Positions 1-64,000 of a stretch of 64,000 bases of DNA are shown here, in pieces (position 1 is the first letter of the stretch; the number at the start of each line of letters is the position of its first letter). The stretch comes from Alphaproteobacteria bacterium (GTDB lineage: Bacteria; Pseudomonadota; Alphaproteobacteria; RF32; CAG-239): positions 62,001-126,000 of the forward strand of contig JAFTWG010000015.1 in NCBI GenBank assembly GCA_017465405.1. Direction: 5' to 3'. A program made the position numbers and the translations under genes. Under the pieces are notes generated by a model that was given only the letters and a program-made list of their open reading frames with translations, was not told where the DNA came from and searched no databases.

Positions 1-223
1 CATAAACTTGTCCCGGCTTTATATCCGGTAAATAAATATGCCAAATATTATTATCATTTTTATCAATAGAATACCTGTTTTTTTCCACACTTCCGGTTTC
101 GTCGAAAAGGCACAATTCTACCTTTTCGGCATTAGCCGAAAACAGAGCAAAATTTACGCCTTTTCCATCATACGTTGCACCAAGCGGATATACATTTCCT
201 TTTTGCGGTTTTATTTCTGCCAT
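1..223 (-). CDS. glgX: Glycogen debranching enzyme GlgX, N-terminal fragment (cut by window edge)
   Basis: The first 74 codons of a minus-strand gene run off the left edge. They start at ATG 223 behind a strong GGGAGG (231-236). The visible part reads as the early-set/CBM48 domain of a GH13 isoamylase-type enzyme, with 'YPLGATYDGKGVNFALFSA' followed by 'VELCLFDE' and a 'W..YLPDIKPGQVY' strand. This matches GlgX/TreX enzymes, which remove alpha-1,6 branches from glycogen in the cytoplasm. The gene begins 27 bases after the glgB stop and is probably co-transcribed with it. Only the N-terminal accessory domain is visible, so another GH13 enzyme such as a malto-oligosyltrehalose hydrolase cannot be fully excluded. 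Confidence 0.8.
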   Translation of the reverse strand, partial: MAEIKPQKGNVYPLGATYDGKGVNFALFSANAEKVELCLFDETGSVEKNRYSIDKNDNNIWHIYLPDIKPGQVY

Positions 224-250
224 CCAAAATCCTCCCGGTGTATAGAAATA

Positions 251-2452
251 TTATCTTACGGGCTTAATAACAACAGTGGATAATGCCGGTAAATTAATTT
301 CTATTGAAAACGGCTTGTCATTCCACCCTTGTTGTTGAGCCTGACGTTGTCCGTCATTTTTAACCCCACTTCCCCAGTAATTTACATCATCACTGTTAAA
401 AATTTCTTGATAAGCACAATTTTCGGGTACCCCGATACGATAATTATTTCTGACAACCGGTGTAAAGTTGCAAATTACAATCAAATAATCTCCCGGTTCT
501 TTACCTTTACGAATATAAGATATTACACTATCTGCGGCATTTGAATGTTCAATCCATTCAAAACCGTTATAATCAAAATCAACTTCATATAACGGAGAAT
601 TTCCTTTATACATGAGGTTCAAATCTCTTACACAATTTTGCATCCCTTTATACATCGGATGTTCAAGTAAATGCCAACGCAAACTTTCGGCACTGTTCCA
701 CTCCCAATCTTGTCCGAAATCGCATCCCATAAACAAGAGTTTTTTACCGGGGTGAGTATACATAAATCCGTAATATGCACGGAGATTTGCAAATTTTTGC
801 CATTCATCACCCGGCATTTTTGAAAGCATAGAGCCCTTTCCGTGAACAACCTCATCGTGAGAAATCGGTAAAATAAAGTTTTCATTAAATGCGTATAACA
901 AACCGAAAGTAAGCATTCCATGATGATATTTACGATGGATAGGATCTTTGTTGATGTATCGCAAAGTATCGTTCATCCAGCCCATATTCCACTTATATCC
1001 GAATCCTAATCCTCCCATTGATGTAGGACGAGAAACCATCGGCCAAGCAGTAGACTCTTCTGCACAAGTGCAAGCAGACGGATTAGCACCATAAACGAGC
1101 TCATTCATTTTACGCATAAAAGCGATAGCTTCCAAATTTTCATTACCGCCGTAAATATTGGGAATCCACTCTCCGGCTTTGCGAGAATAGTCAAGATAGA
1201 GCATTGAAGCAACGGCATCAACACGTAACCCGTCGATATGATATTCTTTAATCCAATAAAGGGCATTGGCACAAAGGTAGTTCATAACTTCTGTACGTCC
1301 GTAGTTATAAATTTTTGTTCCCCAATCTTTGTGTTCTCCTTTTCTCGGATCTGCGTGTTCATACAAATGTGTTCCGTCAAATTCGCATAATCCGTGTCCG
1401 TCCTTCGGAAAGTGAGCTGGCACCCAGTCCATAATTACGGCAATTCCGGCTTGGTGGAATTTATCAATCAAATAACGTAAATCATCCGGCGTTCCGAAAC
1501 GACTGGTAGGAGCAAACATTCCCAAAACCTGATATCCCCAAGAAGCATCTAACGGATGCTCTGATAACGGCAAAAACTCAACATGGGTATACCCCATATT
1601 AGCAACATACGGAACCAATGTATCTGCAAGCTCTCTATATGATAAAAACTCACTACCGTTTTCCCCCTTGCGACGCCAAGAACCTGCGTGAACTTCGTAT
1701 ATGGACATAGGCTTATCCATAGCGTTGTGATTTTGATTGTTTTGCATCCATTCATCATCATTCCAACGATAATGATTTAAGTCGTATACAACTGATGCGG
1801 TCTTTGGTCTGTGTTCTGCATAAAAGCCTACGGGATCAGCTTTAGTCAAAATATAATCTTGTTGAGTTTTAATCTCAAATTTGTATATTTCGCCTTCACC
1901 AAGCCCCGGAATAAATATATCCCAAACACCGCATGAAGGATATTTGCGCATTACATGGCATCTGCCATCCCAGTTATTAAAATTACCTATAACAGAAACT
2001 CTTTTTGCATTAGGAGCCCAAACAGCGAAACTGACGCCCTTTACACCATCCATAGTAATTACGTGAGCACCCAATTTTTTATACATCTCAAGGTGGTTGC
2101 CTTCGCTGAAAAGGTAAACGTCAATATCACCCAATGTCGGAGCGAAACGATAAACGTCTTCAGCTTCATACACTTGACCGGCATCATTTTCTATTTTGAA
2201 TTTATATGCAACATCTCCAACTTTTCCGAGACTGATTTGAAAGAATCCTCGGTCATCGATTTTTTCCATTTTTCCCAAAGATGAACAATCTTCTTTTTTG
2301 ATTATTTCAATGAATTTTGCATGTGGTTGAAAAGCACGAATAAACGTGTTTTTACTTCCTTTATCTCTGTGTATTCCGAGAACTGCAAATATATTGTCAT
2401 GATTTCCGTTGATAACGGCTTCTATTTCTGTTTTTGATAATAAATTTTCCAT
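251..2452 (-). CDS. glgB: 1,4-alpha-glucan branching enzyme GlgB
   Basis: This full-length (733 aa) GH13 branching enzyme transfers alpha-1,4 chains to alpha-1,6 positions in glycogen. It has two N-terminal early-set/CBM48 modules (about residues 1-230), then the catalytic barrel. The nucleophile region is 'DGLRVDAVASMLYLDYSR', the general acid region is 'CAEESTAWP', and the transition-state Asp lies in 'ISHDEVVHGKGS'. A C-terminal beta domain follows. The length is that of GlgB with both N modules. ATG 2452 is preceded by AGAGGT. The next gene is glgX, so this is a glycogen branching/debranching pair. A promoter is proposed at 2499-2527. Confidence 0.97.
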   Translation of the reverse strand: MENLLSKTEIEAVINGNHDNIFAVLGIHRDKGSKNTFIRAFQPHAKFIEIIKKEDCSSLGKMEKIDDRGFFQISLGKVGDVAYKFKIENDAGQVYEAEDVYRFAPTLGDIDVYLFSEGNHLEMYKKLGAHVITMDGVKGVSFAVWAPNAKRVSVIGNFNNWDGRCHVMRKYPSCGVWDIFIPGLGEGEIYKFEIKTQQDYILTKADPVGFYAEHRPKTASVVYDLNHYRWNDDEWMQNNQNHNAMDKPMSIYEVHAGSWRRKGENGSEFLSYRELADTLVPYVANMGYTHVEFLPLSEHPLDASWGYQVLGMFAPTSRFGTPDDLRYLIDKFHQAGIAVIMDWVPAHFPKDGHGLCEFDGTHLYEHADPRKGEHKDWGTKIYNYGRTEVMNYLCANALYWIKEYHIDGLRVDAVASMLYLDYSRKAGEWIPNIYGGNENLEAIAFMRKMNELVYGANPSACTCAEESTAWPMVSRPTSMGGLGFGYKWNMGWMNDTLRYINKDPIHRKYHHGMLTFGLLYAFNENFILPISHDEVVHGKGSMLSKMPGDEWQKFANLRAYYGFMYTHPGKKLLFMGCDFGQDWEWNSAESLRWHLLEHPMYKGMQNCVRDLNLMYKGNSPLYEVDFDYNGFEWIEHSNAADSVISYIRKGKEPGDYLIVICNFTPVVRNNYRIGVPENCAYQEIFNSDDVNYWGSGVKNDGQRQAQQQGWNDKPFSIEINLPALSTVVIKPVR

Positions 2453-2498
2453 ATAATACCTCTTGAAATAATTGATGAGGAAATAGTCTTGTTTTTAA

Positions 2499-2527
2499 TC
2501 TATAAAATCTTATCTCTATAATTGCAA
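2499..2527 (-). promoter_or_regulatory. Sigma70-type promoter for glgB
   Basis: Read on the minus strand, TTGCAA (2522-2527) and TATAGA (2499-2504) are 17 bases apart, with glgB starting about 45 bases downstream. The call rests on sequence match only. Confidence 0.5.
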
Positions 2528-2570
2528 GTTTAATTCTAATATTATCAAAAAATTTTGTAAACTTTCTGTA

Positions 2571-2598
2571 TTGACGGATAAAATTTTATATGTATATT
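2571..2598 (+). promoter_or_regulatory. Sigma70-type promoter for the DUF2934 gene
   Basis: TTGACG (2571-2576) and TATATT (2593-2598) are 16 bases apart, about 38 bases before the start of the small basic protein. Confidence 0.55.
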
Positions 2599-2636
2599 AG
2601 GTATTGTTTAACCGAACTTTTTATTTGGAGTAAGTC

Positions 2637-2882
2637 ATGGTAAAATTTAATGAAGATGCTATCAGAGAAGCTGCTTATTTTAACTGGCAAAATGCCGGTT
2701 GTCCGCAAGGAAAAGATGAGTACTTCTGGGCAATGGCTGTTGAACAATTCAGCAAGTGCACAAAATCTTCTTGTTGCACTAAAAAGGCAGCTGCAAAAAA
2801 GACTGTAACAAAGTCTGCATGCAAGACTGCTGCTAGCAAAACAGCTACTGCTACAAAGAAAAAAGCTACTGCAAAAAAGTAG
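2637..2882 (+). CDS. DUF2934-type small protein with histone-H1-like Lys/Ala tail
   Basis: This 81-residue protein has a GGAG at the right distance before ATG 2637. Residues 4-38 ('AIREAAYFNWQNAGCPQGK' then 'DEYFWAMAVEQF') resemble the DUF2934 helix-turn-helix-like module ('IR..AY..W...G.P.G.....W..A'). Residues 39-81 are a low-complexity tail of Lys, Ala and Thr with four Cys, like bacterial histone-H1-like or AlgP tails that bind DNA. A role as a nucleoid-associated or stress protein is inference from the basic tail. It is a single-gene unit with its own promoter and a strong terminator. Confidence 0.8.
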   Translation: MVKFNEDAIREAAYFNWQNAGCPQGKDEYFWAMAVEQFSKCTKSSCCTKKAAAKKTVTKSACKTAASKTATATKKKATAKK

Positions 2883-2912
2883 TTTTATCAGATAGAAAAA
2901 CAGTATAAAAAG

Positions 2913-2936
2913 ACCTCTCAAATGAGAGGTTTTTTG
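2913..2936 (+). terminator. Rho-independent terminator after the DUF2934 gene
   Basis: An ACCTCTCA/TGAGAGGT stem is followed by six T. Confidence 0.85.
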
Positions 2937-2945
2937 TTATAAAAA

Positions 2946-4457
2946 TTATGTTTTCTTTTGTGCCATTATTATCCAACCGAAAACTTTTTTATCCCCTTCA
3001 TTTCGTAGGCGAAAACGATTGATTTTTTCGATAAAGAAACCTTGTCTGATAAGAGAATCTTCTATATATTTTTTGCTATGCAAAAATCTGCCTGAGGCAT
3101 GTAAAAAATAGTCACTGTCATTTTCATAATTTTCACTTACGCTAAATAAAATTCTTCCGTCTTTTTTTAGTGCTCCGTACAACAAAATAAACATATTATT
3201 CAGCTCGCCGAAATAGGTAAAAACATCAGCAGAATTTATCAAATCGTATTCATCATTTTTTTCCGATAAAAATACGTTTAAATCTTGACAATACAAATGA
3301 GTATATAACTTTTTTCGTTTAGCTACCTCAAGCATTTTAGAAGAAATATCAACACCGTCAAGCCCGCGGAACTTTGCATATTTTTTCAAATATTTTCCAC
3401 ATAGTCCGGTACCACATCCGGCATCTAAAATTTTCATTTTTGAAAGTTTTACATTTGCAAAAAGCGAATCCAAATATTTTGACATCAAACATGGAACAGA
3501 ATAGTCTAAACTTTGTAAAACATCTTCAAAATCATCTGCAAAAGCATCAAAAATTTCACGCACAAAAAGACTGTTTATTTGACTGACATTTTCTGCATTT
3601 AATATGGCATTTCCCATATGACGAACCACTTGGTTTTCCGGATATTTTTGCAACCATTTTTTTGCATATTTTTTTACATCGGTAGTTTTAGATTCAATCG
3701 CAATTTCATATAACAAATAACCAAAATTTATGTGTTGAGAATTTTCTCCGTTTGATAACGTTACGGCTCGCCATCCCATATCGAGAGATAACTCATATTT
3801 TTGCTGTTGTTGATATGCTTGACTGATTGAATTGCAAACCCAATAATCTTGAGGATTTTTTTGATATAAATATGCCAAAACTTCAACCGCTTCATCCGAT
3901 TTATTAAGTTCAATACATATGTTTGCAAGCAAAGCCATTGCTTCTTGTGAATCAGGATACAGTTGAACCGTTCTTCGAGCATAAAAATATGCGGTAGAAT
4001 AGTCTTTCATATCAAAATAAATTCCGGCAGTATTAAAATTTGCCGTATAAAAATTATGTTGTACTTCTAAAGCTTGTTGATAATATTTCAGTGCTTTCAA
4101 ATATTTTTTATCACAATAATTGATATTGCCCCAAACGACAAGTGCCGAAACATTTTGCGGATTAATTTTTAGAGTTTTATTGGCATATCTTTTAGCTTGG
4201 AAAATGTTTTTAAGTTCATAGTAAATTATTGCCAAATTCGATGTTGCGGTTTCTGATTTTTTATTAAATTTAAGAGCCTTTTTATAATATTCTACAGCTT
4301 CTTTTTTTTGCCCCAGTGCATCATAACAATTCGCAATCAATATCAAAAACTTTTCTTGTTTCAAAAAAGAATCGTCTAATTTAAAAAACTCATTAAGCGC
4401 AGATGAATAGTTTTTCTTGCGATAGTATTCAAGTGCTTTTTTTTCGTTTTTTTGCAT
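2946..4457 (-). CDS. TPR-repeat protein with C-terminal SAM methyltransferase domain
   Basis: The N-terminal ~290 residues are tandem tetratricopeptide repeats (for example 'ALEYYRKKNYSSALNEFFKL', 'AVEYYKKALKFN', 'ALKYYQQALEVQ'). The C-terminal ~200 residues are a class I methyltransferase with motif I 'ILDAGCGTGLCGKYLKK' and an acidic motif after 'LDGVDIS'. Such fusions occur in Alphaproteobacteria, and the substrate is unknown. ATG 4457 (protein begins 'MQKNEKKALEYY') is preferred over an upstream in-frame start because the intervening residues are not TPR-like and a short AGGG lies upstream. The gene stands alone between the DUF2934 gene and tRNA-Leu. Methyl transfer to a protein or small molecule is inferred from the fold only. 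Confidence 0.85.
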   Translation of the reverse strand: MQKNEKKALEYYRKKNYSSALNEFFKLDDSFLKQEKFLILIANCYDALGQKKEAVEYYKKALKFNKKSETATSNLAIIYYELKNIFQAKRYANKTLKINPQNVSALVVWGNINYCDKKYLKALKYYQQALEVQHNFYTANFNTAGIYFDMKDYSTAYFYARRTVQLYPDSQEAMALLANICIELNKSDEAVEVLAYLYQKNPQDYWVCNSISQAYQQQQKYELSLDMGWRAVTLSNGENSQHINFGYLLYEIAIESKTTDVKKYAKKWLQKYPENQVVRHMGNAILNAENVSQINSLFVREIFDAFADDFEDVLQSLDYSVPCLMSKYLDSLFANVKLSKMKILDAGCGTGLCGKYLKKYAKFRGLDGVDISSKMLEVAKRKKLYTHLYCQDLNVFLSEKNDEYDLINSADVFTYFGELNNMFILLYGALKKDGRILFSVSENYENDSDYFLHASGRFLHSKKYIEDSLIRQGFFIEKINRFRLRNEGDKKVFGWIIMAQKKT

Positions 4458-4561
4458 ATGACAATTCCCTATTTTTACAAACAAAATAAATATTATCACA
4501 TTTTTAGTAAAAAAACTATTGACGATTTAATTTTATTAATGTATTTATCTATTCGTCTTAT

Positions 4562-4647
4562 GGGGGTATGGCGGAACTGGTAGACGCGCTAGACTCAAAA
4601 TCTTGTGGCCTCAGGCCGTGTCAGTTCGAGTCTGACTACCCCTACCA
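4562..4647 (+). tRNA. tRNA-Leu (anticodon CAA)
   Basis: This 86-base class II tRNA has an acceptor GGGGGTA paired with TACCCCT (G-U at the end pair), a D arm TGGCGGAACTGGTAGACGC, anticodon loop CTCAAAA (anticodon CAA), a long variable arm (TGTGGCCTCAGGCCGTG region), T loop TTCGAGT, and an encoded CCA (4645-4647). The anticodon stem contains one T-T mismatch. Confidence 0.95.
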
Positions 4648-4653
4648 TAAGTA

Positions 4654-4680
4654 AAACTCATCGCAAGGTGAGTTTTTTTA
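4654..4680 (+). terminator. Terminator after tRNA-Leu
   Basis: An AAACTCA/TGAGTTT stem is followed by a T run. Confidence 0.8.
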
Positions 4681-4701
4681 TTGTTTCTCTCCCAAAAAGA
4701 A

Positions 4702-4732
4702 AAAGGCCTCGCAATTTTGTTGCGTGGCCTTT
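4702..4732 (-). terminator. Terminator for the two tiny membrane-protein genes
   Basis: A long stem AAAGGCCTCGCAA / TTGCGTGGCCTTT (one mismatch) is followed on the minus strand by an A/T-rich tract. It lies 26 bases past the stop of the 47-residue gene. Confidence 0.7.
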
Positions 4733-4757
4733 CTTATCTCAATAAAATAGCACCAAC

Positions 4758-4901
4758 TTATTTGTTGATATCATCTGGCTTTTCTTTCTTACGTTCATTC
4801 ATATCTGCAACTACTGCCGCAATGATACAAAATATTGCGAAAAGCACAGCGCACCCTATGACGAACAAACAGAGTGCATTAAGAAAACATACGGCATCCA
4901 T
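4758..4901 (-). CDS. Small single-pass membrane protein, 47 aa (unknown)
   Basis: The protein begins 'MDAVCFLNALCLFVIGC', continues as a hydrophobic helix to about residue 33, and ends in a charged tail 'DMNERKKEKPDDINK', so the likely orientation is N-out/C-in. There is no Shine-Dalgarno. The leader reads AAAATTTATCAAAA before ATG. It follows the 38-residue gene by 12 bases, and the two hydrophobic cores can be aligned ('DAV...F..A.C...G.AV.F.AI'), suggesting a tandem duplication. A consensus promoter upstream and a strong terminator downstream support a real transcription unit. No function is recognised. A regulator of a membrane complex or a type I toxin-like peptide are both open possibilities. 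Confidence 0.6.
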   Translation of the reverse strand: MDAVCFLNALCLFVIGCAVLFAIFCIIAAVVADMNERKKEKPDDINK

Positions 4902-4913
4902 TTTTGATAAATT

Positions 4914-5030
4914 TTAATTGTTTTTCTTAAAAACCAATTCCGTTATCGCAACAAAAAATACCGCACCACAAATGCAACAGGCATAAAAAAACATGCCGAC
5001 TGCATCACAAATACGAGTAATGATATACAT
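4914..5030 (-). CDS. Small single-pass membrane protein, 38 aa (unknown)
   Basis: The 38-residue peptide begins 'MYIITRICDAVGMFFYACC' and ends 'TELVFKKNN', so it is one hydrophobic helix with a short basic tail and three clustered Cys. The start is placed at ATG 5030, the first ATG after a near-consensus promoter (5054-5082). There is no Shine-Dalgarno, and the predicted 5' leader is only about 16 bases with AAAATCTATCCATT before ATG. It forms an operon with the similar 47-residue peptide downstream. The case for coding rests on the promoter, the terminator, the tandem similarity and membrane-type composition. The function is unknown. Confidence 0.55.
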   Translation of the reverse strand: MYIITRICDAVGMFFYACCICGAVFFVAITELVFKKNN

Positions 5031-5053
5031 AATGGATAGATTTTATTGCTGAT

Positions 5054-5082
5054 TTTATACTACAAAATATATCCAAAGTCAA
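5054..5082 (-). promoter_or_regulatory. Near-consensus sigma70 promoter for the tiny membrane-protein operon
   Basis: TTGACT (5077-5082) and TATAAA (5054-5059) are 17 bases apart on the minus strand. It lies directly after the stop of the deacetylase gene, so the two small genes need not rely on read-through. Confidence 0.75.
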
Positions 5083-5088
5083 TATTAG

Positions 5089-6243
5089 CTAATTATGCTC
5101 TATTTTTTTGGAAATTTCGCTTAAATGCAAGAGAGAAATCCCCTTTTTCTTAAGTGTCGGCAACCAAGCTTTGAGCGCCTTATAGGTTTGAGCTTTTGGA
5201 TGACCTATTGCGATTGCATAACCGTTTTTGCGAGCAATTTCTTCGGTCTGATGAAGCTGCTTGGTAATATAATTAAAATCGTCTTTATTATCCAAAAAAA
5301 CATTACGCATGGTCAAAGAAACTCCGAATCTTTTTGCTTGTTTAGGACCTGCTGATTTGGGAGTAGTTTTCGAATCGAGAAAAGCTATTTTTCTTTTTGC
5401 TAATTCTTTCATTACTATTGCCATTCTGTGTTTATCCTCGGTAAATTTACTTCCCATATGATTGTTTACCGATTTGGCTTCGGGAATAGTATCAAGCATT
5501 TTTCGCAAAGTTTTCAAAACCTCTTTATCGCTCATAGATGTAAGAAGCATCGAATCGATATAATGCTGCATAACCTTAGGCTCCATGGGCAAATGCGCCA
5601 TAATTTCATGTCCGTTATTTTTTGCTTTTGATATTTGACTTTTTAAGTTTTTGGCATAAGTTAAAAACGAAGATGTAATAGGGTATTTTAAACTGCTTAT
5701 ATCAGCTGTTCTTTTAGCACTTATCCCCATATCATCAATAACAATGGCTATCATCGGCTGTTGTTTTTTAATGACTTTAGAATCGTGTTCTATAACATCA
5801 TCAGGAAGTTTTTCTTCATATATATTGTAAACTTCTTCATTACTCAAATTCAACTCATCAACATGAGTTATTTTATCACTGATATCTGAAACATCCACAA
5901 TATCAGAAGTTTTTTCCTGTAAAGATTTCTCTAATTGAAAAATCTGATAATTTTGTAATTCATCAAAATTAAGAGCAGTTTTTAAAAAATCTTTTTCGGT
6001 TTGACGAATTATCGTGTCATCTGCAATATTTCTCTCACCGAATATATGCTTCGGACGAATAACAGCATCTTTTTTGTCTTGCTTAAAAACATAATCTGAT
6101 AACAATAAAAATATCAGAATCAAACTCAAAGCGATGTTTAGTACAAACATTATTTTTGAGAAAACTCCCTTATTTGAAGAACGGGACGTCTTTTGACGTC
6201 TCCGTTTTTCAATATTTTTATATGCTGTTTTATGTTGTCGCAA
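5089..6243 (-). CDS. Divergent polysaccharide deacetylase (YibQ/DUF610 family), membrane-anchored
   Basis: 384 residues. A basic N-terminus is followed by one membrane helix (about 32-50), a variable linker (about 55-150), and then the YibQ-like NodB-fold domain starting 'QQPMIAIVIDDMGIS'. Family landmarks are the 'IDDMG' acidic motif, 'HEIMAHLPMEP', 'NNHMGSKFT' and 'AIAIGHPKAQT'. It probably acts in the periplasm on cell-wall glycans. The exact substrate is not known for the family. The start is TTG 6243, 12 bases after the lysS stop, with AGGA upstream. No earlier or nearby ATG fits. It is probably an operon with lysS. Confidence 0.85.
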   Translation of the reverse strand: MRQHKTAYKNIEKRRRQKTSRSSNKGVFSKIMFVLNIALSLILIFLLLSDYVFKQDKKDAVIRPKHIFGERNIADDTIIRQTEKDFLKTALNFDELQNYQIFQLEKSLQEKTSDIVDVSDISDKITHVDELNLSNEEVYNIYEEKLPDDVIEHDSKVIKKQQPMIAIVIDDMGISAKRTADISSLKYPITSSFLTYAKNLKSQISKAKNNGHEIMAHLPMEPKVMQHYIDSMLLTSMSDKEVLKTLRKMLDTIPEAKSVNNHMGSKFTEDKHRMAIVMKELAKRKIAFLDSKTTPKSAGPKQAKRFGVSLTMRNVFLDNKDDFNYITKQLHQTEEIARKNGYAIAIGHPKAQTYKALKAWLPTLKKKGISLLHLSEISKKIEHN

Positions 6244-6255
6244 CTTTATATTTTC

Positions 6256-7725
6256 CTACTTATTACGAAGTGTCGGAAAAGCAATAACATCACGGATTGT
6301 GTCAGCACCGGTAAGTAAAATTGCCAAACGGTCAACACCCATTCCCATACCGCCGGTAGGTGGCAAACCGTTTTCCAAAGCAACAACATAATCTTCATCT
6401 AACATTTGAGCTTCATCATCACCGGCTTCTCTTTCTGCACATTGTGCATCAAAACGAGCCTTTTGCTCTAGCGGGTTAGACAACTCTGAATATGCACAAC
6501 CAACTTCCATTCCGCCAACATAGGCATCGAAATGCTCTACCAAACGAGGATTAGAGCGGTGAGTTTTAGCTAAAGGAGAAATATCTTTAGGCATATCCAT
6601 TACCAAAATCGGTTGGACCAAATTCGGCTCTACTTTCTCATCAAAAAGTAATTGAACAACTTTTCCCCAGTTACTGCAATCAGAAGCATCTATACCGATA
6701 GATTTTGCCATAGCTTTAGCTTCATCTACATCCTTTGCCTGCATCAAATCAATACCGGCATATTCATTTACCAATTCCACGATAGATTTACGTTCCCATG
6801 GTTTTGACAAATCAATTTCATTTCCGTTGACGACTATAGTTTCGCTTCCGGTAACTTCTTTACATACAAAACGCAACAAATCCGGTATGAGTTCGGCCAT
6901 GTCGTTATAATCTGCATAAGCTTGATAAGCTTCCAAAGCCGTAAATTCAGGATTGTGCTTTTTATCAATACCTTCATTACGGAAATTACGGCCGATTTCA
7001 AATACGCGATCAAATCCGCCCACAACCAATCTTTTTAAGAACAATTCCGGAGCTATACGCAAATATAAATCCATATCCAATGTGTTATGGTGTGTGATAA
7101 ACGGTTTTGCATTAGCTCCACCCATTATGGTATGCAACATCGGAGTTTCCACTTCCATAAAATCGTGTTGCTCAAAATAGTGGCGGATTGCCGAAGTTAT
7201 ACGGCAACGTTTTTTGAAAATATCACGGCTGTCATCATTCATAATAAAATCGACATAGCGTTGGCGATAACGAGCTTCAATATCGGTTAAACCGTGAAAT
7301 TTTTCTGGCAAAGGTTGAAGCGATTTGCTGATAATATCAAATTTTTCGGCAGCAATTGAAAGTTCACCACGCGGAGTACGGCGAACAAAACCGCTAACAC
7401 CAACAATATCACCTACATCCAATGATTTCAAAAGTTCAAGATTTTCTTCATTTAAATGTGACTTATGACAAAATACCTGTATTTTTCCGCTTTTATCTTT
7501 CAAGTCAATAAACATACCGCTATTACGAACAGCCATTGCACGACCGGCTACAATAACTCTGTCTTCGGTATTTTCTCCGGCCGGAAGCTCTGCATATTTA
7601 GTTTGCAATTCTTCAGCAAAAGCATTCGGTTTGAAGCAATAAGGATAAGGATTATAGTCTTTTTCCTGCAAAGCTGAAAGCTTTACCAATCTTGATTCTC
7701 TGTGAATATTTGTTTCGTTTGCCAT
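6256..7725 (-). CDS. lysS: Lysyl-tRNA synthetase, class II
   Basis: 489 residues. An OB-fold anticodon-binding domain is followed by a class II core with '[10 protein letters not shown]' (motif 1 region), '[22 protein letters not shown]' split around motif 2, and '[15 protein letters not shown]' (motif 3). It charges tRNA-Lys in the cytoplasm. The start at ATG 7725 ('[10 protein letters not shown]') is preceded by AGGAATT. An upstream in-frame start would add 16 hydrophobic residues unlike the family. It heads an operon with the YibQ-like gene. lexA is divergent. Confidence 0.97.
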
Positions 7726-7807
7726 TAATTTAATTCCTAATTCAATTATTAAACTGCCGATTACTATAAACAACTATATAAAAACTTGCAACCAAAATAA
7801 AAAAAAC

Positions 7808-7836
7808 TTGACCTAAAAAAAGAACTAAAGTAGAAC
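7808..7836 (+). promoter_or_regulatory. lexA promoter with alphaproteobacterial LexA box GAAC-N7-GAAC
   Basis: The -35 TTGACC (7808-7813) and -10 TAGAAC (7831-7836) are separated by 17 bases. A direct repeat GAAC (7822-7825) N7 GAAC (7833-7836) lies across the spacer and -10. GAAC-N7-GAAC (equivalently GTTC-N7-GTTC) is the known SOS box form in Alphaproteobacteria, so LexA autoregulation is expected. The lysS start lies about 80 bases away in the other direction. Confidence 0.85.
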
Positions 7837-7868
7837 ATTTATATAAAACATATAACGGAGAAACGATT

Positions 7869-8525
7869 ATGCTTACCCCCAAACAATACAAATTGCTGAT
7901 GTTTATCGACAATACCATTAAAGAAAAAGGCTGTTGCCCGTCTTATGAAGAAATGAAAGAAGCTGTCGGAATAAAATCTAAATCAGGAATCCACGCATTG
8001 ATAGAAGAACTTATAGAACGAGAATTTGTACGTAAAATCCCTCATAAAGCACGTGCGTTAGAGGTAATAAAGACGCCTCGTTTCAAACCTCGTGATATAA
8101 TTGAAGAGGAGAAAAAAATTAAATTAGCATTGCAAAGCTCTTCTGCTCAAATTCCTCTCTATGGAAAAATAGCCGCCGGTACACCGATTGAGGCTATTGC
8201 ATATGAAAATGAGACATTATCTGTTCCTTTCAATATGGTTGAGAGAGGAGAATTTTATGCTCTGCAAGTAGAAGGAGAATCGATGATTGAAGCCGGTATC
8301 ATGGACGGAGATATTGCTGTAATCAAACGCTCAAATGTTGCGGAAAATGGACAAATAGTTGTAGCTCTGGTAGAAGAAAGCGAAGCTACCCTAAAAGTTT
8401 GGAGAAAGAAAAAAGACGAAATTTGGCTTGAGCCATGTAACAAAGATTATGAAATACGCAGGTTACATCCATCTCAAGTAAGAGTTCAAGGAATATTAAA
8501 AGGAATTATGCGAAAATATCATTAA
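7869..8525 (+). CDS. lexA: LexA repressor/autopeptidase
   Basis: 218 residues. The N-terminal winged helix is 'LTPKQYKLLMFIDNTIKEKG'. The C-terminal S24 peptidase domain has the self-cleavage bond Ala103-Gly104 ('KIAAGTP'), catalytic Ser138 in 'VEGESMIEAGIMDGD' and Lys176 in 'EATLKVWRK'. It represses SOS genes until RecA filaments trigger self-cleavage. The upstream GAAC-N7-GAAC box supports autoregulation. The start follows AACGGAGAAACGATT. Length and motifs are complete. Confidence 0.97.
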   Translation: MLTPKQYKLLMFIDNTIKEKGCCPSYEEMKEAVGIKSKSGIHALIEELIEREFVRKIPHKARALEVIKTPRFKPRDIIEEEKKIKLALQSSSAQIPLYGKIAAGTPIEAIAYENETLSVPFNMVERGEFYALQVEGESMIEAGIMDGDIAVIKRSNVAENGQIVVALVEESEATLKVWRKKKDEIWLEPCNKDYEIRRLHPSQVRVQGILKGIMRKYH

Positions 8526-8542
8526 TTTTTGTCAAAAATCAC

Positions 8543-8570
8543 TTGATTTTTTTGTCAACCATGTTATGAT
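8543..8570 (+). promoter_or_regulatory. Sigma70-type promoter for the 745-residue orphan
   Basis: TTGATT (8543-8548) and TATGAT (8565-8570) are 16 bases apart, 34 bases before a strong CCGGAGGA and ATG 8605. Confidence 0.6.
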
Positions 8571-8604
8571 TAGGCTATATTTATAATATCCGGAGGATTT
8601 ACAG

Positions 8605-10842
8605 ATGGCAAACGGCAGACCATATTTTAGTTTTGTTAGCAAAAGATATAACGACATTACACAAGATGAAGTGGAAAGAAATTTACATCGCAGACTTCAA
8701 AATGCGGAAAATATAGTTGTTGATGAAAATGATAAATATAAAGAAATGTTAGCTCGCAAAAGGAAGATGGAAATTGAGCGTGCAAAAAATCAACTTGCTT
8801 TATACGAGAGCAATAAAGAAGTTTATACTGCTTTATATTCTATTCAAGATGCCGTAAGTTCTGAAATTGTTGCCAAAGATAAAAGAAATGATACTCGCAC
8901 AGCCGAAGCTTTTGCCATTAAAACAGATGATGACAATAATCTTTCTTTAAAAATTAATATGTTACATCCTATCGGTGCATCAATTACCGTTGTTGATGGC
9001 AAAGTTGAATTTTCTCCGGAAGATATGACACCTGAAAAAATGGCAGAAATGGTAAGTTTCTTGCAACGCCATGGCATTATAGTTGATACCGACAGCTTAA
9101 AACTTGAAAATGCCGATGAACAAACTCAAGAAGCCTTTGAAGGTGCGAAAGAAATTTTTGAAGAAAGAGCTCAAGAAGAAATTGAAAATCTTTATACCAG
9201 AACAGCACACAGTGAAGAATATGAAGATTCATATTTGGCTGAAGAACAGGCTGAAATCGAAAAATGGTTTGAAGAAAACGGCATTGAAGATGGAGAAGTA
9301 GGAAAAATCAGGCAAATTGATGATCCTGATTTGGTTGATGAACTGAATAAAGATGATAAAGAAAGAGAGGAAGAAACCGGAGGAACAACAGAAGGAGGTA
9401 CCTCTGAACCTGCTGAAGAAGAAGAAAAAGAAGGAGGAGAAAAAGGAGAAAAATCCCCTCCGAAAAAACCTGCTAAAAAGAAAATGACTGCCCCAGAGCA
9501 GTTAAAGGAATTTGATACCAGTATTGAAAACTGGATGAATAAAAATAAAAGAAAAAATTACAGTTGGTACCCCGGACATTCATGGCACGGCGGTTGGAAA
9601 ACTTTTACTTGTTATTCAAGTGAAAGTGATGATCCTTTACGCAAACCGATAACCGTTGACCCTAAAACCAAAGATATTAAATGCAATTACGAGTTTAAGA
9701 TTTATACCCGTATCGGCCCTGATGGAAAAGTTGAGATTGCATATTCTCTTCCTCCGGGAAAACGTATTACTGATGACCAAGCGTATCTGTTGGCTTCCGC
9801 ATTTAAAGATGCCGGTATCAAATATGTAGAGTATGCAGGTATGCCCGATGATGATGAAGCTATTATGCGTGGAGCTTTAGCTAAACGTGCACTTATTCCG
9901 GTCGGTCACAAAATCAATGCTGAACGCTATGATAAAATGGTTAATACAGCTAAAGGCAAATTAGATGAAAACAGCCCTGATTTGTATAAGTATAAATATG
10001 ATTTAGCGATGCAAATGGCTCGATTCATAGGCAAAAAAGGTATTGATTGGAGAAAAGACGAAAATCGAAATAACCCCGATTGTCGTCGTATTCGTTGGGC
10101 AGTTGGATCTTATCAACTTTATCCGTTCCGTGATTTATGGGAAGACTTCCATTTGCGTGAAACATTTGAAAAGAAAGTTTCGGAAGCAACTCCGGGAATG
10201 GGTGAAGCCAAAAAAACACAAAACGGTGCTCCGCAAGTTATCGGCGCAACCATGGCCGTGGTATCTTTATATCAAATGTTTGAACATGCAACATCTGGAA
10301 ATAACGGTGAAGGATTTACTGTTAATGATTTGTTGAAAGGAAAAGGCAAACTTACTCCTTCCGAAGTAAATGCTCTTCGTAGTGCTTTAGGCGGAAAAGA
10401 CGGACCGGAAACGATGGTTCGTGACTTATCTCCAAGGGTTATGATTGCCATTTATGAAGAAATGTGCAAAACGCAAACTAAAGCTGCAGAAGAAGATCTT
10501 AATAATCGTTATATTGAGGCATTGAAAATCAATAAAGAAACAGGAAGTAAAAACGATAATTTGGATAAATCGATAATTTCTGATGCTTTGAACAATGCTA
10601 GAGCTCGTATTGAGGACGTTAACGGACAATTAGATGACTGCGGATTGAAGAAAATTTACTTAACCAGATTTTCTCTACCTCGTTATCAATTTACTGAAGC
10701 CAGAGAACAAGCCAAAAGAGATGGTTTAATCGGAGAAGAAAAAGGCAAAGGCGGAACTTCAAAAACTCCGAAATCTACAGGACGTAGCGGAGGTGCACCA
10801 AGAGGAGGTACACCTGGAGGAAAATCGGGCGGCCGTTCATAA
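8605..10842 (+). CDS. Large uncharacterised cytoplasmic protein with a duplicated alpha/beta module and low-complexity linkers
   Basis: I do not recognise this 745-residue protein. There is no signal peptide or membrane helix. The order is: a charged, probably coiled-coil N-terminus (about 15-90); module A (about 113-163, 'DGKVEFSPEDMTPEKMAEM' then 'FLQRHGIIV'); an acidic Glu/Gly/Lys-Pro linker (about 170-300); module B (about 364-425, 'PDGKVEIAYSLPPG' then 'AYLLASAFKDAGIKYVEY'); an Arg/Trp-rich region (about 480-520); a helical region (about 540-680); and a Gly/Ser/Arg tail. Modules A and B share the pattern GKVE - loop - helix - xxGI - strand, so I infer an internal duplication. The layout loosely recalls 'large polyvalent protein' LPD modules of mobile elements, but no catalytic domain is visible. 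It is monocistronic with a strong SD and terminator. Confidence 0.8.
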   Translation: MANGRPYFSFVSKRYNDITQDEVERNLHRRLQNAENIVVDENDKYKEMLARKRKMEIERAKNQLALYESNKEVYTALYSIQDAVSSEIVAKDKRNDTRTAEAFAIKTDDDNNLSLKINMLHPIGASITVVDGKVEFSPEDMTPEKMAEMVSFLQRHGIIVDTDSLKLENADEQTQEAFEGAKEIFEERAQEEIENLYTRTAHSEEYEDSYLAEEQAEIEKWFEENGIEDGEVGKIRQIDDPDLVDELNKDDKEREEETGGTTEGGTSEPAEEEEKEGGEKGEKSPPKKPAKKKMTAPEQLKEFDTSIENWMNKNKRKNYSWYPGHSWHGGWKTFTCYSSESDDPLRKPITVDPKTKDIKCNYEFKIYTRIGPDGKVEIAYSLPPGKRITDDQAYLLASAFKDAGIKYVEYAGMPDDDEAIMRGALAKRALIPVGHKINAERYDKMVNTAKGKLDENSPDLYKYKYDLAMQMARFIGKKGIDWRKDENRNNPDCRRIRWAVGSYQLYPFRDLWEDFHLRETFEKKVSEATPGMGEAKKTQNGAPQVIGATMAVVSLYQMFEHATSGNNGEGFTVNDLLKGKGKLTPSEVNALRSALGGKDGPETMVRDLSPRVMIAIYEEMCKTQTKAAEEDLNNRYIEALKINKETGSKNDNLDKSIISDALNNARARIEDVNGQLDDCGLKKIYLTRFSLPRYQFTEAREQAKRDGLIGEEKGKGGTSKTPKSTGRSGGAPRGGTPGGKSGGRS

Positions 10843-10853
10843 AAATAAACAAA

Positions 10854-10890
10854 AATAAAGCCACGAAAATTATCGTGGCTTTATTTTTTG
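10854..10890 (+). terminator. Strong, probably bidirectional terminator
   Basis: A 13-bp stem AATAAAGCCACGA / TCGTGGCTTTATT is followed by T6 and serves the orphan gene. On the minus strand it can also end hsp20 transcription. Confidence 0.85.
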
Positions 10891-10902
10891 GCAGAAAAGT
10901 CT

Positions 10903-11403
10903 TTATTGTTTCTTAGCTGTTTCTACTGTTTTTTGAACAGCCTTTTTCTTTTTAACCGGAAGTTTTTTGGTTTTCATTTTTTCAATGGCGGTCTTTGGAA
11001 TTTTTATATTCAACATTCCGTCTGTATATTCTGCCTCGGCTTTGCTATAATCTAAATCCCATGGCAATGGCACGGTACGTTGAAACATTCCGTATGATAT
11101 TTCCGAAAAATAATTATCTTTTTTATTGTGCTCAATTTGTTGTTTCTTTTCGCCGCTGATCGTCAAATAGCCGTCAGAAGATATTTGAACTTCTAAATCT
11201 TCTTCGTCAATTCCCGGAATCTCTGCTGAAATATTCACTGCTTCTTTGGTTTCGGAAAAATCAATTCTGGGTTCCATAGACCACATATCGTTTTCCGATG
11301 GTGTTGAATCAAAAATATGTCTTAAATGATGAATAAGGCTACGAAATTCTCCGCTAGCCTTAACCGGTACATCATATTCTTTGTTATTGGCAATATTTTT
11401 CAT
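10903..11403 (-). CDS. Hsp20-family small heat-shock protein
   Basis: 166 residues. The alpha-crystallin domain lies at about 45-145, with 'PRIDFSETKEAVNISAEIPG', 'LTISGEKK' and 'FQRTVPLPWDLD...A.Y.DGMLNIKIPK'. The tail is Lys-rich. It is an ATP-independent holdase. The start is set at ATG 11403 ('MKNIANN') because AAGGAG sits 8 bases upstream. The ATG two codons earlier would leave only 2 bases of spacing. It is transcribed alone or from an upstream promoter shared with the EF-hand gene. No heat-shock promoter or ROSE-type thermometer was identified. Confidence 0.95.
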   Translation of the reverse strand: MKNIANNKEYDVPVKASGEFRSLIHHLRHIFDSTPSENDMWSMEPRIDFSETKEAVNISAEIPGIDEEDLEVQISSDGYLTISGEKKQQIEHNKKDNYFSEISYGMFQRTVPLPWDLDYSKAEAEYTDGMLNIKIPKTAIEKMKTKKLPVKKKKAVQKTVETAKKQ

Positions 11404-11466
11404 ACTCATTTCTCCTTTGCTATATACACAACAAAGAAATAAGCATCTTCTGTTTATTTTAAATAG

Positions 11467-11835
11467 TTAATAGTATCTAACTTTGCCTTTAGTTCTTTCC
11501 GATTGATTTTTGATATATTTTTCCAATTCTTTTACCGTTAAAAATCCATCGGCATTTTCATCTATTGTTGCAAACTGGTCAGTACTATTTTGATATATAC
11601 CTTCTTTTTTGGCCTTTCTGATTTGACGACGGTCATCACGTGTCAGTTTTCGAGTATCTTTTGCTCCGAACTCTTCCGGCGACAAACGACCATCATCATC
11701 TTTGTCATATTGTGCAATCTGATAAATAGCAGTCTGCATATATTGGCTGACATAATTATCTGCCATTCTGGGTTTTGCTTCTGCAACAGAATATGCTATC
11801 AATAAAGCTGAACAAACAACATAAAACTTCTTCAT
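11467..11835 (-). CDS. Secreted EF-hand protein
   Basis: 122 residues. A signal peptide 'MKKFYVVCSALLIAYSVAEA' is followed by two canonical EF-hand loops, 'DKDDDGRLSPEE' (about 44-55) and 'DENADGFLTVKE' (about 91-102). Both keep Asp at positions 1, 3 and 5, Gly at 6 and Glu at 12, so calcium binding in the periplasm is likely. The gene has a strong AGGAGG and lies 9 bases after the lolD stop, so it may be the tail of the lolCD unit. The partner is unknown. Confidence 0.85.
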   Translation of the reverse strand: MKKFYVVCSALLIAYSVAEAKPRMADNYVSQYMQTAIYQIAQYDKDDDGRLSPEEFGAKDTRKLTRDDRRQIRKAKKEGIYQNSTDQFATIDENADGFLTVKELEKYIKNQSERTKGKVRYY

Positions 11836-11844
11836 TCTTACCTC

Positions 11845-12564
11845 CTAATAAAAATTAGAACTTCCGATAAATGACGATAAACCAAAATCAACCAGCTGTC
11901 CGTCTTTTAATCCTACCTGTTTATCCATTGCTTTGGCTAATTCCATATTATGCGTTGCAACTAAAGCAGACAAACCTGTTTCTTTTATTATATTCAATAA
12001 AGCTTCAAAAACAATATCCGATGTCTTCGGGTCTAAATTTCCGGTCGGTTCGTCTGCCAATAATAATTTTGGTGTATTGGCAAGCGAGCGAGCTATCGCA
12101 ACTCTTTGTTGTTCTCCTCCGGAAAGCTCTGCCGGACGATGCTTAAAACGATCAGCAAGTTTCATTTTATCTAAAAGCCATTTTGCTCTATCTTCTGCTT
12201 CGTTATAATTTTTTCCGGCTATGAGTTGCGGTATCATAACATTTTCTACCGCATTAAAATCCGGTAACAAATTATGATATTGATAAACAAAACCCAAATA
12301 ATCTCGGCGTAGAGATGTTCGAATTGCATCACTTAATTTTGAGCAATCCTGTTTGTTTAACAAAATACTACCACTTGTCGGTAATTCTAAAAGTCCCGAT
12401 ATTTGAAGCAATGTAGATTTTCCTGAACCGCTCGGACCGATTAAAGCGACAATTTCTCCTTCTTTAATCTCAAAATTCACATTACGTAAAACTTCAAGTT
12501 TTTGTGAACCTTGATTAAAACTTTTGCAAATATTTTTTAAGCTTAATATAGATTGTCTACTCAT
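11845..12564 (-). CDS. lolD: Lipoprotein-releasing ABC transporter ATPase LolD
   Basis: 239 residues. Walker A is 'GPSGSGKST', the signature is 'LSGGEQQRVAIARSLA', and Walker B is 'LLLADEPTGNLD' followed by 'VATHN'. It powers extraction of outer-membrane lipoproteins from the inner membrane together with the LolC/E permease. ATG 12564 overlaps the permease stop (ATGAGTAG, 8 bases), a typical translational coupling. The earlier in-frame start would lie inside the permease gene. Confidence 0.95.
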   Translation of the reverse strand: MSRQSILSLKNICKSFNQGSQKLEVLRNVNFEIKEGEIVALIGPSGSGKSTLLQISGLLELPTSGSILLNKQDCSKLSDAIRTSLRRDYLGFVYQYHNLLPDFNAVENVMIPQLIAGKNYNEAEDRAKWLLDKMKLADRFKHRPAELSGGEQQRVAIARSLANTPKLLLADEPTGNLDPKTSDIVFEALLNIIKETGLSALVATHNMELAKAMDKQVGLKDGQLVDFGLSSFIGSSNFY

Positions 12565-13804
12565 AACGTAAAGCCTCCACCGGATCCATTCTTGCGGCAC
12601 GATAAGCCGGATATATGGTTGCTAAAAACGACAACAACAAAGAAAGTAATGATATTACCACAACCTCAACAACATCCATTTCTGCCGGTAAACGAGATAA
12701 GAAATATATTTCTGCCGAAAATAATTCTCTACCGGATATGTTTTGTAAAAACTGACGAATATTCTCAATATTTTCGCAGAACAAAACGCCTAAAATAACC
12801 CCTATTAATGTTCCAACAACACCGATAAATGCGCCATCTATAAAGAAAATACGCATAATCATACCTTTTGTTGCTCCCATGGTACGCAAAACAGCAATAT
12901 CACGCCCCTTGTCTTTCACGAGCATAATTAAACCGGTGATAATGTTAAATGCTGCAACTAAAATGATTAGTGTTAAAATCAAAAACATTACATTACGTTC
13001 AACTTCTATTGCATTAAAAAAGGCCGCATTAGATTGTTTCCAGTCAAACAAATATGCACTATCGCCAACACTTTGTCTGATAATTTCTTTAGTTTGAGAC
13101 AACATTTCAGCATCTTTTAGTTCTACATCTATATTAGTAACACTATCACCGATACCAAAATATTTTTGTGCTGATGCTAACGGCATAAAAATAAAGTTTG
13201 CATCATACTCATACATTCCAAGGTCAAAAGTTCCGGCAATGCGATATGATTTCATTCTCGGAATTGTACCGAAAGCCGTAATTTTACCATTTGGAGAAAT
13301 AAGAGTAATTTCATCACCGACCATAAGTCCCATTTTTTGAGCCAAACGATAACCGACAATCACATTATTATCGACAAATTCATCCATATTAACGGTAAGC
13401 ATTCCGTTTTTGAGAGTTTTTCTTTTATCAATATCTTCAACTCTGATACCTCTTACCATTGCTCCCTCGGCTGAACGTCCCGAAGATACCAGAAGCTGCT
13501 TTTCTATCATCGGAATAACCGACACAACATTTCCGATAGCATTTATATCGGCAGTTGCTTGTTCATAATTGTTAAAAGGTTGAGATATGTTAGAAATAAT
13601 GCCGATGTGCCCATTTATACCTAAAATACGGCTTAGTAGCTCATTACGAAAACCGTTCATAACCGACATAACGATAATCAATGTTGCAACACCGAGTGCA
13701 ATTCCGGTAAAAGCAAAACCGGTGATAACCGATATAAATCCCTCTTTTCTTTTGGCTCGGAGGTAACGTTTTGCCACCATAGTTTCAAATTTGTTAAATA
13801 TCAT
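12557..13804 (-). CDS. lolC: Lipoprotein-releasing ABC transporter permease LolC/LolE
   Basis: 415 residues with four membrane helices: one N-terminal (about 22-45) and three C-terminal (about 265-400). Between the first two lies a large MacB-type periplasmic domain. The family signature 'RYLRAKRKEGFISVI' opens the protein and '.YPAYRAARMDPVEALRYE' closes it. A single permease gene fused in function (LolF-like, used as a homodimer) is common in Alphaproteobacteria, and no second permease is seen here. The gene is coupled to lolD. A palindrome covers the SD region (13812-13829). Confidence 0.95.
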   Translation of the reverse strand: MIFNKFETMVAKRYLRAKRKEGFISVITGFAFTGIALGVATLIIVMSVMNGFRNELLSRILGINGHIGIISNISQPFNNYEQATADINAIGNVVSVIPMIEKQLLVSSGRSAEGAMVRGIRVEDIDKRKTLKNGMLTVNMDEFVDNNVIVGYRLAQKMGLMVGDEITLISPNGKITAFGTIPRMKSYRIAGTFDLGMYEYDANFIFMPLASAQKYFGIGDSVTNIDVELKDAEMLSQTKEIIRQSVGDSAYLFDWKQSNAAFFNAIEVERNVMFLILTLIILVAAFNIITGLIMLVKDKGRDIAVLRTMGATKGMIMRIFFIDGAFIGVVGTLIGVILGVLFCENIENIRQFLQNISGRELFSAEIYFLSRLPAEMDVVEVVVISLLSLLLSFLATIYPAYRAARMDPVEALRYE

Positions 13805-13811
13805 CGAAAAA

Positions 13812-13857
13812 CTCCTATATTTATAGGAGATATATATGAGAAAAGTACTCTTTGCAA
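13812..13857 (-). promoter_or_regulatory. lolC promoter and palindrome over the Shine-Dalgarno
   Basis: On the minus strand TTGCAA (13852-13857) and TATATC (13829-13834) are 17 bases apart. Immediately downstream, CTCCTATA-AA-TATAGGAG (13829-13812) is a perfect palindrome whose right arm contains the GGAG that serves ATG 13804 at 7-base spacing. It could be a start-site operator, or an RNA hairpin hiding the SD if transcripts begin further upstream. Confidence 0.5.
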
Positions 13858-13868
13858 GTTTTAATTAT

Positions 13869-14852
13869 CTATACTAAAAGTTTTGCCAAGTAATAATGAT
13901 TATGTTTCAGTAAGTAGTACATTATTCTAAAACGTAGTCGTAATAAAGAAATATTACAATCTCCCTTTGACACCATATCCGAAAGTTGCAATAAATTTTC
14001 TTGGATTTTTCCCATACCAAACTTCGTTTTATAGGCATTAAGAATGTATGCTCTAAACAATCGTTCACTAATATATTTTTGTAATTTTTGCACAACATCT
14101 GATTGCATTTTGTATTTATCAATAAGTTTATTTATAATCTTAATATGTTCATCAATAAACAGAATATGTTTTTCATATTTTTTTCTCTTATCAATACTGT
14201 GAGTTATTGATGACGGACGTTGAACATAGTAAATTAATTCAACAGGAAGAACACTGAATATTTTGGTATTATCCAACAATTCAAATGTATAAAGAGCATC
14301 TTCCCCCGGGTTTACGGATTTAAATGTTATTTTTTTTGCTAAATCAGATTTATATAACTTATCCCAAACGACCACACTTCTTTTAAATTCTTTTGATATA
14401 ACTTTTTGAAATATATCAGATATTCTCTCTATATATGGTATTTTTTCATAAAAACAGCTGTCAACTTTTTCATTAAGCATAACCGATTTGAATTTAAATT
14501 GACATATATCACTATCAGTATCTTTTATCGTTCTTAGCGCAAGCTCCATACATTGCGGATGAAGAAAATCATCACCGTCCAAAAACATTATATAGTCTCC
14601 CTTAGTTTTTTCCAAACCGGTGTTTCTAGCAGGAGACAAACCTTGATTTTCTTGAGTAATAACAATAAATCTTTCATCTTTTTCGGCATATTGTTGTAAT
14701 ATTTCAAGAGAATTATCCGTACTACCGTCATTTACACATATAGCTTCCCAATCTTGAAAAGTTTGATTTTTTACACTACCCAAACATTTTTCCAGATAGT
14801 TTTGAACATTGTAAACAGGGATAATTATACTTATTTCCGGATTTTTATTCAT
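13869..14852 (-). CDS. Family 2 glycosyltransferase
   Basis: 327 residues. The GT-A fold begins 'PEISIIIPVYNVQNYLEKCL', with 'VNDGSTDNS' for nucleotide binding and the metal site 'MFLDGDDFLHP'. The C-terminal half is helical and probably binds the acceptor. It likely adds a sugar to a surface glycan (capsule, LPS or exopolysaccharide). The acceptor cannot be told from sequence. It is a close relative in layout of the GT2 at 26709-27791. The start follows AAGAGGTTGTC. Confidence 0.92.
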   Translation of the reverse strand: MNKNPEISIIIPVYNVQNYLEKCLGSVKNQTFQDWEAICVNDGSTDNSLEILQQYAEKDERFIVITQENQGLSPARNTGLEKTKGDYIMFLDGDDFLHPQCMELALRTIKDTDSDICQFKFKSVMLNEKVDSCFYEKIPYIERISDIFQKVISKEFKRSVVVWDKLYKSDLAKKITFKSVNPGEDALYTFELLDNTKIFSVLPVELIYYVQRPSSITHSIDKRKKYEKHILFIDEHIKIINKLIDKYKMQSDVVQKLQKYISERLFRAYILNAYKTKFGMGKIQENLLQLSDMVSKGDCNISLLRLRFRIMYYLLKHNHYYLAKLLV

Positions 14853-14898
14853 GACAACCTCTTGCGTACAAACATTCTAAATTCAACTTTTAGTTGAA

Positions 14899-14927
14899 AA
14901 AATACAATATCAAACATGATAAGTCAA
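14899..14927 (-). promoter_or_regulatory. Promoter for the GT2 gene, followed by a small inverted repeat
   Basis: TTGACT (14922-14927) and TATTTT (14899-14904) are 17 bases apart on the minus strand. A TTCAACT-TTT-AGTTGAA inverted repeat (14882-14898) sits at the expected transcription start. Confidence 0.55.
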
Positions 14928-14989
14928 CTTTTATTAGAATTATCAAACAAACACACTTATAAAGATGCAAAATTATAATGAATAACCAG

Positions 14990-15018
14990 TTGACAATCGC
15001 TATTTTGTGATATATAAA
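14990..15018 (+). promoter_or_regulatory. Strong promoter of rpmI-rplT
   Basis: TTGACA (14990-14995) and TATAAA (15013-15018) are separated by 17 bases. The expected start near 15025 leaves a leader of about 77 bases. Confidence 0.8.
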
Positions 15019-15036
15019 GAGCTGTTCAGTTCGGTT

Positions 15037-15060
15037 AGCAGGCGAAAAGGCATGCCTGTT
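15037..15060 (+). promoter_or_regulatory. Leader hairpin upstream of rpmI
   Basis: AGCAGGC (15037-15043) pairs with GCCTGTT (15054-15060) in the rpmI leader. L20 autoregulates rpmI-rplT in other bacteria, so a feedback site is plausible, but I cannot match this hairpin to a described L20 leader. infC, the usual upstream gene, is absent. Confidence 0.35.
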
Positions 15061-15101
15061 GCCGGTTAAAGCATCCAAATTTTAATAGAAAGGGAAGCAA
15101 A

Positions 15102-15299
15102 ATGCCAAAAATGAAAACTAAAAGTTCCGTAAAAAAACGCTTTAGCGTAACAGGAACAGGCAAATTAAAAAGAAATTTTGCCAACAAGAGACACTGTCTC
15201 TTCTGCAAAACACAGAAAATGAAAAGACAAGCACGTGGTACAACTTTGGTTGATACCAATGATGTTAAAATCGTTAAACAATTTTTGCCATATTTGTAG
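15102..15299 (+). CDS. rpmI: 50S ribosomal protein L35
   Basis: 65 residues, complete. It begins 'MPKMKTKSSVKKRFSVTGTG' and has the basic L35 signature 'HCLFCKTQKMKRQARGT'. It is first of a two-gene operon with rplT, 12 bases apart. The SD is GAAAGGGAAGC. Confidence 0.97.
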   Translation: MPKMKTKSSVKKRFSVTGTGKLKRNFANKRHCLFCKTQKMKRQARGTTLVDTNDVKIVKQFLPYL

Positions 15300-15311
15300 G
15301 AGGATAGTTAG

Positions 15312-15668
15312 ATGTCTCGTGTTAAAAGAGGTGTAACGGCTCGTGCTCGTCACAAAAAGATTTTTGAAATGGCGAAAGGTTATCGCGGTCGTTCGAAAAA
15401 TGTATTCAGAGTTGCTATTGAAAAAGTTGAAAAAGGTTTGCAATATGCTTACCGCGACAGACGTGTTAAGAAGAGAAACTTCCGCAGTTTGTGGATTCAA
15501 CGTATTAGTGCTGCAACAAGACTCAACGATATGACATACTCTCGATTTATGAACGGGCTCAACAAAGCAGGTATTGAGCTTGATCGTAAAGTGTTAGCTG
15601 ATATCGCATTAAAAGAGCCCGAGGCGTTTGCCAAGTTAGTTGCGCAAGCTAAGGACGCTTTGAAATAA
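15312..15668 (+). CDS. rplT: 50S ribosomal protein L20
   Basis: 118 residues, complete. It begins '[20 protein letters not shown]', with '[13 protein letters not shown]' and '[18 protein letters not shown]'. It binds 23S rRNA early in assembly and in other bacteria represses its own operon. It starts behind AGGAGG. A long hairpin separates it from pheS. Confidence 0.97.
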
Positions 15669-15690
15669 GCAATTTTTAAAAATGCAAAAA

Positions 15691-15726
15691 AAAGAGTCTG
15701 CTTGAGCAATCGAGCCAGACTCTTTT
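15691..15726 (+). terminator. Terminator or attenuator between rplT and pheST
   Basis: A long hairpin AAAGAGTCTG-CTTGA ... TCGAG-C-CAGACTCTTT is followed by T5. Only 26 bases separate it from the pheS start, so pheST must either read through it or have a promoter inside rplT. Confidence 0.75.
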
Positions 15727-15751
15727 TATGTTTAAACAACGGGGAAATTTT

Positions 15752-16855
15752 ATGGAAAATTTAGAAGAATTAAAATCCCAGATTTTGCAAAACATTAGTT
15801 CTGCAACGGATTTGAAAGCTTTAGATGATGTTAGAGTTTCCGTATTAGGTAAAAAAGGTACCATTACGGAAAAAATGAAAACTTTAGGCTCTTTGCCGTT
15901 AGAAGAAAAAATCGCTGCCGGTAAAGCTTTGAATGTTTTAAAATCTGCTGTTGAAGCCGCCATTGATGAGAAAAAACAAGAGTTGGAAACAGTAGAACTC
16001 AATCGTAAATTAGCAAACGAAAGAATCGATGTTACTTTGCCGATTAGAAACGAGGTTCAAGGTCGCATTCATCCGGTTTCTAAAATTTATGAAGAAGTTG
16101 TTGCCATCTTTGGGCAAATGGGTTTTGAAGTGGCGGAAGGTCCGGATATTGAAGACCAATTTCATAATTTTAACGCCTTAAATATGCCGGCTAATCACCC
16201 TGCTCGTCAAATGCAAGACACTTTTTATGTTGCCAATCCGGACAGCAGCGATTTTGATGATAGCTATGTGGTCAGAACACATACATCAGGTATTCAAATA
16301 AGAACTATGGAAGCTAAAAAGCCTCCTATCAGAATTATTGCACCGGGACGTACATATCGTAGTGACTATGATGCCACCCATACCCCAATGTTCCATCAGG
16401 TAGAAGGCTTGGTCATTGATAAAACAACTAATATGGCTCATTTGAAAGGTTGTTTATACGATTTTGTGAAAGCATTTTTTGAAATTGATGACATAAAAGT
16501 TCGTTATCGTCCGTCATATTTCCCGTTTACCGAACCTAGTGCCGAAATGGATATCGGTTGTAAAAAAGGAAAAGGAGAACTAAAAATCGGCGAAGGTGAC
16601 GATTGGTTAGAAATTTTGGGTTGCGGTATGGTTCATCCTAATGTTCTGCGTGCAGGAGGGATTGACCCTGACGAATATCAAGGTTTTGCTTTTGGTGTCG
16701 GTATTGACCGTTTGGCAATGCTTAAATATGGTATTCCTGATTTGCGTACATTTTTCGAATCGGATTTACGTTGGTTGAAACATTATGGATTTGTGCCGCT
16801 TGATACATCATCTATGACCGGTGGTTTGAGCAATAACGGAGGATTGTCACGATGA
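15752..16855 (+). CDS. pheS: Phenylalanyl-tRNA synthetase alpha subunit
   Basis: 367 residues. An N-terminal coiled coil is followed by a class II catalytic domain with 'GFEVAEGPDIEDQFHNFNALN', 'RTHTSGIQIRTM', 'GRTYRSDYDATHTPMFHQVEG' and 'FAFGVGIDRLAMLKYGI'. It forms the alpha2-beta2 enzyme with PheT. ATG 15752 ('MENLEELK') follows ACGGGGAA. The upstream in-frame ATG 15728 lies against the terminator. Its stop overlaps the pheT ATG by 4 bases. Confidence 0.97.
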   Translation: MENLEELKSQILQNISSATDLKALDDVRVSVLGKKGTITEKMKTLGSLPLEEKIAAGKALNVLKSAVEAAIDEKKQELETVELNRKLANERIDVTLPIRNEVQGRIHPVSKIYEEVVAIFGQMGFEVAEGPDIEDQFHNFNALNMPANHPARQMQDTFYVANPDSSDFDDSYVVRTHTSGIQIRTMEAKKPPIRIIAPGRTYRSDYDATHTPMFHQVEGLVIDKTTNMAHLKGCLYDFVKAFFEIDDIKVRYRPSYFPFTEPSAEMDIGCKKGKGELKIGEGDDWLEILGCGMVHPNVLRAGGIDPDEYQGFAFGVGIDRLAMLKYGIPDLRTFFESDLRWLKHYGFVPLDTSSMTGGLSNNGGLSR

Positions 16856-19239
16856 AATTCACTTTATCTTGGTTAAAAGACCATTTAGATACAAACGCAA
16901 ATATTGATGAAATATCTGCTCGTTTAACTCAAATCGGTTTAGAAGTTGAAGAAATTTTCAATCCGGCAGCTGCATTAGAAGGCTTTATTACCGCAAAAGT
17001 AGAAAGTTGCGAAATGCATCCGGATTCAGACCATTTACTTTTATTGGGCGTTAATAACGGCAAAGAAGATTTGCAGGTTGTTTGCGGTGCTCCCAATGTA
17101 AAACTCGGAACTATCGGAATTTTTGCTCCGGTCGGCGTTGTTATACCTTGTTACGGAGAAAAACTCGGAATTGGCAAAATTCGCGGAGTTGAAAGCTTTG
17201 GTATGCTTTGTTCCGAAAAAGAACTTGGTATCGGTGATGACCATAACGGTATTATTGAACTTCCTGCTGATACTCCTATCGGTATTCAGGCTGCAGAAAT
17301 ATTAAATATCGACCCGGTTATTGAAATAGCTATCACACCTAACCGTGCAGAATGTTTGGGTGTTCGTGGTGTTGCTCGAGATTTGGCTGCTTCCGGTTTA
17401 GGAACACTAAAACCTTTAACCATTAATAAAACTCCGGCATCTTTCCCCTGCCCGATTAAAATTAAAGTTAAAGATTTTGATGCGTGTCCCGTATATACCG
17501 GTCGTTATATAAAAGGAGTTAACAATAAAGCAGAAACTCCTAAATGGATGAAAGACAGATTATCCGCAATCGGATTACATTCCATTTCACCGTTAGTAGA
17601 TGTTACAAATTACCTTAACTACGATTTAGCTCGTCCGTTACACGTTTTTGATGCTGATAAATTGTGTGGTAATTTGACAATCAGAATGGCTGAAGAAAAT
17701 GAAGCATTCACATCACTGGAAGGAAAAGAATATCAACTTGATACTCAAAGTCTTGGAATTTGTGATGAGGAAGGTGTCCAGTGCTTGGGCGGTGTGATGG
17801 GCGGTCTGTCAAAAGGCTGTTCCGAAGATACGGTTAATGTTTTGCTTGAAAGTGCAACTTTCAAACCGCAGTGTATTGCAAGAACCGGTCGTAAATTTCA
17901 AATAGAATCGGACTCTCGTTATCGTTATGAACGCTGGGTTGATCCTAATTCAAATATCTTGGGCTCTGATTATGCTACTGCTTTGATTTTAGAAATATGT
18001 GGCGGTCAAGCTTCTGAAATTGTAGTTTGCGGTGAAGAAAATTATAAATCTGCTCCGGTCGAATTACGCTATGAACGAGTTAAAACTTTGGCTGGTATTG
18101 ATGTTAGCAAAGATGAAATTATTCGTATTTTATCAGCACTCGGTTTTAATCTTACTGACAAAGGAGAAACAGTTGAAGCAGTTTCTCCGAGTTGGAGAGG
18201 TGATATTGAGTTTGAAGCAGACCTGGTGGAAGAAATTGTTCGTATGGTAGGACTGGACAATATTCCCGCCGTTTCTCTACCTAACGATAAATTACCTAAA
18301 CAAACATTGAGCGATACTCAAAGCAGGGTTGTTACGGTAAAACACGAACTTGCTTTGCGAGGAATGTATGAAACAGTAACTTGGAGCTTTACCGATTCAA
18401 AATTAGCTCAACCTTTCCGCAAAGGGAAAGAGCCTGTCTTATTAATGAATCCGATTGCTTCCGAATTAGATGAAATGCGTCCTTCCGTATTGCCTAACCT
18501 TTTGTTAGGTGCTCGCAATAATATCGCAAGAGGAGTAAGCGGTTTAGCCTTGTTTGAAGTAGGACCGGAATTTTATGGCCGTCGCCCGAAAGAACAAGGA
18601 ACCGTTGCTGCCGGTATTCGTTATGGAATGACATCTAAAAAACATTGGTTAGGTAATGAACGTGCTTATGATGTTTTTGATGCTAAAGCTGACGCATTAG
18701 CTGCTATTGCTGCCGCTAACGGACCTTTTGAGAATGCACAAGTTACCACCGATGCTCCGGAATATTATCATCCGGGCAGAAGCGGAACTTTGCGTTTAGG
18801 TAAAAATGTTTTAGCTTATTTCGGCGAGTTACACCCTGCTGTGTTAAAAGCTTATGACATAAAAGGACGTGTTATGGCATTTGAAGTATTTTTGGATAAT
18901 ATTCCTTTGCCGCGAGGCGGTTCCGGAAAGTCTAAAAAGAAACTTGAACTTTCAAGTTTACAAGCTGTTGATAAAGATTTGTCCTTTGTTGTAAACAAAG
19001 ACGTTCCGGCCATAAACATTATTACTGCAGCTAAAAATGCCGACAAGGAACATATTGTCGATGTTCGTATTTTTGACGTATTCGAAGGCGGTAATTTGCC
19101 GGAAGGCAAAAAGTCTATTGCTATCGGATTAACTTTCCAACCTAAAGAAAAGAGTTTTACCGATCAAGAATTGGAAGGCTTGATGAAAAAAGTTATTCTT
19201 GAAGTTGGCAAAAAAACAGATGCTGTTTTAAGACAATAG
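16852..19239 (+). CDS. pheT: Phenylalanyl-tRNA synthetase beta subunit
   Basis: 795 residues. An N-terminal tRNA-binding domain (about 40-150) leads into the B3/B4 editing domain (about 215-380, 'LARPLHVFDADKL'), the B5 domain, the catalytic-like core with 'WSFTDSKLAQPF' and 'HPGRSGTL', and a C-terminal FDX-ACB anticodon-binding domain ('LQAVDKDLSFVV'). The full bacterial length is present. It is translationally coupled to pheS (ATGA overlap). Confidence 0.97.
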   Translation: MKFTLSWLKDHLDTNANIDEISARLTQIGLEVEEIFNPAAALEGFITAKVESCEMHPDSDHLLLLGVNNGKEDLQVVCGAPNVKLGTIGIFAPVGVVIPCYGEKLGIGKIRGVESFGMLCSEKELGIGDDHNGIIELPADTPIGIQAAEILNIDPVIEIAITPNRAECLGVRGVARDLAASGLGTLKPLTINKTPASFPCPIKIKVKDFDACPVYTGRYIKGVNNKAETPKWMKDRLSAIGLHSISPLVDVTNYLNYDLARPLHVFDADKLCGNLTIRMAEENEAFTSLEGKEYQLDTQSLGICDEEGVQCLGGVMGGLSKGCSEDTVNVLLESATFKPQCIARTGRKFQIESDSRYRYERWVDPNSNILGSDYATALILEICGGQASEIVVCGEENYKSAPVELRYERVKTLAGIDVSKDEIIRILSALGFNLTDKGETVEAVSPSWRGDIEFEADLVEEIVRMVGLDNIPAVSLPNDKLPKQTLSDTQSRVVTVKHELALRGMYETVTWSFTDSKLAQPFRKGKEPVLLMNPIASELDEMRPSVLPNLLLGARNNIARGVSGLALFEVGPEFYGRRPKEQGTVAAGIRYGMTSKKHWLGNERAYDVFDAKADALAAIAAANGPFENAQVTTDAPEYYHPGRSGTLRLGKNVLAYFGELHPAVLKAYDIKGRVMAFEVFLDNIPLPRGGSGKSKKKLELSSLQAVDKDLSFVVNKDVPAINIITAAKNADKEHIVDVRIFDVFEGGNLPEGKKSIAIGLTFQPKEKSFTDQELEGLMKKVILEVGKKTDAVLRQ

Positions 19240-19246
19240 CAAAGCA

Positions 19247-19280
19247 AAAACTCGGGATTTTATTAATCCCGAGTTTTTTA
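19247..19280 (+). terminator. Terminator after pheT (bidirectional)
   Basis: AAAACTCGGGATT / AATCCCGAGTTTT stem plus T run. It directly abuts the stop of the convergent mutarotase gene. Confidence 0.85.
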
Positions 19281-20102
19281 TTATTTTATTTTTCTGACAC
19301 TTACCATCATTGAAATTGTATGTTTCTCTTTTGACGGGAGTGTAACAAAACAATCTCCGTTATTAGCCGGCTCAACACAAATAAAGTTTTTATATTGTTC
19401 AGGGCTCATTTCGGCATAATCTCTATCAGGGTTCCAAACAACCGTTGTATTTGATCCTGTTTTTTCCAAAGTAATAATTCTGTTTAGTCCTTTATCTTCT
19501 ATTTCGACCTTTCCGGTATGATTTATAAAAGCTGAGTCAAATTCACTTTTAATTTGCAAATCTTTTTCTAAATCATAAACTTTTCCGTCAAGAGAGCTTT
19601 TATATCGGCAACCGGAAAGTCCTTTTATTATGGTATCATCACGAGAAAAAACATTAAAATATGCGTGTAGAGCTTCGCTAAACATAAATTCGTTATCGCC
19701 ATTGTTAGTCGTTTCGAGTTTACATTCGAGCTTATCCGTAACTTTGATAAACAATTTTGCACTTACATCTACACCATATTTTGCATCAGGTATCAAAAAC
19801 AGCTCTGCTTCCATTTTTGTTTCATCTACCAAAATACTGCCTACACTCCAATTTGACAGACGAGCAAATCCGTGGCGAGGGAGATTATTATTCAATTTTT
19901 CTTCAGCAAAACGAGGCCAACACACGGGTATTCCACCTCTGATAGCTTGCACATTGTCAAATTTATTTAAATCACCCAACCAAAAAATATCTTGTTCTTC
20001 ACTCTTCGGACGATATGACACAATATTGCCGCCAAAAAGAGAAATTTTACACTCGGCAACAGAATTGCTTAAAGTTATAATGCCATTTTTTTCAACACTC
20101 AT
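19281..20102 (-). CDS. D-hexose-6-phosphate mutarotase (YeaD-like)
   Basis: 273 residues. It has an aldose-1-epimerase fold with YeaD landmarks 'RGGIPVCWPRFA', 'PRHGFARLSNW', 'FSEALHAYFNV' (catalytic His) and 'ICVEPANNG' (catalytic Glu). It interconverts alpha and beta anomers of glucose-6-phosphate. The start at ATG 20102 ('MSVEKNG') follows AAAAGGTAAAAAA. Upstream in-frame starts add low-quality residues. It may serve the glycogen genes at the left edge, but it is not linked to them. Confidence 0.9.
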   Translation of the reverse strand: MSVEKNGIITLSNSVAECKISLFGGNIVSYRPKSEEQDIFWLGDLNKFDNVQAIRGGIPVCWPRFAEEKLNNNLPRHGFARLSNWSVGSILVDETKMEAELFLIPDAKYGVDVSAKLFIKVTDKLECKLETTNNGDNEFMFSEALHAYFNVFSRDDTIIKGLSGCRYKSSLDGKVYDLEKDLQIKSEFDSAFINHTGKVEIEDKGLNRIITLEKTGSNTTVVWNPDRDYAEMSPEQYKNFICVEPANNGDCFVTLPSKEKHTISMMVSVRKIK

Positions 20103-20216
20103 TTTTTTACCTTTTTTGTTAATCATCATAATAGAATAATTTCTATCATTATCAAAAATATGTTTCAACTTTTTTGTTAACGTGATACTATCTGCCTTGT
20201 TTGTAAGGATTATAAA

Positions 20217-20723
20217 ATGGAAATATGGGATTTATACGATAGAGATAGAAATATTATCGGCGAACATATCAGAGGTAAAGAACTGCCGGAAAACGGTTTT
20301 CATTTAGTAGTTCATATATGGATAAAAAACTCTAAAGGGCAATATTTAATCAGTCAGCGTTCAGCTAGCCGGAGGTCTAATCCTTTAATGTGGGAATGTT
20401 GCGGAGGCTCGGTATTAAAAGGTGAAAACAGCCTAAACGGAGCTTTACGAGAAGCTAAAGAAGAAGTCGGAATCGAATTACAACCAAATGATGGGAAAAT
20501 CATTTTTTCAAAGATTAGAGAGTATGTGAATGGTGAAAAATTTAATGATATTTTAGATGTGTGGGTTTTTGAATATGATGGAGATATAAACTTAAACAAC
20601 GCAACAACAGATGAAGTTGAGCAAACGATGTGGCTTTATCCGAATGAAATCAAAAAACTATACGAAGAAAAAAAATTAGTTTGGACATTAGGTTATTTTT
20701 TTGAAAAGGTAGATTTATCTTAG
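20217..20723 (+). CDS. Nudix hydrolase
   Basis: 168 residues. The Nudix box G-x5-E-x7-REAKEEVGI is intact (about residues 63-85, starting 'GGSVLKGE'). The N-terminal 'WDLYDRDRNIIG' and 'HLVVHIWI' layout resembles the IPP-isomerase-like/YfcD Nudix group, which hydrolyses nucleoside diphosphate derivatives. The substrate is unknown. The SD is AAGGAT. Its last 9 bases overlap the 3' end of the convergent hydrolase gene. Confidence 0.9.
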   Translation: MEIWDLYDRDRNIIGEHIRGKELPENGFHLVVHIWIKNSKGQYLISQRSASRRSNPLMWECCGGSVLKGENSLNGALREAKEEVGIELQPNDGKIIFSKIREYVNGEKFNDILDVWVFEYDGDINLNNATTDEVEQTMWLYPNEIKKLYEEKKLVWTLGYFFEKVDLS

Positions 20724-22010
20724 TTTCTTTTTAATTTTATCAAAACACATCTGAACACCGACACTAAATTTTTCAATTTTATTTCTCCTTGGTTTGCCCA
20801 AGTTAGGTTCTGCGAATTTGCGAAGTTTTTTAATTTTTGATTTTAATTCACTTTTCTGTTTAGCAGAATCATGTGTTAGATCATGGATAGCTCTCCAATA
20901 TACTTCACCATTATTTTCAGCTATTTCATATATTGTTTTAAAAACATCGGAAATTTGTGAATTTGCCAAAGCATTGTCACTATCAAGCTCACGATATTGA
21001 CAAACCAAATCTTTCGTACTTGGCAGAGGCTTTTTTTCAATAGAATTTAAAACTCCGTTTACAAGCACATTTCCCATCATTCCTATAAGAGCCTGACTTG
21101 ATTTTATCGGATTGTTTTCTGTAATCCAATTGTTTTGAGATGTCGGTTTTAGGTCATATAATATTTCTTTTCTTCTGGTAAAATTCCAAATAAAATTATG
21201 ACCATCAAGTTCGTCTATCATAAAAGATGGTACAACAAAAACCTCTCCCTTTTCTTTTGGAAAATAGCTTATTTGAAGCCGGTTATTATTATTTAGTTGT
21301 TGAATATTTCTCTGAAAATTATTTCCGTGTCTAACAACCATATCTTTTGCACAACAAAAAGAAATCATTGTTGATTTTGAAACACCGAGCGGACAATACG
21401 GAGCATAGGCAGCACATAGCATTTGCTTTTGGATTCCGGCTCTTTCTTCTTTTGAATATCCCAATTCTTGCATTCTGTGTTGCATCTTTTCTTCCAGCTT
21501 TAAGAAACTGTACGCTCCGTGGCAATGAGCGAAAATTGTCAAATTTCTAACCCGTTTGCAAGCTTCATCATAGGGGAGTTTTTCCCCTTTTTCATTAGAA
21601 ATTCTGTTTTCAAAAAATCTATCAAAAATGTCGTCTATATATTGAGGATTAATGAGTTCTTTATCCGGTCGTTTATTTGAAGAAGTGTTGTTTTTAGACC
21701 CTCTGTTGTATTTGTGCATCAATAAATTGCGAGCTTCTTGCTTATTTTCATAAAATTTAACACCAAAGTCATAAACAACTATACAGGTGTCTACCTCTTT
21801 TTCACACCCTCTTGTTTCTAATAATTCAACTATTTTTTTTAATTGAGCATTTGCTCCGGAATCAAAACTGGTTCCGTCTCCGGGCAACATTAAAATACAA
21901 GGTTTGTTAACATCAGGAGTAAAATCGTACCAACCATAAGGATTTTCTTGAGTTTTTGCACCTCTGGTTTTATATGTACTATTACTTATTTTTTCTTCTG
22001 ACTGTGGCAT
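20715..22010 (-). CDS. Predicted alpha/beta-hydrolase-like protein with Cys nucleophile
   Basis: I do not recognise the family of this 431-residue protein. The fold call is from motifs. A strand 'PCILMLPGDG' (37-46) resembles the oxyanion strand. 'LTIFAHCHGAYSF' places Cys163 in a nucleophile-elbow pattern (small-x-Cys-x-Gly). 'MISFCCAKDMVVRHG' offers Asp223 after a strand, and 'DELDGHNF' offers His271. That spacing fits a Cys-Asp-His triad. There is no signal peptide. The C-terminus is very basic (Lys/Arg about 395-431). It has a perfect consensus promoter, but its AGGA lies 12 bases before ATG. It could be a thioesterase/peptidase-like enzyme or an effector, and both are inference. Confidence 0.7.
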   Translation of the reverse strand: MPQSEEKISNSTYKTRGAKTQENPYGWYDFTPDVNKPCILMLPGDGTSFDSGANAQLKKIVELLETRGCEKEVDTCIVVYDFGVKFYENKQEARNLLMHKYNRGSKNNTSSNKRPDKELINPQYIDDIFDRFFENRISNEKGEKLPYDEACKRVRNLTIFAHCHGAYSFLKLEEKMQHRMQELGYSKEERAGIQKQMLCAAYAPYCPLGVSKSTMISFCCAKDMVVRHGNNFQRNIQQLNNNNRLQISYFPKEKGEVFVVPSFMIDELDGHNFIWNFTRRKEILYDLKPTSQNNWITENNPIKSSQALIGMMGNVLVNGVLNSIEKKPLPSTKDLVCQYRELDSDNALANSQISDVFKTIYEIAENNGEVYWRAIHDLTHDSAKQKSELKSKIKKLRKFAEPNLGKPRRNKIEKFSVGVQMCFDKIKKKLR

Positions 22011-22036
22011 TTTATTTCTTTTTCCTACATTGTGGC

Positions 22037-22065
22037 ATTATACACAAAATTCGCTTTTCTGTCAA
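22037..22065 (-). promoter_or_regulatory. Consensus sigma70 promoter for the Cys-hydrolase gene
   Basis: TTGACA (22060-22065) and TATAAT (22037-22042) are 17 bases apart on the minus strand. Both boxes match consensus exactly. Confidence 0.8.
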
Positions 22066-22085
22066 TGTTATCTACATAAAATACA

Positions 22086-22105
22086 AGCCTCGCAACTGCG
22101 AGGCT
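22086..22105 (-). terminator. Hairpin after the 22112-22555 gene
   Basis: AGCCTCGC/GCGAGGCT stem with a short loop. The downstream T content is moderate (TGTATTTT on the minus strand), so it is a weaker terminator. Confidence 0.6.
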
Positions 22106-22111
22106 CATATA

Positions 22112-22555
22112 TTACACATAGTTAATCAGCAAACGAGAATGACCGGAATCTTCATGAGGATATCCGCCTCCATAAGCGGTTACGGTCATTGTGGAGCCAT
22201 TGGTCAATGTCATTGCAACCTTACCTCTATCAAATGCAACTTTATGGCACTCGTAGAAAACAGGATAGCGAGATTGGATGATAACCAACCATGAACACTG
22301 CATCGGATACTTAGCAGGAACAAGATACAACTCGTCGGAACCTCCAACCATCATCGGAGTAATTTTAGTGTCGGCGTTTTTTGTTCCTTTGTAACAGATT
22401 TCTCCTCTTGTGATGGAAAAATCTCCAACTTGATAATCACACTGAATTAACATAACGCAAAAAATACCATGTCCTTTGGCATGGGGTCTTAAAATAGTAT
22501 TCGTAGTAATATGATTTCTATGTCCGGAGTTTAGCCTGAAATAAAAAATAGTCAA
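22112..22555 (-). CDS. Unknown protein, probable second gene after the PHP gene
   Basis: 147 residues if the TTG at 22555, directly after the PHP stop, is used. No SD is visible there. An ATG at 22453 ('MLIQCDYQVGDF') would give 113 residues. The sequence appears beta-rich ('SWLVIIQSRYPVFYE', 'KVAMTLTNGSTMTVTAYGGG'). It has no membrane helix and four or five Cys depending on the start. I do not recognise a family. The TTGACT at the putative TTG could instead be a -35 box with TAAACT 16 bases on, favouring the shorter form. It is terminated by the 22086-22105 hairpin. Confidence 0.5.
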   Translation of the reverse strand: MTIFYFRLNSGHRNHITTNTILRPHAKGHGIFCVMLIQCDYQVGDFSITRGEICYKGTKNADTKITPMMVGGSDELYLVPAKYPMQCSWLVIIQSRYPVFYECHKVAFDRGKVAMTLTNGSTMTVTAYGGGYPHEDSGHSRLLINYV

Positions 22556-22556
22556 C

Positions 22557-23324
22557 TTAATCTTTTTGATTTGATTGTATTTTATTTGTCAAAATATTAT
22601 TAAAATTCTGCGGTGTTTTAATATAATCAATTAAGTCTTCTACAGTATCAATGTTTGATATATGAAAATTGCCATCAGTTCTGCTTACAAAACGTAAGGC
22701 ATGAGCGTCTGAATTATAAAACTTTCTTTTTCCCTTTAACTCTGCAGGAATTTCCCTATCTCTTTTATTTTTATGTGTTTCATCGCTAAATAAATATTGT
22801 CCGCTATTTTGAAATTCGTAACCGTCGATAATTTTAAACAGTTTGTCCCTTCCGTAACTATCTTCTTCAAAAAGGCGAGGATGGCACAAAATTATGGCAT
22901 TATGTTGTTTGTTTTTTTGCAAAATATTTACAATATGGTTGCTCAACTTTTTATGATAGATGTTCAATTTGCCATATTTTTCCTGTTCTTTGGAATTTAT
23001 ATCTTCGGCATAGTCAAAAATCTCTTTTATAGTTGCATCGCCAAAAACTAAAACTTCCTCCCCGTATAATGCAAGCTCAATTCCTTGAATACACGGATAG
23101 CCAAGATTTTTTGATATTTCTTTAAGTGCTTGTGATTGTTGGCAATATTTATCATAGGATGTCAAAAATCTTCCGTCTTTTGCTCCTTTTTTTATAAAAG
23201 TCGGATAGCAATGATCTGTAACAACAAATGCGGAAAAACCTTGTTTTTGGTGTTCTTCTGCCATTTCTGCCATACTTGCATAACCGTCGGAATAATCGCT
23301 ATGACAATGTAAATTAATTTTCAT
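22557..23324 (-). CDS. PHP-domain metal-dependent phosphoesterase
   Basis: 255 residues. PHP motifs appear in order: 'NLHCHSDYSDG' (motif I), 'FVVTDHCYP' (II), 'GIELALYGEEVLVFG' (Glu ligand), 'ILCHPRLFEE' (III) and 'YNSDAHALRF' (IV). These bind two or three metal ions and hydrolyse phosphoesters. Substrates vary widely (nucleotides, histidinol phosphate, nucleic-acid ends). ATG 23324 is preferred to the overlapping GTG. A perfect 17-bp palindrome lies 26 bases upstream. The unknown gene at 22112 follows directly. Confidence 0.88.
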   Translation of the reverse strand: MKINLHCHSDYSDGYASMAEMAEEHQKQGFSAFVVTDHCYPTFIKKGAKDGRFLTSYDKYCQQSQALKEISKNLGYPCIQGIELALYGEEVLVFGDATIKEIFDYAEDINSKEQEKYGKLNIYHKKLSNHIVNILQKNKQHNAIILCHPRLFEEDSYGRDKLFKIIDGYEFQNSGQYLFSDETHKNKRDREIPAELKGKRKFYNSDAHALRFVSRTDGNFHISNIDTVEDLIDYIKTPQNFNNILTNKIQSNQKD

Positions 23325-23349
23325 CACGTTTCTGCCAATATTTAATTAT

Positions 23350-23366
23350 TGTGGTATAGTACCACA
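23350..23366. promoter_or_regulatory. Perfect operator-like palindrome upstream of the PHP gene
   Basis: TGTGGTA-TAG-TACCACA lies between weak -35/-10 candidates (TTGCTG / TAATTA on the minus strand). It has no T run and so is unlikely to be a terminator. A repressor site is the simplest reading. Confidence 0.5.
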
Positions 23367-23389
23367 GCAAAACAAAAATATAAATAAAA

Positions 23390-23413
23390 AAGTACCGAAC
23401 ATTGTCGGTACTT
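23390..23413 (-). terminator. Terminator after the 81-residue gene
   Basis: AAGTACCGA/TCGGTACTT stem followed on the minus strand by a T6 tract. Confidence 0.75.
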
Positions 23414-23430
23414 GTGATACTTTCCAACAG

Positions 23431-23676
23431 CTATTCATCAATATCCTTGAGAATTTTAGCTGCTTTTTCCGTAGGGTAATAGTTTCCGTCTTTTCCCTTC
23501 ACTATTTTTCCCTCTGCAATTTGACGTTCAACAGCCCTTTGTTGCATTTCTACTTCTGCAGGAGAAGGTTTTACTGCGCCGGCAAGAGTTTCTTCTGCAA
23601 CCGCTGATAAAACAACCATGTTGCCAACTTTGACCCATTTGTCTGAACGTGGCTTTTTTCTGATTTTAGTTCCCAT
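23431..23676 (-). CDS. Unknown small basic protein, 81 aa
   Basis: It begins 'MGTKIRKKPRSDKWVKVGN', has a short hydrophobic stretch 'MVVLSAVAEETLAGAV', and a C-terminal helix ('QQRAVERQIAEGKIV'). No family is recognised. ATG 23676 is chosen rather than the longer in-frame extension because a consensus promoter (23738-23766) lies inside that extension. There is no SD. The leader reads AAAAATCTTTAATGTT before ATG, like the other SD-less unknown genes in this window. It is followed by a strong terminator. Confidence 0.6.
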   Translation of the reverse strand: MGTKIRKKPRSDKWVKVGNMVVLSAVAEETLAGAVKPSPAEVEMQQRAVERQIAEGKIVKGKDGNYYPTEKAAKILKDIDE

Positions 23677-23737
23677 AACATTAAAGATTTTTAGGGGTGA
23701 ACATATATAATATCTAAATAAGATTACTGTAGTTCGA

Positions 23738-23766
23738 CTTATATCACAAAACATAATTTGTGTCAA
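23738..23766 (-). promoter_or_regulatory. Near-consensus promoter for the 81-residue gene
   Basis: TTGACA (23761-23766) and TATAAG (23738-23743) are 17 bases apart on the minus strand, immediately beyond the lysR stop. Confidence 0.7.
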
Positions 23767-23770
23767 CAAA

Positions 23771-24649
23771 TCACATCTGCTCAAGCAAGCTTTTATAAAA
23801 ATTGATTACGGCTCTTACTCTGGGAATATCTTTTGATTTCTTTTTGGCAACCAAATATACCATCGGAGCTTTATCACACTTAAAATTATCTAAACAAACC
23901 AATCCTTCCCGATTAAAACGTAATGGCATAATTGCAATTCCTCCGCCACAACGGACAATTTCTGTAGCAGCATAGGTAGAATTTGTTACAAATCTTGTAT
24001 GTTTTGCCTTTTTTTCAATTTCTTTCCACTCTTTCATAAAATTGCTTAATTGAACTCTGGTAACAATCCAATGGTTTTCAAGCATATCTTCAAAATCTTT
24101 GGGATAGCCGTGTCTGGCTAAATATTCGGGAGATGCAAAATATCCGCACTCAACTTTTTTTGCGTATAAAATCACAACTTCATTATTATTGGGAGGTAAA
24201 AATGTTATACCAATATCTGCATCCATATTTCGAAAATCGGTATTATCTATAAATGTATTACTTATTATATTAATCTCAGGATAATCCTCATAAAAATCTT
24301 TTATACTGGTAGGAAGTAAATTTGTTGATACACTTAAAGGCATACTGACTACGACATCGCCTTTTAAATCTTTATTGAGAAAATCTTCGTTATATATTTT
24401 ATTGAAAATATCTTCAATTATGTGGGCGTGACGCACCAAATCTTTGCAACGCATTGTTAAACGAGAGCCTTTACTGTCATTAATGACCAGTTCATATCCG
24501 ACTTCTTCTTCAAAAAGAGCAATATATTTATTTATCGTATCTATTGATATTCCCAATATTTCCGATACTTTTCTTTTTCCGCCCAATTTATCTATTGCCG
24601 CCAAAATAAACAAAGCTTGTAAACTTATAAAATTCTTTTTTCTAATCAT
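23771..24649 (-). CDS. LysR-family transcriptional regulator
   Basis: 292 residues. The N-terminal winged helix-turn-helix ('GKRKVSEILGISIDTINKYIA', about 23-44) is followed by a periplasmic-binding-protein-like effector domain with 'GDVVVSMPLSVST' and 'IVRCGGGIAIMPL'. It is divergent from a nucleoside phosphorylase gene (24800) across a 150-base intergenic region, the usual LysR arrangement, so that gene is the likely target. The ligand is unknown. The HTH is slightly divergent (Lys/Val in place of the usual Ala-Ala pair). Confidence 0.9.
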   Translation of the reverse strand: MIRKKNFISLQALFILAAIDKLGGKRKVSEILGISIDTINKYIALFEEEVGYELVINDSKGSRLTMRCKDLVRHAHIIEDIFNKIYNEDFLNKDLKGDVVVSMPLSVSTNLLPTSIKDFYEDYPEINIISNTFIDNTDFRNMDADIGITFLPPNNNEVVILYAKKVECGYFASPEYLARHGYPKDFEDMLENHWIVTRVQLSNFMKEWKEIEKKAKHTRFVTNSTYAATEIVRCGGGIAIMPLRFNREGLVCLDNFKCDKAPMVYLVAKKKSKDIPRVRAVINFYKSLLEQM

Positions 24650-24799
24650 TAGTCCATACTTATCTGCAAATTAAATCACTACTGTATATTATATTGTTCT
24701 AATATGGTAAAAAACAAGGGGGAATATAAAAATATTTGCAAGATGATGAAAAATATATAGTATTTAATTATAATGTTATTAACGATAGAGAAATAAGTT

Positions 24800-25588
24800 A
24801 TGATTAATAAAAATGAATTTCCGATTTTAGAATTTGATAATAATAAAAATGCAAAAATTACTCCTCAGCTATTAGAAGAACGACCATATTTAGGAATAGA
24901 ATACGGGGTAATATGTTTTGATATAAAAACTAAAGAGAATTTTATAAAAAATTATCCGTCGGAAATTATCGGAGAAGTTTGTGGATGCGGAATTGAGCCG
25001 CAAAATATTTATAAGGTAAATTTTGAAGAAAATGACATTGTTTTAATTCAGGGAATTATCGGCGGACCTTTAGCTGCCGCAGTAATGGAAGACTTGGTTG
25101 CTTTCGGATGTAAAAAAGTTATCGCAGTCGGCAGTGCCGGTGTATTAAATAAAGAAATTGCTAGAGGACATCTGATTGTTCCTACCGAAGCACTAAGACA
25201 TGAAGGAACATCTTATCATTATGTACCCGCTTCCCGTTATATTAAACACAGCCCCGAAGTTATAAAAAATGTCACTGACTTTTTAGCAGAGAATAAAATT
25301 CCTTTCGTTTGCGGAAAAACTTGGACCACAGATGCAATTTATCGAGAAACGGAAGATTTGGTTGCAGAAAGACAAAAGGAAAATTGTATATGCGTAGAAA
25401 TGGAAAATGCAACTTTTGGGGCCGTAGCTCAATATCATAATATAAAATTTGCTCAAATTTTATATGGAGCAGATTGTCTTGACGGGAAAATGTGGAACCG
25501 ACGTGACTGGAAAAGTGATGAAATTCGTCAAAACAGCAAATATGAACTATTAAAATTAGCAATGCGGTTAGTAACAAAAATTGATTAA
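24800..25588 (+). CDS. Nucleoside phosphorylase (PNP/UDP family)
   Basis: 262 residues. The PNP_UDP_1 fold shows 'GIIGGPLAAAVMEDLVAFG', the phosphate-site strand 'VIAVGSAGVL', 'HEGTSYHYVP' and the ribose-binding 'CVEMENATFGAVA'. It is predicted to split nucleosides with phosphate in the cytoplasm. The base specificity (uridine-like or purine) is not readable. The LysR gene next to it is the likely regulator. The SD is weak (GAGAAATAAG). Confidence 0.88.
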   Translation: MINKNEFPILEFDNNKNAKITPQLLEERPYLGIEYGVICFDIKTKENFIKNYPSEIIGEVCGCGIEPQNIYKVNFEENDIVLIQGIIGGPLAAAVMEDLVAFGCKKVIAVGSAGVLNKEIARGHLIVPTEALRHEGTSYHYVPASRYIKHSPEVIKNVTDFLAENKIPFVCGKTWTTDAIYRETEDLVAERQKENCICVEMENATFGAVAQYHNIKFAQILYGADCLDGKMWNRRDWKSDEIRQNSKYELLKLAMRLVTKID

Positions 25589-25590
25589 TT

Positions 25591-25612
25591 AAAGCCCTCT
25601 TTTGAGGGCTTT
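25591..25612 (+). terminator. Terminator between convergent phosphorylase and AI-2E genes
   Basis: AAAGCCCTC/GAGGGCTTT stem followed by T-rich sequence. Confidence 0.75.
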
Positions 25613-25618
25613 AATCTT

Positions 25619-26647
25619 TTATGCCGAAATAACCGGTTTGGTAATTTTTCTGTATATATATACGGCAATAGGTACCCCTAACAACATCCCCCACATTCCG
25701 ATAACACTATGGGCTATATATAAGATTATAAGTGTCATAACCGGATTGATGTGCATTACCGAAGATACAATTCTCGGGTTTAGCACATAGGCCTCAAGCA
25801 TGTGAATCGCAATAATCATAACCACCGCCCAAAGTCCTAAAGTTATACCCCCGCTATTAATTGCCATCAATATTATCGGAACTGATGAAATAAACATTCC
25901 CAAAACCGGAATAAGCCCACACATAAATACTATCGTACAAAGTAGTGCAATTCCTTTAACCTCCAAAATGTACAAACATATTGCGGTTAAAATTGTATTT
26001 ACGGCAGAAATCATAAGTTGAGCTCTAAAATTTTCTCCAACAACTTTGGCAAACAATACAATACTGTCAGAAGTTTCACGATATGATTCTGCCAAACGTG
26101 TAAAACGCAGACCACGAACTCCTCGAGAAAAACGAGGTAAGTCCAGCATAATTAAAAAGCTGAACAACATTGCCAGGAAAAACCATCCGACATAATGGAA
26201 AAGTTTTTCCATTAAACCACGTAGTATATTCCACGCACTAACCAAGGCTGTTTCAGGTAGCATAATGCTTTTTGCTTGTTCCAATAGAGGAGCCAGCATT
26301 TCATTGTCACCCCAATTTGAGTTCACCCAATTTTTCAGAGTACGAATACTGTTAGGTAATTGTTCAGTAAAATTTATGGTTTCAGATAGTAAATGCGGCG
26401 GAATAATCGCAAGAAATGCAACCACTCCAAGCAAAAATAAAATATAAACCGTGACTACAATTTTTTTACGGCTCCAACGAAATTTACGACGAATAACGTG
26501 AGTTATACTCGAAGTTATAAAGCACATAATAAAGGTAATAAATACCAACCCGAACATATCTCTAAACATGTATAAAAGTGAAAGAAAAACGGCCCAGATG
26601 AAATAGGCTCGATTTACTTTAAGAAATTCTGAAATATTAAATGTCAT
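25619..26647 (-). CDS. AI-2E family transporter (PerM/YhhT-like)
   Basis: 342 residues with about eight membrane helices in the AI-2E pattern: two near the N-terminus, one after the 'PNSIRTLKNWV' loop, a cluster after 'KVVGENFRAQLMISAVNTILT', and the C-terminal 'NPRIVSSVMHINPVMTLI' signature. Members export autoinducer-2, ions or other small solutes, so the substrate here is unknown. ATG 26647 is used; the upstream TTG would add nine residues. Confidence 0.9.
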   Translation of the reverse strand: MTFNISEFLKVNRAYFIWAVFLSLLYMFRDMFGLVFITFIMCFITSSITHVIRRKFRWSRKKIVVTVYILFLLGVVAFLAIIPPHLLSETINFTEQLPNSIRTLKNWVNSNWGDNEMLAPLLEQAKSIMLPETALVSAWNILRGLMEKLFHYVGWFFLAMLFSFLIMLDLPRFSRGVRGLRFTRLAESYRETSDSIVLFAKVVGENFRAQLMISAVNTILTAICLYILEVKGIALLCTIVFMCGLIPVLGMFISSVPIILMAINSGGITLGLWAVVMIIAIHMLEAYVLNPRIVSSVMHINPVMTLIILYIAHSVIGMWGMLLGVPIAVYIYRKITKPVISA

Positions 26648-26708
26648 AGCTACAATTCCATACCTAAATTTCAAATATGATAAATTATAGCATTTAATTA
26701 TTTAGAAA

Positions 26709-27791
26709 TTATTTATCTTTTGACATAAGAAGCTTTTTATTAGTTATACTTATAAACGGAATTCCGCAAAAATAATACGTTGTTATACCTGCTTTGGTAT
26801 CTTGTTCTGTCTTGTAAACAGAAATACCTCCGATTTTAAATATTTTTTTGTCTTTTTTATTTATATAACTCAGTGAAATAAAAGAAAATATTTTAATATT
26901 AATTTTTTGCGGCGTTTTACTTTTCATATTCATTCTTTCATAGTTAATATTAAAAATCGGAATATTGAGAAAATAATATCTTTTCCAATAATCAGATTTT
27001 TTGATTTGAAATAAATTAATTTTTTCAAATAAATTTACAGTAATGCTATCATATTGCACAAAATTTTCATGTATAAAATCAAACAAATGTTTAACTGCAT
27101 ATTTAACTTCATCTTTTTTACTATCATACACACTATTCGTAATTGAATTATCGTTAAAACAATAATGATAAACTACATAAGGCACAAATACAGCCTTTTT
27201 ACATTTTTCTAAAACATGCGGAGTCCATAGCATATCTTCAAATCTGTATCCTTCCGGAAAAAACAAATCATTGTCCAACAAAAGCTCTTTTTTATATATT
27301 TTATTCCATACATAATTTAATTTAGGCATATCACATAGATTAAAGATATTCTCCATTGTCCTCGCGACTTTTTGTTTTCTGAAACTAAGTAAAACATTAT
27401 CTCCTTGAGGTTTATGCCAAACAATTTCTCCTACCGCAATATCGGCATTATTGCTTGCCGCCGCAGTATATAATTTTTTCAGAAAATCAGCATCAATATA
27501 ATCATCAGAATCAATAAATGAAATATAATTACCCTTTGCTAATTTCATCCCATTGTTTCTGGCTGCAGACAATCCTTGGTTTTTCTGATTTATAACGATA
27601 ATTCTTTTATCTTGTCGTGCATATTTTTTTAGAATCTTGTAGCTATCGTCAGTTGAACCGTCATTAATACAGATAATTTCGATTTCCTTTAATGATTGTG
27701 CTAAAATACTGTCTAAGCATCTGGATAGAAACTTATCAACGTTATATACAGGAACAACGACCGAAATTTCAGGTTGTAATTCACTATTCAT
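26709..27791 (-). CDS. Family 2 glycosyltransferase
   Basis: 360 residues. The GT-A domain has 'PEISVVVPVYNVDKFLSRCL', 'CINDGSTDDSYKIL' and the metal-binding 'FIDSDDYIDAD'. An acceptor-site segment 'GYRFEDMLWTPHVL' carries the Glu-Asp pair often seen in this group, and the C-terminus has beta repeats ('KIFSFISLSYINKKD'). It likely acts on a surface polysaccharide. It starts one base after the stop of the HExxH gene, so the three genes 29878 to 26709 may be one operon. Confidence 0.92.
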   Translation of the reverse strand: MNSELQPEISVVVPVYNVDKFLSRCLDSILAQSLKEIEIICINDGSTDDSYKILKKYARQDKRIIVINQKNQGLSAARNNGMKLAKGNYISFIDSDDYIDADFLKKLYTAAASNNADIAVGEIVWHKPQGDNVLLSFRKQKVARTMENIFNLCDMPKLNYVWNKIYKKELLLDNDLFFPEGYRFEDMLWTPHVLEKCKKAVFVPYVVYHYCFNDNSITNSVYDSKKDEVKYAVKHLFDFIHENFVQYDSITVNLFEKINLFQIKKSDYWKRYYFLNIPIFNINYERMNMKSKTPQKINIKIFSFISLSYINKKDKKIFKIGGISVYKTEQDTKAGITTYYFCGIPFISITNKKLLMSKDK

Positions 27792-27792
27792 T

Positions 27793-28950
27793 TTATTTAT
27801 CTTTTCCCGTTAACGAAATGATTTTTGCCTTGAAATAATTTTCTGCTAATTTTTTCTTAAAGGCCTTTTCGCCGTTTTCATATTTATACTCTTCCATCTT
27901 ATCAATGTATGTCATTTGTTTATATTTTTTGTGGCGCAAATAGGTATATATATTTTTATGATGTTTGGGTATCATATCATATATTTCTTGTTCACGAACA
28001 GAAATATATTTCCAAAAATCATATCCGTTTATATTAAAAATTTTTCTCATCGTCTCGTCATGAGCTTTTTTATTGTCTTGCGTTGCCATATACGGAGCAT
28101 TTTGCAGATAATACCTTGTTCTCTCGAAATTTCTTTCCTCATATAACTCATATTTATCGTGCATCCAGGCATCAAAAACCCCGTTGGCAATAAACTTTAG
28201 TTCATCTTCGGAAATTTTACCTATCCGCGGATAAACCGCGCCATCCCAAACCGCATCTTTATAAAATTTAAAACGATTTGTTACATAATTCAAATCACGA
28301 TTATGTTTCACATAATTTCGGCGTTGTTCAAGACATTGTGCAATATTTGCAGATACCTCATCTAAACAACACTCAACATATTTTGTCGGATATGAATTCC
28401 AATTTCTCATTCCCGATTTCATATTCAGATAGTGTTGATATTCGTGCCTGCGAGTGCAGTTATATTTGTCATTGTATACGTTTATAGCATCTTGCAATTC
28501 TTGAGTGTCAGCTACAAATTCTCTTATTCTTAACAGGTTATATTCGTGGATACCCATTGACGGCATATTAGGCAAGCTATCTAAATTTCCGATACGATAC
28601 ATATAATCACAATTTTCATCATAAGAAACATGCACGGTATCAATTTTTTCGCTTAATTGAACACTTTTTATATATGCGTGAGCAACACTGTCTCTTTTTG
28701 AAACATCGCAAAGACTATCAACGTTTAATGAATTACCGTTTTTATCGGTATATTGCCATCCGCTGTTTTCATAAGTTAAATTATCATAAAATTGCTGCAT
28801 TGAAATTGTATCTTTACCGACAACAACTTGAGTCTGATTAAATTCCGGGGCATTATCTGTTGCAATATTTCGCAAATATGTATAGCCGGAAATCCCCATT
28901 AAAAGGCATCCGGCAAATATTCCTACTCTTTTTGCAACTTTATTTTTCAA
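27793..28950 (-). CDS. Membrane-anchored protein with HExxH zinc-peptidase-like motif (unknown family)
   Basis: 385 residues from the TTG at 28950 (AAGAAGGGT upstream at good spacing). A longer frame from TTG 29007 would overlap the previous gene by 38 bases. A basic N-terminus and one membrane helix (about 10-27) are followed by a large extracytoplasmic domain. 'RRHEYQHYLN' gives HExxH (about 169-173), and 'ECCLDEVSANIAQ' offers a third ligand Glu at about 198, so the spacing is gluzincin-like. I do not recognise the family. The C-terminal 100 residues are Lys/Tyr-rich. It is coupled to the GNAT-like gene upstream and to GT2 downstream. Confidence 0.65.
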   Translation of the reverse strand: MKNKVAKRVGIFAGCLLMGISGYTYLRNIATDNAPEFNQTQVVVGKDTISMQQFYDNLTYENSGWQYTDKNGNSLNVDSLCDVSKRDSVAHAYIKSVQLSEKIDTVHVSYDENCDYMYRIGNLDSLPNMPSMGIHEYNLLRIREFVADTQELQDAINVYNDKYNCTRRHEYQHYLNMKSGMRNWNSYPTKYVECCLDEVSANIAQCLEQRRNYVKHNRDLNYVTNRFKFYKDAVWDGAVYPRIGKISEDELKFIANGVFDAWMHDKYELYEERNFERTRYYLQNAPYMATQDNKKAHDETMRKIFNINGYDFWKYISVREQEIYDMIPKHHKNIYTYLRHKKYKQMTYIDKMEEYKYENGEKAFKKKLAENYFKAKIISLTGKDK

Positions 28951-28969
28951 TTTTTTACCCTTCTTATCA

Positions 28970-29878
28970 TTATTTACATTGAGGTTTATTATCTTTACAT
29001 CCTGCAATTTTCAATTTTTGCTCTCCTGTCTGCATATTTGCAACAATCGGAATATTTTCTTTTTCCATTAGAGACAACTGATTCATCATCTTATTTATTG
29101 AAGGATGATTAAGATAATAAGGATCACATTCTTGATTTGTCGCCTTATTATAATGAATTATGAATTTTTTCAAATCTGTTGCAGTAACATCTCTATAATT
29201 TTTTGCTCTATATTGGTATAATGATAGTTCTTCACAAACTCTTTCGTCTATTTCTTTTTGATTAGAGCATGGTTTTAGCGGACCTTGTACATAATCAAAA
29301 CCGAGTTTTTCACAACCGAATTTTTTCTCTATTATATCAATTCTTTTTTGTGGCGCCATACAATCAATCATCGGATCCGGATTATTTTCATCATATTTAA
29401 CTTTTTCGGGATTGTTTGCATCCCAAAAAATCGCTTTTAATGGCTGCTTATTGATTTTGATATTGAGATTTTGCACTTCTTTTTCAATATATTCACACAT
29501 TTCAATTCCGTGCAATTCTTTTGCATATTTTTTGTCTCTGACAATATATTCGATTAACCCGCAATTACTGTCATCCATAAGCCTACAGCAAATAAATCCC
29601 ATTATTTCAGGATTATCTTTATCCAAATTACGACCGAAAACAGAAAACAACTGCTGACCTTTTTCTCTACCGCTTTTTAAATTATTTAACCAAAGAGATA
29701 TATCCTCACGTTCACTGGGAATGGGAAATGTATCGTTATATATCCCCTCATAAACAATTCTCAACAATTTTTCCGCATCGAGTTTATCAATAGAATTTTC
29801 GGTTTCAAAAGCATCATTAAAATTCACATATTCAAGATTATTTGAATTGAGCGACTGAAACGGTTTTGAAATACTCAT
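28970..29878 (-). CDS. GNAT-like acyltransferase domain protein (unknown)
   Basis: 302 residues from ATG 29878 (GGAGATTTGTT upstream). 'IMGFICCRLMDDSNCGLIEYIVRDKKY' followed by 'GIEMCEYIEKEV' resembles GNAT strands beta4-beta5 and the acetyl-CoA pyrophosphate helix, though the R/Q-x-x-G-x-G/A loop is not canonical. The N-terminal 'LLRIVYEGIYNDTFPIPSE' also fits GNAT proteins. The C-terminal tail contains 'PIVANMQTGEQKLKIAGC', which aligns with a fragment just upstream (29989-30129). It has its own promoter. The acceptor is unknown. Confidence 0.65.
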   Translation of the reverse strand: MSISKPFQSLNSNNLEYVNFNDAFETENSIDKLDAEKLLRIVYEGIYNDTFPIPSEREDISLWLNNLKSGREKGQQLFSVFGRNLDKDNPEIMGFICCRLMDDSNCGLIEYIVRDKKYAKELHGIEMCEYIEKEVQNLNIKINKQPLKAIFWDANNPEKVKYDENNPDPMIDCMAPQKRIDIIEKKFGCEKLGFDYVQGPLKPCSNQKEIDERVCEELSLYQYRAKNYRDVTATDLKKFIIHYNKATNQECDPYYLNHPSINKMMNQLSLMEKENIPIVANMQTGEQKLKIAGCKDNKPQCK

Positions 29879-29906
29879 AACAAATCTCCGTATTAAATTT
29901 TTAATA

Positions 29907-29934
29907 ATAATAGCGTCTACCTGTATTTTGTCAA
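29907..29934 (-). promoter_or_regulatory. Promoter of the GNAT-like / HExxH / GT2 genes
   Basis: TTGACA (29929-29934) and TATTAT (29907-29912) are 16 bases apart on the minus strand. Confidence 0.65.
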
Positions 29935-29946
29935 CACCGGCAATAT

Positions 29947-29980
29947 ACCAGAAGAAGGAGAATAATCTCCTTCTTCTGGT
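29947..29980. terminator. Perfect 14-bp hairpin after the broken paralogue
   Basis: ACCAGAAGAAGGAG-AATAAT-CTCCTTCTTCTGGT. Its stem is perfect but there is no clear T run on either strand, so it may be a terminator, an attenuator or a processed RNA hairpin. It separates the remnant ORF from the promoter of the GNAT-like gene. Confidence 0.5.
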
Positions 29981-29988
29981 TATGTTTA

Positions 29989-30129
29989 TCAATTTATTGA
30001 CATTCCCGCGTTGGCATGAAAAATCATATTGGTTTTTCCGGTAATATATGGAGGATTAACCTCATCACATTCCGAAATTTTAGATTTTTGAGCCTCTGTT
30101 TGATTGCAAGCAATAATAGGTTTTATCAA
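29989..30129 (-). pseudogene. C-terminal remnant of a paralogue of the GNAT-like gene
   Basis: An open frame of 46 codons ends at TGA 29989. Its 'PIIACNQTEAQKSKISEC' aligns without gaps to 'PIVANMQTGEQKLKIAGC' at the C-terminus of the intact neighbour (11 of 18 identical), then diverges to 'YITGKTNMIFHANAGMSIN'. There is no ATG or SD at its 5' end, and a hairpin interrupts the sequence just upstream. I infer a tandem duplicate that has lost about 250 N-terminal codons. The gap between 29879 and 30211 otherwise holds only a promoter and two hairpins. Confidence 0.55.
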
Positions 30130-30134
30130 TGTCT

Positions 30135-30159
30135 AAGGAGTGAGTAATCACTCCTTTTT
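30135..30159 (+). terminator. Orphan plus-strand terminator-like hairpin
   Basis: AAGGAGTGA-GTAA-TCACTCCTT followed by T5 and further T's on the plus strand. No plus-strand gene lies upstream, so it may be left over from the deletion that truncated the paralogue, or end an antisense RNA. Confidence 0.5.
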
Positions 30160-30183
30160 CTTTTTTAATAATGTTTAAAAGAA

Positions 30184-30208
30184 AAAAGCCTTGATTATCA
30201 AGGCTTTT
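30184..30208 (-). terminator. Terminator after murD/tRNA-Thr
   Basis: AAAAGCCTTGA/TCAAGGCTTTT stem followed on the minus strand by T's. Confidence 0.8.
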
Positions 30209-30211
30209 AGA

Positions 30212-30287
30212 TGGTGCCGCTTACGTGACTTGAACACGTGACCAACTGATTACGAATCAGCTACTCTACCAACTGAGCTAAAGCGGC
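30212..30287 (-). tRNA. tRNA-Thr (anticodon CGT)
   Basis: 76 bases including encoded CCA. The acceptor is GCCGCTT/AAGCGGC, the D arm is GCTCAGTTGGTAGAG, the anticodon loop is TTCGTAA (CGT), and the T loop is TTCAAGT. The 5' end lies one base after the murD stop codon, so it is almost certainly released from the murD transcript by RNase P and 3' trimming. Confidence 0.96.
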
Positions 30288-30288
30288 T

Positions 30289-31629
30289 CTATAAAGATTT
30301 AACCACCTCAATAAAGTGATTACCTCTTTCAATAAAGTTTTTATAAAATCCGAAACTCGGACTTGTCGGAGTGAACAAAACCATTCCTCCTCCTCTTTTT
30401 TGCAATAAATCATAAGCGGTTGCAACAGATTTTTCCAAACTATCCCCCTCTATTAATGTAAAATCTGCTCTTTTTACATTTTTGCGGATTGTTTCTGCAA
30501 TTTTCGGACCGGTTTGAAACAGTGTTATAACCGCTTTGACCTTATCATTATCTTCAATACATTTGGCATAATCGGTGTAGTCTTGCAAATTATCCTGACC
30601 TCCGGAAATAAGCACTAAATTTCCGCTAAAACTTTTTATGGCGCCGATTGCAGCTTCCGGAGCGGTTGAAATACTGTCATTTATAAATGTAACATTATTT
30701 TTTGTTGCCACCTTTTGCAAACGGTGTGGCAACGGTTCAAAATTTTTCAAAATTTCCACAGCTTTGTAAATATCTAAATCTAGATATTTTAATATGCTGA
30801 ACACACCGGATAAATTATCTAAATTGTGATTACCGCTTATTTTAAGCTCATCAATATTCAATAACTTATCATTTTTATAATATAAATCTTTATCTTCGGC
30901 ATAAAAAGTATCTTTAGTATTATATAATTTTCGATTAGAAATATCTTTCGTATACTCCATTAATTGTTCATTGCACTCATTAACAAAAAATACTTCATCG
31001 CTTTCTTGATTGGCAACTAAATGAATTTTATCTTTGCAATAATTTTCGTGTCCGTTATGCCACTCACTATGCACATAAAACAAATTGGTAAACATTGCAA
31101 TATGCGGAGAAACAGTCAAATCAGAAGCTTGATAACTTGAAATTTCAGCAACAACAAAGTCATATTCATCATCTATAAGTTCAATTAGCGGACGACCGAT
31201 ATTTCCGCCTAATCCGACTTTATAACCAAGTTTTTTCAACATAAAAGCCAAAGCACTGACACTTGTGCTTTTACCTTTTGAACCGCTGATTGCGATTAAT
31301 TTACAATTAGGACGATTATGCTTAATTTCATTTAAGCATAAATCAGTTACCGAAGTTGTTTTGTTTTTATGTTTTTGTAATTCTGATTTATAAATACTGA
31401 CCCCCGGAGAACGAATAATTATATCAACATCATCTAAAACCGGTGCGATTTCTTCTCCCGTAAACAATGGATATTTTTCAAATTCCGAAGGTTTTTCACA
31501 TATTGTATCATTAACCATTACAATATTATCAGTAACTTTATGAGATAGCAAATAATTGATTATCTCTTTACCTTCTGCCCCTAATCCCCAAACTGCGACT
31601 TTTTTATTATATAAATTATTTATTTTCAT
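30289..31629 (-). CDS. murD: UDP-N-acetylmuramoylalanine--D-glutamate ligase MurD
   Basis: 446 residues. An N-terminal Rossmann UDP-binding domain ('VAVWGLGAEGKEIINYLL') precedes the ATP loop 'AISGSKGKSTSVSALAF', the central 'HNLDNLSGVFS' and 'FEPLPHRLQKVATKNNVTFINDSISTAPEAA' (split here as two motifs), and a C-terminal ligase domain. It adds D-Glu to UDP-MurNAc-L-Ala in the cytoplasm. The start at ATG 31629 (AAGAAGG upstream) overlaps the MscS gene stop by 14 bases. It is unusual to find it away from the mra/dcw cluster. tRNA-Thr follows one base after the stop. Confidence 0.95.
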   Translation of the reverse strand: MKINNLYNKKVAVWGLGAEGKEIINYLLSHKVTDNIVMVNDTICEKPSEFEKYPLFTGEEIAPVLDDVDIIIRSPGVSIYKSELQKHKNKTTSVTDLCLNEIKHNRPNCKLIAISGSKGKSTSVSALAFMLKKLGYKVGLGGNIGRPLIELIDDEYDFVVAEISSYQASDLTVSPHIAMFTNLFYVHSEWHNGHENYCKDKIHLVANQESDEVFFVNECNEQLMEYTKDISNRKLYNTKDTFYAEDKDLYYKNDKLLNIDELKISGNHNLDNLSGVFSILKYLDLDIYKAVEILKNFEPLPHRLQKVATKNNVTFINDSISTAPEAAIGAIKSFSGNLVLISGGQDNLQDYTDYAKCIEDNDKVKAVITLFQTGPKIAETIRKNVKRADFTLIEGDSLEKSVATAYDLLQKRGGGMVLFTPTSPSFGFYKNFIERGNHFIEVVKSL

Positions 31630-34117
31630 CTTCTGCCTTCTTTGGTTGAGTTTCTTGCATTTTTGATGATTTCTTGCCACGAGCATAGAATTGGTTTGAA
31701 GTTTTGGAAGCAACATCACTACCTTGGTGAACCACCATTTGAGTAAACGGAATTTCAATACCTTCTTCAATAAAACGACGATTTATTTCAAAACGTAATT
31801 CACTGGGAATTTCCCACCCTTCCCAAATATCACTGCTGTATCCTCTCAACTCAAAATCTAAACTACTGGATCCAAAGTTTTGAAACAAAACATACGGAGC
31901 CGGCTTTTTTAAGACTTTTTTGTTGGCATTTGCGCATTCTAACAATATTTGTTTAACTTTTTGCGTATCGGAACCATAAGCTACACCGACAGGAATCTTA
32001 AAACGCATCCAGTTATTTTCGTGAGTTAGGTTTGTCAACGAATTAGATAAAATGGTCGCGTTGGGGATAATTACACTTGCTCGATTGAATGTTTCTATTT
32101 CGGTAGAACGAATATTTATTTGCTTAATTTTTCCCTCTTCGCCGTTGATAACTACCCAATCCCCGACTTTTATCGGACGTTCGAATAAAAGAATAATTCC
32201 GGATACAAAATTGTTTACAATATCTTGTAAACCTAAACCGATACCTACTGATAATGCACCGGCAACCAATGCAACATTACTTAAATCGCCTCCCATTACC
32301 GCTATTGCCAAAAATCCGGCAATTATGAAACCGATAAAACCAAATCCTGAAGCTAAAGAGTGTTTTATTCCGTCTTCAATATCGACGTGAGATAGTACAT
32401 TTTCCATCAATTTACGACGCAAAATTCTAACCACGGCAAGAGCTGCAAAGAATATGGCAATACCCAAAGCAATTTGAAATAATGAAATTTCAACTCCACC
32501 GATTTTAAAACCTAAAAGTAATTTTTTGATACTATGTAGCAAAATATCGGTAGAAACACCCCATAATGTCAATATTGCCAAAACGCCTAACACAACAAAT
32601 ATCGGACTGATAATCATATCTAGCCAAAAGTCCATTTTTTGCAATAGCTGTCTGCGTAAATGAAGTTTTTTCACCCAAAAGTTTAACAATAATATTTTGG
32701 TTGTCAGTTCAAATACTGCCTTTCTTAAAATAAGGGTTGCAACTATTATTAAGATAGTAAACAGGGTTCTGTTTATTATAAATTCTGCCAATCTGGGGTA
32801 GCCTAACAGCGAGATAACAATTACCGAAACGGCCAAAATACTGCTTACAAAAATAACCCGCAAAGCTCTTTGTGTTTTGCTATCGGTTTCAGAATTATCT
32901 TCATCAGACATATCATCATCTGCCGAAAAACTATCTTCCCAGAAAAACTTTTTAATAACCCTTACCAAACAAAATGCTTTAACAAACGTTGATATGAGTG
33001 AGATAAAATATAAAAGTTCAACCGAAGAATTTGCTTGATTGGCAATATATTCAACCATTGAACAGATACCGATTAGGAAAAAGCTTAAATAGAAGGCTTT
33101 AGTAATAGATTTTGCTTTAACGTCATCCATCGCCACCAAACGCCATTTAGGATTGTATGGAGCAAACACTACCCTTATTGCTGCATTTGATAAAAATATA
33201 TAAAGAGAATAGTATAAGGCACTTGATAATACCAAACCAAAAAATCCAATAGTTAATATTTGAGTATGGATAGCCCAAAGTAAAAATCCGCCTAATAAAA
33301 CAGCAGGAATTACACCATAAGCACAAGCCACAAAAAATGCGGCAACAACCTTCGTAAAATATGGCGGTATTCCTTCAAAGTCATGTTTATATCCCAATCT
33401 GCGAATTATTTTCAATCTTAAAAAGATACCTATTCCCAAAGCAACGGACACCATAAGCAATACCCAAAATACATTGGAATTTACAGTATCTTTTTGTTCG
33501 GAAGAAAGTTCGTTATACCAAGTAATCGGTGATTTTAATATACTAAATCCGAAATTAACAAATTCACCGGTAGCATGTAAAAAGTTGCGAGGATATACTA
33601 TCGGATCTTGATAAACGAGCAAGTTATTAATCAAAACTTGTTTGCGAATTGTAGAAATAAGGTTTGTTAATTCATCAGTTCTGTGAATTAACAAATCGGC
33701 TTCGGCCATTTGTCCTTTTTGATATATAAGTTCTTCGTTATATTCTTTTCTTTTTTGGGCAATATGCGGTAATTCTTCCTCACCGTCTTTAGGCATTTCC
33801 CCTAAAGATTCTAAACGCTTGTTAATTGCATTTAAATCTTTCTCGTGGTTGCTTCTGCTTTCATGCAGTTGTCCCCTTGTTGTGCTCAGATAAGAAACAT
33901 AATTTTTAATTGTTTGAGAATCTGCCGTCGTTGACTTTAATGTTTCTTCAATTACATTAAGTTCTTTGCTTATGGCATTATAATCGGGTTCTACCGCCAC
34001 AGAACTGACTACAAAAGTTTGTGCATCTATTTCTTTCTTGGCCATATTATCTTCTGCTTTTACGGACAAAGCAAAAAAGGTCAGTAATATACACATAAAA
34101 TATGACATTTTTTTCAT
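31616..34117 (-). CDS. Large MscS-family mechanosensitive channel
   Basis: 833 residues. The signal peptide is 'MKKMSYFMCILLTFFALSVKA'. A periplasmic coiled-coil domain (about 30-180) is followed by about ten membrane helices, then the MscS core with the pore helix 'LSVGIGLGLQDIVNNFVSGIILLFERPIKVGDW' (two pieces: Gly/Ala-rich helix and beta domain start), the beta domain 'IRSTEIETFNRASVIIPNA', and a C-terminal alpha/beta domain. It resembles the long MscK/YbdG-type channels that release solutes on osmotic downshock. The SD is AGAGGAG. It ends in a Lys-rich tail. Confidence 0.92.
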   Translation of the reverse strand: MKKMSYFMCILLTFFALSVKAEDNMAKKEIDAQTFVVSSVAVEPDYNAISKELNVIEETLKSTTADSQTIKNYVSYLSTTRGQLHESRSNHEKDLNAINKRLESLGEMPKDGEEELPHIAQKRKEYNEELIYQKGQMAEADLLIHRTDELTNLISTIRKQVLINNLLVYQDPIVYPRNFLHATGEFVNFGFSILKSPITWYNELSSEQKDTVNSNVFWVLLMVSVALGIGIFLRLKIIRRLGYKHDFEGIPPYFTKVVAAFFVACAYGVIPAVLLGGFLLWAIHTQILTIGFFGLVLSSALYYSLYIFLSNAAIRVVFAPYNPKWRLVAMDDVKAKSITKAFYLSFFLIGICSMVEYIANQANSSVELLYFISLISTFVKAFCLVRVIKKFFWEDSFSADDDMSDEDNSETDSKTQRALRVIFVSSILAVSVIVISLLGYPRLAEFIINRTLFTILIIVATLILRKAVFELTTKILLLNFWVKKLHLRRQLLQKMDFWLDMIISPIFVVLGVLAILTLWGVSTDILLHSIKKLLLGFKIGGVEISLFQIALGIAIFFAALAVVRILRRKLMENVLSHVDIEDGIKHSLASGFGFIGFIIAGFLAIAVMGGDLSNVALVAGALSVGIGLGLQDIVNNFVSGIILLFERPIKVGDWVVINGEEGKIKQINIRSTEIETFNRASVIIPNATILSNSLTNLTHENNWMRFKIPVGVAYGSDTQKVKQILLECANANKKVLKKPAPYVLFQNFGSSSLDFELRGYSSDIWEGWEIPSELRFEINRRFIEEGIEIPFTQMVVHQGSDVASKTSNQFYARGKKSSKMQETQPKKAEDENK

Positions 34118-34138
34118 TTTGCAGTCTCCTCTGCTTTA

Positions 34139-35140
34139 TTATTTCATCCATGAACGAATAATTTTATATACATTTCCGGCTACACCAAAACGTAAATTAT
34201 CAGCTGCACACCAATAACTAAAACCATTTTCTACCGATACATCTTGACGCAATCTGCTGACATAAACTTCTATTTCGCCTTGAACATCATTAAGAGTAAC
34301 ATATCCCCCCTTAACTTTTTTATCAAAAACGATAACATCTTTTGTTTGCTTCATTAATTTTTCAACATCATCAACATCTACGTCGTCTTCACATTCAACA
34401 TTAACATAAGCAGCATTACCGATAAAAGCAGGTATAAAAGCACAGTTAGCATGAACTTTTACATCTTTTCCCAAAACTTTTTTAGTTTCGGCATTAATGC
34501 TCCATTCATATTTAGTTTCATCCCCTATAAAATCTTCAACTTGAGGAATTACATTAAACGCAATCTGTTTTTCAAAAACTTTTTGATTATCTGCCAAACT
34601 TTCATTCATAAAAATTCTGCGAGTTTGAGAAAACAACTCGTCCATTCCTGCTTTTCCGTAAACAGAAGTTGAGGTATATGTAGATACGATCAAACGGGTA
34701 ATGTTATATTTTTTATCTACTTCTACCAAGGGCAATAAAATTTGTGTAACTGCCGCCGACGGAACACTTACCAAATTGCGTGTTGCATTTTTTAATTGCT
34801 CATCATTTACACCGGCAACAATCATCGGAACATCGCTGTCACTGAAAAAGTGGGTTGTACAATCAATTACTTTTACCCCTTTAGCCAAAGCCTTGCCGAC
34901 AAATCTTTTAGAGATTTCCTCACTGCTTGCAAAAACAGCTAAATCAATGCCTGAAAAATCGAAGTTATCAAGATTATGTACATCAATTTCGTCATCTTCT
35001 CCGTAAGAAACCGTAGCCCCTAACAGAGCCTTTGGCTCAAGAGCTACAATATCAGAAACTTTATAGTTTCCGTCTGCCAAAAAATTTAATACTTCTCTAC
35101 CTATGCTTTCTTCTGCACCGATAACAGCTATTTTGCTCAT
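34139..35140 (-). CDS. Aspartate-semialdehyde-dehydrogenase-like protein lacking catalytic residues (USG-1-like)
   Basis: 333 residues with the whole ASADH fold: 'IAVIGAEESIGREVL' (NADP loop), 'VSTYTSTSVYGKAGMDEL' (family 'STY..SG.G..G...L'), 'FNVIPQVEDF', and a complete dimerisation domain. The family active-site motif PNCSTIQ reads 'PSAAVTQ' (Pro127-Gln133), so the nucleophile is Ala129. The second key motif GHS reads 'GNA' (241-243), so the acid/base His is also gone. This resembles E. coli Usg, a paralogue without catalytic residues, so I do not call it asd. ATG 35140 has AGAGGT upstream. It sits between prfA and mscS. Confidence 0.88.
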   Translation of the reverse strand: MSKIAVIGAEESIGREVLNFLADGNYKVSDIVALEPKALLGATVSYGEDDEIDVHNLDNFDFSGIDLAVFASSEEISKRFVGKALAKGVKVIDCTTHFFSDSDVPMIVAGVNDEQLKNATRNLVSVPSAAVTQILLPLVEVDKKYNITRLIVSTYTSTSVYGKAGMDELFSQTRRIFMNESLADNQKVFEKQIAFNVIPQVEDFIGDETKYEWSINAETKKVLGKDVKVHANCAFIPAFIGNAAYVNVECEDDVDVDDVEKLMKQTKDVIVFDKKVKGGYVTLNDVQGEIEVYVSRLRQDVSVENGFSYWCAADNLRFGVAGNVYKIIRSWMK

Positions 35141-35167
35141 TTTTATACCTCTCATCCCATAAATTTA

Positions 35168-36241
35168 TTATTCTAACTCTGCCAAACGTTGAGCCTGGTC
35201 TTCTGCTAACAAAGCATCAACAATTTCACCTAATGCATCTCCGGATACAACTTCTTCCAGTTTGTATAATGTTAAATTAATTCTATGGTCGGTTACTCGT
35301 CCTTGCGGATAGTTATATGTACGAATACGTTCAGAACGATCACCACTGCCCACTTGCAATTTTCGGCGTTCGGAATATGCGGAATCAATAGACGTCTTTT
35401 GTTGATCATATAATTTTGCACGAAGTTGACGCATTGCTTGTTCTCTGTTTTTAAATTGTGAACGCCCGTCTTGGCATTGAACAACTGTTCCGGTAGGAAT
35501 GTGAGTGATACGAACAGCTGATTCTGTTTTATTAATATGCTGTCCGCCTGCACCTGACGCACGATAAACATCAATGCGTAAATCCGCCGGATTAATTTCA
35601 AAATCCACTTCTTCAATTTCGGGTAAAACTGCAACCGTTGCCGCTGATGTATGAACACGTCCTTGAGATTCCGTAACCGGAACACGTTGAACACGGTGTG
35701 CACCGGACTCGAATTTCAATTTCGAAAAAACATCTTTACCGTTGATGCTTGCGGAAGCTTCTTTATATCCTCCGAGGCCGTTTTCGTTAGTATCTAAAGT
35801 TTCAAATTTCCAACCTTGTAAAATTGCATAACGACGGTACATTTCAAACAAAACCGCTGCAAACAAGGCCGCTTCATCACCACCGGTTCCTGCTCTGACT
35901 TCTAAAATAGCATTCTTTTCATCTTCTTCATTTTTAGGTAACAATAACACCTTGATTTGTTTTTCCAAATCAGGAAGCTTTTCTTTTATTTCATAATATT
36001 CTGCAGATGCCATATCTTTCATTTCTTTATCCATTTCGGCATCATTCATCATAGCTTCGGCATCATTCATATCATTTTCAGCTTTTTTATAAGCTTGAAT
36101 AGCTTCAACCACCGGCAAAAGTTCCGCCAATTCCTTATTCATCTTTACCATTTCATCAGCCGACAATCCGGGAGATGATAATAATGATGAAATCTCATCA
36201 TATCGATTAACAACGTTGGCTAAATTTTCTGCAAAACTCAT
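35168..36241 (-). CDS. prfA: Peptide chain release factor 1
   Basis: 357 residues. Domain 2 carries the stop-recognition '[14 protein letters not shown]' (PxT motif = PVT, reading UAA/UAG) and domain 3 the catalytic '[13 protein letters not shown]'. '[13 protein letters not shown]' is present. It hydrolyses peptidyl-tRNA at UAA/UAG codons. The SD is AAGGGAA. The usual neighbour prmC (hemK) is not visible here. Confidence 0.97.
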
Positions 36242-36281
36242 TTTTTATTCCCTTAAACATTAAACTACTTTTTATAATAAA

Positions 36282-36315
36282 AAGCAAAAATAGCCGATAA
36301 CGACTATTTTTGCTT
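36282..36315 (-). terminator. Terminator between rodZ and prfA
   Basis: AAGCAAAAATAGCCG / CGACTATTTTTGCTT stem (one mismatch) with T-rich sequence on the minus-strand 3' side. prfA therefore needs its own promoter. Confidence 0.7.
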
Positions 36316-36329
36316 CGTTCTAATCCACG

Positions 36330-37289
36330 CTAATGATTTGTTTTCAATACATTATCAATATTGATATTGGTCTTTTTATTCGGTTTTACGACAGGAGTAA
36401 GCTCACCGTTAACATAAACTTCCACACCATCAAATTTACCGACAGATAAAATTAACCCTTCTCTTTTGGGCAAAATGTAGTTCTCTCCTACTTTCAAAAT
36501 TCTGTTAGCATAAATTTTCTTATCGTCTTTAACTTCAAACCAAGTATCTTCTTTGGTAATTCTTATCTCTATACCATTTTTAACAACCGGATTTTCAGAA
36601 ATTTTCTTTTCTTCTTGTACAACTTCTTCTTCAACTTTGTTGTCTGAAACAGGTTCAATTTTTTGAAGTTCTTTTGTTTCCTCTGTTGCTTTCTCAGAAA
36701 CCGGAGTTTCTTCCTTTACAAAATATTCAACTTCCGCATTGGTGTTTGTAGTTTCATCGACAACTTCTTCTTCGATTATATTTTCTTCAACAATAGCTTC
36801 TTCATTATTGTCAGATGACAACACCCCCCAAAGCAGAGCCAACAAAATTACCGCAACAATTCCGCTTATAACATATATTTTGTTAGGTAAACTTGCTTCC
36901 GCCGGAGTTTCTTCATTAATATATGATTTAGCATCATTCGGTTTAGCATTTATTTCTTCACGAAACAGTTGGGTAACACGAGTATTATTCAACCCCAAAA
37001 ACTTTGCATAGCCATTTACAAATCCTGCTGAATAAGGCATAGGAGGTAACTCTGAATAATTACCCTTCTCAATAGCTTCCAAATATGACTTACGAATACA
37101 TAATATTTGAGATACTTCTTCCAAACTCAATTCTTTTTTCAGTCTTTCGTGATATAATACAGCTCCAATTTTATCATTATTGGTTTCTTGAGGCTGTATA
37201 ATTGTCGTCTTGCTTACTGTTTTTTTGGAGGTTGAAGACGTTTTTTTAGGAGTTTTAATTTCTTCAGACACGAATTTTTTCCTTACCAT
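36330..37289 (-). CDS. rodZ: RodZ-like cytoskeletal protein (HTH_25 - TM - DUF4115)
   Basis: 319 residues. A Lys/Thr/Ser-rich N-terminus precedes a RodZ helix-turn-helix ('IGAVLYHERLKKELSLEEVSQIL' split at about 45-110, 'MPYSAGFVNGYAKFLGLN'), one membrane helix (about 145-165), an acidic Glu/Thr/Val-rich periplasmic linker, and a C-terminal beta domain ('EITKEDTWFEVKDDKKIYAN' region) typical of DUF4115. RodZ links MreB to the membrane in rod-shape synthesis. ATG 37289 is chosen over a GTG eight codons upstream; neither has a strong SD. It follows ptsP closely. Confidence 0.88.
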   Translation of the reverse strand: MVRKKFVSEEIKTPKKTSSTSKKTVSKTTIIQPQETNNDKIGAVLYHERLKKELSLEEVSQILCIRKSYLEAIEKGNYSELPPMPYSAGFVNGYAKFLGLNNTRVTQLFREEINAKPNDAKSYINEETPAEASLPNKIYVISGIVAVILLALLWGVLSSDNNEEAIVEENIIEEEVVDETTNTNAEVEYFVKEETPVSEKATEETKELQKIEPVSDNKVEEEVVQEEKKISENPVVKNGIEIRITKEDTWFEVKDDKKIYANRILKVGENYILPKREGLILSVGKFDGVEVYVNGELTPVVKPNKKTNINIDNVLKTNH

Positions 37290-37318
37290 AATTAAACTAA
37301 CTGTTTTTAACACATCTT

Positions 37319-39583
37319 TTAATAAATTTCAATACCGTGATCATAGGCATATGAAATTAATTGCGGGCGTAAAGTTGACTTTGAACTTTTTAATAAAAGT
37401 TGCATATAATCCGAAAGTTCCGCAATATTGACACTTCTTATCATACTCTTGACTTTGCCAAATGCAGAACCGCTGCAAGAAAGATTTTTATATCCTAGTC
37501 CTATCAAAGCCAATGCTTCTATCGGATTAGATGCCATCTCTCCGCAAACCGAACAATAAACGCCATATTCATCAGCCTTATCAATGATCGTTTTCATCAC
37601 GGTCAAAAAAGGAGCCGACAGAACATCATATCTTTCCAGAAGCTTCGGATTTCCTCTATCACAAGCAAAAACAAACTGGGCTAAATCGTTTGTACCTACG
37701 GATATAAAATCAGCTTTCGGCAAAATGTCGTCAAGTTGAAACAAAACAGACGGAACTTCTATCATTAGACCGACTTTTACTTTAGAAGGAACCGGTTGTC
37801 CTCTTCTTTTTTCTTTTTCATATTCCATAAACAATGTTTCTTTTGCATCTTCAAACTCGGACAAATCAGAAATCATCGGAAACATAACATACAATTCTTT
37901 ATCTGCTGCCGACAATAAAAATGCCTTAATTTGTTTACGTAAAATTGCTCGTCTGTCCAGTGTAATTCGAATAGAACGCCAACCGATTGCAGGATTTGCT
38001 TCTCCGCCGTATGCCCAATATGGCAAAAGTTTATCGGAGCCGACATCAAGACTGCGGAAAATGGCTTTTTTATGACCGCATCTATCCATTAAATCTTTAT
38101 AATACGAAACTTGTTTATCAACATTGGGCATAATTTCGGAAGCCATAAACGGAATTTCGGTTCTGTATAGTCCGACACCATCGCAATTTGTCGTTTCGAT
38201 ATAATCAAAGTCTAACGGTAATCCGACATTTATATACATTCCTATCTTTTTACCGTCCAGCGTTTGGGCCGGCAGATTTCGTAATGCGGCTAATTTTCTA
38301 GCTAATTGCTCTTTTTCTGCGATTTTTTTAGCAAAATCTTTTTCAACCAAAACCGACGGATTAACAAAAACAAACCCCTCATTTCCGTCTATTGCAACTT
38401 TTTGACCGTTTTGAATTTCGGCAAATATACCCTTAATTTTTGCCAAGACCGGAATATTTAATGCTTTGGCTACAATAGCTACGTGCATAGTCGGAGTTCC
38501 GTCTTCCAATATCAACCCTTTGATACGATTATAGTCATAATCCATCAGCTCGGCCGGTCCCATCGTTTGAGCGACAAGAATAATATCTTTTCCTTCATAA
38601 CTTTTTGTTTCTTGACGATCTCCGCTCAAATAAGATTGCAATCTGTCCGCAACATCTCTTAAATCGTGCAATCTTTCTTTTAAGTAGCTATCCGTACTTG
38701 CCGATAAACGTTTCCACATATCCTCATACGCACGTTCAACCGCAGCTTCGGCAGCCAAACCGCCATTGATATTTGTTGCAATTTTTTGATACCAACCTTT
38801 ATCTTTGGCAAACATCCTATACGCATCTAAAATATCTACATGCTCGCCGATACCCAATTTTGTCGAGTTGAATTTATTATCCAAATCTTCGTTCATTTGT
38901 TGGTGTGCAATTTGCAAACGACGCAATTCTTTCTCTTTGTCTTCGGCAAAAATATTTGTAACTGATTGACGACGGCGATGAACAACGGCCAAACCAATCC
39001 CGTATCCTTTGTTTAGACTGACACCTTTAATTTTTTCTTTTGTGCTTAAACCTCGTGATTTACTGAGGGACTTTTTATATTCTGACATTTCCGGCGAAAC
39101 AATAATTTCGGCCAAGAACATCGCAATAGTTTCAAGCAACTCGACATCTACATCAGAATATTCGGTTTCTTCACTATAATAAACCGCTAAAACACCTATT
39201 GTGCGATTCCACTGTATGATAGGAACACCGATAAACGATTTAAAATCTTTTTCTTCCAACTCGGGACGTAACACAAATTTAGGATATAACCATATATTAT
39301 TAAGTGCTAAAGAACGTTTAGTTTGAGCAATTTCCCCTATCATTCCTTCGTTAAAACGCACTCTCATCTGGTGTGAGGCATCTTTGGCAAAACCGTATGT
39401 AGAAAAGAGTTCCAAGTAACTGTCATCAACAGAAACATAACAAGTTGATGCTGCTGCCTGCATAACTCCGGTAATTGTTTCCAAAATAGATGACAACTTT
39501 TGCGAAACCGGAATATTATTTTCCGTAATTTGTCGCAATTGTCTCAAAATGCCCAGTGCTTGTTTTATTGCCGGTGATTGCAT
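37319..39583 (-). CDS. ptsP: Phosphoenolpyruvate-protein phosphotransferase PtsP (EI-Ntr)
   Basis: 754 residues. An N-terminal GAF domain (about 15-165) is followed by EI: an HPr-binding helical part, the phosphohistidine swivel 'DGTPTMHVAIVAKALNIPVL' (active His), and the PEP barrel with 'GVGLYRTEIPFM', 'RSLDVGSDKLLPYW' and 'DFISVGTNDLAQFVFACDRGN'. It starts the nitrogen-related PTS phosphorelay (EI-Ntr to NPr to EIIA-Ntr). No HPr or EIIA gene is present in the window. rodZ lies 29 bases downstream. Confidence 0.96.
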   Translation of the reverse strand: MQSPAIKQALGILRQLRQITENNIPVSQKLSSILETITGVMQAAASTCYVSVDDSYLELFSTYGFAKDASHQMRVRFNEGMIGEIAQTKRSLALNNIWLYPKFVLRPELEEKDFKSFIGVPIIQWNRTIGVLAVYYSEETEYSDVDVELLETIAMFLAEIIVSPEMSEYKKSLSKSRGLSTKEKIKGVSLNKGYGIGLAVVHRRRQSVTNIFAEDKEKELRRLQIAHQQMNEDLDNKFNSTKLGIGEHVDILDAYRMFAKDKGWYQKIATNINGGLAAEAAVERAYEDMWKRLSASTDSYLKERLHDLRDVADRLQSYLSGDRQETKSYEGKDIILVAQTMGPAELMDYDYNRIKGLILEDGTPTMHVAIVAKALNIPVLAKIKGIFAEIQNGQKVAIDGNEGFVFVNPSVLVEKDFAKKIAEKEQLARKLAALRNLPAQTLDGKKIGMYINVGLPLDFDYIETTNCDGVGLYRTEIPFMASEIMPNVDKQVSYYKDLMDRCGHKKAIFRSLDVGSDKLLPYWAYGGEANPAIGWRSIRITLDRRAILRKQIKAFLLSAADKELYVMFPMISDLSEFEDAKETLFMEYEKEKRRGQPVPSKVKVGLMIEVPSVLFQLDDILPKADFISVGTNDLAQFVFACDRGNPKLLERYDVLSAPFLTVMKTIIDKADEYGVYCSVCGEMASNPIEALALIGLGYKNLSCSGSAFGKVKSMIRSVNIAELSDYMQLLLKSSKSTLRPQLISYAYDHGIEIY

Positions 39584-39683
39584 AAAAATTGTCCATCTTT
39601 TCTAAATTTATGTTGTGCTTTTATTTATATTATTTATATTTAGTTCTATCAAGTTAAAATTTATACATATAAGGAGTAATTTT

Positions 39684-40046
39684 ATGGCTAATAACTATCG
39701 TCGTGGTGACAAAGATACTCGTCCTTGGGGAACTTGGGAAGTTTTGGATTGCGGAGAAACATTTTGTGTTAAACGCATAAAGGTTATCCCCGGAGCTAAA
39801 CTTTCGTTGCAACTCCATCATCACAGAGCCGAACATTGGATTATTGTTAAAGGAACGGCACAAGTAACTTTGGGCGACGAAATCCTGACTAAAAAAACTG
39901 ATGAGCATATTTTTATTCCGGTAGAAACAAAACACAGAATTGCTAATGAAACGACTGAAGATGTTGAGTTTATTGAAGTTCAAGCCGGAGACAATCTCGA
40001 TGAAAATGATATTGTTCGTCTTGAAGATGTATACGGACGTGCCTAG
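39684..40046 (+). CDS. Stand-alone cupin, mannose-6-phosphate isomerase type II-like
   Basis: 120 residues. The single cupin matches the C-terminal isomerase domain of bifunctional ManC/GMP proteins: 'RPWGTWEVLD', 'VKRIKVIPGAKLSLQLHHHRAEHWIIVKG' (two motif-1 pieces, metal-binding His), 'IPVETKHRIAN' and 'EFIEVQAGD'. It may isomerise mannose-6-phosphate and fructose-6-phosphate for GDP-sugar synthesis. ATG 39684 has a strong AAGGAG. The longer in-frame start is rejected because the extra residues are AT-rich noise. It is followed within 30 bases by the DEAD-like gene. Confidence 0.9.
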   Translation: MANNYRRGDKDTRPWGTWEVLDCGETFCVKRIKVIPGAKLSLQLHHHRAEHWIIVKGTAQVTLGDEILTKKTDEHIFIPVETKHRIANETTEDVEFIEVQAGDNLDENDIVRLEDVYGRA

Positions 40047-40075
40047 TTATGACAAATTGTAAAAAAGGTAAAAAA

Positions 40076-40831
40076 ATGAATTTTTTAGATTTAGGGTTAA
40101 GCGAAAGAACAGTTAAAGCAATTAATGAAAGCGGAATTGTTACTCCGACAACCGTTCAAGTCGATGTCATTCCGGCAATTTTGGAAGGTAAAGATATTTT
40201 CACCATTGCTCCCGGAGCTTGCGGTAAAACAATTTCTTATGTTCTTCCGTTGATTGATATAATAAGTCGTAACGACGGAACCAATATTTTGATTATGACA
40301 TCAGATGCAAAAAAATCAGTTATTATCTCTGATACTCTAGCGATGCTAAATCGTTTTCACGAAGAAACCGGAGATGATAACAACGAGCACGAATCCGATG
40401 TTATTATCGGTTCTCCTGATTTGTTGTTGGAATTATCTGAAGATAAAAGTATTGATTTAACTAAAATCAATATCTTGGTTGTTGATGACATCAACCTTAT
40501 CAAGAAGAACAAACAAACGGCTAATATGGAAAAAGTCTTGGAAATGTTGCCGGCTGATAAGCAAAATATTGTTTATACCAATCGTCGTTCTCGTGAAACA
40601 CAAGATATTTTAGATAAAATATTAAAATCGCCGCAAGAAATTAAGGTAGATAAAAATAAGGAACACGAAGCACAAGAAGCTGCACCTCAAACAGAAAATA
40701 AGCAGACTTCTAAAAACGAGCAACTGTTTGATAAGGAAGCTCTTAATTTATCTAAAAAGAACAATACATTTAAGGGACATACTCCGAAGTTTTTGCTTAT
40801 GCAAGGCGTATTAGCCGAAAATGATGATTAA
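40076..40831 (+). CDS. Degenerate DEAD-box-like protein with only the first RecA domain
   Basis: 251 residues. The Q motif is present ('FLDLGLSERTVKAI', 'TPTTVQ', Gln28). Motif I is 'APGACGKT' (45-52) rather than A-x-T-G-S-G-K-T. Motif Ib is 'GSPDLLLEL'. Motif II is 'VVDDIN' (135-140) instead of V-L-D-E-A-D, and motif III is 'YTN' instead of SAT. The protein then ends in a charged tail with no second RecA domain, so it cannot be a normal RNA helicase. The Walker A Lys is kept, so nucleotide binding remains possible. ATG 40076 has AAAGGT upstream. The frame is intact, so it appears maintained rather than decayed. Confidence 0.82.
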   Translation: MNFLDLGLSERTVKAINESGIVTPTTVQVDVIPAILEGKDIFTIAPGACGKTISYVLPLIDIISRNDGTNILIMTSDAKKSVIISDTLAMLNRFHEETGDDNNEHESDVIIGSPDLLLELSEDKSIDLTKINILVVDDINLIKKNKQTANMEKVLEMLPADKQNIVYTNRRSRETQDILDKILKSPQEIKVDKNKEHEAQEAAPQTENKQTSKNEQLFDKEALNLSKKNNTFKGHTPKFLLMQGVLAENDD

Positions 40832-40851
40832 TAAAAAAACTTGTTCGTTTT

Positions 40852-40880
40852 AAGCACTCAATTTTTTGAGTGCTTTTTTA
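40852..40880 (+). terminator. Terminator after the cupin/DEAD-like unit
   Basis: AAGCACTCAA/TTGAGTGCTT stem plus T6. It abuts the convergent EEP gene stop. Confidence 0.85.
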
Positions 40881-41552
40881 CTATATAATTTCTAAAATTA
40901 TTGGCTTATGGTCTGAATAGATAAGCCACTCTTCAGAATTTAAAATTTTAAACGATTTAATTCTATTTTTATCAATAAAAGCATAATCAATATGATATCC
41001 TTTATCTAAATGACGGTATAAATAGAATGTATTATTTGTTTCATTACCTTGTTTTTGTTCATATATATAATGATATGCAGATACAAGTCCCATATCCTCC
41101 AATTCCTTTACCACAGAAGAATGGTCTCTTTTGTGATGCTTATTATCCCACTGTGAATTACTGTTAAAATCTCCAATAATGCACATATTTTTATCATACT
41201 TGTCTTTATGTATAGATTGATAAACATAATATTCTTCGATATATCTAACACAAGCCCATACGGCTAATAAGTTAAAATCATTATTTACATTAATAGAAAT
41301 GAAATGCCTTAAACAATATGGTTCCCAGTTGTTATTTTTTAGATTAATTTGTTTTTTTGCAAAAACACCTAGTCCTTTATTCTTATTATCACCGTACCAA
41401 ATAAAATTTTGAGAAAAATCAATATACTCTTTATTATTCGTCAATTCTGGATTTTCACATTCTTGAATAATATAAATATCTGCGTTCAATTCTTTTATTA
41501 TTTTATGTTTTTCTCTAAATTTACCACAGCAGTTCCAACTGACAATTTTCAT
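40881..41552 (-). CDS. Endonuclease/exonuclease/phosphatase (EEP) family protein
   Basis: 223 residues. EEP motifs are 'MKIVSWNCCGKF' (Asn ligand), 'ADIYIIQECENP' (Glu ligand), 'MCIIGDFNSNSQWD' (Asp/Asn) and 'IDYAFIDKN' with 'IYSDHKPIIL' (catalytic Asp-His). It acts as a metal-dependent phosphodiesterase. The substrate (DNA, RNA or phospholipid) is not readable. There is no signal peptide. The leader lacks an obvious SD. A promoter (TTGCGT/TATTAT, 16 bases) lies at 41590-41617. Confidence 0.88.
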   Translation of the reverse strand: MKIVSWNCCGKFREKHKIIKELNADIYIIQECENPELTNNKEYIDFSQNFIWYGDNKNKGLGVFAKKQINLKNNNWEPYCLRHFISINVNNDFNLLAVWACVRYIEEYYVYQSIHKDKYDKNMCIIGDFNSNSQWDNKHHKRDHSSVVKELEDMGLVSAYHYIYEQKQGNETNNTFYLYRHLDKGYHIDYAFIDKNRIKSFKILNSEEWLIYSDHKPIILEII

Positions 41553-41589
41553 TTATGTTACTTTAACTAACTTCAGTTTATATTACTAA

Positions 41590-41617
41590 ATAATAACACA
41601 GCCATAACTTTACGCAA
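41590..41617 (-). promoter_or_regulatory. Promoter for the EEP gene
   Basis: TTGCGT (41612-41617) and TATTAT (41590-41595) are 16 bases apart on the minus strand. Confidence 0.5.
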
Positions 41618-41684
41618 CTTAATTTGTACGTTCGTTTCTGTTTTAAACCATGGTAATAACGGCAATAGAACACCAAACAAACAA

Positions 41685-41713
41685 AAAAGCTCCGAAAATT
41701 ATTCGGAGCTTTT
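41685..41713 (-). terminator. Terminator of the ffh-rplS operon
   Basis: AAAAGCTCCGAA/TTCGGAGCTTTT stem followed by T's on the minus strand. Confidence 0.85.
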
Positions 41714-41734
41714 CTTTGCATAAATTTGCTAAAA

Positions 41735-42121
41735 TTATTCAGCGTTTTTAGCTTTTGCAGTTGCAGACAAGTCGTCAGCAATACGAGCAGAACGACCACG
41801 CAAAGCACGCAAGAAGTATAATTTTGCACGACGTACTTTACCGATACGAGCAACTTCAATTTTTGCTACGTTTGGAGAATATAACGGGAATACACGTTCT
41901 ACACCTTCACCGAAAGAAATTTTTCTAACTGTGAAAGAAGAGTTTAATCCGTCATTTTTACGAGCAATACAAACACCTTCATAAACTTGGATACGTTCTC
42001 TGTCACCTTCTTTAACTTTTGTGTGAACTTTCAAAGTATCGCCGGCTTTGAACTCCGGAAAGTTTTTGCCTTCGCTGAGCTTAGCAATTTGCTCTTTTTC
42101 AACTTGTTGTAAAATGTTCAT
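41735..42121 (-). CDS. rplS: 50S ribosomal protein L19
   Basis: 128 residues. '[21 protein letters not shown]' (two strands), '[14 protein letters not shown]', '[22 protein letters not shown]' (split) and '[12 protein letters not shown]' are L19 signatures. It lies at the 30S-50S interface. It is the last gene of the ffh-rpsP-rimM-trmD-rplS operon and ends in a short Ala/Lys tail. Confidence 0.97.
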
Positions 42122-42164
42122 AACTGTTACCTTTTCTTATAAAATATTTTGTTACTTTGTATGC

Positions 42165-42857
42165 TTAAACCCTTTTAGAGTCAAGATATTTTTTCCATAG
42201 GTCCGGTCTTCTTTCTTGAGTGGTTTTCATTGCATGTTCTTTACGCCAGTTTTCAATTTTTTGATGATGACCACCGAGTAATATTTCAGGAACTTTACGT
42301 CCCTCCCATTCTGTCGGGCGGGTATATTGCGGATATTCAAGAAGATTGTCTTCAAAACTTTCCGACATTGTAGACATTGCGTTTCCCAAAACTCCGGGTA
42401 ACAACCTGACAACTGCGTCCAACAAAATCTGTGCAGCCTGTTCGCCTCCGGTCAGAATATAGTCACCGATGCTCACTTCTTCTATCTCATAAGCTTCAAT
42501 AACACGCTCATCTATACCTTCAAAGCGCCCGCAGACAATGCTCAAATTTTCTTCCATAGTCAAACTCTTAACCATTTCTTGAGTTAAAGGTTTGCCTTTA
42601 GGACTCATCGCCAAAATTTTGCCCCCTTTATGATTTTCTTGCAATGCCCGACCTAACACGTCCGGTCTCATAACCATTCCGGCACCGCCACCGCAGGGAG
42701 TGTCATCTACAGATCCATGCTTATCAAACGCATAATCCCTGATATTAACAGTCTCAACCGACCAAATCCCCTCCTCTAAAGCTCTTCCGGTAAGGGAATA
42801 ACCTAAAAAGCCGGGAAACAACTCCGGAAAGATGGTGAAAATTTTAGCTTTCAGCAC
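42165..42857 (-). CDS. trmD: tRNA (guanine-37-N1)-methyltransferase TrmD
   Basis: 230 residues. The SPOUT knot carries 'KIFTIFPELFPGFLGYSL', 'IVCGRFEGIDERVIE', 'SIGDYILTGGE' and the C-terminal 'LLGGHHQKIENWR'. It methylates G37 of tRNAs with SAM. The start is placed at GTG 42857 ('MLKAKIFTIFPE') because AAGGAG sits six bases upstream. In-frame ATGs further upstream lie inside rimM and would give an atypical N-terminus. It overlaps rimM by 14 bases. Confidence 0.95.
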   Translation of the reverse strand: MLKAKIFTIFPELFPGFLGYSLTGRALEEGIWSVETVNIRDYAFDKHGSVDDTPCGGGAGMVMRPDVLGRALQENHKGGKILAMSPKGKPLTQEMVKSLTMEENLSIVCGRFEGIDERVIEAYEIEEVSIGDYILTGGEQAAQILLDAVVRLLPGVLGNAMSTMSESFEDNLLEYPQYTRPTEWEGRKVPEILLGGHHQKIENWRKEHAMKTTQERRPDLWKKYLDSKRV

Positions 42858-43392
42858 CTTTTTCTCCTTCATCATCTGGCTCAAATTGCATTGAAACCGC
42901 GTTTACAATAATATAACCATCTTCAATATTGACCGTTGGTACATATTCGTGATTAAAGGGTATCATTTCAAGCTTTCCGCTTGATTTAACTTTGATTTCC
43001 AGTATATCGCCCGCACCAAAGTTATAAATTCCGACAACCTTACCTGCCACATTGCCCGAAGCAGTCTCGCGAACGTCTAGACCGACCAAATCTGCCTGGT
43101 AGAACTCTTCGTCATCGGCAAGAGGTGGAAGTACATCTCTATCGGCAAAAAGTTGTGTACCGATAAGTGTTTCTGCAAGGTTTCTATCGTCGACACCTTT
43201 AACTTTAACTCGTAATAATTCTTTCGAATGACCAACTACTTTAACTTCGAACTCTTTTCCGTTTTTATCTGTCAAAATGCCATATTTATCAAGATTGCGG
43301 TCAATTTCGGTAAAGCTTTTAACTTTAACTTCACCTCTAATACCGTGAACCCCAACAATAGCACCTAAACAAATTTTGGATTGAGCCGTCAT
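42844..43392 (-). CDS. rimM: Ribosome maturation factor RimM
   Basis: 182 residues. The N-terminal RimM beta-barrel has 'ICLGAIVGVHGIRGEVKVKSF' in two parts and 'LLRVKVKGVDDRNLAE'. The C-terminal PRC-barrel has 'FYQADLVGLDV' and 'MIPFNHEYVP'. It helps 30S head maturation by binding S19. It is part of the ffh operon and translationally coupled to trmD. Confidence 0.96.
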   Translation of the reverse strand: MTAQSKICLGAIVGVHGIRGEVKVKSFTEIDRNLDKYGILTDKNGKEFEVKVVGHSKELLRVKVKGVDDRNLAETLIGTQLFADRDVLPPLADDEEFYQADLVGLDVRETASGNVAGKVVGIYNFGAGDILEIKVKSSGKLEMIPFNHEYVPTVNIEDGYIIVNAVSMQFEPDDEGEKGAES

Positions 43393-43412
43393 TATTGTTG
43401 CCTTTGGAAAAA

Positions 43413-43784
43413 TTATTCAGCACTGTTTGCAGCTTCAGCAGCAGCTTTAGCAGCTTCTTCTTTAGCTTTCATTCTTTCAACAGCTTTTGCTTTTGGAGCA
43501 GATTTTTTAGGCTGTTCTTTAACAACCGGAGCTTTTACCAAGCCGAGGTTGCCCAACATTTTAGCCAATCTGTCTGTCGGCAAAGCACCAACGCCGAGCC
43601 AATATTTAACTCTTTCAGCGTTGATAACAAATCTTTCCTCATGATCTTGAGGAAGCATAGGATTGTATGTACCTAATTTTTCAATAAATCTACCATCACG
43701 AGGAGCTCTAGAGTCAGCTGCTACAACACGGTAAAACGGACGTTTTTTAGAACCGCCACGAGATAGTCTGATACGAACTGCCAT
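43413..43784 (-). CDS. rpsP: 30S ribosomal protein S16
   Basis: 123 residues. The S16 core is '[20 protein letters not shown]' then '[17 protein letters not shown]' and '[14 protein letters not shown]'. The C-terminal ~40 residues form an Ala/Lys-rich extension, which is common in Alphaproteobacteria. The SD is GAAAGGAA. It lies second in the operon. Confidence 0.97.
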
Positions 43785-43835
43785 TTTTTATTCCTTTCTA
43801 AATTAAAGTTAAAATACAACTTCCGTCCTAATGGC

Positions 43836-45215
43836 TTAAAACGGAAATTTGTTCCCCATTCCCATCGGAAATTTTCCTCCAGGGAATCTTTTCATCATCG
43901 AAGCAAGACCGCTCATTCCGCCACCTTGTCCGAATTTTTTCATCATTGAAGCCATCTGCTCATATTGTTTTAGGAGTTTATTGACTTCATGAACTTCTAC
44001 ACCTGCACCGGCTGCAATTCTTTTTTTGCGAGAGGCCTTAATCAAATCTGGATTTTTACGTTCTTTCAAAGTCATCGAAAGAATAATTGCCTCTTGTTTT
44101 TTTATCAAATTGTCGCCAATGCCTGTATTTTCAATTTGGTTCTTAAATTTTGACAATCCCGGAATCATTGACATAATGCCTCCTAAACTGCCAAGTTTTT
44201 GAATTTGTCTTATTTGAGCTAACAAATCATTGAGGTCAAACTTGCCCTTCATCATTTGTTTAGCCATTTTATCAGCTTCTTCACGATCAATTTTTTCCAT
44301 CGCCGTTTCAACTAAACTGATAACATCACCTTGTCCCAAAATTCTGCCGGCAATTCTATCCGGATGAAATTCTTCAAACTCATCAATTTTTTCACCGGTT
44401 CCCAAAAATTTAATCGGAACTCCGGCAATCATACGCATAGAAAGTGCTGCTCCGGCACGAGAAGAACCGTCAATTCTGGTCAAAACAATTCCGCTGACAC
44501 CTAATTTTTCATTGAACTCTTTTGCCACATTGCAAGCATCTTGCCCCATCATAGCATCGGCAACCAACAATGTTTCTGCGGGATTTGATATTTTTTTGAC
44601 TTCAACAAGCTCATTCATAAGCTCATTATCAATATGCAAACGTCCTGCCGAGTCCAAAATCAAAACATCGTATCCGCCTTTTTTGGCTGTATCTAAAGCT
44701 CTTTTAGTAATATCAAGCGGTTTTTGTTCTTTAATAATAGGCAAACTGGTGCATCCGATTTGTGTTGCCAACTGTTCAAGTTGTTCTTGAGCTGCCGGAC
44801 GATACACGTCAAGAGATGCCAACATAACTTTTCTTTTTTTAGCGAGCAATTTTGCCAATTTTGCCGAGGTTGTAGTTTTTCCCGAACCTTGCAAACCCGA
44901 CATCAATATCACCGCCGGCGGAACTGTATTAAAATTAAGAGCACTTTCATCGCTACCTAAAACCTTAATCAGTTCTTCGTGAACGATTTTAACCACCATT
45001 TGTCCCGGCTGAATGGAACGAACAACTTTTTCGCCCAATGCCTGTTCTTTAACTTTGGTAATAAAATCTTTGACAACCGGCAAAGCGACATCAGCCTCCA
45101 ACAACGCAATACGAATTTCGCGCATTGCCTCGTCTATATCTTTCTCGTTCAGCACACCTCTTGAGGTTATTTTGTTAAATACACTGCCGAGTTTGTCGGT
45201 TAAACTGTCAAACAT
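43836..45215 (-). CDS. ffh: Signal recognition particle protein Ffh
   Basis: 459 residues. NG GTPase domain with G1 'GLQGSGKTTTSAKLA', 'DVYRPAAQEQL', G3 'DSAGRLHIDNELM' and G4-region 'LTRIDG', followed by the Met-rich M domain ('MGNKFPF' end) that binds SRP RNA and signal sequences. ATG 45215 with AGGTGAGA upstream is preferred to the GTG two codons earlier. It heads the ffh-rpsP-rimM-trmD-rplS operon behind a leader of about 110 bases containing a CGCCAGT/ACTGGCG hairpin. No SRP RNA gene was found here. Confidence 0.97.
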   Translation of the reverse strand: MFDSLTDKLGSVFNKITSRGVLNEKDIDEAMREIRIALLEADVALPVVKDFITKVKEQALGEKVVRSIQPGQMVVKIVHEELIKVLGSDESALNFNTVPPAVILMSGLQGSGKTTTSAKLAKLLAKKRKVMLASLDVYRPAAQEQLEQLATQIGCTSLPIIKEQKPLDITKRALDTAKKGGYDVLILDSAGRLHIDNELMNELVEVKKISNPAETLLVADAMMGQDACNVAKEFNEKLGVSGIVLTRIDGSSRAGAALSMRMIAGVPIKFLGTGEKIDEFEEFHPDRIAGRILGQGDVISLVETAMEKIDREEADKMAKQMMKGKFDLNDLLAQIRQIQKLGSLGGIMSMIPGLSKFKNQIENTGIGDNLIKKQEAIILSMTLKERKNPDLIKASRKKRIAAGAGVEVHEVNKLLKQYEQMASMMKKFGQGGGMSGLASMMKRFPGGKFPMGMGNKFPF

Positions 45216-45246
45216 TCTCACCTATATAAAATATTGCACGCCAGTG

Positions 45247-45283
45247 TGCGAACCCTCGCTGACTGGCGGCACTCCGTAGAGTG
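45247..45283 (-). promoter_or_regulatory. Leader hairpin upstream of ffh
   Basis: In the roughly 110-base leader, CGCCAGT pairs with ACTGGCG around a 16-base loop, about 30 bases before ATG. It could be a feedback element for this translation-linked operon. No known riboswitch pattern matched by eye. Confidence 0.35.
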
Positions 45284-45327
45284 GTTAAAACTATTGCTCA
45301 CAATGAAAAATCATTGAAATTTGCTGT

Positions 45328-45355
45328 AAGATAGCAGATTAAGTATAAGAGTCAA
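45328..45355 (-). promoter_or_regulatory. Promoter of the ffh operon
   Basis: TTGACT (45350-45355) and TATCTT (45328-45333) are 16 bases apart on the minus strand, just beyond the stop of the ELM1-like gene. Confidence 0.6.
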
Positions 45356-45363
45356 GAAAAAAA

Positions 45364-46602
45364 TCATTCATTTCTTTTGAAAAGCAAATATTTTTCAATA
45401 ACCTTATCGGCAAACAAACGACTAACTGACGGCAAACGATTAAGCTTTATGTTTATCGGCTCATTTTCTCCGGAAAAATCATCTAAATCAATAGCATAAT
45501 CACCATTTAACAAACTATTTGCCAAGCGATAACAGTCAGGACGAGTTTGAGTATTTATTTTTACATAACGACAAATTGCGGTTGGAACGCCGGAAGATGC
45601 AGTTTCACAAGCTGCAAAAGAATCAAAAGTGTGTATTGCTATTGTGTTCGGCAACCCTAAAATTCCCGGATATATGTTATTACATTTTTTGGCTTGTATC
45701 ATAAATTCTTTTTCAAAATTACCGGAATATATTCGCCATTTATCCGGTTGTCTTTCCTCGTCATTTTCGGCAATTTTTTTAGAATTATAGAAATCTATTT
45801 CACCATTTTCGACACATTTTTTATATAAAAAATCGGTAACATCGTTTGGAGTTCTGGGGCCGTTAACAATTATCACATTGTAGTTTTTATTTTTGATTTC
45901 AAGTGCCTTATTCCATATTTTTTGAGCAACATCAATATCAAAAACTATATCGTCACCTAATGCTCGTCCGCCCAGACAAAAAACCGCGTTAGGTTTGTTA
46001 TTTTTATATTTTTCCGCTATCTTTTGCAAACGTTTTTGACCATATTTTTGACGAATAAAAGTTTTGGTTAGGTTATGAACGATACCTAATGAAAAAAAGA
46101 CTTTATCCGTTAACTCCGGAAGTTCTTTAATTTGTTTAAATTCTTGCGTTGATAATTGATGTTCGGGCAAATTTATCAAATCGGCGACCTCATAATTGCC
46201 ATATTTGGCGGTCATAATAACCGTCATTATATTACCCCATTTTTTTTGCTTATAATAATTTTTGACAGCTAAACACTCGGCTTCGGCATTATAAACAGCC
46301 TGTTCTTTTTCTCCTTGTGTCAGCGCCGTAACAAAAAGCCGGGGTTTAATAAGGCGATTTTGAAAATAGTTATCAAAACAGATAAACATATCTTTTTCAA
46401 AATCGGAAAACGAAGCATAATCAGAACAACGTAATGAATTGCCGGTTACATTTTGCATAAAAAGCTCCATATTGGTAACAAACTTGGCATTTTTACTGTT
46501 TCGACTGCAACGAGCAAGCCAAGTCACCAAACCTTTAATTTGATTTTGTTCTCCCATATTGGGAGTAAACGGAGCAAAAACCGTAACTATATTTTTGAAC
46601 AT
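45364..46602 (-). CDS. ELM1-like (mitochondrial-fission ELM1/DUF1022) nucleoside-diphosphate-sugar-type protein
   Basis: 412 residues. 'AVFCLGGRALGDDIVFD' opens the second half. 'VIIVNGPRTPNDV' corresponds to the family's T/N-S-R-R-T-P segment, and 'IHTFDSFAACETASSGVPTAI' to the 'TADS.SM.SEA.ATGKPV' segment. The two-Rossmann-domain layout is like GT-B glycosyltransferases. Bacterial members are common in Alphaproteobacteria, and some lie near LPS genes. Their reaction is not established. GAGG precedes ATG 46602. No clear partner genes lie adjacent. Confidence 0.7.
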   Translation of the reverse strand: MFKNIVTVFAPFTPNMGEQNQIKGLVTWLARCSRNSKNAKFVTNMELFMQNVTGNSLRCSDYASFSDFEKDMFICFDNYFQNRLIKPRLFVTALTQGEKEQAVYNAEAECLAVKNYYKQKKWGNIMTVIMTAKYGNYEVADLINLPEHQLSTQEFKQIKELPELTDKVFFSLGIVHNLTKTFIRQKYGQKRLQKIAEKYKNNKPNAVFCLGGRALGDDIVFDIDVAQKIWNKALEIKNKNYNVIIVNGPRTPNDVTDFLYKKCVENGEIDFYNSKKIAENDEERQPDKWRIYSGNFEKEFMIQAKKCNNIYPGILGLPNTIAIHTFDSFAACETASSGVPTAICRYVKINTQTRPDCYRLANSLLNGDYAIDLDDFSGENEPINIKLNRLPSVSRLFADKVIEKYLLFKRNE

Positions 46603-46667
46603 TTCATACCTCGCTATGCTTGATTATCGCATAACACTATTAAATCACGGTTAATGAGGAAATTATT

Positions 46668-47243
46668 TTACTTAAAACTTAGATAAACATACAATCCCGA
46701 GCCATCATATTGTTCTAAACAACCAGCTGTAGCTTTAGTTACAGAAACAGGTAGCTCGTTTGCTAAAAATATTGTATCTCCTATTCCTCATATAACGACA
46801 CTTGACAATACAGAATTTGCATCTCCAAAATCAACACTTGCTAATGCAACACAAGCATTTACAGGTAAATCATGAAAAACTATAGAAAAGTGTGCTCTAT
46901 GAATACCATCAGAAGAAGAATAATCATCAATAGCAACTTCTCCATTTAACGCATGATAAATTTCCGTAGCTACTGTTGAAGATTTACCATTTAGCATTTC
47001 TGTTGGTATTGCCCCAGATTGTATTGCAACAACATTATTTAAGCCTTCATAATTTGGCTGACCTGAATATAAGGTCCTAACATTAGTAATTATCATCACC
47101 AATTGATCGAGCAATTTGCCGATTTTAAACTTTTCCATAGCTTTTGAATATCCGGCGATACCTCCTACCAACAAAACACCTATAATCGCCAATACACCTA
47201 ACATTTCCACCATGGAACGCCCCATTTGATTGTTTTTATTCAT
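46668..47243 (-). pseudogene. Type IV pilin-like gene interrupted by an in-frame TGA (or recoded)
   Basis: The N-terminus 'MNKNNQMGRSMVEMLGVLAI' is a class III prepilin leader: cleavage after Gly8, Glu at +5, then a hydrophobic helix. The frame reaches TGA at 46788-46790 (151 aa). Reading on in the same frame gives 39 more sense codons ('GIGDTIFLANELP ... TAGCLEQYDGSGLYVYLSFK') before TAA at 46668. The extension supplies the second C-terminal Cys and the terminal aromatic strand that the related proteins at 50292 and 59682 have, so the ancestral gene very probably ended at 46668. UGA is used as a normal stop elsewhere (for example pheS), so a nonsense mutation is the simplest reading. UGA readthrough remains possible. 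The SD is AAGAGAAA. Confidence 0.7.
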
Positions 47244-47272
47244 AATTTTTCTCTTTTTTGTTTGCTCTAATT

Positions 47273-47356
47273 AAACGTACCTTTAATTGGAACGTAAAAT
47301 TTCTTCTGTAAGCCTTGGTTTTGGGTCTTGATTTTTGCTCAAAAAAAGGTACGTTT
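47273..47356. repeat. 12-bp perfect inverted repeat flanking about 60 bases
   Basis: AAACGTACCTTT (47273-47284) and AAAGGTACGTTT (47345-47356) lie upstream of the broken pilin gene. The right arm is followed by T's, so a long terminator-like or regulatory hairpin is possible. Confidence 0.6.
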
Positions 47357-47493
47357 TTTATTATTACAATTTATTGTTTTTACATGATAAAATTTAATAT
47401 TTTTCAGACAAACTCACTTAATATCCCCATTTTTTTGCAATTTTCTATGAAAAACATCTATCATTATCCGTGCGAATGAATATCCCCTTTCTC

Positions 47494-47754
47494 ACCATTG
47501 CGAGCGATGAAGTATTAAAAAGCAGTCAAATTCCTCAACTGGCCATTGCGAGCGGACGTCAGTCCTTGCGAAGCAATCCAGAAACTATATGTTATAAAAA
47601 TCAATGGATTGCCACGTCGCTACCACTCCTCGCAATGACAAAAGAAAAATCGTCATCAACCCAGTTAAAAAGTTATGCACAGCACTAACGGGCTTCGCAA
47701 TGACGATGTGGATAATGGATTGGCACGAAAAATTGAAAATTTTCTCACGATGAC
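47494..47754. repeat. Degenerate copies of a palindromic dispersed repeat
   Basis: The core at 47543-47640 is a long imperfect palindrome whose arms read 'CCATTGCGAGCGGACGTCAG ... GCAATCCAG' and 'TGGATTGCCACGTCGCTA ... CGCAATGAC'. Flanking partial copies ('CATTGCGAGCGATGAAG' at about 47497; 'CTTCGCAATGACGATG' at about 47692) suggest repeated insertion or decay. CATTGCGAGC...GCAATCCA repeats of this type are scattered in several alphaproteobacterial genomes, from memory. It has no transposase and fits a MITE-like or RPE-like element. The rest of the 47244-47806 gap is AT-rich with no supported gene. Confidence 0.7.
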
Positions 47755-47806
47755 AAAAATTTAAATTGGTAACAAAAAACCGCTTTGAAAACAAAGCGGT
47801 TTTTAT

Positions 47807-48013
47807 TCATTCTTTTTCTGTTTCAGTTACCAGTTTTTCCAATTCTTCTACGTCTTGTTCGTCAATCTCTTGTGCTTCAAAACGATAAGCTCCGTTAAAC
47901 CAGTTTCCTAAATCGATGTCTGCACATCTTTTGGAACAAAAGGGTTTATATTGCGTGTCCGTAAACTCTTTTTTGCATATCGGACAACAATATCTTTTTA
48001 TATCTTCGCTCAT
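47807..48013 (-). CDS. yacG: Zinc-binding protein YacG (DNA gyrase inhibitor family)
   Basis: 68 residues. The C4 zinc site is formed by 'CPICKKEF' and 'FCSKRCADIDLGNW', and 'W.NG.YRF' follows, all YacG marks. In E. coli YacG binds GyrB and inhibits gyrase. ATG 48013 overlaps the rng stop by one base (TAATG), so they are coupled. The acidic C-terminus is typical. Confidence 0.93.
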   Translation of the reverse strand: MSEDIKRYCCPICKKEFTDTQYKPFCSKRCADIDLGNWFNGAYRFEAQEIDEQDVEELEKLVTETEKE

Positions 48014-49173
48014 TATTCGCCCTTTTCTACTCGACCTGTTCCTTGACAAGTAGGACATTCTTCGCTCATAAGTTCTTGCAAGGTAGGACGTTTACGAACA
48101 CGAATAATCTCTACCAATCCGCCGTGGCTCAAACCGATAACACGACTCTTGGTCATATCTTTATTCAGTTCTTTTTCCAAAATTTCCAATAATGGCTTGA
48201 TATAGCGATATTCTGAATGACCGGCAAAATCCACAACAATTTTTCCGGCTAAATTACGTAAACGAATTTGTTTTGCAATTTCATAAGCCGCTTCTTCGTT
48301 TAAGCGATTGAGAGCACCACCACCGTTATCTTTTCCGCTATCAACATCAATGGCTACGCAAGCTTTAGTCTCTTCTATGGTCACTCTACCACCGTGTTTC
48401 AGAACAACTGTTTTTTCTAATGCTTCGCCGATAATTTCGTCAACCCCATATTCTTCAAAAGGACTGGAGCTGATAACACATTCAATATTATCAGGTAATA
48501 CATCTTTCAAATTATGATTGTTGGTTATAACTTTCTCCAATGAATTTTTATAAAAATTGATATATTCCAAAATAGAATCAGGTTTGCTATATAACAAATA
48601 TGGAGCTTGTTCATTGCGAGCCTTAATACGAATATTTTCAAAAGTATCGCGCAGTTGTTTCATTTCTGCGGCAATAACCGAGAAATCCACATCTCCGGCA
48701 GCTGTTCGCAATACCCAACCTTCTTGTCCGGTAACCTCATCTTTTACGGCCTCTATCAGTTCCGCAACTTTATTTTTATCTTCAATTTTATTTGAAGCTC
48801 CGACATCCATACGATATGGACAATATACGACATAAGTTCCTACGAGCTGAATAGAGCGAACCAAACGAGCATTTTTTTCGGCATGACGTTCTTGAGCAAC
48901 CTGAACAACAACACTTTGACCCTCAACAAGCTTTACTTCGTTCATACCATATTCATCACCATTTAAGAAAGCTTCTTTACCATCTCCGATATTAACAAAA
49001 AAACCTTCTCTATCATGAGCAAGTGAAACCTTTTTAGTAATCTTCCCTAAATATACATTACCGCTTATAGCTTGATTTCCGCTAATAATTTCAATATTTT
49101 TTACTTCTCCGCTTTTCAATAAAGCAATTCCTGTTACTTGAGAATTTTTATCATAAATAATGGTATCTATCAT
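48013..49173 (-). CDS. rng: Ribonuclease E/G family protein
   Basis: 386 residues, a compact RNase G-like form. An S1-like RNA-binding domain ('NVYLGKITKKVSL', 'AFLNGDEYGMNEV') precedes the catalytic core with 'ACVAIDVDSGKDNGG' and 'KIVVDFAGHSEYR' (Mg ligands), and the Zn-link 'ECPTCQGTGRV' near the end. It cleaves single-stranded RNA in decay and rRNA or tRNA maturation. There is no long C-terminal scaffold, so it is RNase G-like rather than full RNase E. It overlaps maf by 4 bases (ATGA) and yacG by 1. Confidence 0.93.
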   Translation of the reverse strand: MIDTIIYDKNSQVTGIALLKSGEVKNIEIISGNQAISGNVYLGKITKKVSLAHDREGFFVNIGDGKEAFLNGDEYGMNEVKLVEGQSVVVQVAQERHAEKNARLVRSIQLVGTYVVYCPYRMDVGASNKIEDKNKVAELIEAVKDEVTGQEGWVLRTAAGDVDFSVIAAEMKQLRDTFENIRIKARNEQAPYLLYSKPDSILEYINFYKNSLEKVITNNHNLKDVLPDNIECVISSSPFEEYGVDEIIGEALEKTVVLKHGGRVTIEETKACVAIDVDSGKDNGGGALNRLNEEAAYEIAKQIRLRNLAGKIVVDFAGHSEYRYIKPLLEILEKELNKDMTKSRVIGLSHGGLVEIIRVRKRPTLQELMSEECPTCQGTGRVEKGE

Positions 49174-49742
49174 TTCACACCTATTCCTCTCAATAAATTT
49201 TGCGTTTCAAACAACGGAAGACCTACAATACCGGTATATGAACCGATAATTTTTTGCACATATCCGGCAAAACACCCGTCTATTTTGTATCCGCAACAGC
49301 CTATCCACTCATGTCCGTCAACATATTCTTTAATTTCGGCATCACTTAATCTTTTGGTTATAACTCTGGATTCTACACATCTTTGAGATATTTTTCCGTC
49401 TTTACTTATAAGACATATTGCACTAATAACTCGGCTTGAACGCCCTGAAACAAGTTTCATTACCGCAGTTTGCTCTTCGTCATTTTTAGATTTGTGCAAA
49501 ATACGGCTACCGACACAAACGACTGTATCTCCTGCCAAAATATTTTCATTAGGATTTAATGATGCAGATTTAAGAGCTTTTTCTAAAGCCATACGTTTAA
49601 CATAAGCAGTAGGATTTTCTCCTTTTTTGACCGACTCATCAATATCTGCCGGAGCAACCATTTTAGGCGCATAACCGATTTGTTCAAGCAAAGCCAACCT
49701 GTGCGGTGAAGCCGATGCCAATATAAAATCTTTTTTCGACAT
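49170..49742 (-). CDS. maf: Maf-like nucleoside triphosphate pyrophosphatase
   Basis: 190 residues. The Maf signature 'ILASASPHRLALLEQIG' opens the protein, followed by 'AGDTVVCVG' (catalytic Asp) and 'YVDGHEWIGCCGYKIDG' where the family has 'GEW.GKAGGY.I.G'. It hydrolyses non-canonical NTPs (dTTP/UTP or m7GTP). ATG 49742 ('MSKKDFILASASP') is chosen because upstream in-frame starts lie within dksA. It is followed by rng with an ATGA overlap. Confidence 0.93.
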   Translation of the reverse strand: MSKKDFILASASPHRLALLEQIGYAPKMVAPADIDESVKKGENPTAYVKRMALEKALKSASLNPNENILAGDTVVCVGSRILHKSKNDEEQTAVMKLVSGRSSRVISAICLISKDGKISQRCVESRVITKRLSDAEIKEYVDGHEWIGCCGYKIDGCFAGYVQKIIGSYTGIVGLPLFETQNLLRGIGVK

Positions 49743-49749
49743 ATTGAGG

Positions 49750-50175
49750 TTAGTCCTCATTATAAGTTTTTTCCATTCTTTCGTGACGTTCTTGAGCCTC
49801 AATACTCAATGTTGCGACAGGACGAGCTTCTAAACGTTCAATACCGATAGGTTCGCCGGTTTCTTCGCAATATCCGTATTCGCCGTCTTCAATTCGGCGT
49901 AATGCTGCATTAATCTTTGAAATGAGCTTGCGTGCTCGGTCTTTTGTACGCAAATCGAGAGCCTTATCTGTTTCTAACGATGCTCTATCAACATCATCCG
50001 GCTGATTAAGCCCACCTTGACGCAAATCTTCCAAAGTATCTTCCGCTTGATGAACCAAAGATTTCTTCCAGTTTTCTAGTTTTTGACGAAAATATTCTAA
50101 CTGCATTTCGTTCATATATTCTTCATCGGCTGAAGGTCTGTAGTCGGGAGGAAGAATTATTGATGTTTCTACCAT
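49750..50175 (-). CDS. dksA: RNA polymerase-binding protein DksA, zinc-poor alphaproteobacterial type
   Basis: 141 residues. The coiled coil contains 'VDRASLETDKALDLRTKDR' with the tip acidic pair, and the globular end is 'GEYGYCEETGEPIGIERLEA' then 'RPVATLSIEAQERHE'. Only the first of the four zinc cysteines of E. coli DksA remains, as known for alphaproteobacterial DksAs. It works with ppGpp at the RNA polymerase secondary channel. It heads the dksA-maf-rng-yacG unit. Confidence 0.95.
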   Translation of the reverse strand: MVETSIILPPDYRPSADEEYMNEMQLEYFRQKLENWKKSLVHQAEDTLEDLRQGGLNQPDDVDRASLETDKALDLRTKDRARKLISKINAALRRIEDGEYGYCEETGEPIGIERLEARPVATLSIEAQERHERMEKTYNED

Positions 50176-50291
50176 TTTTGCTCTCCTTATTTATAATTTA
50201 AGTATATAATAGATAACATATACAAATAATTTTATAACATAATCAAGAAAAAAGAGTCTGTTTTACGCTAAAATCGTATTGTTACCGCTGT

Positions 50292-50840
50292 TTATTGAAA
50301 TCTCCATGTAATTTCATTATTGAGTTCATCATGACATAAAGTTTCTGCCTGTACTACCGATAAAGGCATTATATAGGTAGCATTTCTCCATTTAGCAGGA
50401 ACGCCGTTAACTTTCATAAAAATTAAATTTGAATATTGGTCATGAGCCCAATTTTGAATAGCCAACTCAACGCAAGGTTGTTTGGGAAGTTTGGTAAACC
50501 TTATTTGATAGGCTCTACCACTCAAAACGGCATTAACTTGAACAAGTCCGTTAAATTTATGACGAACACCACCTCCTGACCCAACACTAATATCTCCGGG
50601 AAGCAAATTTTCCTCTATTAACAATCCCATATTTAGTTTTTCATAGCTTTCAGCTGCGGCAAAACGGACATTAATTGATTTTTGTAATTCTGCAACTTGT
50701 GAGGTCAGACGACTGATTTTATACCGATCAAGCATACTGCTAACAACTTTTACAATACCGATGGAGACAGCGGTAATAACTGCGATAAACATTATACTTT
50801 CAAGAAGTGTATAACCTTTTTGATTTTGGGTTCTTTTCAT
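50292..50840 (-). CDS. Type IV pilin-like (pseudopilin) protein
   Basis: 182 residues. The leader 'MKRTQNQKGYTLLESIMFIA' has prepilin cleavage after Gly9 (G/YTLLE, Glu +5) and a hydrophobic helix. The C-terminal half is beta-rich with 'YQIRFTKLPKQPCVELA' and ends 'LCHDELNNEITWRFQ'. A strand-LPxxxC-strand, then a second Cys about eight residues from a final aromatic strand, is shared with 46668 and partly 59682. It likely belongs to a type II secretion or type IV pilus system whose core genes are not in this window. ATG 50840 is preceded by GGAGG. Confidence 0.85.
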   Translation of the reverse strand: MKRTQNQKGYTLLESIMFIAVITAVSIGIVKVVSSMLDRYKISRLTSQVAELQKSINVRFAAAESYEKLNMGLLIEENLLPGDISVGSGGGVRHKFNGLVQVNAVLSGRAYQIRFTKLPKQPCVELAIQNWAHDQYSNLIFMKVNGVPAKWRNATYIMPLSVVQAETLCHDELNNEITWRFQ

Positions 50841-50920
50841 CACAACCTCCAAATAAATTTCTTTACTTTTATCAAGTATAGCTTAAATTATATTAAAAAG
50901 GAATAAAGAAAGGATTAAAA

Positions 50921-51478
50921 ATGCAAAAAATAAGCATAAAAGTTGCTGTTGCAGGTTTAGTTTCGGTTATCGGAACAAACGCTCATGCAATTGAAAATGA
51001 ATATATACCTTATGTCGGCTTAAACTATGCCTATAACGAAAGTAGTGCAAGAAATGTACACTCTCACCAAAATTCAGTCAGTGCAGTCATCGGTTCTGTC
51101 TATAATAAGTATTTCGGAACAGAAGTTTTTTATCAACAATCAGATAAGGACGAATTGGGCTCATTCAACTTGAAAAGCACTCGTTTTAGTGCTTTCGGAC
51201 TCGATGCCATTGCTTATTTACCTCTGGGTTGCGAAGGCAGAATCGCACCTCTAGCAACTGCAGGTATCGGAAATTATAATTTTAAACATAAATTTTATGA
51301 CAGTTCTTCTATAAAAGATTCAGGTTGGGGATATCGTTTTGGAGCAGGATTAAGCTACAATATTAACGAGAAATGGTCTGTTCATTTTATCGGAAGATAT
51401 ATTCATACCGATCAAATAAGCAGTTATGATCACCTGAGCGAATACACCTTAGGTTTTAAATATATTTTCAGAAAATAA
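50921..51478 (+). CDS. Outer-membrane beta-barrel protein (porin/opacity-like)
   Basis: 185 residues. The signal peptide ends at about 'NAHA' (residue 23). Alternating amphipathic strands follow ('YIPYVGLNYAYNES', 'SVSAVIGSVYNKYFGTEVFY', 'WGYRFGAGLSYNINEKWSVH', 'YTLGFKYIF'), with a C-terminal aromatic strand suited to BAM. This fits an eight-stranded OmpX/opacity-type barrel. The function is unknown. The SD is AAAGGA. Confidence 0.85.
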   Translation: MQKISIKVAVAGLVSVIGTNAHAIENEYIPYVGLNYAYNESSARNVHSHQNSVSAVIGSVYNKYFGTEVFYQQSDKDELGSFNLKSTRFSAFGLDAIAYLPLGCEGRIAPLATAGIGNYNFKHKFYDSSSIKDSGWGYRFGAGLSYNINEKWSVHFIGRYIHTDQISSYDHLSEYTLGFKYIFRK

Positions 51479-51485
51479 AATCTTA

Positions 51486-51512
51486 AAACTGCGGAAGACC
51501 GCAGTTTTTTAT
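51486..51512 (+). terminator. Terminator after the beta-barrel gene
   Basis: AAACTGCGG/CCGCAGTTT stem plus T6. Confidence 0.85.
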
Positions 51513-51520
51513 TATAAAAA

Positions 51521-51554
51521 TCCTCCGAGAGCGAGGGGTAATTCTCTCGGAGGA
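51521..51554 (-). terminator. Terminator after the acidic secreted-protein gene
   Basis: TCCTCCGAGAG/CTCTCGGAGGA 11-bp stem followed on the minus strand by T5. Confidence 0.8.
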
Positions 51555-51588
51555 GCAGTCTCAGGTGGAATGTATATTTTTAGTTTAT

Positions 51589-51867
51589 TTATTCTTCGTC
51601 ATCTTCCATCACATCTTCTTCAATAACTTCTGCTTCTGCTTCAGTATCATTATTTTCATTACCGGTATCTTTTGCATGTTTGTCTTTATCGTGTTCTTTG
51701 GTCATATCCGGTGTAGCTTCAACACTATATTCTTCTTCAACAACCATTACACCGACAGGCTCACTCGCTTTCATATCTTCAGCATTATTTTGAGCAACAG
51801 CCACCCCTACATAATATCCGGTCAGAGCCAAAAACGTAAACATAAACAAAGTGACTATTTTTTTCAT
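51589..51867 (-). CDS. Small secreted or membrane-anchored acidic protein
   Basis: 92 residues from ATG 51867 (GAGGA at good spacing; the ATG six bases upstream is too close). The hydrophobic N-terminus 'MKKIVTLFMFTFLALTGYYV' is a signal peptide or uncleaved anchor. The rest is low-complexity and strongly acidic, with a central 'KEHDKDKHAKD' patch and a Glu/Asp-rich end. It may bind cations, but that is inference. No family is recognised. It has its own terminator. Confidence 0.75.
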   Translation of the reverse strand: MKKIVTLFMFTFLALTGYYVGVAVAQNNAEDMKASEPVGVMVVEEEYSVEATPDMTKEHDKDKHAKDTGNENNDTEAEAEVIEEDVMEDDEE

Positions 51868-51942
51868 TATCATATCCTCTTTTTGTTAATTGGTACATTT
51901 GATATGATATTCATTTTTAACAATTCAAGTGATAAAAAACAA

Positions 51943-51969
51943 AAAGTCCGAAATTTTATTCCGGACTTT
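51943..51969 (-). terminator. Terminator after the OmpA-like lipoprotein gene
   Basis: AAAGTCCG/CGGACTTT stem followed on the minus strand by T's. Confidence 0.75.
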
Positions 51970-51990
51970 CTATCAATTATTTGAAAAATT

Positions 51991-52632
51991 TTAGTTTATT
52001 TGTTGGATAGTTAATTCAACACGGCGATTTTGTGCTCGTCCTTCCGCTGTATCATTGGAAGCAATCGGATTTGTTTTACCCATTCCTCTAACCACCATAC
52101 GAGAAGCATTTACACCACGCAATGACAAATAATTTGCAACTGCAGAAGCACGATTTTGAGATAATGTATTATTATACGAATCAGAACCGGTACTATCAGT
52201 ATGTCCTGTTACATAAATAATGGTTTTATTGTATTCTGCCAAAACTTTGGCAACTGAATCTAACACCGAATTAAATCCGCTTTGAAATACAGCTGAATCA
52301 GTAGCAAAAGTAATGTTACTCGGCATAATAAGTAAGATTTGACCATTTTCAAGTTGTTGAACTTGAACACCTGTTCCGGTCAATTCCTGGCGAAGTTTAC
52401 GAGCTTGAACATCCATATATCCTCCAGTTGCCGCACCACCTAACGCACCAACACCGGCTCCGATTAAGGCACCTTTTTCTCCACCGATTAAAGCTCCTAC
52501 ACCGGCTCCTACTGCTGTTCCGATACCTGTTCCCCAAGCGGTTTTTGAAACTTTGCTTTGACCTGTATACGGATCTATGGCACAGGCTGCAAGCATACTG
52601 GTCAATAACATAATTGCTGCTATTTTCTTCAT
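51991..52632 (-). CDS. OmpA-family outer-membrane lipoprotein (YiaD-like)
   Basis: 213 residues. The lipobox 'MLAAC' gives a lipidated Cys at about 16. A glycine-zipper region (about 36-72, 'GVGALIGGEKGALIGAGVG') suggests membrane insertion. The OmpA C-terminal domain has 'ITFATDSAVF', 'YVTGHTDSTGSDSYNNTLSQ' and 'NRRVELTI' for peptidoglycan binding. It tethers the envelope or stabilises it. ATG 52632 follows AAGGAG; the upstream in-frame ATG lies before the SD itself. Confidence 0.93.
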   Translation of the reverse strand: MKKIAAIMLLTSMLAACAIDPYTGQSKVSKTAWGTGIGTAVGAGVGALIGGEKGALIGAGVGALGGAATGGYMDVQARKLRQELTGTGVQVQQLENGQILLIMPSNITFATDSAVFQSGFNSVLDSVAKVLAEYNKTIIYVTGHTDSTGSDSYNNTLSQNRASAVANYLSLRGVNASRMVVRGMGKTNPIASNDTAEGRAQNRRVELTIQQIN

Positions 52633-52717
52633 TTTTTTCTCCTTATTCATTACTATGAAACAGATTAAATAAAATTATTTAAAAGGGCAAGCAATCTTTT
52701 TATTCAAGCACAAAAAA

Positions 52718-52742
52718 AACAGGCAGTTCTAAACTACCTGTT
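52718..52742 (-). terminator. Terminator after the 111-residue membrane protein gene
   Basis: AACAGGCAGTT/AACTACCTGTT stem (one mismatch) followed by T8 on the minus strand. Confidence 0.8.
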
Positions 52743-52762
52743 CTCTAATTGCATTTGCAATA

Positions 52763-53098
52763 TTACTTGCGACTGTAAGCTTCATCGACACAATCGAGCA
52801 ACTTACGGCATGCGTCGATACCTCCCTCGCGCTGAGGAGAATCCTTCGCAGACTCGACATCTACACGAGAAGCAACCAAATCTATGCGAAGTTTCCGAAG
52901 AGCATCCTCATCAAGCCCATTGACAAGCCTCTTAAGATACTCCTCATAGATACCTATTTTGCCATTCAGCTCCGCGGCCTCTTCGTTTGCACGAGTACGG
53001 GCGGCCTTTGCCTTGTCCAACTTAGCGTTCTGCGACCAAAAAGCAAAGATAACACCGATGAGAACAACTGCAAGTACAACAACAAAAACTGCATTCAT
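52763..53098 (-). CDS. Unknown single-pass membrane protein with coiled-coil, GC-rich relative to neighbours
   Basis: 111 residues. An N-terminal membrane helix 'VFVVVLAVVLIGVIFAFW' is followed by a charged coiled coil ('KLDKAKAARTRANEEAAELN') and a helical domain ending with two Cys ('ACRKLLDCVDEAYSRK'). I do not recognise a family. Its codons are visibly richer in G and C than adjacent genes (many CTC, CGC, GCC), suggesting transfer. There is no SD. It has its own TTGACT/TACCAT promoter and terminator. Confidence 0.75.
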   Translation of the reverse strand: MNAVFVVVLAVVLIGVIFAFWSQNAKLDKAKAARTRANEEAAELNGKIGIYEEYLKRLVNGLDEDALRKLRIDLVASRVDVESAKDSPQREGGIDACRKLLDCVDEAYSRK

Positions 53099-53134
53099 AG
53101 TTAAATAATTTATTAAAAGTTAATACTAGGCAAT

Positions 53135-53163
53135 ATGGTACAAAAATTTTGTCCACAAGTCAA
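53135..53163 (-). promoter_or_regulatory. Promoter for the 111-residue membrane protein gene
   Basis: TTGACT (53158-53163) and TACCAT (53135-53140) are 17 bases apart on the minus strand, directly after the preceding terminator. Confidence 0.6.
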
Positions 53164-53175
53164 GTGCTTTATAAA

Positions 53176-53210
53176 AAAATATCCCGAAAAATTGAATTTC
53201 GGGATATTTT
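53176..53210 (-). terminator. Terminator after the AT-hook-like gene
   Basis: AAAATATCCCGAAA/TTTCGGGATATTTT 14-bp stem with T's on the minus strand. Confidence 0.85.
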
Positions 53211-53225
53211 TATTCGCAAAGATTA

Positions 53226-54179
53226 TTAGCTTTCGGCAACTTCACAAACATAACGGATTTTTTTGTCAGTCATAGAATTTTCTCCGAAATATGTTTCATG
53301 CGGATCTTGGTAATGACCTTCAAACTTGTCTCCACCCATTTTCTTGAGCAACATATTGAGTTCAGGGAGAACCGCTTTAATCGAGGCGTCGTGAATATTT
53401 TCCTTAATTTTCCACTTAACACCGTTATAAGCAGGCAGTTTGTTTCGAGCATAAGCTAACGCAACTCGCTTAGTTAAACCGGGATATTCGTCCGTATAAT
53501 AAAGAATGAACTCTTTGTTTCCGTCTCTACGCAAATACGGAATAAATACTCCGATAGCTCTGGCTTCTGTCAAAACACGGTTAGTCCTGACAAAGCGGTC
53601 TTTGTACATATACAAAGCATAAAGAGAGTACTCTTTTCCAAACTTTAGAGCTTCAACTTCTTCCTCAAAAGATTTTTCCGGCTCTGTTTCAGGCTCATCC
53701 GGCTTTTCCTCGATTTGCACGGTTGGTTGGGAGGCAACAATTTCGCCGACAGGCTCACTTTCTGTTTCTTCAGCTTTTTCCTCTTTGACAACAACTTTTT
53801 TAGGTCGTCCGAGTTTTTTGCCGTTTTTACTGTACCCTTTTTGAGGTATGACCGGTGAAGATTCTGGAGTTTCGGTCTCTCCTTTATCCTTAACCTCTTC
53901 TTCGTTCTTAATTACAGGTGTCGTTTGTAACAAAGCACTTGTATCAACCTCACAAAACTCGGCTAATTGCTTCAAAGAAACATAAGCCGGCATAATTTGT
54001 TCTTTCACCTGCTTGGCAAAATCCACAAATGCGGCATTTTCTTTCGGAAAACAATCTGCCATTTCAAGCTTGTAGCGATTAATAAACTCGCTCACCACCG
54101 CCAGAGCCTCTTCTTTAGACAGCTCCAACTCAAAAATTGCATCAAGCAACTTTTGCATAATTTTCGATTTTTTAACCAT
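53226..54179 (-). CDS. Unknown two-domain protein with an AT-hook-like GRPKK linker
   Basis: 317 residues. A helical N-terminal domain (about 1-90) is followed by an acidic, Pro/Glu/Thr-rich linker (about 90-180) that contains 'KKLGRPKKVVVKEE' (a Gly-Arg-Pro AT-hook core), and a C-terminal alpha/beta domain (about 185-315, 'EFILYYTDEYPGLTKRVALAY'). DNA binding is inferred only from the hook. No family is recognised. There is no SD; the leader is AAATTTTCAACC before ATG. It follows the membrane-anchored 54213 gene by 33 bases and is probably in one operon with it. The neighbour 52763 has its own promoter. Confidence 0.75.
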   Translation of the reverse strand: MVKKSKIMQKLLDAIFELELSKEEALAVVSEFINRYKLEMADCFPKENAAFVDFAKQVKEQIMPAYVSLKQLAEFCEVDTSALLQTTPVIKNEEEVKDKGETETPESSPVIPQKGYSKNGKKLGRPKKVVVKEEKAEETESEPVGEIVASQPTVQIEEKPDEPETEPEKSFEEEVEALKFGKEYSLYALYMYKDRFVRTNRVLTEARAIGVFIPYLRRDGNKEFILYYTDEYPGLTKRVALAYARNKLPAYNGVKWKIKENIHDASIKAVLPELNMLLKKMGGDKFEGHYQDPHETYFGENSMTDKKIRYVCEVAES

Positions 54180-54212
54180 GGTTGAAAATTTAAATGAATA
54201 AATAATTAGGTT

Positions 54213-54701
54213 CTATTTAACCTCAATGCTCACAATTTCAAAGTCCTGAAGCGGATACCATTTCTTTATCATATCAGACAAATGAACTGATATCACGTTA
54301 AAATCATCTGTTTCAGCCAACAACGACGGAAGAGCATGTTCAATATCTTCTTGATATTTCTTAACCATTCCGGCATGGTCGGTTTTGTAAGTCTTGACTA
54401 TTTCAAATTCTCCTTGATATTTGTATTTGCTACAAATTTTCATTTCGTAAACTTTACCGTCACACCACACCTTTATCTTATCGGTAATGCTGTATGGTAT
54501 TCTGCGAGAAAAGAAATCCTCTTTAAAGTCGTAATAGTTATACCGACTATCTTTCCAATAAATTGGCGGACAATATTCCGGCTCACTAAGAAGAACATTT
54601 TCATCGTCAAGCTGTCTGACAACAGACGGACGTTCAAATCTGACAAACATCAACAGCACAACAATTACTGCTAATGCAAAAATAATTTTAAACCATTTCA
54701 T
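54213..54701 (-). CDS. Unknown membrane-anchored extracytoplasmic protein
   Basis: 162 residues. An N-terminal anchor 'WFKIIFALAVIVVLLMFV' is followed by a soluble domain with strands and helices ('KIKVWCDGKVYEMKICSKY', 'YQEDIEHALPSLLAE') ending 'LQDFEIVSIEVK'. The layout (N-terminal helix, small alpha/beta domain with late helix then strand) faintly recalls SPFH/band 7 proteins, but no signature is clear. There is no SD; the leader is AAAATTTATAGCTT before ATG. Its promoter is at 54750-54778. It is first in an operon with 53226. Confidence 0.7.
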   Translation of the reverse strand: MKWFKIIFALAVIVVLLMFVRFERPSVVRQLDDENVLLSEPEYCPPIYWKDSRYNYYDFKEDFFSRRIPYSITDKIKVWCDGKVYEMKICSKYKYQGEFEIVKTYKTDHAGMVKKYQEDIEHALPSLLAETDDFNVISVHLSDMIKKWYPLQDFEIVSIEVK

Positions 54702-54749
54702 AAGCTATAAATTTTAATAAGTGAAACAATAATCATAAAAAGCGAGATG

Positions 54750-54778
54750 ATTATACATATAAATATAAAGTTACGCAA
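54750..54778 (-). promoter_or_regulatory. Promoter of the 54213-53226 operon
   Basis: TTGCGT (54773-54778) and TATAAT (54750-54755) are 17 bases apart on the minus strand. Confidence 0.65.
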
Positions 54779-54871
54779 GATTTTAAAATAACTATTTAAG
54801 TAAATAAAATTTGCTTTTATTTATCAGTATGTTATAACCTTTACGATATTATATAAAGAAAGGATTTTCGT

Positions 54872-55831
54872 ATGTTACATGCGTCGTTTTTAATTTTAGT
54901 CGGTTTTGTGTTATTGATGGTTGGAGCAGAATATACTGTAAGAGGAGCTGTTGCCATTGCCAATAAATTAAAAATTCCACCGATAATCATTGGGTTAACC
55001 ATTGTTGCTTTTGGAACCTCCGCTCCCGAATTTGTAGTTAGCATCAGAGCTGCGTTAAGTGGAGGAGCCGGAATTTCTATCGGTAACGTCGTCGGTTCTA
55101 ACGTCGCAAATGTACTTTTAATATTAGGTGCAGCAGCAATGATATATCCTATAACATGTGAACGTCGTGTTTTCTTAAAAGATTTCACTTTCTTGTTAGC
55201 CGTTAACATTATTTTTGTTGTTTTTTCGTTTACCGGAACTTTTGTTATGTGGCAAGGTATAGTGATGTTACTTTTACTCTTCGCTTTTATTTATTACAAC
55301 TATCGCAATTCAATTAATTCAGAACCCGATGAAGAAAGCACAAGTCCGATTGCTGAAAAAAATTGGCTTTTTGTTGTAGGTGTTACAGTTTTGGGCTTAG
55401 CCGGCATTATTTATGGAGCTGATTTATTAGTAAAGGGGGCTGTTGATATTGCGCGCATTTTAGGAATATCAGAAGAAATTATCGGTCTTACCATAATTGC
55501 TGTCGGAACATCTTTGCCTGAATTAGCAACCACCATAATGGCAGCAATTCGCCATCAAAACGGCGTAGCTTTAGGTAATGTAGTCGGTTCAAATATATGG
55601 AATATTGTTTTTATTATGGGCTTTACTTCAACCGTTATCGATGTACCGGTACCACAACAATTTATATATTATGATATGTGGGTTATGTTGTTATCGACAA
55701 TCATTCTTCTTCCGATTATGATGACAAAATCTCGTATAAGTAGAATTGAGGGAACATTTTTTGTTATAATTTATGCCCTTTATTTAGTCAGTCAAATTCT
55801 TATTTCCAAAGGAATTATAATCTTCGGCTAA
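54872..55831 (+). CDS. Calcium/sodium antiporter (CaCA family, YrbG-like)
   Basis: 319 residues with ten predicted membrane helices in two inverted halves. The alpha repeats are 'TIVAFGTSAPEFVVSIRAAL' and 'IIAVGTSLPELATTIMAAI', each followed by 'GNVVGSN'. The acidic cytoplasmic loop lies between the halves ('SINSEPDEESTS'). It exchanges Ca2+ for Na+ at the inner membrane. The SD is AAAGGA. It is monocistronic with a shared terminator. Confidence 0.94.
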   Translation: MLHASFLILVGFVLLMVGAEYTVRGAVAIANKLKIPPIIIGLTIVAFGTSAPEFVVSIRAALSGGAGISIGNVVGSNVANVLLILGAAAMIYPITCERRVFLKDFTFLLAVNIIFVVFSFTGTFVMWQGIVMLLLLFAFIYYNYRNSINSEPDEESTSPIAEKNWLFVVGVTVLGLAGIIYGADLLVKGAVDIARILGISEEIIGLTIIAVGTSLPELATTIMAAIRHQNGVALGNVVGSNIWNIVFIMGFTSTVIDVPVPQQFIYYDMWVMLLSTIILLPIMMTKSRISRIEGTFFVIIYALYLVSQILISKGIIIFG

Positions 55832-55843
55832 ATTTTATGACAA

Positions 55844-55877
55844 TAAAAAAAGCGGTTTTAATAACCGCTTTTTTATT
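55844..55877 (+). terminator. Bidirectional terminator between the antiporter and ctrA
   Basis: AAAAAAGCGGTT/AACCGCTTTTTT hairpin with T's on both sides. Confidence 0.8.
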
Positions 55878-55885
55878 GTATTTAT

Positions 55886-56569
55886 TTATTTTTCATCAGG
55901 GTCACGGAGAACATAACCACGTCCCCAAACTGTTTCAATATAGTTCTTTCCGCCTGAGGCTTTTTCTAATTTTTTACGAAGTTTACAAATAAACACGTCA
56001 ATAATTTTCAATTCCGGCTCATCAATTCCGCCATATAAATGATTTAAGAACTGGTCCTTGTTTAAAGTAGAACCTTTACGAACAGATAACAATTCCATAA
56101 TACCATATTCTTTACCGGTTAGGTGCAAAACTTCACCATTAACACTTACTGTTTGATTGTTTATATTAACCTCAATATCTCCGGTACGAATAACCGAATC
56201 TGCATGTCCTTCATTACGGCGAACAATAGCTTTAATTCTGGCTAACAATTCTGCTCTATCAAAGGGCTTTGTCAAATAGTCATCGGCACCAAAATCAAGA
56301 CCTTTAACCTTGTTTTCGGCAACATTAATACCCGATAAAATCAAAACAGGTGTTGTTTTCTTTGCAGAACGCAAACGCTTTAAAACTTCATAGCCATTAA
56401 TATCTGGCAACATAAGATCCAAAATTATGATATCATAATCATAATGTTTACCGATATCAAGACCATCTTCGCCCAAATCGGCAGTATCAACTATCATCCC
56501 TTCTTTTTTAAGCATCATTTCAATACTTTGAGATACAGCATAATCATCTTCAATTAACAAAACTCGCAT
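55886..56569 (-). CDS. ctrA: Cell-cycle response regulator CtrA
   Basis: 227 residues. The receiver domain begins '[20 protein letters not shown]', with phospho-Asp51 in '[20 protein letters not shown]' and '[20 protein letters not shown]'. The OmpR-type winged helix ends '[20 protein letters not shown]' then '[10 protein letters not shown]', all CtrA hallmarks. It controls replication initiation, division and motility genes in Alphaproteobacteria. ATG 56569 follows AAGGAG. Three TTAAC half-sites lie upstream. The CckA/ChpT phosphorelay is not in this window. Confidence 0.96.
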
Positions 56570-56630
56570 TCCGGTTCTCCTTGAGAAAATAACGTAACTG
56601 GTGATATCATACATAGGATTTTTTTATTTG

Positions 56631-56665
56631 TTAACTTTTTTTAGCAAATGTTAACAATTATTAAC
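56631..56665. promoter_or_regulatory. Cluster of TTAAC half-sites between ctrA and sodB
   Basis: TTAAC occurs at 56631, 56651 and 56661, spaced 20 and 10 bases apart (one helical face). CtrA binds TTAA-N7-TTAA, and here the close pair has N6. Autoregulation of ctrA and/or control of sodB is plausible but unproven. Confidence 0.4.
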
Positions 56666-56723
56666 AACTTTTTTTATATAGTAACTATATATATAATGGA
56701 AACATATGAATAAGGAGAAAAAA

Positions 56724-57293
56724 ATGACATTTAAGATGATTGAGTTGCCTTATGAAAAAAATGCTCTTGAGCCTTATATTTCCGCTCAAACATTCGACTA
56801 TCACTATGGCAAACATTACAAAACTTATGTTGATAACTTGAACAAACTTATTGAAAATACCGAATTTGCCACAATGAGTTTAGAAGAAATCATCAAAAAC
56901 ACCTACGCCAAACCGGAATACACCGCAATTTTTAATAATGCGGCACAAACTTGGAATCATGAATTTTTCTGGAAATCGATGCGTCCTAACGGTGGAGGAG
57001 AACCGAAATCGGAACTAAAACAAAAAATTGAGACCTCGTTCGGAACAATTGAAAAATTTAAAGAAGAATTTAAGACTGCGGCAATAACTCAATTTGGCAG
57101 TGGTTGGGCATGGTTAGTTGAGGATAACGGCACATTAAAAGTTATCAAAACATCAAATGCCGACACTCCGATTGCTCACAACCTAAAGCCTATCTTAACA
57201 ATAGATGTTTGGGAACACGCATATTATTTAGATTATCAAAATAAACGTGCAGATTTTGTTGACGAATATATAAAAAATCTGCTAAACTGGTAA
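56724..57293 (+). CDS. sodB: Superoxide dismutase (Fe type)
   Basis: 189 residues. The ligands lie in 'TFDYHYGKHYKTYV' (His), 'NNAAQTWNHEFFWKSM' (His), and 'TIDVWEHAYYLDYQNKR' (Asp, His). 'FGSGWAWL' is present. Gln in 'AAQTWNH' is the outer-sphere residue typical of FeSOD. It dismutates superoxide in the cytoplasm. ATG 56724 follows AAGGAG; the ATG 18 bases upstream precedes the SD. The leader ATGAATAAGGAGAAAAAA is identical to that of the OmpA-like lipoprotein gene. Confidence 0.95.
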   Translation: MTFKMIELPYEKNALEPYISAQTFDYHYGKHYKTYVDNLNKLIENTEFATMSLEEIIKNTYAKPEYTAIFNNAAQTWNHEFFWKSMRPNGGGEPKSELKQKIETSFGTIEKFKEEFKTAAITQFGSGWAWLVEDNGTLKVIKTSNADTPIAHNLKPILTIDVWEHAYYLDYQNKRADFVDEYIKNLLNW

Positions 57294-57341
57294 TTGAATA
57301 GAGAGGAATCTCTATCGTTAAATTATTACAAGGAGACTGAT

Positions 57342-57512
57342 ATGAAAACATATCTCAGTGGAACTGAAGCCATAAAAGGAAACGATGTATTCAAAGAATT
57401 GACTGTAGCTGCAAAAAGATTTTTTGAAGCACCGGAAACACCGAAACGTTTTCCGAAAAAAGGGTTTGAGTTACCTACATTAGTGGCGATGAAAGATTGT
57501 CAAAACAGTTAA
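57342..57512 (+). CDS. Small unknown protein, 56 aa
   Basis: The protein begins 'MKTYLSGTEAIKGNDVFKEL' behind a strong AAGGAG and ends '...ATLVAMKDCQNS'-like with a Phe/Pro/Lys-rich middle ('KRFPKKGFELP'). ATG 57342 is preferred to an earlier start at 57294 inside the sodB intergenic region. It has no membrane helix and no recognised domain. It lies 48 bases after sodB and 11 bases before the next unknown gene, so the three may be co-transcribed. Confidence 0.65.
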   Translation: MKTYLSGTEAIKGNDVFKELTVAAKRFFEAPETPKRFPKKGFELPTLVAMKDCQNS

Positions 57513-57523
57513 CGAGGTGAATA

Positions 57524-57880
57524 ATGAGTGAATATACAACCGAAAAGAAATTTGTAGTGGCAGAAGGCGATGGCGGTGAGTTGTATATTTTCATTACTGC
57601 CAAGTCTAATAAGCCTTCTTCCCCGCAGATTATATATGACGGACGGGACCATGCCGTATTTTTGCGGAATAATGAGCAAAAAATAATTTTAGATTATATT
57701 CATCCCGATGTAAGAGAAAAGCTTAGTCGCTCAAAAGAAGTTGTAATCGTTGAAACTTTGCTAGAAAATATAAAAGAAAGTTATTTTGCTGACCTAAAAG
57801 TGGTAGAACAAATTCCGGTAGACTGGAATTTGATTGGATTAAGCACTTGGGAAGATGCAGCAAGTGGAGCCATTATATAA
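57524..57880 (+). CDS. Unknown soluble protein, 118 aa
   Basis: The protein begins 'MSEYTTEKKFVVAEGDGGEL' and is mixed alpha/beta ('IILDYIHPDVREKLS', 'VVIVETLLENIKESYFADL'), ending in 'STWEDAASGAII'. There is no signal peptide or membrane helix. The SD is GAGGTG. No family is recognised. It probably forms a unit with the 56-residue gene and lies just before tRNA-Glu. Confidence 0.7.
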   Translation: MSEYTTEKKFVVAEGDGGELYIFITAKSNKPSSPQIIYDGRDHAVFLRNNEQKIILDYIHPDVREKLSRSKEVVIVETLLENIKESYFADLKVVEQIPVDWNLIGLSTWEDAASGAII

Positions 57881-57932
57881 AAAAACACTTGCCATAATTA
57901 TTTTTTTAGATTACAAGTTCTTTATCTTTGAC

Positions 57933-58008
57933 GGTCCCATCGTCTAGTGGCCTAGGACATCGCCCTCTCACGGCGGTAACGCGAGTTCGAGTCTCGCTGG
58001 GATCACCA
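57933..58008 (+). tRNA. tRNA-Glu (anticodon CTC)
   Basis: 76 bases with encoded CCA. The acceptor is GGTCCCA/TGGGATC, the D arm TCGTCTAGTGGCCTAGGA, the anticodon arm CGCCCTCTCACGGCG (CTC) and the T arm GCGAGTTCGAGTCTCGC. Confidence 0.96.
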
Positions 58009-58012
58009 ATAC

Positions 58013-58041
58013 AAACGGCAGGTTTAAACAGCCGTTTTTTT
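58013..58041 (+). terminator. Terminator after tRNA-Glu
   Basis: AAACGGC/GCCGTTT stem followed by T's. Confidence 0.7.
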
Positions 58042-58065
58042 ATTTTCAAGGCTCTGACAAGTTCT

Positions 58066-58092
58066 GATGTTTGTTTTTCAAAAACAAACATC
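58066..58092. repeat. 13-bp near-perfect palindrome upstream of the P-loop gene
   Basis: GATGTTTGTTTTT-C-AAAAACAAACATC. There is no following T run, so an operator, attenuator or mobile-element scar are all possible. Confidence 0.5.
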
Positions 58093-58180
58093 TTGGATAG
58101 TTTTACGAACTTTAGGGGATTTACTTTGTGTGCTTAATATTATAATCTGTATCAAAATAATAAATTTTGAGAAAATACAA

Positions 58181-58705
58181 ATGAAAATCTTAATCATCGG
58201 GCCGCTCGGCGCAGGGAAATCTGCACTTGCTTATACCATAAATAAAAAATATGGCTTATCGCGTTTGAATCTTGATGAGGTATATCGAATTAAAAATGGC
58301 GGTTATCGTTCGGAAGATGAACAATTTTGTATTTTAAATAGTTTTCTTAATAACAACTCAAGCTGGGTTATGGAAGGTTGCCAAAAAACACTTTACGAAA
58401 GAGTTAAACCGGATTTGATTGTAGATATGCGAATTAGTCGCTTGTTGGCAATATGGCGTTTCACTACTCGTTTTTTGAAAGCTAAAAAACTTATAGGTAA
58501 GGATATTTCTCCCGATTTACCGATACAAGCCTATCATTACAGAAAAATAACTTTATCTAAAATTCTGGATTGGGATAGAGCAAACAAGGAAATTAACCAA
58601 CAGATTGCTGATTTTTTAAGAAATACCAAAATTCCGATTTTAACGTGTAAAAATTTTAGAAGTTATCAAAAAATTTTTGATTATATTGAACGTGTCTGCT
58701 CATAA
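58181..58705 (+). CDS. P-loop kinase-like protein (DNA topology modulation FlaR family)
   Basis: 174 residues. Walker A is 'ILIIGPLGAGKSALAYTI', then 'GLSRLNLDEVY' and 'WVMEGCQKTLYER' as in FlaR-type adenylate-kinase-like proteins. The C-terminal 'AYHYRKITLSKILDWDRANK' is a lid-like helix. The true substrate of this family is uncertain. ATG 58181 is used; the long in-frame upstream part lies in the palindrome and promoter region. The SD is weak. Confidence 0.82.
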   Translation: MKILIIGPLGAGKSALAYTINKKYGLSRLNLDEVYRIKNGGYRSEDEQFCILNSFLNNNSSWVMEGCQKTLYERVKPDLIVDMRISRLLAIWRFTTRFLKAKKLIGKDISPDLPIQAYHYRKITLSKILDWDRANKEINQQIADFLRNTKIPILTCKNFRSYQKIFDYIERVCS

Positions 58706-58732
58706 CTTGCGAGCAAAACGTTACTTATGTAA

Positions 58733-58758
58733 GTGCTCCCTTTGGGGAGTGCTTTTTT
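58733..58758 (+). terminator. Terminator after the P-loop gene
   Basis: GTGCTCCC/GGGAGTGC stem (two G-T pairs) followed by T6. Confidence 0.75.
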
Positions 58759-58826
58759 ATATTCTAATCATATCTTTTTATTTTCTCAAATTTCGCTTAA
58801 ATTCAAGCTATTTAAATGCAAAACAC

Positions 58827-58855
58827 TTGACAAAAAATAGAAGTAATTTTATAGT
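58827..58855 (+). promoter_or_regulatory. Consensus-like promoter for the 58885 gene
   Basis: TTGACA (58827-58832) and TATAGT (58850-58855), 17 bases apart, leave a leader of about 22 bases. Confidence 0.75.
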
Positions 58856-58884
58856 ACGAATATCAATCAAATTATAAATTTACT

Positions 58885-59562
58885 ATGTACAACTTATTTT
58901 TACTTTTCGACGAACAACGAGAGATGTTGCGTTCGATGGATACTATCAGGGCTGATGATATCAAAAAAATTGTGCGGGAAGTAACTTGCTCAAAAATCAA
59001 GAAAGTAAAAACCGGAAAACTTCGTATTATTAACAAGTTTTTTCCTTTACTTAGAGATTCTGAGCTACCCAATCACGAAGGACACTATGTCTTCTACTCA
59101 TTTGAAAAGAAAAATATTTTTTCTTTTTCAAAGGCAAATAGGCGAGTATTTATTTGGCCATTAGGGGCAGACAAGATTTTGGCCGTTCCATTTGAAAGTG
59201 TTATCTTCGAATATCCGGAGAATGAGGCTAAAGAAAATGTTCTCTTACAAGAACAAGGAGAGGAACAACTTGTATGTAAAAGAGAATATGACGGCAAAGA
59301 GCACGAATGTTTTTTCAAAAAAATGCAGATTTTCCGAGAATTTGCAGTAGGAAAAAACGATATTGTATGCACAAAAGACCTTGCTGTTCATTACTACAGA
59401 TGGGCAAATCCTGATCCTTGGGTAAAAGAAAATTTCACGATTAAAAACTACGAAAAACCAATGTTTTATTTGCGTAATCAGCCACGAATGATTCCTGGTT
59501 ATAGCGTACAATTATCGTACCCTAGAAGACCTGTTCACTACGGTTTCCATGTTGAAGAATAA
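58885..59562 (+). CDS. Unknown soluble protein, 225 aa
   Basis: It begins 'MYNLFLLFDEQREMLRSMD' and is mixed alpha/beta with many aromatic residues ('VFIWPLGADKILAVPFESVI', 'AVHYYRWANPDPWVK'). There is no signal peptide, membrane helix or recognised domain. The C-terminus is Arg/Pro-rich ('YPRRPVHYGFHVEE'). There is no SD; the leader is ATAAATTTACT before ATG, matching the other SD-less genes. It is monocistronic, with a strong promoter and terminator. Confidence 0.75.
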   Translation: MYNLFLLFDEQREMLRSMDTIRADDIKKIVREVTCSKIKKVKTGKLRIINKFFPLLRDSELPNHEGHYVFYSFEKKNIFSFSKANRRVFIWPLGADKILAVPFESVIFEYPENEAKENVLLQEQGEEQLVCKREYDGKEHECFFKKMQIFREFAVGKNDIVCTKDLAVHYYRWANPDPWVKENFTIKNYEKPMFYLRNQPRMIPGYSVQLSYPRRPVHYGFHVEE

Positions 59563-59605
59563 ATAAAGAAATTTATTTTTTTGTTTATTCATAATCTGTG
59601 ATAAA

Positions 59606-59637
59606 AAAGAGGAAGCATCAGCTTCCTCTTTTTTCTT
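59606..59637 (+). terminator. Terminator after the 58885 gene
   Basis: AAAGAGGAAGC/GCTTCCTCTTT stem with a T run. Confidence 0.85.
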
Positions 59638-59681
59638 TATCATCTGTTTACAAATACTTTTTTAGAACATACGAAAACAAA

Positions 59682-60119
59682 CTAAAAATATAATTTTACG
59701 GAATTATTTGAATTTTGACAATCTTGACCATCGTTTATTTCAATGCGTTTTGCTCCCCACGGATTGCCTTTAATTAGAAAGCAAGAACCGGTATCAATAT
59801 TTTGTATATCTATATAAAATTCTGCAGTGGAAACCGGAACTACATTCCAGTTAACTCCGTGTAATCCGTTAAAGGACAATAACGAAACATCAATATCAAG
59901 ATAATTTTGCATAAATTTGCTTTGAATTTCAGTAACCAGAAATCCGATATCTTGTTGTAATTGCATGCGTCCGAGAGCACTATTCATCGTTCCTACACTT
60001 TTATAGGCGTTAGCATCAAGAGTTGCCCCAACACCTAAAACTCCCATCATTTCATTCATTTGTGCTTGTGCAGGATTAATTGAAAGCAAAACAGCCAGAC
60101 AATACAAATATTTTTTCAT
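59682..60119 (-). CDS. Secreted protein with pilin-like C-terminal pattern
   Basis: 145 residues. A Sec signal peptide 'MKKYLYCLAVLLSINPAQA' replaces the prepilin leader. A helical segment (about 40-75, 'GRMQLQQDIGFLVTEIQSKF') is followed by a beta-rich part with 'FYIDIQNIDTGSCFLIKG' and a C-terminal 'DCQNSNNSVKLYF'. The first Cys after a strand and the second Cys close to a terminal aromatic strand match the pilin-like proteins at 46668 and 50292. So it may be a soluble pilin-domain partner. Strong AAGGAGG. The function is unknown. Confidence 0.75.
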   Translation of the reverse strand: MKKYLYCLAVLLSINPAQAQMNEMMGVLGVGATLDANAYKSVGTMNSALGRMQLQQDIGFLVTEIQSKFMQNYLDIDVSLLSFNGLHGVNWNVVPVSTAEFYIDIQNIDTGSCFLIKGNPWGAKRIEINDGQDCQNSNNSVKLYF

Positions 60120-60197
60120 AATACCTCCTTAAGATTTTATGCGTTTAAGTGTATGATTATTGTATTTTTATGTCAATTAAAATACGGAACAAATGCG

Positions 60198-60233
60198 ACA
60201 AAACCACAGATAATAATGTATCTGTGGTTTTGT
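60198..60233 (-). terminator. Terminator after the 60250 gene
   Basis: ACAAAACCACAGATA/TATCTGTGGTTTTGT 15-bp perfect stem. T content on the minus-strand 3' side is moderate. Confidence 0.75.
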
Positions 60234-60249
60234 TTGTTTAGAGTGAAAT

Positions 60250-61032
60250 TCATTTTGTGTTCAAGTTCATTTCACTGAAACGCAGCAAAGACAACTCTTG
60301 CTCTCCTTTTACTTTAAAGGCAATCAATGAACAAATAACCTCTCCGCCGATAGAATGATAAACAAGAAACTCCTCATTTTTTTGCGGGCTTCTCAGCTCA
60401 CCGGCAAAACCATGAGTAACATTCAACTTATCGCAAAAACGATGCAACGCACAAGGATAAATTACATACTGTCTTCCGTTTTTTTGTGTCAAAAGCCACA
60501 CCGGTTCATCATAGCTTGTTACTTTTAACTCAATGCTTTTTACATTTTTGACAATATCCTTAAACGGAAAAGCCTTTATTACATCCTCCGGTGTCAAAAA
60601 AAGAACCGGACAAGAAGGTTGATGTTCAAAGTAACAACGATATATCCAATAGCCTGGAATATTCGTTGTTTCTACATCATCAGGAATAGTAAATACGGTT
60701 TTTACAGCTCCGTCCTCAACAATCCAATAATGAGAAGCACTCCACGCATCAACTTCGTTTATTTTACACCCTCCGACGGATATCAGTCCCTTATACTCTT
60801 TTTGAAGGTATAACGAGCAATATTCATGATCAAATATAAAATATTTAATCTCCTCTTTACCCGATATTGTAATAGGAACTATCCATTTTGGCGCTTCTTT
60901 CGGAAAGGAGTATTCCAACCGGATTTCTTGTTCGTCACACAGTTTGTACTCTCTATCTGTCTTTTGTGAACAGATGAAATCAACCAATGCTAAAATATCT
61001 TTAGCGGTTGTAATTGTTTCTACAGTTTTCAT
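60250..61032 (-). CDS. Unknown soluble protein, 260 aa
   Basis: It begins 'MKTVETITTAKDILALVDF' and is mixed alpha/beta with two similar beta segments ('WIVPITISGKEEIKYFIF', 'VWLLTQKNGRQYVIYPCALH'), possibly a duplicated fold. It has many Cys and no signal peptide. No family is recognised. There is no SD; the leader is AAATTTTTAAGCAT before ATG. The promoter is at 61075-61102. Its codons are slightly richer in G and C than those of neighbours. Confidence 0.75.
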   Translation of the reverse strand: MKTVETITTAKDILALVDFICSQKTDREYKLCDEQEIRLEYSFPKEAPKWIVPITISGKEEIKYFIFDHEYCSLYLQKEYKGLISVGGCKINEVDAWSASHYWIVEDGAVKTVFTIPDDVETTNIPGYWIYRCYFEHQPSCPVLFLTPEDVIKAFPFKDIVKNVKSIELKVTSYDEPVWLLTQKNGRQYVIYPCALHRFCDKLNVTHGFAGELRSPQKNEEFLVYHSIGGEVICSLIAFKVKGEQELSLLRFSEMNLNTK

Positions 61033-61074
61033 ATGCTTAAAAATTTATGTTTTATAATAATTCAATTTTTCCGC

Positions 61075-61102
61075 ATTATACAACTTATTTGAAAAAAGTA
61101 AA
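61075..61102 (-). promoter_or_regulatory. Promoter for the 60250 gene
   Basis: TTTACT (61097-61102) and TATAAT (61075-61080) are 16 bases apart on the minus strand. Confidence 0.6.
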
Positions 61103-61153
61103 GATTACTTTTGGCGATTAGGCTATGCAAAAATGTGACAAACATTAATATCT

Positions 61154-61182
61154 TGACAAAAAGACAAAAACAGCTTATACAT
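61154..61182 (+). promoter_or_regulatory. Consensus-like promoter for the 61214 gene
   Basis: TTGACA (61154-61159) and TATACA (61177-61182) are 17 bases apart. Confidence 0.75.
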
Positions 61183-61213
61183 ATATTCATTACAAAACTA
61201 TTAATACACTTTT

Positions 61214-61579
61214 ATGAGAAAACCAATTGAAATTACTTTTGCGAGTAAGAAATGGAAAGACAAAAAAGCCGCTCTGAAATTAGAGGGAAATGAGGTCTAC
61301 ATTTACGGTTGGAGCATTAGCTATTTTAAGCCCCCGTTTTTTCCGGAAGAAGAGCGACATCACCATGGTCCAAGCTTAAAGTTGGACACTTTGGAGGAAT
61401 GGCAAGCGGTTTATAAGCAAATCTATGATTATGCAATAAATGATCGACGTAGCCGGAACTTGGAAAAGTATATCCACGAAATGTGGAAAAAAGCTCAAGA
61501 AAAAAATGGATGGTTTTCATACCCCTTAGAACAAGAGAGTTCATCCGCATACGATCCTTTTAAATACGATTGGTGCTGA
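61214..61579 (+). CDS. Unknown small protein, 121 aa
   Basis: It begins 'MRKPIEITFASKKWKDKKAA', has a beta-hairpin-like 'KLEGNEVYIYGWSISYFKPP', a 'ERHHHG' histidine cluster (about 47-51) and a helical C-terminus ('LEEWQAVYKQIYDYAIND'). There is no membrane helix and no recognised family. The His cluster might bind metal. There is no SD; the leader is AACTATTAATACACTTTT before ATG. It is monocistronic. Confidence 0.7.
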   Translation: MRKPIEITFASKKWKDKKAALKLEGNEVYIYGWSISYFKPPFFPEEERHHHGPSLKLDTLEEWQAVYKQIYDYAINDRRSRNLEKYIHEMWKKAQEKNGWFSYPLEQESSSAYDPFKYDWC

Positions 61580-61600
61580 TACTCTTGAGGGTAATCACAA

Positions 61601-61641
61601 AAACAATCCCTAATTTGCAACAAGCGAATTAGGGATTGTTT
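61601..61641 (+). terminator. Hairpin after the 61214 gene
   Basis: AAACAATCCCTAATT/AATTAGGGATTGTTT 15-bp stem with modest downstream T content. Confidence 0.7.
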
Positions 61642-61657
61642 ATTTTATAAGACAAAA

Positions 61658-61776
61658 TGTTGAGATTTCGTTTATGAAAAACTTTTTAAATGAGATAAAG
61701 TTCATTTTTACGAAAGAAACTATATATTAACCGCAAACTCTTTTGTTGAGTGGTTTCTGAAAAACAAACCTCAACA
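61658..61776. repeat. Imperfect inverted repeat in a gene-free gap
   Basis: TGTTGAGATTTCGTTT (61658-61673) and AAACAAACCTCAACA (61762-61776) are imperfect inverse copies about 90 bases apart, with a further TTGTTGAG at 61743. The gap 61580-61963 otherwise holds a terminator, a -10-like TATAAT near 61935 for the next gene, and no supported ORF. It may be a decayed small element. Confidence 0.4.
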
Positions 61777-61963
61777 TATTGAAATTCCATATATCAAACA
61801 AAATCAAAAAAAAATATATTAAGACAATTAGCACAAGCTAATAATCGGGAATTTAAAAAGCTTTTATATGATAAAGTTCTTTTTTGCTGACTATAATTGT
61901 TTCAAATAGAACTTGATTTTAGTATATCAAAACTATAATCTGAATAAATTCGGAGGGTAATAA

Positions 61964-62419
61964 ATGAAACACAAAACAAATGAAACAATACGAGTTTTAG
62001 GCGGATTTTATTTTACTTTAGGATATATTTTTGACCAATTGCAAAATATTTTTCAACAACCGCAAACCGATATTTTTTTAGAGCAACCGATAACTTGCTT
62101 TGATGTTTTATCTGCCATACTTGATATAGCATTTATAATCCTCTTTTTTGCTTGTATATCAAAAAAACGAAAGGTTGTCTTCTTACAAAAATTTATAACT
62201 AATTTTCCTAAAATATCTGTATATTTATATTACATAGGTTTTATAGGTTATATTTTATGGGCAATTGAGTTATTCGTTATGTTGCCGGTTTTGTTCATTC
62301 CTGATGAAGCAATTCAAAAATTCTTGATATATTCTGTTGCAATAATTAATGTTATCGGCACCCTAACTGCTTTTATATTAGCCAGCAGAAAAGTATTCTT
62401 AAAAAATATGTCAGATTAG
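61964..62419 (+). CDS. Unknown integral membrane protein with four helices
   Basis: 151 residues. Helices lie at about 9-25, 45-65, 82-110 and 120-140 ('FIILFFACISKK', 'YLYYIGFIGYILWAIEL', 'VAIINVIGTLTAFILASRK'), with a positively charged loop 'KKRKVVF' on the probable cytoplasmic side. No family is recognised. Strong CGGAGGG. It probably forms an operon with the isochorismatase-like gene 10 bases on. Confidence 0.8.
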   Translation: MKHKTNETIRVLGGFYFTLGYIFDQLQNIFQQPQTDIFLEQPITCFDVLSAILDIAFIILFFACISKKRKVVFLQKFITNFPKISVYLYYIGFIGYILWAIELFVMLPVLFIPDEAIQKFLIYSVAIINVIGTLTAFILASRKVFLKNMSD

Positions 62420-62429
62420 GAGTAAATTT

Positions 62430-62870
62430 ATGAAAAAAGCTTTATTAATTATTGATGTTCAGACATCAGCAGTCACAAAAACCGAGATTGCCGATAAAAT
62501 AGAAAAATTGCAAAACCAATACAACTATATATTTGTTTCAAAATTTGAAAATAAAAATTCCCCTATTCTAAAAATTCTTAATTGGAACGGATATAATGAT
62601 GAAAGTCTTGCTTTTATACCACAAAAAAATGCTATTATTTTTTCTAAAAACGCTTATTCGTCATATTTACCTGAAATGAAAAATTTTGATGAAGTACATA
62701 TTTGCGGTTTTGATACCGATGCCTGCATTTATAAAACAGCAATGGATTTGATAGAAAATAATATTCGTCCGATTATTTTGAAAGATTACTGTTTTAGCGA
62801 AAACCAACAATTTCATGATATGGGCATAAAACTTTTAGAACGTAATATAGGAAAACATAATATTATATAA
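62430..62870 (+). CDS. Isochorismatase-like cysteine hydrolase
   Basis: 146 residues. The catalytic triad is readable: Asp9 ('LLIIDVQ'), Lys73 ('IIFSKNAYSSY') and Cys99 ('ICGFDTDACIYKTAMDL'). Members hydrolyse amides such as nicotinamide or ureidoacrylate, or vinyl ethers. It is shorter than most, and the substrate is unknown. The SD is AGGAG. It follows the four-helix membrane protein. Confidence 0.9.
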   Translation: MKKALLIIDVQTSAVTKTEIADKIEKLQNQYNYIFVSKFENKNSPILKILNWNGYNDESLAFIPQKNAIIFSKNAYSSYLPEMKNFDEVHICGFDTDACIYKTAMDLIENNIRPIILKDYCFSENQQFHDMGIKLLERNIGKHNII

Positions 62871-62873
62871 GTT

Positions 62874-62902
62874 AAAGCTCGGAATTTTATTCCGAGCTTT
62901 TG
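62874..62902 (+). terminator. Terminator after the cysteine hydrolase gene
   Basis: AAAGCTCGGA/TCCGAGCTTT stem plus T's. It also lies beyond the convergent yqgE stop. Confidence 0.85.
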
Positions 62903-62915
62903 TATAAGAAGTATT

Positions 62916-63476
62916 TTACGCTCTACCGGTTCGTAAACTCATACGATTTATGTCAAAATCCAATTCATCTATTGCGCGCTGCCATTTATGATTATCAGGA
63001 GTTTTGAACAATAATTCAGGCGTTGCATCAATAACCAACCAGTCATTATTAATTATTTCAAACTCGAGTTGTTTCGGGCTCCAACTGCTATATCCCAAAG
63101 CTATCAAATTATATGTCGGTCCCACTCCGAAAGCGATATCGTTCAATATTGAAATAGAAGAAGAAACCGAAAACTTATCATCAACAGAGATTGTTCCTTC
63201 TTTATCATAATCTTTACTGTGCAAAACAAAACCGCGTACTTGTTCCTGTGGTCCTCCTCTATGCAAAATCATCGGAGCAACCGGAGATATGTTTTCAATA
63301 TTAAACTGTCCGACTAAATCAGAAAAACAAAATTCTTTTATTTGTTTGTTAACAATGAAACCCATTGCACCTTCTTGATTGTGGGCACATAAATAGACAA
63401 CAGTGTTTTTAAACCTTTCATCTTCAAGGTTTGGCATTGCAACAAGGCACTTTCCTGTAAGATAGTCTTTTTTCAT
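62916..63476 (-). CDS. YqgE/AlgH family protein (UPF0301)
   Basis: 186 residues. 'GKCLVAMPNLEDERFKNTVVYLC' in two strands, 'EGAMGFIVNK', 'RGGPQEQVRGFVLHS' and 'GYSSWSPKQLEFEIINNDWL' are family marks. AlgH affects alginate regulation in Pseudomonas, and the molecular role is not settled. The SD is GAGGAT. The partial secreted protein gene is divergent. Confidence 0.93.
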   Translation of the reverse strand: MKKDYLTGKCLVAMPNLEDERFKNTVVYLCAHNQEGAMGFIVNKQIKEFCFSDLVGQFNIENISPVAPMILHRGGPQEQVRGFVLHSKDYDKEGTISVDDKFSVSSSISILNDIAFGVGPTYNLIALGYSSWSPKQLEFEIINNDWLVIDATPELLFKTPDNHKWQRAIDELDFDINRMSLRTGRA

Positions 63477-63565
63477 TTACATCCTCGCATTATACCATTT
63501 ATTAAACACTATCATATATAATAACACACAAATTAATGTTTTTAAACCTTTATTGAAATTTTGCG

Positions 63566-64000
63566 ATGAAAAAATTTTTACTGACAATTTTATTATCTGT
63601 TTTAATCCCTATTTTTCCGAGTTTTGCGGAAGAAGACACTATAATAAGTTCAGAATCGGAAGTTACAGCCGAAAAATTCGATACCGAAAAACTATTAAAT
63701 GAATTGCTCAAAACCGCAGATTTCTTTGATAAGCAATATCCTAAAGAAAAAATCAATGAAGATATGCGCGATGATATAAAAAAAGCGTTCCCCGGAATTA
63801 GTGAACAAGGGGCATACGATATGCAAATGTATATCAGAAGTGGATTAGGGGCTTATCGTTATTTTAAAAACCTATATGACAAATACAAAGAAACACTTTT
63901 AACACCCGAAGAACCGGCTATTATTGTTGAAGATGACCAAATTGCCGATTACAAACAAGTTCCTGACTACATTGATGCAGGAGAAGATGCTGTCATCATT
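63566..64000 (+). CDS. Secreted or periplasmic protein, N-terminal part (cut by window edge)
   Basis: 145 codons run off the right edge. The signal peptide 'MKKFLLTILLSVLIPIFPSFA' is followed by an acidic, helical region ('KLLNELLKTADFFDKQYPKE', 'MQMYIRSGLGAYRYF'). No domain is recognisable in this part. There is no clear SD. It is divergent from yqgE. Confidence 0.7.
   Translation, partial: MKKFLLTILLSVLIPIFPSFAEEDTIISSESEVTAEKFDTEKLLNELLKTADFFDKQYPKEKINEDMRDDIKKAFPGISEQGAYDMQMYIRSGLGAYRYFKNLYDKYKETLLTPEEPAIIVEDDQIADYKQVPDYIDAGEDAVII

Follow-up and report, generated by a model that had tools for sequence, protein, structure and literature searches.

The question raised by this locus is why the coding frame of a pilin-like gene is interrupted by a TGA 39 codons before it would naturally end. 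The gene lies in a window of 64,000 nucleotides (G000:C26:62001-126000), which is the whole stretch of DNA analysed here and belongs to a genome of 1.64 Mb in 33 contigs. The coordinates of the original prediction, with a TGA at 46788-46790 and the same frame open on to the TAA at 46668, are exact. From the ATG at 47243 to the TAA at 46668-46670, the frame comprises 192 codons, both stops counted. The features concerned are as follows:

46788..47243, minus strand: truncated type IVb pilin ORF of 151 aa, from the ATG at 47243 to the TGA at 46788-46790, with Pfam matches to Bundlin and PilS
46668..46787, minus strand: in-frame pilin remainder of 39 codons, ending at the TAA 46668-46670 and carrying the second conserved Cys, recognized by homology to full-length C-termini
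50292..50852, minus strand: second, divergent pilin-like ORF of 186 aa, for comparison only (PilS 32.9 bits, Bundlin 30.5 bits)

The TGA stop codon by itself is ordinary. The explanation that we favour, with a probability of about 0.68, is that the gene encodes an accessory paralogue of the type IVb pilins, interrupted by a nonsense codon (or a base error), and stands behind an Mpi-type invertible promoter predicted to be OFF. The pilin would probably be subject to phase variation, its present allele being defective.

Several features relate the product to the type IVb pilins (Bundlin/BfpA, PilS, and TcpA). The ORF passes the Pfam gathering scores for both Bundlin (62.2 bits, cut-off 22.3) and PilS (39.4 bits, cut-off 22); the N_methyl model scores 15.7, below its cut-off of 21.2. 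The translation contains a GRSMVE prepilin motif, with cleavage at G|RSMVEMLGVLAIIGVLLVGG, followed by a hydrophobic N-terminal helix. An AlphaFold model of the intact relative with the nearest architecture, G003:C66 (mean pLDDT 75.7), has the TcpA and TCP pili of V. cholerae as its nearest solved folds. As in type IVb pilins, two C-terminal cysteines are present in the intact relatives, both being invariant in 8 of 8 aligned sequences; unlike these, the window copy is cut off before the second one, which lies beyond the TGA. On the G003 model, the missing part corresponds to a strand (140-144), a helix (152-162) with Cys159, and a further strand (167-173). The truncated product, deprived of its last strand-helix-strand and of its second disulfide cysteine, is most likely non-functional.

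The extension had been described as pilin-like, and this is borne out: it aligns with about 30 family members and holds the conserved LPVS...A...C block together with the second Cys, and hence is not a chance open frame. Two other proteins of the window had been cited as related. The one at 50292 does belong to the pilins, as a divergent member of the PilS/Bundlin type that has a C-terminal Cys, whereas the one at 59682-60119 (minus strand) has an ordinary signal peptide and not a single Pfam match, so that its identity as a pilin is not established. Downstream of the pilin, the gene at 45364-46602 (minus strand) reaches 32.9 bits against the Mito_fiss_Elm1 family, for which the cut-off is 27.

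The homologue search covered 39 relatives and 13 genomes of the genus; a contig scan returned a single homologue, 63% identical. Many homologues remain open past the TGA position, with frames of about 177-230 aa. The comparison of sister-genome homologues that had been proposed as a check was made, and all have sense codons at the TGA position. No homologue examined, whether in the 39 relatives, the 13 genus genomes, or the alignment of about 30 members, ends there. This argues against the view that the 151-aa protein works as a short pilin and that the TGA is its natural end. Such a protein would retain the prepilin motif and the hydrophobic N-terminus, but it would have lost the second invariant Cys and the terminal strand, and we regard this view as very improbable.

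UGA is a normal stop elsewhere in the window, as had been stated: among the 39 ORFs with a length of 200 aa or more, 26 end with TAA, 9 with TAG, and 4 with TGA. The prfB gene of the genome, encoding RF2, retains the frameshift site (AGGAGG...CTTTGA) that serves this factor as its UGA sensor. No tRNA-Sec exceeded the family cut-off in the genome, the weak best matches being ordinary tRNAs. On these grounds, selenocysteine insertion and UGA recoding were rejected. The companion proposal, namely that UGA is suppressed to give a long and a short pilin, could draw on an extension that is conserved and still open, but it is not supported: besides RF2 with its autoregulation site and the lack of a tRNA-Sec over the cut-off, the stop is conserved in no homologue, and the short form would be without one invariant cysteine. 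Programmed UGA suppression at the pilin is hence unlikely, and it is the least probable of the readings weighed here. Because the homologues run past this position, UGA is a normal stop, and no tRNA-Sec passes the cut-off, the most fitting interpretation of the TGA is that of a nonsense allele or a base error.

The suggestion of a recent nonsense mutation has gained ground, since the relatives are sense-coded at the position, the frame beyond is clean, and UGA is a genuine stop. Part of this evidence would also suit an intact pilin, with the TGA arising from a wrong base or a faulty assembly of this metagenome-derived genome: a single codon is affected, and there is no other lesion. We consider such an error unlikely, although it is the strongest of the competing accounts. 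It has no positive evidence in its favour, and in-frame stops are also found in other pilin paralogues, namely a TAG in G017:C19 and a TGA at the prepilin site in G012:C16. The latter (G012:C16:1500-6500, around position 1919) replaces the residue before the mature N-terminus. The loss of individual paralogues is therefore ordinary in this pilin family. In G017, type IVb-like pilins are unusually expanded, with 54 pilin matches scattered over the contigs.

Phase variation had also been invoked for the stop codon. No repeat tract suited to slippage is apparent by eye near the TGA, and slippage-type phase variation at the stop was rejected for this reason. Phase variation is nevertheless probably relevant, not through the stop codon but through the Mpi-type element of the leader. 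Between the pilin and its intact G003 relative, the 5' leader is about 84% conserved over 136 bp, and the two loci otherwise have no common neighbours. DNA similarity revealed that this leader is a dispersed inverted-repeat element, of which there are six strong copies in G000 and three in G003, with more in G004, G010, and G011. No known Rfam leader matched the pilin leader above its gathering score. A search with an IUPAC pattern across the genus found nothing; a sequence model did find copies, with matches at E<=0.01 in 35 of 152 genomes of the family and in 12 of 16 genera, including strong sets in three genera, although many of the weaker single matches may be due to chance. At the pilin, the element is composed as follows:

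47272..47357, minus strand: whole invertible-promoter-like element (pilin leader), matched by model R1 at 81.4 bits
47274..47283, plus strand: gene-proximal inverted-repeat half, AACGTACCTT, with core GTAC at 47277-47280, pairing with the distal half
47346..47355, minus strand: distal inverted-repeat half, AACGTACCTT, with core GTAC at 47349-47352; such a pair occurs in 0 of 300 Markov sequences generated from the dinucleotide composition of the window
47328..47333, plus strand: predicted -35 hexamer TTGATT of the switch promoter, which points away from the pilin; the TTG is so placed in 42 of 43 copies
47350..47355, plus strand: predicted -10 (TACGTT) of the switch promoter by consensus match, overlapping the distal repeat

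Every copy of the element has two GTAC-centred sites that are inverted with respect to each other. In two g6 copies, the centre is changed to GTCC at one end and, in step with it, to GGAC at the opposite one. Measured from core start to core start, the g1 and g6 genomes show a distance of 72-74 bp and g5 one of 83-84 bp, corresponding to 7 or 8 helical turns. At one end, 42 of the 43 copies have a TTG exactly 17 bp from a TACnnT, reading outward (a consensus match only); the -35-like hexamer is TTGACA, TTGATT, TTGACT, or TTGCAT, and two GTCC-type copies have GACnnT in place of TACnnT. At the opposite end, a TTG is found at the equivalent place in just one copy of 43. The segment therefore has one predicted promoter, the direction of which is set by its orientation. 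The pilin copy may be impaired, because its core-to-core distance (72 bp) and its promoter spacer (16 bp) are both one base short.

Since its switch promoter points away from the gene in the assembly, the pilin is predicted to be OFF. The same state is predicted for the copies at C3:2254, C19:2397, and C26:207596, and the ON state for those at C27:45178 and C3:39376, as well as for a degenerate copy at C7:2421. In G064, the promoter is directed away from the adjacent gene in nearly all copies (15 of 15 by one count), as in many copies elsewhere. A weak promoter-like match upstream of the pilin (47411-47384, minus strand) could read through into the gene, such matches occurring at chance frequency.

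Comparison of the copies points to inversion. In two of the six strong G000 copies, the inner segment is flipped and both outer flanks are conserved. Between C3:2254 and C3:39376, the outer flanks are 97% and 97% identical, and the identity of the inner 41 bp rises from 0.49 as is to 0.78 when flipped; between C27:45178 and C19:2397, the flanks are 93% and 100% identical, with inner values of 0.34 and 0.85, respectively. At least two inversions therefore took place between those ends, the copies compared being paralogues at separate loci and not two states of one locus. The inner segment bears a resemblance to hix/gix sites; this identity was dropped, since the likeness is not kept in other lineages.

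A candidate for the acting enzyme is encoded on the same contig as the pilin, about 88 kb apart. This 199-aa serine recombinase (G000:C26:197419) matches the NCBIfam model NF009949, 'master DNA invertase Mpi family', with 285 bits (cut-off 272), and two paralogues fall just below that cut-off (257.7 and 266.8). Mpi is the noted example in which one master recombinase serves numerous sites far from each other, in at least 13 regions (PMC5903667), and the layout here is of the same kind. Its repeat in B. fragilis is ARACGTTCGTN, and a related switch in B. intestinalis has GTTCGTTTAA repeats around elements of 183-186 bp (PMC8375218). The element repeats AAACGTACCT and GTACGTTTAA are close to both, and the pilin repeat AACGTACCTT agrees with ARACGTTCGT (PMC8375218) at 8 of 10 positions. 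As in the B. fragilis Mpi regulon, there is one serine invertase family, together with scattered promoters (predicted ones here) upstream of surface genes and a similar repeat core. By contrast, the hosts are alphaproteobacterial, the promoter is of a sigma-70-like TTGACA/TACnnT type, the targets are a pilin, autotransporters, and Cys-rich secreted proteins, and the cores are 73-84 bp apart, unlike the 183-186 bp elements of B. intestinalis (PMC8375218).

The fimS switch of E. coli type 1 fimbriae, served by FimB/FimE, is similar in that an invertible promoter (a predicted one here) drives the gene of a fibre subunit, but its element measures 314 bp and is served by a tyrosine recombinase (PMC9993118). 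Enzymes of that class fit less well here, because G005, with five copies of the element, has only XerC/XerD-type enzymes. The genome does encode a FimB-like tyrosine recombinase of 194 aa (G000:C1:130948), with close relatives only in G011 and G002 and a degenerate copy in G010. It was rejected as the invertase, since it does not track the element and is absent from G005.

Inverted repeats of this kind can also flip by template switching. Instead of an invertible promoter, the leader element could be a pair of looped operators or an RNA leader, and its flips could reflect rare hairpin-mediated inversions in the course of evolution; the fact that they are seen only between paralogous copies is in keeping with this. 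An RNA leader would, however, need neither the 7- or 8-turn phase nor a -35/-10 pair at one end, and the repeats match the Mpi recombination repeat in a genome that encodes an Mpi-family invertase. We hold this account to be improbable, slightly more so than a base error at the TGA.

Returning to the invertible promoter, its operation can be pictured as follows. Two GTAC-centred inverted repeats, 72 bp apart at the pilin and 73 or 83-84 bp apart elsewhere, flank a segment whose single predicted promoter, of sigma-70-like type, reads outward at one end, and a serine invertase of the Mpi family would presumably flip this segment, turning the downstream surface gene ON or OFF. With the promoter directed away from the gene, selection would have little hold on the pilin coding sequence, and a nonsense allele could persist with little counter-selection for as long as the gene is OFF. 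Relaxed selection on an OFF pilin would fit the presence of one nonsense codon and no further damage to the frame. From sequence, then, we infer reversible inversion at the pilin, its transcriptional control, the acting recombinase, and relaxed selection.

At the scale of the lineage, we lean, with somewhat less assurance than for the pilin itself, towards a broader proposal: these small-genome Alphaproteobacteria would use Mpi-type global promoter inversion, with a very short switch whose crossover cores stand 73 or 84 bp apart and always keep helical phase, so as to phase-vary a whole set of surface proteins comprising pilins, autotransporters, and Cys-rich proteins, and inactive alleles like that of the pilin would accumulate while OFF. 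If true, global surface phase variation of the Mpi type, for which Bacteroides is the best-known case, would be extended to Alphaproteobacteria; a genome-wide survey reported no inversion signature in its four Alphaproteobacteria samples (PMC5903667). The orientation of the switch would then predict expression, which is a concrete and testable rule, and the constant spacing of 7 or 8 turns would offer a natural test of how serine invertase sites pair on very short DNA.

Most strong copies stand directly upstream of genes for secreted or surface proteins. These include the pilin and long autotransporter-like proteins in both G000 and G003, and Cys-rich secreted proteins in G004, G005, G010, G011, and G064. 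Copies ahead of autotransporters and Cys-rich secreted proteins are thereby spread over several genera. Five long autotransporter-like paralogues of G000 (MKYKAFPLLLATTF..., on C3, C27, C19, and C26) each have a switch, and several of them reach contig ends, as expected for repeats. In G064, at least 15 copies with 83-84 bp spacing precede a family of Cys-rich secreted proteins. Finally, in G017:C7 and G040:C28, two divergent glycosyltransferase-like genes are separated by switch-like elements that have GTCC/GGAC cores, an arrangement that looks as if a single promoter were toggled between the two.
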